From Mycobacterium sp. (GTDB lineage Bacteria; Actinomycetota; Actinomycetes; Mycobacteriales; Mycobacteriaceae), in assembly GCA_020438845.1 (NCBI GenBank), contig JAGQTV010000062.1, forward strand, positions 1-33,042: a stretch of 33,042 bases of DNA, written 5' to 3'. The translations under genes and the position numbers were made by a program. This document shows, piece by piece, positions 1 to 33,042 of this stretch; the first letter of the stretch is position 1, and every line of letters starts with the position of its first letter. The notes beneath the pieces were generated by a model. The model saw nothing but the letters and a program-made list of their open reading frames with translations. It searched no databases and had not been told where the DNA came from.

Positions 1-172
1 CCAACGGAAACACCCCGTCGAGGAAGGTGTCCCACTGCTGGATCGTCATCGTGCGACCCTTGCCGTCAACCAGACTCTGCTGATTGTCCATCGCCGCCTG
101 CGCGGACCCCGTGCCGACGAACAATGCTGCAACGGCGACGAGCATCGTCACCAGGAGCCGCCCAATCCTCAT
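1..172 (-). CDS. MspA-family porin, 5' part only
   Basis: The first 57 codons of an outer-membrane (mycomembrane) channel protein; the rest lies beyond the left edge. The translation starts MRIGRLLVTMLVAVAALFV, a classical signal peptide, with a likely cut after GSAQA. The mature part (DNQQSLVDG, then TIQQWDTFLDGVFPL) matches the N terminus of MspA (DNELSLVDG, TVQQWDTFLNGVFPL) almost residue for residue. MspA-type porins form octameric channels for small hydrophilic solutes in fast-growing mycobacteria and are absent from M. tuberculosis. The ATG at 172 has a GAGG ribosome site 7 nt upstream. A second short reading frame (227-180, 15 codons) ends in that ribosome site. The constriction-zone residues are not in the window, so the paralogue type cannot be told. 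Confidence 0.9.
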   Translation of the reverse strand, partial: MRIGRLLVTMLVAVAALFVGTGSAQAAMDNQQSLVDGKGRTMTIQQWDTFLDGVFPL

Positions 173-288
173 GGTGTCCTCATTTCCGCCTTCGAGGAAG
201 GCCCAGCTGGGTTGACAATTTTCTCATCGACAACAGAAACCACAGTGTTACGGGTTTCGGCCCAATTCGCCAGAGATTGCCCCACGAA

Positions 289-807
289 CTAAGCGGGGAA
301 GGCGGCCACTGGCATCAACACAGTACCCCGGCACGGTCCTTCACTGATGTCGGTGTGCCAGGTGCCCCGCAAAGACCCGTCAGCCTGCGGCGCATACAAC
401 GCGAACGACGTTGCTTTGGCCCACTGCTTCTGGGCGCCGCTGCTGACGGTGCAGTCCCACAGCCAGTCGTAAGTGGTGGCCCATCCGGTGCCGTTCCAGG
501 TGTAACGGGCCGGAGTGGGCACCGTCGGGTTACCCGGCGGCGGTCCTTCGACGACGGTGGCAACGCACCGATCGAAGGAGCATGCTGTCGCCAGGGTGAA
601 CACCGCGCCGAAGTCAGTCTCGGGCTGCCGAGCGGCAGGGCTGGTTCCCGCCTTCTGCGACGCATAGGTCATCAGCTGGTAGCGGCCCTGCCAAGGCTTC
701 GGAGTGGGCAAGGCTGGAGCAGCCGAGGAATGGACTGCGGTGGCGAGAGCGGCCGCCGCGAGAATCGCGGCGAGCAGTGGAGGGACTGAGCGACGAATCG
801 GCCGCAT
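289..807 (-). CDS. Secreted protein of unknown function
   Basis: A 172-residue protein with an N-terminal signal peptide (MRPIRRSVPPLLAAILAAAA, cut probably after SSAA near residue 30) and no further membrane segment, so it is predicted to be exported. The mature part is rich in Trp, Thr and Gly and contains four Cys (ACSFDRC, LWDC, EGPC), which could form two disulfides. It resembles the small secreted 'hypothetical' proteins common in mycobacteria; I recognise no catalytic motif and assign no function. It lies 116 bp upstream of the porin gene on the same strand, so co-transcription is possible. The ATG at 807 has no ribosome site; it overlaps the stop of a nine-codon leaderless upstream ORF (TGATG), which suggests translational coupling. 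Confidence 0.75.
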   Translation of the reverse strand: MRPIRRSVPPLLAAILAAAALATAVHSSAAPALPTPKPWQGRYQLMTYASQKAGTSPAARQPETDFGAVFTLATACSFDRCVATVVEGPPPGNPTVPTPARYTWNGTGWATTYDWLWDCTVSSGAQKQWAKATSFALYAPQADGSLRGTWHTDISEGPCRGTVLMPVAAFPA

Positions 808-836
808 CAGCCGGCGAAATTGGCCGAGCCCGACAT
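807..836 (-). CDS. Candidate leaderless upstream ORF (MSGSANFAG)
   Basis: A nine-codon frame, ATG at 836 to TGA at 809-807, whose stop shares one base with the start codon of the secreted protein gene (TGATG). A TAGCCT -10 hexamer ends 7 nt before this ATG, as in leaderless mycobacterial transcripts. Since the downstream gene has no ribosome site, its translation may depend on ribosomes ending this ORF. Inferred from sequence alone. Confidence 0.45.
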   Translation of the reverse strand: MSGSANFAG

Positions 837-843
837 GGCTATC

Positions 844-849
844 AGGCTA
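844..849 (-). promoter_or_regulatory. -10 hexamer TAGCCT of upstream ORF/secreted protein
   Basis: Reads TAGCCT on the minus strand with 7 nt to the ATG at 836, the spacing expected when transcription starts on the start codon. Confidence 0.45.
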
Positions 850-898
850 GTCGTTGGTGGCACCCCACCTGTCGCATCCGTAACGCGACGCGCCGCGA

Positions 899-904
899 TA
901 GCCT
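899..904 (+). promoter_or_regulatory. -10 hexamer TAGCCT of leaderless acyl-CoA synthetase gene
   Basis: TAGCCT followed by 6 nt and GTG at 911. No ribosome site precedes this GTG, so a leaderless transcript is the simplest reading and it fixes the start. Confidence 0.5.
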
Positions 905-910
905 CGCTGG

Positions 911-2308
911 GTGTTGCTGGCTTCCCTGAATCCCGCTGCCGTGGCCGGTGGTGCCGACATCGGTGACGCCGTTCGGATCGGCGGGGCGATCCTGTCTCGC
1001 AGCGATCTGGTCGGGGCGGCGACGTCGGTGGCTGAGCGGGTTGGCGGTGCCGGCCGCGTCGCCGTGCTCGCTACCCCGACGCCTGCCACTGTGCTCGCGG
1101 TCGTCGGTTGTCTGATCGCCGGCGTGCCCTTCGTCCCGGTCCCCGACGACGTGGGTGTCGCCGAGCGTTCTCATATCCTCACCGACTCCGGAGCGCAGGG
1201 CTGGCTGGGCGAACGCCCGGACGACTCCGCCGGACTCCCGCATGTGCCGGTCCGACTGCATGCCCGGTCGTGGCACCGCTATCCGGAACCGGCCCCCGAT
1301 AGCGAGGCGTTGGTCATGTACACCTCGGGTACGACCGGGCCGCCCAAGGGCGTGGTGCTATCCCGATCGGCGCTCGCGGCCGACCTCGACGCACTGGCGC
1401 AGGCCTGGGAGTGGAGCGCCGACGACACGCTGGTGCACGGTCTGCCGCTGTTCCACGTCCACGGTCTGGTGCTGGGCCTGCTCGGGTCGTTGAGGGTGGG
1501 AAACCGCTTCGTGCACACCGGCAAACCCACCCCGGAGGCCTATGCGGAGGCACGGGGCACCCTGTATTTCGGGGTGCCGACGGTCTGGTCGCGGGTGGCC
1601 GCCAACCCAGGGGCGGCCCGGGCGCTGTCCGGTGCCCGACTGCTGGTGTCGGGCAGTGCGGCGCTGCCCGTGCCGGTGTTTCACCGGCTCGCCGAACTGA
1701 CCGGGCATGCCCCGGTTGAGCGGTACGGGTGCTCCGAGACCCTGATCACCGTCAGTACCCGCGCCGACGGTGAACGCCGGCCCGGCTGGGTCGGGTACCC
1801 GTTGGCGGGTATGCAGACCCGACTGGTCGGCGAGGACGGTTCGCCCGTGCCGCACGACGGGGAAACCATTGGACGCCTCCAGGTCCGCACCCCGACCATC
1901 TTCGACGGATACCTCAACCGGCCGGCAGCTACCGCCGAGGCGTTCGAACCCGACGGCTGGTACCGCACCGGCGACGTCGCCGCCGTCGACCAGACGGGCA
2001 TGCACCGAATCGTCGGCCGCGAATCGGTGGACCTGATCAAATCCGGTGGCTACCGGATCGGGGCCGGTGAGATCGAGACCGCTCTGCTCGGACATCCCGG
2101 TGTCGGCGAGGTCGCGGTGGTAGGTCTGCCGGATGAAGACCTTGGCCAGCGCATTGTCGCGTTCGTGGTTGGCGACGCCGAGCCCGATGAGCTCATCACC
2201 TATGTCGCGCAGCAACTTTCGGTGCACAAGCGGCCGCGGGAGGTGCGGTTGGTCCCGGCACTGCCGCGCAACGCGATGGGCAAGGTGCTCAAGAAGGACC
2301 TGATGTAG
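911..2308 (+). CDS. fadD36: Acyl-CoA synthetase, FadD36-like (ANL superfamily)
   Basis: A 465-residue adenylate-forming enzyme that activates a carboxylic acid to acyl-AMP and then the CoA thioester. The ATP-binding P-loop YTSGTTGPPKGVVLSR is at about 137-152. The GWYRTGD motif and the hinge with VGRESVDLIKSGGYRIG follow, and the C-terminal NAMGKVLKKDL carries the catalytic Lys. The length (below 500) and compact N terminus fit the MatB/ACSF3-like short-acyl or malonyl-CoA synthetase branch and M. tuberculosis FadD36 (Rv1193), which lies a few genes upstream of dapD there as here. The substrate cannot be read from the sequence. It converges with dapD, stops only 7 bp apart. The GTG start at 911 is supported by the -10 hexamer 6 nt upstream. 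Confidence 0.85.
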   Translation: MLLASLNPAAVAGGADIGDAVRIGGAILSRSDLVGAATSVAERVGGAGRVAVLATPTPATVLAVVGCLIAGVPFVPVPDDVGVAERSHILTDSGAQGWLGERPDDSAGLPHVPVRLHARSWHRYPEPAPDSEALVMYTSGTTGPPKGVVLSRSALAADLDALAQAWEWSADDTLVHGLPLFHVHGLVLGLLGSLRVGNRFVHTGKPTPEAYAEARGTLYFGVPTVWSRVAANPGAARALSGARLLVSGSAALPVPVFHRLAELTGHAPVERYGCSETLITVSTRADGERRPGWVGYPLAGMQTRLVGEDGSPVPHDGETIGRLQVRTPTIFDGYLNRPAATAEAFEPDGWYRTGDVAAVDQTGMHRIVGRESVDLIKSGGYRIGAGEIETALLGHPGVGEVAVVGLPDEDLGQRIVAFVVGDAEPDELITYVAQQLSVHKRPREVRLVPALPRNAMGKVLKKDLM

Positions 2309-2315
2309 GGGACTC

Positions 2316-3257
2316 TCAGTTGACGTGCAACGCCTCGTTGAGGGTGATGCCCTTTCCGTCGCGGCTCACCACTTCGACTGCACCCGTCACCGAATTGCGC
2401 CGGAAGAGAAGGTTATCGGCGCCCGACAGTTCGCGGGCCTTGACCGAGGCGCCGTCGGCCATGGTGACCTTGGTGCCCGCCGTCACGTACAGGCCGGCCT
2501 CGATGACGCAGTCGTCACCCAGCGAGATGCCCAGCCCGGAGTTGGCGCCCAGTAAGCAGCGCTTGCCCACCGAGATCACCTCGGTACCCCCGCCGGACAG
2601 CGTGCCCATGATGGAGGCACCGCCGCCGACGTCGGAGCCGTCGCCCACCACGACACCGGCCGAGATGCGGCCTTCCACCATGGAGGCGCCGAGGGTGCCG
2701 GCGTTGAAGTTGACGAAGCCTTCGTGCATCACGGTGGTGCCCGGCGCCAGGTGCGCGCCCAGGCGAACCCGGTCTGCGTCGGCGATCCGGACCCCGGTGG
2801 GCACCACGTAGTCGACCATCCGGGGGAACTTGTCCACCCCGTAGACCGTCACCGGACCGCGGCGGCGAAGCCGAAGTCGTACGTCCTCGAAGCCCTCGAT
2901 CCGGCAGGGCCCGTAGTTCGTCCACACCACGTTGGTCAGCGCGCCGAACACCCCGTCCAGATTGAGGCCGTGCGGTTCGACCAGCCGATGCGAGATCAGG
3001 TGTAACCGAAGGTAGGCGTCATAGGTGTCGGCCGGGGTGTCGGCGAGCACGGTCACGGTCCGGATCGCAACGACCTCCACGCCGCGGTCGGGGTCGGGTC
3101 CCGCCAGCGCGGCCATCGCCTCGGAGACGTCCTCGGAGGCGATGCGGGTGGTGCCCGAGGGGCTGTAGGCGCCCAATTCGGGCTCCGGGAACCAGGCGTC
3201 CAGGACAGTGCCGTCGTCGGTGATGGTGGCCAGCCCGAAGCCCGCTGCAGAAGTCAC
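2316..3257 (-). CDS. dapD: Tetrahydrodipicolinate N-succinyltransferase DapD
   Basis: Transfers succinyl from succinyl-CoA to tetrahydrodipicolinate in the succinylase branch of lysine and meso-diaminopimelate synthesis, cytoplasmic. With the GTG start at 3257 the product is 313 residues, close to the 317 of M. tuberculosis Rv1201c. An N-terminal alpha/beta domain is followed by a left-handed beta-helix of hexapeptide repeats ([51 protein letters not shown]), where CoA binds in the trimer. The central and C-terminal parts are nearly identical to the M. tuberculosis enzyme. Longer readings back to 3326 exist but lack family support; GTG 3257 sits 8 nt after a TACGGT -10 hexamer, so the mRNA is probably leaderless. 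Divergent from the zinc-ribbon/dapE frame. Confidence 0.95.
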
Positions 3258-3265
3258 GGTGGTCC

Positions 3266-3271
3266 ACCGTA
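3266..3271 (-). promoter_or_regulatory. -10 hexamer TACGGT of leaderless dapD
   Basis: TACGGT on the minus strand, 8 nt before GTG 3257. Confidence 0.5.
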
Positions 3272-3297
3272 CCCGGCCACAATCCTTCGAACATATG

Positions 3298-3303
3298 TAC
3301 GAT
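3298..3303 (+). promoter_or_regulatory. -10 hexamer TACGAT of leaderless zinc-ribbon ORF
   Basis: TACGAT followed by 6 nt and ATG 3310. It supports a real transcript starting upstream of dapE. Confidence 0.45.
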
Positions 3304-3309
3304 TCAACC

Positions 3310-3579
3310 ATGCGGCTGCGGCGCACACCGCGCGGCTGGGTGGAACCCCGCCCGGCCCGGTGTCCCCTCTGTGCGGCATCCTGGGGGCCGTACCAGATTC
3401 TGGTTGGATCGGCGCAGTGCCCCTGCGGTATTCACCGTACGACCGCGTGCCGGTCCTGTGGGCAGACCTTCTACTCGCCCCCGCTGGCCCGATCCTGTCG
3501 GCCGGAGGCGCTGGACGGCCGACCGGCCGGAAATCGAGGTCAAGGCTCGGGGTCGCCACACAGGCTAGCCTGGTCAGCT
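3310..3579 (+). CDS. Zinc-ribbon-like small protein or N-terminal extension, open into dapE
   Basis: Ninety codons from ATG 3310 run without a stop, in the same frame, into the dapE GTG at 3580. The translation begins [18 protein letters not shown] and is rich in paired cysteines: C18-x2-C21, C37-x-C39, C47-x2-C50 and C63, with H42 between, as in a small zinc-binding module. The last 25 or so residues are low-complexity Gly/Arg/Ser. A -10 hexamer 6 nt before the ATG supports initiation here. Three readings are possible: a zinc-ribbon/DapE fusion of 443 residues made from the upstream promoter together with normal DapE from the internal one; a small protein gene that has lost its stop; or a chance open frame. 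The ordered Cys pattern argues against the last. I cannot name a family. The end given is the dapE boundary, not a stop codon. Confidence 0.5.
3566..3571 (+). promoter_or_regulatory. -10 hexamer TAGCCT of leaderless dapE
   Basis: TAGCCT followed by 8 nt and GTG 3580, inside the upstream zinc-ribbon frame. It gives dapE its own promoter. Confidence 0.45.
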
Positions 3580-4641
3580 GTGCTGGATTTGCGCGCTGAC
3601 CCGATCGAATTGACCGCCGCGCTGGTCGACATCCCGAGCGTCTCCCGCGATGAAAGCCGGATCGCCGACGCTGTCGAGCAGGCACTGCGCGAGCAGACCG
3701 ACTACGAGGTCCTCCGCAACGGCGACGCCGTGCTGGCCCGGACCAATCTCGGCCGTCCCACCCGGGTGATCCTGGCCGGCCACCTCGACACAGTGCCGAT
3801 CGCCGACAATGTCCCCTCCCATCGCGACGCCGACCACATCTATGGCTGCGGGACGTCGGATATGAAGTCCGGCGACGCAGTGTTCTTGCACCTGGCTGCC
3901 ACGATTGCCGAACCGCGCCACGACATCACCATGGTCTTCTACGACTGCGAGGAGATCGAGGCATCGGCCAACGGCCTGGGCCGCATCGAGCGGGAGTTGC
4001 CCGACTGGCTGCTGGCCGACGTCGCGATCCTGGGCGAGCCGTCGGGCGGCTATATCGAGGCCGGGTGCCAGGGCACCCTGCGCGCGGTGGTGTCGGCCGC
4101 CGGGGTGCGGGCACACTCAGCGCGATCCTGGCTGGGCGACAACGCTATTCATAAGCTTGGCCCAGTGCTGGACCGATTGTCGTCCTATGCGGGGCGCATC
4201 GTCGACATCGATGGTTGCACCTATCGCGAGGGACTCTCGGCGGTGCATGTGGATGGGGGAGTGGCGGGTAACGTCATCCCGGATGCGGCCTCGGTGACGG
4301 TCAACTTCCGATTCGCGCCCGACCGCAGCCCGGCGGAGGCGCTGGACCACGTGCGTCAGGTGTTCGACGGACTCGACGTCCACGTCGAGCAGACCGACGC
4401 AGCACCCGGTGCACTGCCGGGGCTGTATCAGCCGGCTGCCGCCGCGCTCGTGGCCGCGGCCGACGGGATGGTTCGGGCCAAATTCGGCTGGACGGACGTG
4501 TCCCGGTTCGCCGCGTTGGGCATCCCGGCCGTCAACTACGGCCCGGGTGACCCGAATCTGGCCCACCGGCGTGACGAGCGAGTGTCGATCGCGCAGATCA
4601 CCGCGGTGACCGCCACTTTGGCCCGCTACCTGGGCGGCTGA
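3580..4641 (+). CDS. dapE: Succinyl-diaminopimelate desuccinylase DapE
   Basis: An M20-family di-zinc hydrolase that removes succinate from N-succinyl-LL-diaminopimelate, a late step of mDAP/lysine synthesis in the cytoplasm. From GTG 3580 it is 353 residues (M. tuberculosis Rv1202: 354). Visible motifs are the metal-binding AGHLDTVP (H68, D70), GTSDMKSGD (D94), the catalytic/metal pair in YDCEEIE (E124, E125), the dimerisation-domain GCQGTLR and RAHSARSW, and the C-terminal [15 protein letters not shown] with its zinc-ligand His. The frame stays open upstream to 3208, but the family N terminus [14 protein letters not shown] starts right at this GTG, and a -10 hexamer lies 8 nt upstream. Divergent neighbour of dapD, another enzyme of the same pathway. 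Confidence 0.95.
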
Positions 4642-4674
4642 CCGGGCACCGGGGTGCGACCGCCCGGTAAGGCG

Positions 4675-6942
4675 CTAACCGACCATTTCGGCCTGCGTGC
4701 GGGCGTCCTCGGCGGCCCCATTGAATCCCGCGGCAGCCAACTGTTCGGCCGCTGCAGCCAGGCCCGCGGCGTCGCCGGCAGCCAACGCACTGGCGTGTTC
4801 CATTGCCATCCGGGTGTACGCGCAGTCGACCGCGTCGATGATCTGAGCCAGGCCCGCAGCGGCTCGGCGGTCTCCGAGTCGTGCGGCTTCGTGCCAGGCG
4901 CGCACCGCTATCGCGTTCTGTCCGGACCGCTGCGCCATCCGGGCGGCGTCGCGGGCCGCGGTGATTGCTCCGGGCCGGTCGTCGATGGTGGCCAACCGCC
5001 AGGCGCGCGCAACACCGAGTTCGGGAGCGAACATCGCCGACTTGGTGCCGTGGCGAGCCTGGGCTCGCGCCAGTGCCTTGGCCGACTCGGGCACGTTGCC
5101 CTGGTAGCCCAGCGCAGTGGCCAGCAACGTCAACGCCAGCGGACCCCACGAGTAACCCGTCCGCTCCAGAGTGGCTGACGCCGGCCGGAGCAGTTCCTCG
5201 GCTGCGGCGGCCTCACCGCGGGCCAGCAGCACCTGGGCCAGCAGAACCTCGCCGATCGCCCGGCCGGGTTGGGCCAGTTCGGCGAAGTCGGTGAAGAGTT
5301 GGGCAGTCTCATAGGCCGTCTGGATCTGCCCGGCCATCAGCAGCGTGGTGGTTTCGGCCAGGCCGACGGTGAATCTCAGCAGGCCGGGGTATTCCGACGA
5401 CAGCGCACGATCCACCAGGGGGGCGACCGCGGCAAAATGACCCATGCGGGCCGAGGAGAGCGCCGCCGCGCTGGCGGCCCATGCCACCGCCATGTCCGGG
5501 GCGTCGGGATGGGCCAGTACCTGCTCTGCCACGGCTACGGCATGGTGCACATTGCCCGCGTTCATCGCGAAGGTGGCAGACAGCGCATCCAGGGTGATCC
5601 GCGCTGACGGTGTGATGACTCGGCGCCGCACGTTGTTCAGGAACGCCGTCGCCCGCTCCGGTTCGGAGAGCATCCAGAACTGGTTGGCGGCCCGCGGCAC
5701 CGCCCAGTCCATGACTTGCTGGTCGGAGAGGCCAGTCGTATCGACCGCGGCGAGCACGGCGTCGGCCTCCCGGCCGCGACCCTGCCAGGCCAGGGTGGAA
5801 CTCAGCGCCAGTCGGGCTTCGAACTGGCGGCTGAACTGCTCGCCGCGGTCGAGTGCGCCGCGCGCCAGTCGCTCGGCAAGGCCGAGGTCGCCGAGCCTGA
5901 GCGCCTCTTGAGTGGCGGCGACCACCGAATCGCCGTCCACCGGTGCGTCGCATTGCAGGGCGAGCAGGGTTCGGCTCAGCCGGTCGGCGGGAGTCTGGCT
6001 GGGCTCGGTGGCAAGCCGCCCGGCGACTGCCGTGCGCAGTCTCTGCACCAGGGCCTTGTCCAAAGAGGTGGCGAGCCGTTCGAGGAACAGCGGGTGCCCG
6101 GCGTAAACGCCGGTGTCCCGCGACTGGATAGCCCCGGTTTCGAGCGACTTCGCCACGGTTTCCTCGTCGGTGAGTGCGACGAGATGGTCGCGGTTCAGCG
6201 GCTCGAAAATGCACAGATAGGCGAGTACATCGCGAACCGGCTGCGGCAGCTGGCTCAGGTAGCGGTCGATGGCGCCGGCCAAGGTCTCCTCAGTGCCGCC
6301 GGTAGCCAGCAGTAGCTGTAGATGCAACGCATTGCCGGCGCTGTGCCGGTACATCGTTGCAGCGTCGGCTCCACGTCGGCCCGGTGCGGCGGCCACGATG
6401 GCGGCGGTCTCGGCCGCATCGAGGGGCGGGACGTCGAACCGTTGCAGCAGCCCGTCCTCCCACAAGGCGCTCACAACCTGCGGGGCCCGCAGAACCGAAC
6501 GCACGTTGACGATCAGCGGGCTCGCCGGGGCTCGGGAGGCCTCCAAAGCCAGCTGATAGACCAGCGTCGCCGAAAGGGGGTCGAGCAGGCGGGCGTTGTC
6601 CACGATGATCGGCGCCGAGTTGGCCCGGACCAGTAGCGACTCCGCCGCCGACTGAATCAGGGCGGCCGGTTTGCCGACGTCGTGGATTTCGATCAGCGAT
6701 CCGAATGCGCCGAACGGAACCATGGACAGAGCCGCGGTGCCCAGTACCCACACCGGATCCCCCCGGCCCAGCCGCTCGGCGGCCTGCCCCGCCAGCGTGG
6801 TCTTCCCGACGCCCTCGCTGCCCAGCAGGGCAACCCCGCCGGGCGGATCGGTGTCGAGGATCTCGACCAGGCGTTCCAGTGCTTGGCGGGGTACGAGGGG
6901 GGTCGACTGAGCCGACGATTCAGCCGACGACTTAGACGACAT
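4675..6942 (-). CDS. P-loop ATPase with helical-repeat domain, LuxR-type regulator without HTH
   Basis: A 755-residue protein. Near the N terminus is a Walker A motif, GSEGVGKTTLAGQ (about 42-54), followed by a Walker B-like stretch (SAPIIVDNARLLD), typical of the STAND ATPase module of large LuxR/MalT-type regulators. The remaining 450 residues are Ala/Leu-rich helical pairs with tetratricopeptide-like spacing. The usual C-terminal LuxR helix-turn-helix is missing: the protein stops at AEDARTQAEMVG, 33 bp from the dapE stop, and that gap cannot hold one. It probably corresponds to M. tuberculosis Rv1204c by position and type. It may signal through protein contacts instead of DNA, but no function is proven. 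ATG 6942 has no ribosome site and lies inside a short leaderless upstream ORF. Confidence 0.8.
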   Translation of the reverse strand: MSSKSSAESSAQSTPLVPRQALERLVEILDTDPPGGVALLGSEGVGKTTLAGQAAERLGRGDPVWVLGTAALSMVPFGAFGSLIEIHDVGKPAALIQSAAESLLVRANSAPIIVDNARLLDPLSATLVYQLALEASRAPASPLIVNVRSVLRAPQVVSALWEDGLLQRFDVPPLDAAETAAIVAAAPGRRGADAATMYRHSAGNALHLQLLLATGGTEETLAGAIDRYLSQLPQPVRDVLAYLCIFEPLNRDHLVALTDEETVAKSLETGAIQSRDTGVYAGHPLFLERLATSLDKALVQRLRTAVAGRLATEPSQTPADRLSRTLLALQCDAPVDGDSVVAATQEALRLGDLGLAERLARGALDRGEQFSRQFEARLALSSTLAWQGRGREADAVLAAVDTTGLSDQQVMDWAVPRAANQFWMLSEPERATAFLNNVRRRVITPSARITLDALSATFAMNAGNVHHAVAVAEQVLAHPDAPDMAVAWAASAAALSSARMGHFAAVAPLVDRALSSEYPGLLRFTVGLAETTTLLMAGQIQTAYETAQLFTDFAELAQPGRAIGEVLLAQVLLARGEAAAAEELLRPASATLERTGYSWGPLALTLLATALGYQGNVPESAKALARAQARHGTKSAMFAPELGVARAWRLATIDDRPGAITAARDAARMAQRSGQNAIAVRAWHEAARLGDRRAAAGLAQIIDAVDCAYTRMAMEHASALAAGDAAGLAAAAEQLAAAGFNGAAEDARTQAEMVG

Positions 6943-6964
6943 TGCGGGCCGACGTAGTGGGCAT
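6932..6964 (-). CDS. Candidate leaderless upstream ORF (MPTTSARNVV)
   Basis: Ten codons from ATG 6964 to TAA at 6934-6932, overlapping the first codons of the ATPase gene in another frame. A TAGAGT -10 hexamer at 6972-6977 ends 7 nt before the ATG. Termination 8 nt past the ATPase start could allow reinitiation there. Inference from position only. Confidence 0.4.
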   Translation of the reverse strand: MPTTSARNVV

Positions 6965-6971
6965 GCATCGA

Positions 6972-6977
6972 ACTCTA
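6972..6977 (-). promoter_or_regulatory. -10 hexamer TAGAGT upstream of ATPase gene
   Basis: TAGAGT on the minus strand, 7 nt before ATG 6964 of the upstream ORF and 29 nt before the ATPase start. Confidence 0.4.
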
Positions 6978-7000
6978 TTGGGCGCGGCCCGACCCTGGTC

Positions 7001-7006
7001 TAGGTT
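7001..7006 (+). promoter_or_regulatory. -10 hexamer TAGGTT of leaderless LOG gene
   Basis: TAGGTT followed by 6 nt and GTG 7013. The same hexamer, plus T, precedes glgC. Confidence 0.55.
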
Positions 7007-7012
7007 TCGGGT

Positions 7013-7582
7013 GTGCAGCAACCAGGTAAGGACCAACAAGACGACTGGTCGGTGTGTGTTTACTGCGCCGCCAGCCCGCACCACCCCGAACTGCTGGATC
7101 TGGCCCGGCGCGTCGGGGCGGGCATTGCCGCGCGTGGCTGGACGCTGGTGTCCGGCGGCGGCAACGTCTCGGCTATGGGGGCGGTGGCCACGGCTGCCCG
7201 CTCGGCCGGTGGCTGGACCGTCGGGGTGATCCCGCAGGCGCTGATGCACCGGGAACTGGCGGACGTCGCGGCCGACGAGTTGATCGTCACCACCAGCATG
7301 CGACAGCGCAAACAGATCATGGAGGACCGCAGCGACGCCTTCCTGACGTTGCCCGGCGGGATCGGAACCTGCGAGGAACTGTTCGAGACCTGGACCGCCG
7401 GATATCTGGGCATGCACGACAAGCCGGTGGTGCTGCTCGACCCGGCCGGTCATTACGATGGCCTGCGACGCTGGCTGGAGTCGCTCGTTCCCACCGGCTA
7501 CGTCGCCCCGGCCGCTCTGGAACGACTGCTGGTTACTGACGATGTCGACACCGCGCTTGCACTGTGCGCCAGGAAGCGTTGA
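7013..7582 (+). CDS. LOG-family cytokinin riboside 5'-monophosphate phosphoribohydrolase
   Basis: A 189-residue Rossmann-fold enzyme of the LOG (formerly 'lysine decarboxylase') family, which releases a free cytokinin-type base from its nucleoside monophosphate. The signature PGGIGTCEE is at 114-122, preceded by MRQRKQIM at 96-103, and VSGGGNVSAMGAVA is at 47-60. This is the full family pattern. The M. tuberculosis homologue at this position, Rv1205, is a pupylated proteasome substrate whose accumulation makes cytokinins and sensitises cells to nitric oxide. GTG 7013 is chosen because it follows a -10 hexamer by 6 nt. In M. tuberculosis fadD6 lies between this gene and folP2; here only 85 bp separate them. 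Confidence 0.9.
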   Translation: MQQPGKDQQDDWSVCVYCAASPHHPELLDLARRVGAGIAARGWTLVSGGGNVSAMGAVATAARSAGGWTVGVIPQALMHRELADVAADELIVTTSMRQRKQIMEDRSDAFLTLPGGIGTCEELFETWTAGYLGMHDKPVVLLDPAGHYDGLRRWLESLVPTGYVAPAALERLLVTDDVDTALALCARKR

Positions 7583-7667
7583 CGGCCCGTTCGGTCGGAC
7601 TGCTCGACCGGATCTCCCGGCTGCCCGGCCCGCCGACAGAATGGGCAGGCACCATAGGGGGGTGAGC

Positions 7668-8537
7668 GTGACGTTCTGCGGGCGGCCGGTGGCCGGTGAC
7701 CGCGCGCTGATCATGGCGATCGTCAACCGCACCCCCGACTCGTTTTACGACCGGGGGGCCACCTTCACCGATGAGGCGGCCAAGGAGGCCGCCCACCGCG
7801 TCATCACCGAGGGCGCCGACGTCGTCGACGTCGGCGGGGTCAAGGCCGGCCCGGGAACGGTCGTCGACGCCGACGAGGAGATCAGGCGAGTAGTGCCGTT
7901 CATCGAATGGTTGCGCGGCGTCTATCCCGGCCAGTTGATCAGCGTCGACACCTGGCGGGCGTCGGTGGCCAGGAAGGCCTGCGCGGCCGGAGCGGACATC
8001 ATCAACGACACCTGGGCAGGCTCGGACCCCGCCCTGCCGGAAGTGGCCGCCGAGTTCGGCGCCGGACTGGTGTGCTCGCACACCGGCGGCGCTGTGCCGC
8101 GGACCCGCCCGTTCCGGGTTCACTACGGCACTACCGTCACCGGCGTCGTCGACGCCGTTCTGGCCGAGGTTACCGCCGCCGCCGAACACGCCGCCGGTGT
8201 CGGCGTCGCGCGTGACCGTGTCCTGATCGACCCCACCCACGACTTCGGCAAGAACACCTTCCATGGATTGACCCTGCTGCGGCACGTACCGGATCTGGTG
8301 GCCACCGGCTGGCCGGTCCTGATGGCGCTGAGCAACAAGGACTTCATCGGGGAGACTCTCGGGGTGGAACTGACCGAACGTCTGGACGGCACACTAGCGG
8401 CCACCGCGCTGGCCGCGGCCGACGGGGCGCGAATGTTCCGTGTGCACGAGGTTGGTCCCACCCGGCGGGTTCTGGAGATGGTCGCCTCGATCAAGGGCAC
8501 CCGCCCGCCGGCCCGGACCGTACGGGGGCTGGCGTGA
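7668..8537 (+). CDS. folP2: Dihydropteroate synthase homologue FolP2
   Basis: A TIM-barrel protein of the pterin-binding family, homologous to dihydropteroate synthase. The body begins CGRPVAGDRALIMAIVNRTP; the family motifs NRTPDSFYDRG, VDVGGVKAGPG, SVDTWR, IINDTWAG, IDPTHDFGKN and MALSNKDFIGE are all present. The second mycobacterial paralogue, folP2, lacked DHPS activity when tested from M. leprae, so its real substrate is uncertain. Start: GTG 7668 is 5 nt after an AGGGGGG ribosome site (289 residues). GTG 7662 and ATG 7641 are in-frame alternatives; M. tuberculosis FolP2 has a longer, poorly conserved N terminus. First gene of a tight operon: its TGA overlaps the gpgS GTG by 4 bp. Confidence 0.9.
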   Translation: MTFCGRPVAGDRALIMAIVNRTPDSFYDRGATFTDEAAKEAAHRVITEGADVVDVGGVKAGPGTVVDADEEIRRVVPFIEWLRGVYPGQLISVDTWRASVARKACAAGADIINDTWAGSDPALPEVAAEFGAGLVCSHTGGAVPRTRPFRVHYGTTVTGVVDAVLAEVTAAAEHAAGVGVARDRVLIDPTHDFGKNTFHGLTLLRHVPDLVATGWPVLMALSNKDFIGETLGVELTERLDGTLAATALAAADGARMFRVHEVGPTRRVLEMVASIKGTRPPARTVRGLA

Positions 8538-9502
8538 GCGTTTCGCCCGACACTTGGCTGGCTGACCACAGCTGGCATCGGCCCACTTGGACGGCCGATG
8601 AACTCGTGGCCGAAAAGCGTGGCCGGACCGTCTCGGTCGTGCTGCCCGCGCTCAACGAGGCCGAGACCGTCGGCCAAGTGGTCGACACGATCACGCCCAT
8701 GCTCGGCGGACTGGTCGACGAGTTGATCGTGCTGGACTCCGGCTCCACCGACGACACCGAGGCGCGTGCATATGCGGCCGGAGCCCGGGTCGTCCACCGT
8801 GAGGATGTCCTGCCGGAGATTCCGCCGCAGCCCGGAAAGGGCGAGGCGCTGTGGCGGTCGCTGGCCGCAACAACCGGTGACATCGTGGTGTTCATCGACT
8901 CCGACCTCATCGACCCCGATCCGATGTTCGTGCCGCGACTGGTCGGCCCGCTGCTGACCGGAACGGGTATCCACCTGGTTCGCGGCTACTACCGCCGTCC
9001 GCTGATCCTCGGCAGCGGCGAGGACTCGACCGGTGGTGGCCGGGTGACCGAACTGGTGGCGCGCCCGTTGCTGGCCGCCCTGCGGCCCGAACTCGGGTGC
9101 GTGCTACAACCCCTCGGCGGGGAGTATGCCGGGACCCGCGAATTGCTCACCTCGGTGCCGTTCGCCCCCGGCTACGGCGTGGAGATCGGGATCCTCATCG
9201 ACACCTACGATCGGCGTGGGCTCGACGCGATTGCCCAGGTGAACCTCGGGGTTCGCATTCATCGCAACCGGCCGACCAGCGAACTGGGCCCGATGAGCAG
9301 ACAGGTGGTCGCAACCCTGCTAGACCGCTGCGGGGTGGCAGATTCCGGCGTGGGGCTGACCCAGTTCATTCCTGATGAGCAGGCCGGTAGCGGCTACGTG
9401 ACCCGCACTTCCGCCGTTTCACTACTCGATCGGCCCCCCATGAGCACCGTGCTGTCGGCCGCGGTCGGGGAGGCGGGATCAGTGGCAGGATCGTTGCCGT
9501 GA
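8534..9502 (+). CDS. gpgS: Glucosyl-3-phosphoglycerate synthase GpgS
   Basis: A GT81 retaining glycosyltransferase that moves glucose from NDP-glucose to 3-phosphoglycerate, the first committed step of methylglucose lipopolysaccharide synthesis in mycobacteria. It has 322 residues, as expected for the family (M. tuberculosis Rv1208, 324). Visible are the nucleotide-binding start VVLPALNEAETVG, LDSGSTDDT (68-74), the metal-binding DSD (D122, D124 in VVFIDSDLIDPDP), LVRGYYRRPL, and the acceptor region LQPLGGEYAG with YGVEIGILIDT. The GTG start overlaps the folP2 stop (GTGA), and its own stop overlaps the next start the same way. The product is probably made in step with FolP2 through coupled translation. 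Confidence 0.95.
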   Translation: MSVSPDTWLADHSWHRPTWTADELVAEKRGRTVSVVLPALNEAETVGQVVDTITPMLGGLVDELIVLDSGSTDDTEARAYAAGARVVHREDVLPEIPPQPGKGEALWRSLAATTGDIVVFIDSDLIDPDPMFVPRLVGPLLTGTGIHLVRGYYRRPLILGSGEDSTGGGRVTELVARPLLAALRPELGCVLQPLGGEYAGTRELLTSVPFAPGYGVEIGILIDTYDRRGLDAIAQVNLGVRIHRNRPTSELGPMSRQVVATLLDRCGVADSGVGLTQFIPDEQAGSGYVTRTSAVSLLDRPPMSTVLSAAVGEAGSVAGSLP

Positions 9503-9867
9503 CGCTGATCCTGCTGTACCTGATGGTGTTGATTGTGGTGTCGATCGTTCTGTTCGGAATCGCCAGCATTCTGTTCGGCCGGGGTGAACAGCTTCCGCCC
9601 CTGCCGAGCGCCACCACCGTGACGGTGCTGCCTGCGATCGGAATAACGGCCGCCGACGTCGAAGCAGTCAAATTCACCCAGGTGCTGCGTGGGTACAAGA
9701 CCAGCGAGGTGGATTGGGTGCTGGACCGGCTGGGTACCGAACTCGAGCAGTTGCACGCCGAGGTCGCCGCATTGCGCAAGGCCGCGGGCCTCTTTGAGCC
9801 CGCCGTGCCCCATCGGCATGCACTCGAACCGGACCCCGAGCCGGCCTTCCATCCGGCCGCCGAGTGA
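9499..9867 (+). CDS. Small membrane-anchored DivIVA-domain protein
   Basis: A 122-residue protein with one N-terminal membrane helix (LILLYLMVLIVVSIVLFGIA, 3-22). A short linker leads to a DivIVA-type segment, the F-x-x-x-L-R-G-Y-x-x-x-E-V-D motif (FTQVLRGYKTSEVDWVLDRL), and a coiled-coil-prone helix (LGTELEQLHAEVAALRK). The motif is what binds curved membrane or partners in DivIVA/GpsB proteins. It corresponds to M. tuberculosis Rv1209. Role unknown; a scaffold near poles or septum is only a guess. It overlaps gpgS and tagA by 4 bp each (GTGA), so the four genes behave as one translational unit. Confidence 0.85.
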   Translation: MTLILLYLMVLIVVSIVLFGIASILFGRGEQLPPLPSATTVTVLPAIGITAADVEAVKFTQVLRGYKTSEVDWVLDRLGTELEQLHAEVAALRKAAGLFEPAVPHRHALEPDPEPAFHPAAE

Positions 9868-10439
9868 GCGCACCGGACCCGCGCAGCGATGACCGGCGCA
9901 GATGCGACTGGGCCCTGAGCACGCCGCTCTACCGCGACTATCACGACAACGAATGGGGCCGTCCTGTGCGTGGGCGGGTTGCTCTGTTCGAGCGGATGAT
10001 GCTCGAGGCGTTCCAGAGTGGCTTGTCCTGGCTGGTCATCCTGCGAAAACGGGAGAACTTCCGGCGCGCCTTCGACGGGTTCGATATCGAAACCGTGGCC
10101 GCTTACTCCGGCCGCGACGTGGACCGGTTGATGGGCGATGAGGGCATCGTCCGGAATCGGGCCAAGATCGAGGCCGCCATCGCCAACGCCCAAGTTGCCG
10201 CGGACCTCGACGTCGATCTGTCCGACCTGCTCTGGTCATATGCTCCCGGGCGCCGGGCGCGACCCGTCACCTTGGCCGACGTGCCCGCGCGCACGCCGGA
10301 ATCTCTCGCCCTGGCCCGAGACCTCAAGCGGCGCGGCTTTCGGTTCGTGGGCCCCACCACCGCCTACGCGCTGATGCAGGCGACCGGCATGGTGGATGAC
10401 CACTTGCAGGACTGCTGGGTACCGCTGCAGACGGAATGA
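9864..10439 (+). CDS. tagA: 3-methyladenine DNA glycosylase I
   Basis: Base-excision repair glycosylase that removes 3-methyladenine from alkylated DNA (Tag family, helix-hairpin-helix superfold). It has 191 residues, the family length. The zinc ligands are in place: C14 (RCDWAL), H27 (YHDNEWG), H180 and C184 (DDHLQDCW). The catalytic-region Glu is E48 in MLEAFQSGLSW. TagA corresponds to M. tuberculosis Rv1210, also the gene after Rv1209. GTG start in a GTGA overlap with the DivIVA-like gene. It closes the folP2 operon; about 130 bp of non-coding sequence with its own promoter-like repeats follow. Confidence 0.95.
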   Translation: MSAPDPRSDDRRRCDWALSTPLYRDYHDNEWGRPVRGRVALFERMMLEAFQSGLSWLVILRKRENFRRAFDGFDIETVAAYSGRDVDRLMGDEGIVRNRAKIEAAIANAQVAADLDVDLSDLLWSYAPGRRARPVTLADVPARTPESLALARDLKRRGFRFVGPTTAYALMQATGMVDDHLQDCWVPLQTE

Positions 10440-10480
10440 CACCCGCCCGTTTCTCGGCACCTGATTCCTGGCGGCCTGTC

Positions 10481-10511
10481 GAATAGGGAAGAATAGGGGC
10501 CAATAGAATAG
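10481..10511 (+). repeat. Three 10-bp GAATAGG-type tandem repeats
   Basis: GAATAGGGAA, GAATAGGGGC and CAATAGAATA follow one another at exact 10-bp steps, so AATAG recurs on the same helix face. The third unit contains TAGAAT (10504-10509), a plausible -10 hexamer for the DUF3117 gene. It could be an operator array or only an A-rich promoter. Confidence 0.35.
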
Positions 10512-10568
10512 AAATGGCGCCGATCTGGTCGGCGTGACGGGCCTGCAGGGACCTGGAGGGAGCACTTG

Positions 10569-10736
10569 ATGGCGGCGATGAAGCCCCGGACCGGCGACGG
10601 TCCTCTGGAAGCGACCAAAGAGGGGCGCGGCATCGTTATGCGGGTGCCGCTGGAAGGCGGCGGCAGGCTCGTCGTTGAATTGACTCCCGACGAGGCCGCC
10701 GCCCTGGGTGACGAACTCAAGGGCGTCACCAGTTAG
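10569..10736 (+). CDS. DUF3117 small protein
   Basis: A 55-residue protein, MAAMKPRTGDGPLEATKEGR followed by a beta-rich GGGRLVVELTPDEAAALGDEL and a short tail. It is almost unchanged among mycobacteria and related actinobacteria (M. tuberculosis Rv1211). No catalytic residues or membrane segments are visible; function unknown. ATG 10569 has a strong ribosome site, GGAGGG, 8 nt upstream. Its own promoter region holds the 10-bp repeats at 10481-10511. Strong conservation of so short a protein suggests a binding or regulatory role, which the sequence alone cannot show. Confidence 0.85.
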   Translation: MAAMKPRTGDGPLEATKEGRGIVMRVPLEGGGRLVVELTPDEAAALGDELKGVTS

Positions 10737-10866
10737 CCCCCGTTTTCCGTAATCTGGGGTAGAGACGGTCTGTGCCGGGTAGGCATAAGTCATCATGGTT
10801 TCATCGCCGTGGTTTGGCGCCGATGCGGCTTAGTCATCGGTGATCGCTGAATAAGGAAGGCCTGCC

Positions 10867-11259
10867 ATGGCTGTGTACCCCGTATCCCTTCGCCGCGCAG
10901 TGCTGTTGGGCGGTCTTGCCACCGCCATCTGCAGCCCCGTTCTCCTGAGTTTGGGCGCCCAGCCGACGACCAGTCGCGTCGCCTCGTGTCCGGCCAACGA
11001 AGTCTATGACCCGATCAGCGGTGCCTGTCGGCCGATGACCGACCAGCCGCCGCAGACGTTCGATCCGATCAATCCGGAGAACGCGCCCCTTCAACCCGGA
11101 AGCATCACCTCGTCAGCGACCGGCGACGTGGGCCAACTTCCCGAGGTCAACGGAATCCCCTGCAATGGGGATAACACCGGCCTGTGCATTGGTCTGACCG
11201 AAGAGAACAACCAGCTCGAGGCCCGGCCGAACAACCCCAACGTCTTCAACAGCCCCTAG
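10867..11259 (+). CDS. Secreted protein of unknown function
   Basis: A 130-residue protein. The first 30 or so residues (SLRRAVLLGGLATAICSPVL) form a signal peptide with a positively charged start; the mature part is acidic, Pro/Asn-rich and has paired Cys (SCPANEVYDP, GACRP, IPCNGDNTGLC). Four Cys after the signal could form two disulfides. No lipobox at a convincing position and no known domain recognised. ATG 10867 has AAGGAAGG 6 nt upstream, so it is translated from a leadered mRNA; TAATCT at 10750 is a possible -10. It converges with glgA, with 14 bp between the stops. Confidence 0.75.
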   Translation: MAVYPVSLRRAVLLGGLATAICSPVLLSLGAQPTTSRVASCPANEVYDPISGACRPMTDQPPQTFDPINPENAPLQPGSITSSATGDVGQLPEVNGIPCNGDNTGLCIGLTEENNQLEARPNNPNVFNSP

Positions 11260-11273
11260 GAACAGGGTCGGGC

Positions 11274-12449
11274 TCACGTCGAGACTTTGCGGTAGATCTC
11301 CAGCGTCTGCTCGGCGATCCGTGCCCAGGAGAATTCATCGATGCAGCGCTGCCGGCCGGCCGCGCCGTACCGTCGGGCCTTCTCCGCGTCGGCGGTCAGG
11401 GCATTGACCGCGTCGGCCAGACCCATTTCGAACCCGGTGGGGTCTCCGGCGTCATAGTGCACCAAGGTGCCGGTGACTCCGTCGTCGACCACCTCCGGAA
11501 TGCCGCCGACATCCGAGGCGACCACCGCCGTGTCGCAGGCCATAGCCTCAAGGTTGACTATCCCCAGCGGCTCGTAGACCGAGGGGCAGACGAAAACCGT
11601 TGCTGCCGTCAGTATTTCGCGCACCTTATGCGTCGGCAGGATGTCGCGGACCCAGAAAACGCCGCTGCGCTGGGCGGCTAAGGCGTCGACTGCGCCTTCG
11701 ACTTCGGCCGCGATCTCGGGAGTGTCGGGGGCGCCGGCGCACAACACCAGTTGCACCTCGGGGTTGAAGCGGTGCGCTGCGGCGATGAGGTGCGGCACTC
11801 CCTTCTGTCTGGTGATGCGGCCGACGAATGCCACCATCGGCCGGGATGGGTCCACCCCTAGCTCGGCAAGCACCGAGTCCTCGGGGTCCGGGGGAGCCGG
11901 GAACCATACGTCGGTGTCGATGCCGTTCTTCACCACGTGGACCCGCGCCGGATCGAGGGCCGGGTAGGTTTCCAGCACGTCGGCACGCATGCCGTTGCTC
12001 ACGGCGATCACCGCGTCGGCCGCCTGCATCGCGGTGCGCTCGACCCACAGCGAGATCTGATAGCCGCCGCCGAGCTGTTCGACCTTCCACGGTCGCTTGG
12101 GTTCTAGTGAATGCGCGGTCACCACGTGCGGAATCCCGTGCAGCAGCGAGGTGATATGACCGGCCATTCCCGTGTACCAGGTATGCGAATGGACCACCGT
12201 CGCGGGGCGTTCCGGAGTGCTCGCGGCTTGAGCCATCCGCAGGTCGGTCGACAAAGTCGACAACGCCGGGTTGGCGTCGGCGAGTGCCGGGTCCGGTTGG
12301 TGGGCGAAGGCCGTATCCCGCGGGGCGCCCATGCAGTGCACGTCTACCTGGCAGAGCCGGCGCAACTGGGCGACGAGCTCGGTCACATGCACCCCGGCTC
12401 CGCCGTAGACCTCCGGCGGGTATTCACGGGTCATCATCGCCACGCGCAT
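11274..12449 (-). CDS. glgA: Alpha-maltose-1-phosphate synthase GlgA/GlgM (GT4)
   Basis: A GT4 glycosyltransferase of 391 residues (M. tuberculosis Rv1212c: 387), annotated as glycogen synthase. The mycobacterial enzyme was shown to join ADP-glucose with glucose-1-phosphate to give alpha-maltose-1-phosphate, the donor for GlgE, and so is also called GlgM. Visible: the N-terminal donor loop TREYPPEVYGGAGVHV, HSHTWYTG, VVKNGIDTDVWFP, FVGRITRQKG and the GT4 EX7E motif in YEPLGIVNLEA. Divergent from glgC, which makes its ADP-glucose. TACGGT ends 7 nt before ATG 12449, so the transcript is probably leaderless. The start-to-start gap of 115 bp holds both promoters. Confidence 0.93.
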   Translation of the reverse strand: MRVAMMTREYPPEVYGGAGVHVTELVAQLRRLCQVDVHCMGAPRDTAFAHQPDPALADANPALSTLSTDLRMAQAASTPERPATVVHSHTWYTGMAGHITSLLHGIPHVVTAHSLEPKRPWKVEQLGGGYQISLWVERTAMQAADAVIAVSNGMRADVLETYPALDPARVHVVKNGIDTDVWFPAPPDPEDSVLAELGVDPSRPMVAFVGRITRQKGVPHLIAAAHRFNPEVQLVLCAGAPDTPEIAAEVEGAVDALAAQRSGVFWVRDILPTHKVREILTAATVFVCPSVYEPLGIVNLEAMACDTAVVASDVGGIPEVVDDGVTGTLVHYDAGDPTGFEMGLADAVNALTADAEKARRYGAAGRQRCIDEFSWARIAEQTLEIYRKVST

Positions 12450-12456
12450 AGAGCCG

Positions 12457-12462
12457 ACCGTA
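12457..12462 (-). promoter_or_regulatory. -10 hexamer TACGGT of leaderless glgA
   Basis: TACGGT on the minus strand, 7 nt before ATG 12449. Confidence 0.5.
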
Positions 12463-12551
12463 ATGCAACGCCGATCAACGCAAGAGGGCTAAGCGAAACA
12501 CCGTCCCCGGCGAAACCGTGAATGCCCTCGCCGTTACCGGCCGGTGGTGGT

Positions 12552-12557
12552 TAGGTT
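12552..12557 (+). promoter_or_regulatory. -10 hexamer TAGGTT of leaderless glgC
   Basis: TAGGTT followed by 7 nt and ATG 12565. It decides the start against the GTG codons at 12544 and 12547, which would lie upstream of the transcription start. Confidence 0.55.
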
Positions 12558-12564
12558 TGTGTTC

Positions 12565-13779
12565 ATGAGGGAGTTGCCGCATGTGCTGGGAATCGTCCTG
12601 GCCGGGGGTGAGGGCAAGCGGCTCTATCCGCTCACCGCAGACCGGGCCAAGCCCGCGGTTCCGTTCGGCGGTGCCTACCGGCTGATCGACTTCGTGCTGT
12701 CGAACCTGGTCAATGCCCGGTACCTGCGGATCTGCGTTCTCACCCAGTACAAGTCGCACTCCCTGGACCGGCATATCTCACAGAATTGGCGGCTGTCCGG
12801 CCTGGCGGGCGAATACATCACTCCGGTGCCGGCCCAGCAGCGGCTTGGACCGCGGTGGTACACCGGCTCCGCTGACGCGATCTATCAGTCGCTCAACCTC
12901 ATCTATGACGAGGATCCCGATTACATCGTGGTGTTCGGCGCCGACCACGTGTATCGGATGGATCCCGAGCAGATGGTCAAGTTTCACGTCGAGAGCGGCG
13001 CCGGCGCAACAGTGGCCGGCATTCGGGTGCCGCGTTCGGAGGCCGTTGCCTTCGGCTGCATCGGGGCCGACGAGTCCGGTCGCATCCGGAGCTTCACGGA
13101 AAAACCAGCGGAGCCCCCCGCTTGCCCGGACAACCCCGATCAGACGTTTGTCTCGATGGGCAACTACATCTTCACCACCGATGTGCTCATCAACGCGATC
13201 AGGGAAGACGCTGACGACGACAGCTCCGATCACGACATGGGCGGCAACATCATTCCGAAGCTGGTGGACGAGGGCGTCGTGTCGGTATACGACTTCAACG
13301 ACAACGAGGTGCCCGGTGCCACGGAACGCGATCACGGTTATTGGCGGGACGTCGGAACCCTCGACGCGTTCTACGACGCCCACATGGACTTGGTGTCGGT
13401 GCACCCGGTGTTCAACCTGTACAACAAGCGTTGGCCCATCCGGGGGGCGTCGGAGAACCTTGCGCCGGCGAAGTTCGTCAACGGTGGTTCGGCTCAGGAG
13501 TCGGTGGTCGGGGCAGGCAGCATCGTTTCGGCGGCCTCGGTGCGCAACTCGGTGCTGTCGTCCAACGTGGTGGTCGAGGACGGGGCCATCGTGGAGGGCA
13601 GCGTGCTGATGCCGGGAGTGCGTGTTGGCCGGGGAGCGGTCGTCCGCCGGGCGATTCTGGACAAGAACGTCGTCGTCGGACCGGGCGAGCACGTGGGCGT
13701 CGACCTGGACCGGGACCGGGCCCGCTTCGCCATCAGCACCGGCGGCGTGGTCGCCGTCGGCAAGGGCGTCTGGATTTAG
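12565..13779 (+). CDS. glgC: Glucose-1-phosphate adenylyltransferase GlgC
   Basis: Makes ADP-glucose from ATP and glucose-1-phosphate, the first step toward glycogen, capsular alpha-glucan and maltose-1-phosphate. From ATG 12565 it has 404 residues, exactly the M. tuberculosis length. Motifs: nucleotidyltransferase loop [74 protein letters not shown], and a C-terminal left-handed beta-helix ([20 protein letters not shown]). Allosteric control is usual for the family. Divergent from glgA. Its stop overlaps the stop of the DUF4126 gene on the other strand by 3 bases. Confidence 0.97.
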
Positions 13780-14387
13780 CGGTCGACTTCTCCCGTGCCG
13801 GTTCGCGCCGCCCGGCGTCTGCGACGTCGGCGGCCTGACAGCCGCACCGCTGCCCAGATCAGGCCTGCCAGCACGATCAGTACCAACGCGGGGAGCAGGA
13901 TCGCGACGAATGTGAGTCCCGCACTGGTGAAGTCCTCGATGGTGCTCAACACCGGGGCAGCCACTCCGGCGGTGGCCACGTTGGCCGCTGGGCGTACGGC
14001 GGTCTTGGTCAGGTGAACCACTAATGCGGTCACCACCCCGATGGCAACCGGCACCCACTGCCCGGTGCGGGCGAAGTCGCCCGGATCGGTGACGGCGGCC
14101 GTCTGTGCTGCGGTGCCGGAGCCAAAGACGATGCCGCCCGAGGTGGGCCGCACGAAGGTCTGAATGGCGTCGTTGACCGAGTCCAGCGCGGGGATCTTGT
14201 CTGCCACGATTTCGATCGCCAGCAGCACGCCGACGATCGTCAGCAACCAGCCGTTCTCCAGCCACGACCAGGCTGGAGGCAGATGGATCAGGCCGGTGAA
14301 TCGGCCGAGTAGACCCAGCAGCAGCATCGGGATGTAGGCGTTCAGACCGGCTGCAGTGGCCAGGCCGAATCCCGTCATCAGCTCCAT
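13776..14387 (-). CDS. DUF4126 membrane protein
   Basis: A 203-residue integral membrane protein with about five hydrophobic segments. The N-terminal [20 protein letters not shown] and the later [20 protein letters not shown] with its charged helix are the conserved marks of the DUF4126 family. The C terminus is a highly basic stretch ([13 protein letters not shown]). Function unknown. Start chosen at ATG 14387, with GGGAGG just upstream; a longer reading to 14537 would add a charged, non-family N terminus. It is absent from this position in M. tuberculosis, where PE14 and other genes follow glgC. Confidence 0.8.
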
Positions 14388-14543
14388 GCGCCTCCCGGCG
14401 GAGAACGGTTTCCTGGATACAGGATGAGCGTCCCCGTACCGGTTGCGGGTCAAGTTGGCTGAATTCCCGCCTCGGGCTCGGTGTGGGTTTCTTGGACTAC
14501 GCCGCTGGCGGCATGGGTGGTGGCGGGTGCCGCGCACCCGGAG

Positions 14544-14587
14544 CGGACGTCCCCGAGAAAACGTCCGTTAAGCCCGAAAAACGTCCG
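14544..14587. terminator. Hairpin and repeated ACGTCCG downstream of O-methyltransferase
   Basis: CGGACGT at 14544-14550 pairs with ACGTCCG at 14561-14567 across a 10-nt loop. A second ACGTCCG at 14581-14587 abuts the stop codon of the methyltransferase, so two alternative hairpins compete for the same left arm. GGGTG/CACCC lies just left of it. Probably the 3' end of the minus-strand transcript; no U tract. The other 200 bp of this gap show nothing else. Confidence 0.4.
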
Positions 14588-15265
14588 CTAGGCCTGTGCG
14601 GTGTAGTCGCGCGCCGCGATCAGCAACCCGTCGCCCAGTGGCACCAGCACCGGGGTGAGGCGCTCGTCTTCGGCGATGAGCCGCGCCGCCTCCCGGACCG
14701 CGGCCACCTCGGCGTCGTGGGCGGCCGGGTCGCCTGCGCGTCCCTCAAGCGCGGCACGGTGTACCACGATGACGCCGCCGGGGCGCAGCAGGCGCACGCC
14801 CTCGCCGACGAAATGCCCCTGGTCGACTGGCGCTGCGTCGACGAAAACCAGGTCGTAGGATTCGTCGGCCAACCGGGTCAGGACTTCCTGGGCGCGTCCA
14901 GCGATCACTCGGGTGCGTCCTGGGGCGACCTTGGCCTCGGTGAAGGCCTGCTTGGCCAACTGCTGGTGTTCGGGCTCGATGTCGATGGTGGTCAGGACCC
15001 CGTCCTCGCGCATGCCAGCCAGCAGCCACAGACCGCTGACACCCGCGCCGGTGCCCACCTCGACAACCGCCTTGCCGCCGGCAAGGCGCGCCAGCAGGCT
15101 GAGCAGCGCGCCGACCGCCGGGGTCACCGCACCGGCGCCGGCGTCGGCGGCGCGCTCCCGGGCAGCCGCGACTATTGCGTCCTCGGAGATGGAGCCTTCG
15201 GCGTGGGAGAGCATCCGGTCGGCGCGGGTCGGCGGCGGGCCATCCGACTGATCGGTGGTGGACAT
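14588..15265 (-). CDS. O-methyltransferase family 3 (SAM-dependent)
   Basis: A 225-residue class I methyltransferase of the catechol/caffeoyl-CoA O-methyltransferase-like family. The SAM-binding motif I is [16 protein letters not shown], the acidic end of beta-2 is TIDIEPEHQ, and FVDAAPVDQ plus [11 protein letters not shown] are the later conserved loops. It corresponds to M. tuberculosis Rv1220c, likewise divergent from sigE. The natural acceptor is unknown. A TACGCT -10 hexamer ends 7 nt before ATG 15265, so the mRNA is probably leaderless. The 220-bp divergent region with sigE is AT-rich for this genome, as expected for a regulatory region. Confidence 0.88.
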
Positions 15266-15272
15266 TCTCAGC

Positions 15273-15278
15273 AGCGTA
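15273..15278 (-). promoter_or_regulatory. -10 hexamer TACGCT of leaderless O-methyltransferase gene
   Basis: TACGCT on the minus strand, 7 nt before ATG 15265. Confidence 0.5.
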
Positions 15279-15409
15279 GAGCAACTCCATCTGCGCAGTC
15301 GGCGGATGCTACACCCGAGGTGCGACGGGTCGGCGATGCTGCCCGACGCGCCAGCAGTAAGGGATTGCTGAGAAATAGTGTCGCCATCTTATTTTCACTG
15401 GTAGTGGGC

Positions 15410-15421
15410 TATACTTAGCCT
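15410..15421 (+). promoter_or_regulatory. sigE promoter, TATACT and TAGCCT -10 candidates
   Basis: TATACT at 15410-15415 is preceded by an A/T-rich stretch (ATCTTATTTTCACT) and followed directly by TAGCCT (15416-15421). Either would start transcription at about 15422-15431, at or just before the ATG of the upstream ORF. Confidence 0.45.
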
Positions 15422-15424
15422 ATC

Positions 15425-15441
15425 TCTCAGATGACATTCAG
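15425..15441 (+). promoter_or_regulatory. Direct repeat TCTCAG/ATTCAG, candidate MprA-type site
   Basis: TCTCAG (15425-15430) and ATTCAG (15436-15441) are spaced 11 bp start to start, about one helical turn. MprA, which controls sigE in M. tuberculosis, binds loosely conserved direct repeats of this general kind. The site would lie at or after the transcription start, so the match is tentative. Confidence 0.25.
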
Positions 15442-15481
15442 TTTGCTCACATTGGTTACACAACAGGGTAGGGAAAGGTGA
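15431..15481 (+). CDS. Candidate sigE upstream ORF ([16 protein letters not shown])
   Basis: Sixteen codons from ATG 15431 to TGA 15479-15481. The stop overlaps an in-frame sigE GTG at 15478 (GTGA) and lies 5 nt before the sigE ATG at 15487. It starts 9 nt after TAGCCT and 15 nt after TATACT, so it would be read from a leaderless or near-leaderless mRNA. Its last codons contain the sigE ribosome site. Inferred from sequence only. Confidence 0.4.
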
Positions 15482-15486
15482 TCCGC

Positions 15487-16272
15487 ATGGAACTCCATGC
15501 TCCTCGGACCGGCCCCAGCGCGGGGAATACGTCGTCGCGGGTTCATGTTGTGACATGTGAGGCGCCGGTCGGCACGCGGCTGTGGCCGCTGGACGACTCT
15601 CGCGACCATCTAGACCAGGAGGATCCGACGATCACCACCTTGACTTCCCCGGCCACCATGTCGCACGTCGGTCAGGACACCGACATCGATTGGGTTGAGG
15701 CGTCCGACGAGTTGCAGGGCACCGCGGTGTTCGATGCGACGGGCGACCGTGCGGCGATGCCGTCCTGGGACGAATTGGTGCGTCAGCATGCCGACCGGGT
15801 CTACCGGCTGGCCTACCGACTCTCGGGAAATCAGCAGGACGCCGAGGACCTCACCCAGGAGACTTTCATCAGGGTGTTCCGTTCGGTGCAGAATTACCAG
15901 CCCGGAACCTTCGAGGGCTGGCTGCATCGCATCACCACGAACCTCTTTCTCGACATGGTCCGTCGTCGTGGGCGGATCCGCATGGAGGCCCTGCCTGAGG
16001 ATTACGACCGCGTGCCTGGAGATCAGCCCAATCCGGAGCAGATCTACCACGACGCGCGACTGGGTCCTGATCTGCAGGCCGCACTGGACTCTCTCACGCC
16101 GGAATTCCGCGCGGCGGTGGTTTTGTGCGATGTAGAGGGTTTGTCCTATGAGGAGATCGGTGCCACGCTGGGCGTGCGGTTGGGCACGGTGCGAAGCCGT
16201 ATTCACCGCGGCCGTCAGGCGCTGCGTGATTACCTCAGCGCGCACTCGGCTCGCGCCGCGGAATCGGCTTGA
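15487..16272 (+). CDS. sigE: Extracytoplasmic-function sigma factor SigE
   Basis: Envelope-stress sigma factor that directs RNA polymerase to GGAAC/GTT-type promoters after surface damage, heat or detergent. From ATG 15487 it has 261 residues (M. tuberculosis Rv1221: 257). The N-terminal 90 residues are variable. Sigma region 2 begins at about residue 94 ([20 protein letters not shown], then [16 protein letters not shown] and [15 protein letters not shown]), and region 4 ends the protein ([20 protein letters not shown]). ATG 15487 has GGGAAAGG about 8 nt upstream; GTG 15478 is a second possible start coupled to the upstream ORF. Internal ATGs (15658, 15757) could give shorter isoforms, as reported for M. 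tuberculosis SigE. Its antagonist rseA follows. Confidence 0.95.
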
Positions 16273-16307
16273 CTGCAGGGTGCCTTCGGTCTGGGGGCGT
16301 GGCGTAA

Positions 16308-16386
16308 GGGCTCGATAGGAGCCCCGGATCGATGCCTGAATCGAGCCGTGTCGGCATTGTTGTGGATCTGTCTGGCCCGTCGGGCC
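16308..16386 (+). terminator. Two hairpins between sigE and rseA
   Basis: GGGCTC/GAGCCC with a 5-nt loop (16308-16324), and GGCCC/GGGCC with a 3-nt loop (16374-16386), follow the sigE stop. Neither has a U tract. They may end or slow sigE transcription. TACATT at 16419-16424 is a possible -10 for a separate rseA transcript. Confidence 0.35.
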
Positions 16387-16486
16387 CGGTAACAGCGCAT
16401 AAGGGCTCCCTGGCGCGCTACATTCAAATTAGCGGTATGCGATTTTGTGATTTTTCCGTTCAGGCCGGCGCGAAAGGAGCACAGGG

Positions 16487-18488
<2,002 letters not shown>

Positions 18489-18508
18489 AGCCCGGAGAAG
18501 CCAGAGAC

Positions 18509-18940
18509 ATGTTCAACAACATCGGCTGGGGCGAGATGCTCCTGCTGGTCGTCGTCGGACTGGTCGTTCTGGGTCCGGAACGTCTTCCGGGGGCGATCCG
18601 ATGGACGTCGGGGGCCGTTCGGCAGGCCCGCGACTACCTCAGCGGTGCCACCAGCCAACTGCGGGAAGAACTCGGTCCGGAGTTCGATCAGCTCCGCGAG
18701 CCGCTCTCCGAACTGCAGAAGCTGCGGGGCATGACTCCGCGGGCTGCATTGACCAAGCACCTGCTCGACGGTGATGACTCGTGGTTGACCGGAAACTTCG
18801 ACACCACGGCGGTCAAGCCACAGAGCACCCCGTCCCGCCCGCTCGATACTGCCGCACCGGCTCAGGGGACACCGGGACAGGGGATACCGGCTCAGGGGAC
18901 ACCGGGACAAGCTGTTCCGTTCGACCCCGACGCGACCTGA
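18509..18940 (+). CDS. tatB: Sec-independent translocase subunit TatB
   Basis: The TatB receptor subunit of the twin-arginine export system, which binds TatC and exports folded proteins. It has 143 residues. A short N-terminal membrane helix ([20 protein letters not shown]) ends in the conserved LGPERLP hinge, followed by an amphipathic helix ([18 protein letters not shown]) and a charged helical part. The disordered tail contains two copies of AQGTPGQG from a 30-bp DNA repeat. It is the last gene of the sigE-htrA cluster, as in M. tuberculosis (Rv1224), 20 bp after htrA with GGAG upstream. Its stop faces the mrp stop 25 bp away; in M. tuberculosis four genes lie between. Confidence 0.93.
18856..18909 (+). 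repeat. 30-bp tandem repeat in tatB tail
   Basis: A 24-bp stretch at 18856-18879 recurs without change at 18886-18909, a 30-bp period that encodes ten residues ([10 protein letters not shown]). In-frame unit gain or loss would change only the length of the disordered tail. Confidence 0.8.
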
Positions 18941-18965
18941 TCTATCTGCCGGCCGGACCCTTTCC

Positions 18966-20111
18966 TTATCGCCCGGCGGGATCGAGGCCCAGCGACATTC
19001 CGGCCAGACCTCGCCGCCGTGTCGCCAGCCGATCGGCGATGCTCCGCAGTTCGCGCCCGGGCGCCGAGTCAGGCGCCGACAACACCAGTGGCACGCCGGA
19101 GTCGCCGGCGGCAACCAACGCCGGGTCCAGTGGCACACGACCGAGCAGTGGAACGTCAGCGCCCACCGCACGGGACAATCGCTGGGCCACCTGCTGGCCG
19201 CCGCCCTCCCCGAAGATCTGCATGGTGGTGCCGTCGGGCATGAGTAGCCCGGACATGTTTTCCACCACGCCGACGATCCGCTGGCGGGTTTGCAGTGCGA
19301 TAACCCCGGCCCGTTCGGCCACCTCTGCTGCGGCCAACTGCGGGGTGGTGACCACCAGGATCTCCGCGTTCGGGACCAATTGGGCGACCGAGATCGCCAC
19401 ATCGCCGGTGCCGGGCGGCAGGTCCAGCAGCAGCACGTCCAGGTCGCCCCAGTAGACGTCGGCCAAGAACTGCTGAAGCGCCCGATGCAGCATCGGGCCT
19501 CGCCACACCACAGGGGTGTTGCCCTGGGTGAACTGGGCGATCGAGATGACCTTGACCTCGTGCGCGATCGGCGGGAGGATCATCGACTCCACCTGGGTGG
19601 GCCGGTCGGTGGTACCCATCATCCGCGGTACCGAGTGGCCGTAGATGTCGGCATCGAGCAGTCCGACGGACAGGCCGCGCGCGGCCAGTGCGGCAGCGAG
19701 GTTGACGGTGATGCTGGATTTTCCGACCCCGCCCTTGCCCGAAGCCACCGCGTAAACCCGGGTCAGCGAACCAGGCTGGGCGAACGGGATCACCGGTTCA
19801 GCGGAGAGTCCCTGCTCGCCGCGCAATTGCTTGCGAAGTTCAGTGCGCTGCTCGTCGTTCATCACATCCAGGCTCACCATGACCGCGCCCGTCCCCGGCA
19901 CGTCGGCCGCTGCGGCCCGGACCTTCTCGGCGATCTCGGCTTTCTTGGGGCAGGCCTCCGTGGTCAGGTAGATCTCGATGTTCACGGTGCCGTCGTCGGC
20001 GACTGCAACGCTCTTGACCATGTTGAGTTCGGTGATGGGGCGCCGCAGTTCCGGATCGATGACCCTGGCCAGCGCGGCTTTCACGGCCCGTTCAGTGTTG
20101 TTGTCAGACAT
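18966..20111 (-). CDS. mrp: Mrp/ApbC-type P-loop ATPase, iron-sulfur carrier family
   Basis: A 381-residue cytosolic ATPase of the Mrp/NBP35 family, thought to carry or deliver iron-sulfur clusters. An N-terminal MIP18/DUF59 domain (VIDPELRRPITELNMV, 17-32) precedes the deviant Walker A SGKGGVGKSSITVNLA, the LLDADIYGHSVPRM switch and LLDLPPGTGD. The two-cysteine C-x2-C cluster site usual after VENMS in ApbC is replaced by GLLMPDGTTM. That is also how I recall M. tuberculosis Rv1229c, so it is probably a lineage trait. ATG 20111 follows a TAAACT -10 hexamer by 8 nt (leaderless). Confidence 0.92.
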   Translation of the reverse strand: MSDNNTERAVKAALARVIDPELRRPITELNMVKSVAVADDGTVNIEIYLTTEACPKKAEIAEKVRAAAADVPGTGAVMVSLDVMNDEQRTELRKQLRGEQGLSAEPVIPFAQPGSLTRVYAVASGKGGVGKSSITVNLAAALAARGLSVGLLDADIYGHSVPRMMGTTDRPTQVESMILPPIAHEVKVISIAQFTQGNTPVVWRGPMLHRALQQFLADVYWGDLDVLLLDLPPGTGDVAISVAQLVPNAEILVVTTPQLAAAEVAERAGVIALQTRQRIVGVVENMSGLLMPDGTTMQIFGEGGGQQVAQRLSRAVGADVPLLGRVPLDPALVAAGDSGVPLVLSAPDSAPGRELRSIADRLATRRRGLAGMSLGLDPAGR

Positions 20112-20119
20112 TGACGCCG

Positions 20120-20125
20120 AGTTTA
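20120..20125 (-). promoter_or_regulatory. -10 hexamer TAAACT of leaderless mrp
   Basis: TAAACT on the minus strand, 8 nt before ATG 20111. Confidence 0.5.
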
Positions 20126-20233
20126 GGCCGTGGGCGAGTTACCCAACCGGCTGCCCCTGTCGCGACGGTGCGGATTTCTACGCCGTTGCGGCGTGTTCCG
20201 TACAAAACCGCACAATCGCGGCGGCGTCGGCCG

Positions 20234-21748
20234 TTAGTTGGCTGGTCCGGGCAGCGCACCTTGTCCCTGGGGAACGTCGGCCGGAACCTCGGCCTCGGCG
20301 GATGGCGGCGCCATCCACGGCTGGGCAGGTGCCATCCACGGCGCGTTGTCGGCGGCCGGCTCCGGAGCCTGGCCCGGCATGGGTCCGGGCGCCTGGCCGG
20401 GGAAAGGTCCGGGCACCTGGTCGGGCAGGGATCCCGGCAGCGGCCCGGGTCCGGGTGCCGGACCCGGCATGGGGCCGGCGGCCGGCCCAGGAAGCGGAAC
20501 ACCGGCAGGCCCAGGCAGCGGCGCGCCAGCGGGGCCCGGCAACGGAGCAGCAGCAGGTCCCGGGAGCGGGGCAGCGGCCGGCCCCGGCAGGGCGCCGAAG
20601 CCCTGACCCGGCATAGGCGTCGCCTCAGGTGGAGCCATCCATGGCGGGGTAGCGCCCGGGGTCAACCACGGCATCTGCTGCATCCACGGTGGGAGATTGT
20701 TCTCCGCAGTCGTCTCCTGGGGGGCCAGTTGCGAAGCCATGCAGATGACCTCGCAGCCGTGCTGGGGCAGCACACTTTCGCCGGGTCCGGGCATGATCAT
20801 CTGCCCGGCCACCTGGCTGTCGTTCAAGCCCGCGGTAAGCACGGCCAACGGATCGCCACCGTGCACGTCCGGCATGCCGGGACCGAGGCCCTGCGAAGGC
20901 TCCGTGTGGTTATTGCCCAGGGCAGGAACCGACCCGGTGATAACAGGCAAGTCGACCGGCGCCACCCCGGTGGCATAAGCGGCTGCCCAACCCAGCACGT
21001 TCTGGGCGTAGGCCATCGAGTTGTTGTACCGCAGAATCGCCGTCAGCACCTGGGCCTGGTTGCGCAGGTTCAGCCCACCGCTGCACAGATACCGCGCCGT
21101 GGACAGCGCCGCGTCGAAGATGTTCTGCGGGTCGGCCTTGCCGTCGCCGTCTCCGTCAGAGGCGAACCGCGACCAGGTTCCGGGCAGGAACTGCATGGGA
21201 CCCATGGCCCGGGCGTAGATCGGCCGGCCACCTGCATTGCCCTGCACGATGATCTCGTTACCGGGCAGGGTGCCGTCCAACGCCGGGCCGTAGATCGGTC
21301 GGATGGCCGTCCCGCGTGCGTCGGTGGCCCCGCCGTTGGCATGCGAGGACTCGATTCGGCCGATTCCGGCCAACAGGTTCCAGCTCACCCCGCAATTCGG
21401 TGCGGCCACAGACATCGTCTGCTCGGCCTTGCGGTAGGCGGACAAGGCCATGGCCGGAATCCGCATACCGCCGGCGGCGCTCACCACCGCGGCCGGCGGC
21501 GGCTGCGACGGCACGTTGGCGGCGAAGCGGAAGTCGGCGGGGGGTTTGGTCACAGCGACGACCGTGGTGCCCCGGAGTTCGCCTCCGGAGGTTTGAGCCG
21601 CGGCCTGCGGTGTCGCATCGGCGCCGCGGGCCGTTGCGACGGTATGACCCGGCGTCGCGGCCACCGCGCCGGCAAGCACGACCGGAGTAAGCACGGCGAT
21701 GCCGAAAGCAGGTCGGCCCAACCTGCCGGTCCGGCGCTTCATCGGCAC
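20234..21748 (-). CDS. Secreted lytic murein transglycosylase with proline-rich tail
   Basis: A 504-residue exported protein related to M. tuberculosis Rv1230c. The signal peptide or anchor (AFGIAVLTPVVLAGAVAA) is followed by a linker and an MltB/SLT_2-type catalytic domain (about 95-265). This contains NLLAGIGRIESSHANGG with the likely catalytic Glu in RIES, AMGPMQFLPGTW, and GDGDGKADPQNIFDAALSTA. These enzymes cleave peptidoglycan glycan strands to anhydro ends. The last 150 residues are Pro/Gly/Ala-rich with repeated PLPGPA(A/G) blocks and PWMAP motifs, probably a wall-spanning spacer. GTG 21748 or ATG 21742 are both possible starts. The 5' region holds a UUCG-loop hairpin. Confidence 0.85.
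   Translation of the reverse strand: MPMKRRTGRLGRPAFGIAVLTPVVLAGAVAATPGHTVATARGADATPQAAAQTSGGELRGTTVVAVTKPPADFRFAANVPSQPPPAAVVSAAGGMRIPAMALSAYRKAEQTMSVAAPNCGVSWNLLAGIGRIESSHANGGATDARGTAIRPIYGPALDGTLPGNEIIVQGNAGGRPIYARAMGPMQFLPGTWSRFASDGDGDGKADPQNIFDAALSTARYLCSGGLNLRNQAQVLTAILRYNNSMAYAQNVLGWAAAYATGVAPVDLPVITGSVPALGNNHTEPSQGLGPGMPDVHGGDPLAVLTAGLNDSQVAGQMIMPGPGESVLPQHGCEVICMASQLAPQETTAENNLPPWMQQMPWLTPGATPPWMAPPEATPMPGQGFGALPGPAAAPLPGPAAAPLPGPAGAPLPGPAGVPLPGPAAGPMPGPAPGPGPLPGSLPDQVPGPFPGQAPGPMPGQAPEPAADNAPWMAPAQPWMAPPSAEAEVPADVPQGQGALPGPAN
20340..20640 (-). repeat. Degenerate PLPGPA-coding repeats in transglycosylase tail
   Basis: About ten imperfect 24-bp units coding PLPGPAAA, PLPGPAGA, PMPGPAPG and similar octapeptides. 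Limits are approximate. Confidence 0.7.
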
Positions 21749-21809
21749 TCGTCCGTCCTCAACGTAACCCCTGACCTGAACTGACTTTCGGAGCGATCCT
21801 TCGATAAGA

Positions 21810-21823
21810 ATCCCCGAAGGGAT
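21810..21823 (-). promoter_or_regulatory. UUCG-loop hairpin in transglycosylase 5' region
   Basis: On the minus strand ATCCC and GGGAT pair around a TTCG tetraloop, about 60 nt before the start codon. TAAGGT near 21857-21862 is a possible -10 for the same transcript, so the hairpin would be in its 5' UTR. It could instead end the upstream minus-strand transcript (DUF1003 gene, stop at 21921). Confidence 0.35.
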
Positions 21824-21920
21824 CCCAAAGAAGAATCGTAGTGAACCTCGCTACCTTACATAGCGCGCCGCGCCCACGGGACGGCAATGGCTGGCAATTG
21901 TTGGACTTACTGGTGCTTGC

Positions 21921-22430
21921 TTACCCGTTGCCCTTTTTCGGCCGACGCTCAGACGGTTGGTTCGGAGCCAGCACCTCCAGCAGTTCGCGCTGGAACTCCT
22001 CGAGTTCCCGGCGCAGGTAGTCGCGGGTGGCAACCTCACCGAGCGCGAGCCGAAGGGCCGCGAGTTCCCGGGCCAGGAACTCGGTGTCGGCCTTGGTCTG
22101 TTCGGAGCGCCGGCGATCGTCCTCCAGAGACACCTTGTCGCGGTTCTCCTGGCGGTTCTGCGCTAACAGGATCAGCGGGGCTGCGTATGCAGCCTGGGTG
22201 GAGAAGGCGAGGTTGAGCAGGATGAACGGGTAGGGGTCCCAGCGAAGCCCGACCGCGAACAGGTTGAGGCAGATCCAGACGATGACGACCACGGTCTGCC
22301 ACAGCAGGTACCGGCCGGTGCCCAGGAATCGCGCAATCGATTCGCTGAACCGGCCGACCACCTCGGGGTCGATGTTGAACGACGGCCGCCGGGAGGTCCG
22401 TGGGGTCTCGAGCCTTCCGTAGTCGCTCAC
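21921..22430 (-). CDS. DUF1003 membrane protein
   Basis: A 169-residue protein of the DUF1003 family (M. tuberculosis Rv1231c). Two membrane helices at about 41-62 (YLLWQTVVVIVWICLNLFAV) and 69-90, joined by the short family loop RWDPYPF, are followed by the conserved QNRQENRDK and a long charged coiled coil (RLALGEVATRDYLRRELEEF). Both tails are predicted to be cytosolic. Function unknown. Its start overlaps the stop of the MgtE-like gene by 4 bp. The pair is conserved in M. tuberculosis, which suggests a joint role, perhaps a membrane partner for the soluble MgtE-like protein. Confidence 0.88.
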   Translation of the reverse strand: MSDYGRLETPRTSRRPSFNIDPEVVGRFSESIARFLGTGRYLLWQTVVVIVWICLNLFAVGLRWDPYPFILLNLAFSTQAAYAAPLILLAQNRQENRDKVSLEDDRRRSEQTKADTEFLARELAALRLALGEVATRDYLRRELEEFQRELLEVLAPNQPSERRPKKGNG

Positions 22431-23731
22431 GTCCCGCCTTTCGTCGTGGCCGACCGGCCGGGGACGGGATCGGCGTAGGTCGCGCGCCAGTCGTGCGGAA
22501 GTAGATGGTCGAGCACGTCGTCGACGGTGACTGCCCCGACGAGGTGGCTCTCGTCGTCGACCACCGGACCGCAGACCAGGTTGTAGGCGGCAAGGTAGCG
22601 GGTGAGGTCCGCCAGCGGCGTGTCCGGGGACAGCTGAGGCAGGTCCTTGTCGACGATGCCGCTGACCAGATTGGCCGGCGGTTCGCGAAGCAGCGCCTGG
22701 ATGTGCACGCAGCCCAGATATCGGCCGGTCGGAGTTGCCGTCGGCGGTCGCACCACGTACACCATCGAGGCAAGCGCCGGGGTCAGGTCGGGGTCACGCA
22801 CCCGGGCCAGCGCCTCGGCGACGGTGGTGTCCGGCGCCAGCACCACGGGGTCGGAAGTCATCAGGCCGCCTGCGGTGTCGGGCGAGTGGCTCAGCAGCCG
22901 ACGCACCGACTCGCGGTCCTCCGGATCCATCCGGCGAAGCAGCACCTCGGCCTCGGTCGGGTTCATCACCCCGAGCAGGTCGGCCGCGTCGTCGGGGTCC
23001 ATGGCTTCGAGCACGTCGGCAGCGCGCTCGGTATCGAGTTGGCGCACCAATTCGGTCTGGTCGACCTCGGGCAGTTCCTGAAGGATGTCGGCCAGTCGTT
23101 CGTCATCAAGGGCGGTCATCACCTCGGTGCGCCGCTTGGCCGGAAGATCGCGCAGGGCGTCGGCCACCTCGATCGGACGCTGCCCCTCGAATTGGTGCAG
23201 CAACTGCGCAACGCCTTGACCGGGCATCGCCAGCGCCGAGGGGGTGAGGCCGACGACGTCCTGCCAGTCCACCACAGCCACCGACGATCGTCGGCCCAGG
23301 CGTCGCTGGCTGCGCACCGCTATCCGGGTGACCATCCAGTCCCGCGTGCGTGTCTGCTCGATTCCCAGATCGACGACCACCATGTCCACCCCGGCCAACT
23401 GCGGCTGTTCGGGATCATTGACCCGGACGCGACTGTCGAGCACTTGGCCGAGAACCAACACCTCGCCGGGCCGTTGGATGAATCGACGCAGCGACACGTT
23501 GGCGGTGTTGAGCGTGACGGCATTCGGCTCGATCGCGGTGACCCTCAGGATCGGGACGAAAATTCTTCGGCGGGTGAGCAATTCGACGACAAGGCCCAAA
23601 ACGCGCGGCTGTTGGCGGACGATGCTGATGCTGACGACGACGTCACGTACCCTGCCCAGGGACTCCCCATCGGGACCGAGTACGACCATTCCCGCAAGTC
23701 GCGCCGCATATACCCTGTTCACCGACGCCAT
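22427..23731 (-). CDS. MgtE-like soluble protein: PRC-barrel, MgtE N domain, CBS pair
   Basis: A 434-residue protein (M. tuberculosis Rv1232c: 435). In order: PRC-barrel-like beta modules at the N terminus (RLAGMVVLGPDGESLGRVRD), an MgtE intracellular N domain of repeated LPxxxRxxLLxxLD-type helices (ALRDLPAKRRTEVMTAL, EAMDPDDAADLLGVM), then a CBS pair (HSPDTAGGLMTSDPVVLAPD to VGAVTVDDVLDHLLPHDW). In MgtE channels these parts sense Mg2+ and gate the pore, but here there is no transmembrane domain. It is therefore a regulator or half-transporter, perhaps with the coupled DUF1003 protein. ATG 23731 follows TAACCT by 7 nt (leaderless); only 24 bp separate it from the divergent lyase start. Confidence 0.85.
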   Translation of the reverse strand: MASVNRVYAARLAGMVVLGPDGESLGRVRDVVVSISIVRQQPRVLGLVVELLTRRRIFVPILRVTAIEPNAVTLNTANVSLRRFIQRPGEVLVLGQVLDSRVRVNDPEQPQLAGVDMVVVDLGIEQTRTRDWMVTRIAVRSQRRLGRRSSVAVVDWQDVVGLTPSALAMPGQGVAQLLHQFEGQRPIEVADALRDLPAKRRTEVMTALDDERLADILQELPEVDQTELVRQLDTERAADVLEAMDPDDAADLLGVMNPTEAEVLLRRMDPEDRESVRRLLSHSPDTAGGLMTSDPVVLAPDTTVAEALARVRDPDLTPALASMVYVVRPPTATPTGRYLGCVHIQALLREPPANLVSGIVDKDLPQLSPDTPLADLTRYLAAYNLVCGPVVDDESHLVGAVTVDDVLDHLLPHDWRATYADPVPGRSATTKGGT

Positions 23732-23738
23732 GAGTGAC

Positions 23739-23744
23739 AGGTTA
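23739..23744 (-). promoter_or_regulatory. -10 hexamer TAACCT of leaderless MgtE-like gene
   Basis: TAACCT on the minus strand, 7 nt before ATG 23731. It overlaps the AGGAGG ribosome site of the divergent lyase gene (23743-23748). Confidence 0.5.
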
Positions 23745-23755
23745 GGAGGCCGGGC

Positions 23756-24724
23756 ATGGACGGTGCCGTTCGACCCGCCTATCGCCCCCGCAGAACCTGT
23801 CTTTCGGTTCCGGGCAGCAATCCGAGGATGGTGGAGAAGGCCAAATCCTTGCCGGCAGACGAGGTCTTTCTCGACCTCGAGGACGCCGTGGCACCCGACG
23901 CCAAGGCCGCCGCCCGCGCCCTCGTCGGAACGGCACTGGCCGGGCCGGGCTGGGCGGGCCAGTTGCGCGGAGTCCGCATCAATGACTGGACCACGGAATG
24001 GACCTACACCGACGTGATCGAGGTCGTATCGGCAGCCGGTGCCCACCTCGATGTCATCGTGCTGCCCAAGGTGACCGACGCGAGCCACGTCCACGCCCTG
24101 GATCTCCTGCTGACCCAACTCGAACGCAGCCACGGCCTTCCGGTCGGGCGGATCGGTATCGACGCCCAGATCGAAGATGCCCGGGGGCTCGCCAACATCA
24201 ACGCCATCGCCGCGGCGCCGCGCGTTCAGGCGTTGGTGCTGGGGCCGGCCGATCTGATGGCCAGCCTCAACATGCGCACCCTGGTGGTGGGCGAGCAACC
24301 GGCGGGCTATGACGTCGGAGACGCCTACCACCACATTCTGATGACCATCCTGATAGCCGCGCGCGCCCACGGTGTGGCCGCCGTCGACGGTCCCTACCTC
24401 AAGGTGCGCGACGTCGAGGCGTTTCGCCGAGTGGCGGGCCGTTCGGCGGCGTTGGGCTATGACGGAAAGTGGGTGTTGCACCCGGACCAGATCGCGGCCG
24501 GGAACGAGATCTACAGTCCGCGGCAGCAGGAGTACGACCGGGCTGAACTCATCCTCGAAGCCTACGAGTGGCATACCTCCCGGGCCGGTGGCGCACGTGG
24601 GGCGGTGATGCTGGGCGACGAGATGATCGACGAGGCGAGTCGCAAGATGGCGTTGGTGGTGGTCGCCAAGGGACGGGCGGCCGGGATGACGCGGCAGTCG
24701 CCGCTGTTCGTCCCGCCGGGCTAA
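23756..24724 (+). CDS. HpcH/HpaI aldolase-family CoA lyase (CitE/malyl-CoA lyase-like)
   Basis: A 322-residue TIM-barrel lyase of the citrate lyase beta-subunit/malyl-CoA lyase family. Visible: RRTCLSVPGSNPRMVEKA (12-29), EVFLDLEDAVAPDAK, the Mg2+-site segment IDAQIEDARGL, LGPADLMASLNM and KWVLHPDQIAAGNE. The C-terminal MLGDEMIDEASRKMA cap is typical of stand-alone malyl-CoA or beta-methylmalyl-CoA type lyases, not CitE of a citrate lyase complex; no other citrate lyase subunit is near. The exact substrate is open. ATG 23756 has AGGAGG 7 nt upstream; TACCCT at 23711 is a possible -10. Its stop overlaps the stop of the DUF4190 gene by 4 bp. Confidence 0.85.
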   Translation: MDGAVRPAYRPRRTCLSVPGSNPRMVEKAKSLPADEVFLDLEDAVAPDAKAAARALVGTALAGPGWAGQLRGVRINDWTTEWTYTDVIEVVSAAGAHLDVIVLPKVTDASHVHALDLLLTQLERSHGLPVGRIGIDAQIEDARGLANINAIAAAPRVQALVLGPADLMASLNMRTLVVGEQPAGYDVGDAYHHILMTILIAARAHGVAAVDGPYLKVRDVEAFRRVAGRSAALGYDGKWVLHPDQIAAGNEIYSPRQQEYDRAELILEAYEWHTSRAGGARGAVMLGDEMIDEASRKMALVVVAKGRAAGMTRQSPLFVPPG

Positions 24725-25278
24725 CGCCAGGCGAAGGTCATCCAGACGATGCTGATCACCAACGATGCGACCCCGATCACGATGCCGGCCACGGCCAGAC
24801 CGTGGCCGCCCTCGCGGGTTCGCTTGATCTGGTTCAGCGCGACCGCCCCGCACACGATTCCGATGATCGAGCCGACTCCGCACAGCAGGCCCACCACCGC
24901 ACCGACCAGGGAAATGATGGCCAGAGTGTTGGTCTTGGCCGGCAGGGCCGCCGGGTAGCCGTAGTCGGCCGGGTAAGGGGTTCCGTAGTCGGCGGCTGGC
25001 ATGGGCGGCGGCGCGTAGCCGGGGGCCGGCGGCGGATACGGGCCACCGTATTGCGGGTTGTAAGCGCCACCGGGCGGAGCGAAGCCGCCCGGGGGCGGCG
25101 GGGGTGGCGGGGGGAAGCCGCCGGGCGGCTGTTGGCCTGGATAGCTCGGTGCAGCGGGTTGTTCGAAGCCGCCGTATGCGGGCGACTGCTCTATTGGGGG
25201 TGCCTCATAGCCGCCCGAGGGCGGGTGCTGCCCCCGGGTCTGGGGCGTCTCCCCGGTCTCGCCGCTGGGGCCTGTCAT
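24721..25278 (-). CDS. DUF4190 membrane protein with proline/tyrosine-rich tail
   Basis: A 185-residue protein (compare M. tuberculosis Rv1233c). The first 110 residues are disordered and rich in Pro, Gly and Tyr (GGFPPPPPPPPGGFAPP). They are followed by two membrane helices of the DUF4190 type (TLAIISLVGAVVGLLCGVGS and LAVAGIVIGVASLVISIVWM) joined by the conserved ALNQIKRTREGGHGLA. The Pro-rich head would lie in the cytoplasm. Function unknown. ATG 25278 gives the family-like start MTGPSGETGE; upstream frames to 25368 look non-native. TACGCT 12 nt upstream, shared with the divergent gene, is its likely -10. Confidence 0.8.
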   Translation of the reverse strand: MTGPSGETGETPQTRGQHPPSGGYEAPPIEQSPAYGGFEQPAAPSYPGQQPPGGFPPPPPPPPGGFAPPGGAYNPQYGGPYPPPAPGYAPPPMPAADYGTPYPADYGYPAALPAKTNTLAIISLVGAVVGLLCGVGSIIGIVCGAVALNQIKRTREGGHGLAVAGIVIGVASLVISIVWMTFAWR

Positions 25279-25289
25279 GCTATTCAACT

Positions 25290-25296
25290 TAGCGTA
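25290..25296. promoter_or_regulatory. Bidirectional -10 element TAGCGTA
   Basis: TANNNTA reads TAGCGT on plus (25290-25295) and TACGCT on minus (25296-25291), so one element could serve both divergent genes (starts 25278 minus, 25323 or 25350 plus). Confidence 0.4.
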
Positions 25297-25349
25297 TGCA
25301 TGACGGGCCCGCCGGTGGCTCGATGAACGACGAAGGGAACGCGCCAACC

Positions 25350-25880
25350 ATGACCAGTCCTTTTTCACCAGGACAAAATCCGGGTGCGATTCCGGGTGGC
25401 TCCGCGGGTTCCTCGCGCCGTGGTCCGCTGGGACTGCCGACCCCGCCGAAAGGCTGGCCAGTCGGCTCCTACACCACCTATGCCGAGGCTCAGAGGGCCG
25501 TCGACTACTTGTCCGACAATCAGTTTCCGGTGCAGCAGGTCACCATCGTCGGGGTGGACCTGATGCAGGTGGAGCGGGTCACCGGGCGGCTCACCTGGAC
25601 CAAGGTGCTGCTCGGCGGCATGCTCACCGGGGCGTGGCTGGGTGTGTTCATCGGCTTGGTGTTGGGCTTCTTCAGTCCGAACCCGCTGCAGTCCCTGCTC
25701 GTCGGTATCGTGGCCGGCGTGGTGTTCGGCCTGATCACCTCGGCCATTCCTTACGCAATGTCAAAGGGCACAAGGGATTTCAGTTCCACTCTGCAATTGG
25801 TTGCCGGGCGCTATGACGTACTGTGCGATCCGCAGAGCGCGGAGAAGGCGCGGGACATGCTGTCCCGGCTGACGCTGTAG
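25350..25880 (+). CDS. General-stress-type membrane protein (Rv1234-like)
   Basis: A 176-residue protein. A disordered head leads to a GSP17M/YflT-like ferredoxin-fold module (VGSYTTYAEAQRAVDYLSDN, QVTIVGVDLMQV) interrupted by two membrane helices (VLLGGMLTGAWLGVFIGLVL and LQSLLVGIVAGVVFGLITSA), then DFSSTLQLVAGRYDVLC and an acidic end. This is the mycobacterial Rv1234 type; function unknown. Start: ATG 25350 matches the expected length and has AAGGGA 12 nt upstream. ATG 25323 is an alternative, because it overlaps (ATGA) the stop of a small frame, MTGPPVAR, that begins at 25300 close to the -10. Confidence 0.8.
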   Translation: MTSPFSPGQNPGAIPGGSAGSSRRGPLGLPTPPKGWPVGSYTTYAEAQRAVDYLSDNQFPVQQVTIVGVDLMQVERVTGRLTWTKVLLGGMLTGAWLGVFIGLVLGFFSPNPLQSLLVGIVAGVVFGLITSAIPYAMSKGTRDFSSTLQLVAGRYDVLCDPQSAEKARDMLSRLTL

Positions 25881-28208
<2,328 letters not shown>

Positions 28209-28216
<8 letters not shown>

Positions 28217-29045
28217 ACACGTCGGCGCGCGCCGCGCCACGGGCTGGACCATCATCAACATTCTGGTGGTGGTCTACGCACTGCTGCCGGTGCTGTGGAT
28301 TCTAAGCCTATCGCTGAAGCCCACCTCAACTGTCAAGGACGGCAAGCTGATTCCGTCGTCGATCACCTTCGCCAACTACAAGGGCATCTTCACCGGCGAC
28401 GTGTTCTCCTCGGCGCTGATCAACTCGATCGGCATCGGCCTGATCACCACCGTCATCGCGGTGGTCATCGGCGGCATGGCCGCCTACGCGGTCGCCCGAC
28501 TGGAGTTCGCCGGCAAGCGGGCGCTGATCGGGGCCGCCTTGCTGATCGCCATGTTCCCGCAGATCTCGCTGGTGACCCCGCTGTTCAACATCGAGCGCCG
28601 CATCGGGCTCTTCGATACCTGGCCGGGCCTGATCATCCCGTACATCACTTTCGCTTTGCCGCTGGCGATCTACACGCTCTCGGCGTTCTTCCGGGAGATC
28701 CCCTGGGATTTGGAGAAGGCCGCCAAGATGGACGGTGCCACCCCCGCGCAGGCCTTCCGTCGGGTGATCGCCCCACTGGCCGCCCCCGGCATCGTCACCG
28801 CCGCCATCCTGGTGTTCATCTTCGCCTGGAATGACCTGCTGTTGGCGCTGTCGCTGACCGCCACCAAGGCGGCCATCACCGCGCCGGTCGCGATCGCGAA
28901 CTTCACCGGCAGTTCGCAGTTCGAGGAACCGACCGGGTCGATCGCCGCGGGCGCGATGGTCATCACCATTCCGATCATCGTGTTCGTTCTCATGTTCCAA
29001 CGACGGATCGTCGCCGGGCTGACCTCCGGCGCAGTGAAGGGGTAG
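28209..29045 (+). CDS. sugB: Trehalose ABC transporter permease SugB
   Basis: The second permease, 278 residues (M. tuberculosis Rv1237: 274), with six membrane helices. The EAA loop is in [20 protein letters not shown]. It pairs with SugA to form the channel that receives trehalose from LpqY. ATG 28209 overlaps the end of sugA by 8 bp; sugC begins 9 bp after the stop. Confidence 0.95.
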
Positions 29046-29053
29046 CGGGTTTT

Positions 29054-30235
29054 ATGGCCGAGATCGTCTTGGACCACGTCACCAAGCGCTATCCCGACGG
29101 CGCCACCCCGGTGAAGGGCCTTTCGCTGACCATTGGAGACGGTGAGTTCGTCATCCTCGTCGGACCGTCCGGATGTGGAAAGTCGACCACGCTCAACATG
29201 ATTGCCGGACTCGAGGACATCACCGACGGCGAGCTGTTGATCGGTGGCCAGCGGGTCAACGAGAAGGCTCCGCGCGACCGCGACATCGCAATGGTGTTCC
29301 AGTCCTACGCGCTCTACCCGCACATGACGGTGCGGCAGAACATCGCCTTCCCACTGACCCTGGCCAAGATGGGCAAAGCCGAGATCGCAGCGAAGGTGGC
29401 GGAGACCGCCAAGATCCTCGACCTCACCGCGCTGCTGGATCGCAAGCCATCCCAGCTGTCCGGCGGTCAGCGCCAGCGAGTGGCCATGGGCCGGGCGATC
29501 GTGCGCAAGCCCAAAGCCTTCCTGATGGACGAACCGCTTTCCAACCTCGACGCCAAGCTTCGGGTGCAGATGCGGGCCGAGATCGCACGCTTGCAGAAGC
29601 GGCTGGGCACCACCACGGTGTACGTCACCCACGACCAGACCGAGGCAATGACGCTCGGAGACCGGGTCGTTGTGTTGCGGGCAGGGGAGGCCCAGCAGAT
29701 CGGCACCCCCGACGAGCTCTACAACTCCCCGGCGAACATCTTCGTCGCCGGCTTCATCGGGTCACCGTCGATGAACTTCTTCCCGGCCACACCCACCGAG
29801 ATCGGATTCCGACTGCCCTTCGGCGAGATTGCGCTCACCAACCGGGTTCGCACCGCACTCGGACGGCATCCCCGACCGGCGAACATCATCGTCGGCGTCA
29901 GACCCGAGCACTTCGAGGACGCCGCGCTGATCGACCCTCTCGAGCGCAGCCGCTCGTTGACTTTCCAGGTGACTGCCGACCTGGTCGAGTCACTCGGCGC
30001 CGACAAATACGTCTACTTCTCGACGGCGGGGGCCGAGGCGCAGTCCGATCAGTTGGATGAGCTCGCGGCAGATCCGAGGTCTGGCTCCAGTTTGGGGGGA
30101 AACCGTTTCGTGGCAAGGGTTTCCGCCGATTCGCCCGTCACCACCGGTGCTCCGGTCGAGTTGGCGCTGGACACCACGAAGCTGAACGTCTTTGACGCCG
30201 ACAGCGGGTTGAACCTCACCGCTTCGCCGGTGTGA
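29054..30235 (+). CDS. sugC: Trehalose ABC transporter ATPase SugC
   Basis: The ATP-hydrolysing subunit (two copies per importer), 393 residues, exactly the M. tuberculosis length as I recall it. Walker A GPSGCGKSTT at 37-46, Q-loop in VFQSYALYP, signature LSGGQRQRVAMG from 135, Walker B FLMDEP at 156-161 and the switch His in YVTHDQTEA. The C-terminal 150 residues form MalK-type TOBE/OB regulatory domains (IIVGVRPEHFED onward). ATG 29054 lies 8 bp after sugB with AAGGGG upstream. Its TGA overlaps the GTG of the suppressor-of-fused domain gene. Confidence 0.96.
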   Translation: MAEIVLDHVTKRYPDGATPVKGLSLTIGDGEFVILVGPSGCGKSTTLNMIAGLEDITDGELLIGGQRVNEKAPRDRDIAMVFQSYALYPHMTVRQNIAFPLTLAKMGKAEIAAKVAETAKILDLTALLDRKPSQLSGGQRQRVAMGRAIVRKPKAFLMDEPLSNLDAKLRVQMRAEIARLQKRLGTTTVYVTHDQTEAMTLGDRVVVLRAGEAQQIGTPDELYNSPANIFVAGFIGSPSMNFFPATPTEIGFRLPFGEIALTNRVRTALGRHPRPANIIVGVRPEHFEDAALIDPLERSRSLTFQVTADLVESLGADKYVYFSTAGAEAQSDQLDELAADPRSGSSLGGNRFVARVSADSPVTTGAPVELALDTTKLNVFDADSGLNLTASPV

Positions 30236-30873
30236 GCAGCGTGGCAGCTGACGGGGTGTTGGCCGCCGTGCGGCAGCACCTGCGTGAGCATTTCACCAGT
30301 GCGGGAATCGACTCGAACCCCGAAGTGGCCAGCGTGACGTTCGTGGGCGTGGAGCGCATCGAAGTGCAGCGCTTCGGTCCCGACCGCCGTGCAGGGCTGG
30401 AGGGGGTGTTTCACTATGTTTCCCTTGGGTGTTCGCGATATCCGATGACCGATCCGGCGACTCAGCATCCCGACCCGCTGCGCGGGCCGCGGGCCGAACT
30501 GGTGATAAGTCTTCGGGCCGCCGTGCCCCCCACCGGTCTGGCTCGCAGCCTGGCAGTGCTGGCCGCCACGCCGGCCGTCGAAGGCGTTGTTCTCTGTGAA
30601 GGCTCGTTGGTCGACCTGTCGGGGCCGCTGTGGACGGGAGCTCCGTTCACGGCGGTTCTGCTGGGCGCTTCCGAGGAGGATTGCACCGGTATTACGGACC
30701 TGCCGCTGGCTCCGCCGTGCGACCCCGTCCAGTTCATTGCCGCGGTGCCGGTCACCCGTACCGAAGCGGCGTGGGTGCGACTGAAGGGCGCTGAGGCGAT
30801 GCGCCAGGCCTGGCGCGACGATGGCGTGGACGTGCTGGATCCGGGGCGGCCCGCATCGTCGGCGGGTGGTTAG
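30232..30873 (+). CDS. Suppressor-of-fused domain protein
   Basis: A 213-residue soluble protein with features of the bacterial suppressor-of-fused (SUFU) family: an N-terminal helix (VLAAVRQHLREHF), VFHYVSLGCSRYPM as the conserved central strand, RAELVISLRAAVP, and PLAPPCDPVQFIAAVPVTRTEA near the C terminus. In bacteria these domains occur in immunity or adaptor proteins, sometimes alone as here. GTG 30232 overlaps the sugC stop (GTGA), so it is made with the trehalose importer, and a link to that process is a fair guess. In M. tuberculosis corA follows sugC instead. No ribosome site of its own. Confidence 0.65.
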   Translation: MSSVAADGVLAAVRQHLREHFTSAGIDSNPEVASVTFVGVERIEVQRFGPDRRAGLEGVFHYVSLGCSRYPMTDPATQHPDPLRGPRAELVISLRAAVPPTGLARSLAVLAATPAVEGVVLCEGSLVDLSGPLWTGAPFTAVLLGASEEDCTGITDLPLAPPCDPVQFIAAVPVTRTEAAWVRLKGAEAMRQAWRDDGVDVLDPGRPASSAGG

Positions 30874-30947
30874 CGGGTGGACCGTCTTGGTGACGTGCCC
30901 CGGTTCCTGGATCGCAGCTGACCGCCAGCGCCGTTGGGTGAGGCCTC

Positions 30948-31925
30948 CTATTGACCGGATCCGATGGTGAGGGTCGGACTGATAAGCGGAACGTCGAATC
31001 CTGATTTCAGTGTGATTCCTTGATTGGGTGCCGCCGGGGCGGCGGGCAGGTCAAAGACGGGCGGCACTGATCCGGCCGGATTGGGTATCGGTGCAAAGGG
31101 TCCTTCCGATGCCACAGGCGCATGGAAGTCGATCGGACCCATCGGATGCGGTACCTGCTGCGGTGTTACCTCCGGCAGTGACACGGCTGGGGGCGGCGAA
31201 CCGGCTGGAGGCGGCACCGGGGCCGCAGGTGTGACCTCCGGTGTCCTCACTTCGGGCGCAGTGACCACGGGCGCGGTGACCGCGGGAGCAGCGACTTCGG
31301 GTGCCGTGACCTCCGCAGCGGGAGGTGGTGGCGCGGCCGGTGTTACCGGGGCAACAGTGGGCGCGGGTGCGTTCACCGGATCCGCCGGGGTGTTCGCGAC
31401 CGGGGGGATGGTGTGCGCCGGAGACCCGGCTGCCTTCACCGGCGCCGGATACGCCGAAGGGACTACGACACCCTGGCTTCCGGATTCGCCGCCCGGCTGG
31501 GGGATAGCCGCATTCTTGGCGGGCTGAATGACCACCGGAGATGTTGTGGTCGGCAAGGCATCGGTGTTGACAACGGTGAGCACCAGCCCCCCGATGGCCG
31601 CGGCGACGAAGCCCGCCGCAATTCCGTAAAGCAGCATCGACGGGCGATACCGGGGTTCGGAAGCTGGTTCGTCGGCATCGGTGATTGGCACCGCCGGGGG
31701 CGAGCTCACCTCGGGTACGGAGTACTCCTCACCGGTATAGGGCAGCGGCTCGGCGAGGAAGTCGTCCTGCGACCAGGCCAGTGCCCGGAAGGTCGCCGAC
31801 TGCGACTCGGCCTCGAGGCCCGCCGACCACGCGCTCGGGGTTCGGCCAGTGACGGGCTGACATGCCGCGGTCGGGCCTGCAGCCGTCGGCTCGGACGTTT
31901 CGTGCGTCATGGCTGTGCTCGGCAT
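30948..31925 (-). CDS. Proline/alanine-rich single-pass membrane protein
   Basis: A 325-residue protein with a cytoplasmic head of about 95 residues, one membrane helix (97-120, MLLYGIAAGFVAAAIGGLVL) and a 200-residue extracytoplasmic tail. The tail is almost only Pro, Ala, Val and Thr, with repeated VTAPEV/APVVTAP blocks, ending in a small ordered segment (ITLKSGFDVPLISPTLTIG). Function unknown; it looks like a cell-wall spacer. ATG 31925 has GAAGGTGAG upstream; GTG 31934 and ATG 31910 are alternatives. Its 5' region is one arm of the 61-bp inverted duplication shared with the next gene, so both are probably expressed under the same signal. Confidence 0.75.
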   Translation of the reverse strand: MPSTAMTHETSEPTAAGPTAACQPVTGRTPSAWSAGLEAESQSATFRALAWSQDDFLAEPLPYTGEEYSVPEVSSPPAVPITDADEPASEPRYRPSMLLYGIAAGFVAAAIGGLVLTVVNTDALPTTTSPVVIQPAKNAAIPQPGGESGSQGVVVPSAYPAPVKAAGSPAHTIPPVANTPADPVNAPAPTVAPVTPAAPPPPAAEVTAPEVAAPAVTAPVVTAPEVRTPEVTPAAPVPPPAGSPPPAVSLPEVTPQQVPHPMGPIDFHAPVASEGPFAPIPNPAGSVPPVFDLPAAPAAPNQGITLKSGFDVPLISPTLTIGSGQ

Positions 31926-31950
31926 CGGTCTCACCTTCGTTTCGTCGCAG

Positions 31951-32011
31951 CCCCTGGTGAGCTGCTTTCACAGGTAGGTGCAGCCAGCCAGGATCTGGCG
32001 CACACTTTTTT
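31951..32011 (-). repeat. Left arm of 61-bp inverted leader duplication
   Basis: The 5' region of the proline-rich protein gene. It is the reverse complement of 32136-32196: a 25-bp block (31961-31985) and a 13-bp block (31999-32011) are identical, 8 of 10 outer bases match, and the 13-bp window between blocks differs. As RNA, GCTGC and GCAGC pair around a 15-nt loop. Confidence 0.9.
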
Positions 32012-32122
32012 GGGGAAATCTCTTCCGGCCCTCCTCGGAGAGCTCCGTCCGCAACATCTCGCATCCGACTGCAGCCCTAAACTCCGCCTCTCGCGGCGAG
32101 AAATACCTGTTCATCGGGCCAG

Positions 32123-32141
32123 AAAAAAAGTTTCGAAAAAA
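32123..32141 (+). promoter_or_regulatory. Paired A-tracts upstream of the secreted protein gene
   Basis: A7 (32123-32129) and A6 (32136-32141), about 12 bp apart, lie at the start of the right arm in otherwise GC-rich DNA. They suggest bent DNA or an UP-element-like site. Only the A6 is shared with the left arm. Confidence 0.35.
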
Positions 32142-32196
32142 GTGTGCGACCGGAGGGTGGCGGCTGCACCTACCTGTGAAAGCAGCCCATCAGGGG
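32136..32196 (+). repeat. Right arm of 61-bp inverted leader duplication
   Basis: Mirror copy of 31951-32011, ending 26 bp before ATG 32223, as the left arm ends 25 bp before ATG 31925. GGCTGC (32162-32167) and GCAGCC (32182-32187) can form a 6-bp stem with a 14-nt loop in the transcript. No TANNNT hexamer is placed for a leaderless start, and each gene has its own ribosome site. Confidence 0.9.
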
Positions 32197-32222
32197 CGGC
32201 GAACATCAATAAGGAGACTCAA

Positions 32223-32618
32223 ATGACCACCAACTCCATCCTCGCCAAACTCGGTGCGATGACCGCCGCTGTGACGGCGCCGGCGATGTTGTTCCTCGGC
32301 GCGGGTACCGCGCAGGCGAACATGACCGCATCGGGGGCTCCCGCCCCGGGCGGCGTCGATGTGTTTATCAATACGTGGCCGGCGAACCCCGGCGAATCCG
32401 CGCCCAGCGGTTGGTGCACCTACAACGCCTCGGTGATGGGCAACCCGATCGGCAAGCCCCTTCCGGCGATCAATGTTCCGTTCTATCTGCCGGACAACGG
32501 GCCCGGGGCGGGGGCAAGCTCCCGCCTGTGGTTCCCCAGCTATCCGACCGGCTCGACCTGGAACGTCTCGGTCGAGTGCCCCAATGCTGCTCCGCAGTTT
32601 TCACAGCTCGTCTGGTGA
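32223..32618 (+). CDS. Small secreted protein of unknown function
   Basis: A 131-residue protein. The signal peptide (LGAMTAAVTAPAMLFLGAG) has a clear AQA cut before NMTASG (about residue 32). The mature domain of about 100 residues has two Cys (SGWCTYN, SVECPN), probably one disulfide, and several Trp and Pro in a beta-rich pattern (GVDVFINTWPANPGE, LWFPSYPTGSTWNVSVEC). I do not recognise the family. ATG 32223 has AAGGAG 7 nt upstream. The frame is open upstream but the signal peptide fixes the start. Expression is from the right arm of the inverted leader; a strong palindrome 6 bp after the stop closes the gene. Confidence 0.8.
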   Translation: MTTNSILAKLGAMTAAVTAPAMLFLGAGTAQANMTASGAPAPGGVDVFINTWPANPGESAPSGWCTYNASVMGNPIGKPLPAINVPFYLPDNGPGAGASSRLWFPSYPTGSTWNVSVECPNAAPQFSQLVW

Positions 32619-32624
32619 AACCGG

Positions 32625-32665
32625 CGGTCCGGTACCGGCGAGCGTCATTCGCTGGTACCGGACCG
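32625..32665. terminator. Palindrome after secreted protein gene
   Basis: CGGTCCGGTACC (32625-32636) pairs perfectly with GGTACCGGACCG (32654-32665), with AGCG/CGCT as an inner stem. It starts 6 bp after the stop codon. No U tract, as is usual in mycobacteria. Being symmetric it could also be a protein-binding site in front of the sigma factor gene. Confidence 0.6.
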
Positions 32666-32675
32666 GTTGCGGGTC

Positions 32676-32681
32676 TACGCT
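32676..32681 (+). promoter_or_regulatory. Candidate -10 TACGCT of ECF sigma gene
   Basis: TACGCT lies 11 bp after the palindrome and 34 nt before ATG 32716, which has its own ribosome site (GGAGG 32703-32707). Confidence 0.35.
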
Positions 32682-32715
32682 GTAACAAAGTTTGCTGGCC
32701 ATGGAGGTCCGCGTC

Positions 32716-33042
32716 ATGACCGAAGCACTGGAGCTGGATCCCAGCCTCGGCGACGGTGATTTGGCGCGTGCGTCAGCAGAAGGTGATCGGCAAGCGTTCG
32801 CCGAGATCTATGATCGCTACGCTGACCGGCTTTATGACTTCTGTGTCGGACTGATCGGGGACCGTGACGCCGCGGCCGACTGCGTGCAGGACACCTTCTG
32901 CGTTGCTGCGAAAGACCTCGGGGGTCTGCGCGAACCCGACAAACTCCGCCCGTGGCTGTACTCGATCGCCCGCCATCATGCGATGCGCCGTCTTCGGCAC
33001 CGCTACCGCGAGGAGGTCTCTGATGAATTGCCTGACATGGTC
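32716..33042 (+). CDS. ECF-type RNA polymerase sigma factor, 5' part
   Basis: The first 109 codons of a sigma-70 family ECF sigma factor, cut by the right edge. Region 2 is clear: FAEIYDRYADRLYDFCVGLI, then DAAADCVQDTFCVAA and LRPWLYSIARHHAMRRLRHR (core binding and -10 recognition). Region 4 lies outside the window, so class and any C-terminal extension are unknown. It is a different paralogue from SigE. ATG 32716 is 8 nt after GGAGG; in-frame ATG 32701 is less likely because it contains that site. Its neighbour is a small secreted protein, and it may control that gene and the inverted leader, but this is untested. Confidence 0.88.
   Translation, partial: MTEALELDPSLGDGDLARASAEGDRQAFAEIYDRYADRLYDFCVGLIGDRDAAADCVQDTFCVAAKDLGGLREPDKLRPWLYSIARHHAMRRLRHRYREEVSDELPDMV

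Follow-up and report, generated by a model that had tools for sequence, protein, structure and literature searches.

We propose that the two arms of a 61-bp inverted repeat in a Mycobacterium sp. contig (JAGQTV010000062.1) are a divergent pair of promoters, each joined to the 5′ leader of an ECF-controlled gene, and on the sequence comparisons presented here we consider this reading very probable. The promoters of the repeat probably answer to a membrane-tethered sigma factor encoded next door, the putative cognate being the ECF protein that begins at position 32716 of the window (the whole stretch of DNA that was analysed, 33,042 nt in length).

Two conserved blocks in a 61-bp inverted repeat

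The right arm of the repeat (32136-32196, + strand) and the left arm (31951-32011, − strand) are identical at 49 of 61 positions, and at 46 of 48 when arm positions 14-26 are set aside. The arms share a 25-bp core and a 13-bp outer block without any mismatch, and the inverted copies described in an earlier note on this DNA, together with its figure of 46/48, were reproduced exactly. The repeat is beyond chance expectation: 25 bp is the longest exact inverted repeat between positions 31501 and 32700, compared with a maximum of 16 and a mean of 10.5 in 200 dinucleotide shuffles. Similarity between the arms continues for a few bases past their ends (31945-31950 and 32197-32202), into the hairpin described below. 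The ATG at 32223 follows the end of the right arm by 26 bp, and the ATG at 31925, a start picked by its ribosome site, follows the end of the left arm by 25 bp, confirming for both genes the distance reported earlier.

A first pattern scan covered 148 genus genomes and gave candidates in 11, including the genome of the window. Copies with both blocks (by eye) were kept from G033, G058, G111 and G144, and six genomes were dropped. The resulting sequence-only profile, R1, consists of ten sites; both window arms are among them, so that the arms' own R1 scores follow by construction. For the logo, we aligned 104 sites at E≤0.05 from 81 fetched loci, many of which had been chosen since they contained a motif match; L198 (100 bases), L012 and L013 were left out.

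The element consists of AAAAAGTGTSCG, about 18 free positions and then CTCCTA(CC). In the logo it reads AAAAAGTGT-S-CG, ~18 free positions and GCTCCTACC, followed by TRTGA and GC-R-GCCCA...GGGGC. GTGT and CTCCTA lie 21 letters apart in 99 of 102 sites, in a profile search that favours constant spacing. From the C of the −10 block to the chosen start codon the distance is 48-59 nt in 87 of 103 sites, the start codons having been chosen by our own scoring, which is biased to near starts. These are the dimensions of a promoter with a leader of about 40 nt. SigA-like −10 elements follow the consensus TANNNT. Given the fixed spacing, the position and the absence of a SigA-like TANNNT, we infer a −35 element AAAGTGTSCG and a −10 element CTCCTA(CC), with a free spacer of ~18 nt between them. 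Two conserved elements at fixed spacing precede both the operon of the ECF sigma factor itself and the targets, which is the layout of an ECF-dependent promoter. To our knowledge, CTCCTA is not the −10 element of any ECF group, and this counts against the ECF promoter reading.

The earlier note had suspected a selected function from the conserved-variable-conserved arrangement and its regular placement before the ATG, and this was borne out; the two blocks are conserved, and the start codon lies 48-59 nt downstream in most sites. The related proposal of a shared regulator site stands in part: selected function and a regulon are supported, but a promoter with −35 and −10 elements fits the two blocks better than an operator or a riboswitch.

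In the right arm, the logo of 104 sites and the arm comparison place the predicted −35 block AAAAAAGTGTGCG at 32136-32148 (+ strand). The variable 18-nt spacer at 32149-32166 is defined by the fixed GTGT-CTCCTA distance, and has little in common between the arms of one genome. The logo places the predicted −10 block CACCTACC and the conserved TGTGA at 32167-32179; transcription is predicted to start at ~32176-32179, and a Shine-Dalgarno-like AAGGAG follows at 32211-32216. In the left arm, on the − strand, the arm comparison assigns the predicted −35 block AAAAAAGTGTGCG to 31999-32011, and the logo and arm comparison assign the predicted −10 block CACCTACC with TGTGA to 31968-31980.

Two genomes with five or six paralogues of the sigma factor (G270 and G291; loci L148-L166) carry the variant −35 blocks GTGTGCG, GTGTCCG, GTGTGGG and GTGTCCC, perhaps one per sigma paralogue.

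A covarying hairpin in the leader

The right leader contains the hairpin GCAGCCC-ATCAG-GGGCGGC with one A/G mismatch (32182-32200, + strand), and the left leader contains GCAGCTC-ACCAG-GGGCTGC with seven pairs (31947-31965, − strand). GCAGC forms the 5′ arm and pairs with GGGGCTGC just beyond the end of the repeat arm. Pairing was counted in 73 of the 104 sites, those with a start codon 48-60 nt downstream and leaders no more than 90% alike. In these 73 leaders, 83.6% of the cells of the seven-pair helix were paired, compared with 35-47% when the helix was slid by 1-3 columns. Double-sided changes were seen in 30 cells (11.9±2.9 in shuffled and 7-17 in slid versions), and the covariation score of the helix was 0.190, compared with 0.101 for shuffled and ≤0.067 for slid versions. 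Six of the seven pairs showed double-sided changes, a count that does not exceed all slid versions, which reach 3-6. Across the hairpin, 81 of 494 cells were unpaired; the third pair was the weakest (27 of 71 cells unpaired), and this same pair is mismatched in the right arm. Of 79 leaders, 73 had an MFE below the average for dinucleotide-shuffled versions of the same leader (median z −1.4). A second group of 36 leaders, taken from further loci and at most 85% similar to the first group, gave the same outcome in 31 cases (median z −1.7).

In the covariance analysis that the earlier note had called for, pair counts support a 7-bp hairpin, whereas RNAalifold returned no consensus structure for the 73 leaders, perhaps due to local misalignment.

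A rather unlikely alternative is that the palindrome after the −10 block is the DNA operator of a dimeric repressor and not an RNA hairpin. The inverted GCRGCCC/GGGGCYGC, with its gap of roughly 5 bp, does resemble an operator. However, the two arms of the palindrome vary together, as ACCCGGC/GCCGGGT in L205 and GGCGCCC/GGGCGCC in L174, so that complementarity is kept rather than a consensus; because the arms change to unrelated complementary sequences, we favour RNA over an operator. The hairpins of the two window leaders have no U-run and leave the ribosome site uncovered, which makes a stabilizing or translational role likelier than termination. Most likely, the hairpin would serve to protect the 5′ end of the message or to set its translation.

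The neighbouring ECF sigma factor and its association with the motif

The sigma gene is the next gene after the right target. Its sequence is split between the end of the window (G000:C42), where the 5′ part at 32716-33042 (+ strand) matches Pfam Sigma70_r2 and is cut by the contig end, and the end of contig C84, with an exact overlap of 86 bp. By eye, the C84 portion holds the region-4 part, an HxxxCxxC motif and a hydrophobic stretch in the same order as in relatives, with a short tail. Three relatives were tested: all had Pfam r2 and r4_2, the latter passing its cut-off only in L060, and TIGR02937 scored above its cut-off in all three. The protein has Sigma70 regions 2 and 4 and no region 3, as expected of an ECF sigma factor, and a profile of 11 relatives matched the solved ECF sigma factors SigW, SigH, SigL and SigE (PDB) over the sigma part only. 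HxxxCxxC lies near residue 222 in 41 of 44 sigma copies, the other three being fragments of 98-109 aa, and the Pfam family zf-HC2 gave weak matches to the zinc-finger segment in 4 of 8 (best E 0.011). In the long class of these proteins a hydrophobic peak is found at 282-338 (by hydropathy only), and most full-length relatives have a tail that is mostly proline-rich.

A short class of ~250 aa (L192, L194, L195, L199 and L200) stops right after the zinc finger and has no membrane helix; it is perhaps a soluble, self-inhibited form. Separately, a 17-bp inverted repeat (94%) lies at 32625-32665, in the gap that separates the right target from the sigma gene, and a similar repeat (by eye) precedes the sigma gene of L196 (about 4121-4161), a locus with no detected promoter site. 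The repeat at 32625-32665 is a possible operon-internal terminator or attenuator.

The genome of the window has one more strong copy of the motif (C33:33806-33871), which also precedes an ATG. It thus has only three strong sites in total, and this counts against the regulon reading. A weak match at C95:8331 was taken as chance, since the stretch reads as coding by eye. Beyond this genome, R1 had matches in 142 of 396 genus genomes at E≤0.1, and in 80 of these at E≤1e-3, with sites upstream of exported-protein genes. This is the regulon-like spread for which the earlier note had proposed to search; its refuting outcomes, an absence of other copies and of conservation in relatives, are contradicted by the R1 matches and by nine divergent pairs. 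A laxer rescan of 17 chosen genomes gave matches at E≤0.5 in 15, with as many as 22 in one genome; the weakest of these matches are probably due to chance. One locus with a mycobacterial-type sigma gene and a divergent pair (L212, CAMCWJ010000153.1) comes from a metagenome bin titled Bifidobacterium breve, a title that is probably wrong.

Relatives of the sigma factor at E≤1e-15 were found in 80 of the 396 genomes, in a survey capped at 12 scored first-look candidates for each genome. At a motif threshold of E≤1e-3, 73 genomes had both motif and sigma factor, 7 the motif only, 7 the sigma factor only and 309 neither; expressed otherwise, the motif was present in 73 of 80 genomes with the sigma factor and 7 of 316 without it (Fisher p about 1e-62, ignoring kinship and with a threshold fixed once the list was known). 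When the threshold was relaxed to E≤0.1, 77 of the 80 sigma genomes had the motif, as did 65 of the 316 others, a fraction that measures background at that level.

The exceptions were of several kinds. When the seven motif-only genomes were searched with a longer sigma query, five had only distant sigma factors (28-31% identity) and two had nothing. In G051, G201, G260 and G285 a site runs toward a contig end that lies within about 510 bases, and the sigma operon may therefore be missing from these assemblies; the contig-end account does not cover G013, G220 and G366, which count against the sigma link. Among the sigma-only genomes, G187, G278 and G343 have weak sites at the expected place, whereas the rescan found no weak site in place in G008, G010, G255 and G288, again counting against the link.

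The motif was also found next to the sigma gene. Among the loci of the 30 best sigma matches, the window included, 28 had a same-strand site upstream (E≤3e-7 in 27 of them, 0.0012 in L103); no upstream site was seen in L096 or in L113, which has only 464 bases upstream. For 80 named ECF loci (the best 80 of 297 relatives), an upstream site on the same strand was present at E≤1e-3 in 51; 60 loci had a site anywhere and 20 had none at this threshold, and in L225 and L239 the upstream sequence is shorter than 450 bases. In the fetched loci, many of them fetched for the motif, 38 of 44 sigma copies had an upstream site and six did not. The site directly precedes the ECF gene itself in L169 and L162 and, more weakly, in L197 (E 0.0014) and L166 (E 0.012). 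The named sigma loci span Mycobacterium, Mycolicibacterium, Mycolicibacillus and Actinomycetospora. All six Actinomycetospora loci have sites at E≤1.2e-4, only that of L278 lying upstream on the strand of the sigma gene; the site of L276 precedes a frame whose start looks signal-like by eye. Seven further loci belong to other genera of the family: a site precedes the sigma gene at ~1e-5 in two of them, both from a single genus, and the remaining five showed no site at 0.5.

It is improbable that the blocks are instead sites for a transcription factor that acts with the housekeeping sigma factor, the nearby ECF gene being merely one of its targets. The A-tract and the conserved bases past the −10 block exceed the needs of many promoters, and ECF genes can be targets of other regulators. 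However, nearly all sites show promoter spacing and a fixed distance to the start codon, there is no conserved SigA-like −10, and the motif co-occurs with this particular ECF sigma factor.

A purely RNA element, a riboswitch or a protein-binding leader that extends across both blocks, is very improbable. The earlier note had suggested an RNA leader with a GCTGC/GCAGC stem; a covarying leader hairpin does exist, but the stem formed within the arms by the spacer GCTGC and GCAGC showed no covariation beyond shuffles (0.128, compared with 0.134) and was rejected. No Rfam family reached its gathering score in the window, and three matches in 31900-32260 were at chance level (E 1.2-6). A ~7-bp hairpin with a variable loop is also small for a ligand pocket.

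The preferred reading of the arms as promoters is consistent with a block-by-block comparison, which used 9 of 11 divergent pairs seen in the genome-scan list. In these nine genomes, the left and right arms of one genome were identical at 92% of positions in the −35 block and at 97% in the −10 block, whereas spacer identity was 43% between the arms of one genome and 63-64% between orthologous arms of different genomes. As the spacers are unlike and the blocks alike, we read the arms as two old promoters under selection at two blocks and not as a recent duplication. The suggestion that the arms are the terminal inverted repeats of a non-autonomous mobile element has the 61-bp inverted pair of the window in its favour but is scarcely credible, given that sites elsewhere precede unrelated genes, mostly singly, that the arms are old with diverged spacers, that the right arm had no match in plasmid or phage collections, and that neither paired ends at several places nor recent copies were found.

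Target genes, proposed mechanism and known systems

The targets are mostly predicted to be exported or membrane proteins. A hydrophobic stretch is present in 66 of 73 non-redundant target proteins, compared with 109 of 352 other ORFs from the same loci (odds ratio 21), and lies within the first 60 residues in 45 and later in 21, in agreement with the exported-protein regulon that had been envisaged at the outset. The targets include small proteins with signal-like starts and single-TM proline-rich proteins (by eye), and one OmpA-domain protein. In the window, the right target (32223-32618, + strand) is a 131-aa protein with a signal-peptide-like start by eye, and the left target (30948-31925, − strand) has one hydrophobic stretch and a long proline-rich part by eye; searches of Pfam and NCBIfam gave no match for either protein. 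The third copy in this genome (L011:5842-7889, G000:C33) leads a 665-aa protein without a Pfam match, whose Gly/Asn-rich repeats we take to be PGRS-like. The frame just upstream of it may be a truncated acyltransferase of the WS/DGAT type.

In the mechanism that we propose, the sigma factor would be a single chain carrying regions 2 and 4, the HxxxCxxC anti-sigma-like zinc finger, one membrane helix and usually a proline-rich tail. By analogy with ECF48, ECF52 and ECF53, it would stay inactive at the membrane and be released by cleavage in response to an envelope signal. The freed sigma factor would then transcribe many small genes for secreted and single-pass proline-rich proteins and, as its gene sits behind the right arm, would probably activate its own gene in a positive loop. 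Most of the messages would start alike, with ~3-6 nt, the ~7-bp hairpin and a short stretch to the ribosome site. We suggest, tentatively and at somewhat less than even probability, that a self-inhibited tethered sigma factor and a promoter-fused hairpin together stamp the messages with a stability or translation tag, both layers of membership residing in one 100-bp cassette.

An ECF sigma regulon with divergent promoters is of a kind already known. In the accessible part of PMC8999054, groups ECF48, ECF52 and ECF53 are described as having a C-terminally fused zinc-finger anti-sigma domain and a TM segment, with proteolytic release expected; the sole experimentally characterized case named there is IutY, of another group, and the ECF48 example comes from Mycolicibacterium chlorophenolicum, a species that also carries a relative of the present sigma factor (L264). 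Like these actinobacterial groups, the present sigma factor combines sigma regions, a zinc-finger motif, a TM segment after the finger (by hydropathy, in the long class) and a long extension in one chain (PMC8999054). The likeness is one of build, and, unlike those groups, the present family includes a short class without a TM segment. The accessible part of PMC8999054 gives no ECF48 promoter, and a promoter for the present sigma group was not found in the portions available of PMC9205884 or PMC7406223. SCO4117 of Streptomyces coelicolor (ECF52), which controls development and antibiotics, is described in the part available of PMC5826349 with the putative motif CSGYN-17-SRHA. It shares the order of sigma domain, zinc finger, TM segment and proline-rich extension, and autoregulation is suggested for it as well, but its carbohydrate-binding domain and its motif are not those of the present sigma factor (PMC5826349, same part). 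With respect to that domain, three full-length relatives had only sigma domains above cut-off, and the tail of the window's own sigma factor is short.

The 5′-terminal stem-loop of E. coli ompA stabilizes its message. Like it, the present hairpin lies a few nucleotides from the predicted 5′ end, has no U-run and leaves the ribosome site uncovered. In contrast to ompA, a single hairpin type here accompanies the promoters of an entire sigma regulon and shows covariation between paralogous sites. Literature searches on the letters of the motif and on a sigma regulon with a leader stem-loop gave nothing relevant; no description of the promoter code, of the exported-protein regulon or of the hairpin coupled to the promoters turned up in the literature searched, which did not cover the main ECF classification paper.

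The motif provides a testable promoter code for one-chain sigma/anti-sigma proteins, the targets of which are little described in the literature searched, and would link these proteins to many exported proteins of environmental mycobacteria, most of those tested having no family name. Because any target promoter can serve as a reporter, the signal sensed by the outer tail becomes testable. A covarying hairpin attached to the promoter is unusual, as sigma regulons are usually defined by DNA signals alone, and if the hairpin matters, the regulon would gain a second, RNA-level layer.

Behind some sites we observed peptides of 61-75 aa in which a leader like ALRRQSIRTLTADELRIAHGG precedes Gly/Thr repeats (L163:2142-2360; L192:3932-4120, − strand; and L200, downstream of 4865 and 4426, − strand). 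The L192 peptide matched the NCBIfam class I lanthipeptide leader NF038153 only below cut-off (E 0.013), and the L163 peptide did not match this model; it is possible that these small peptides are RiPP-type precursors within the regulon.
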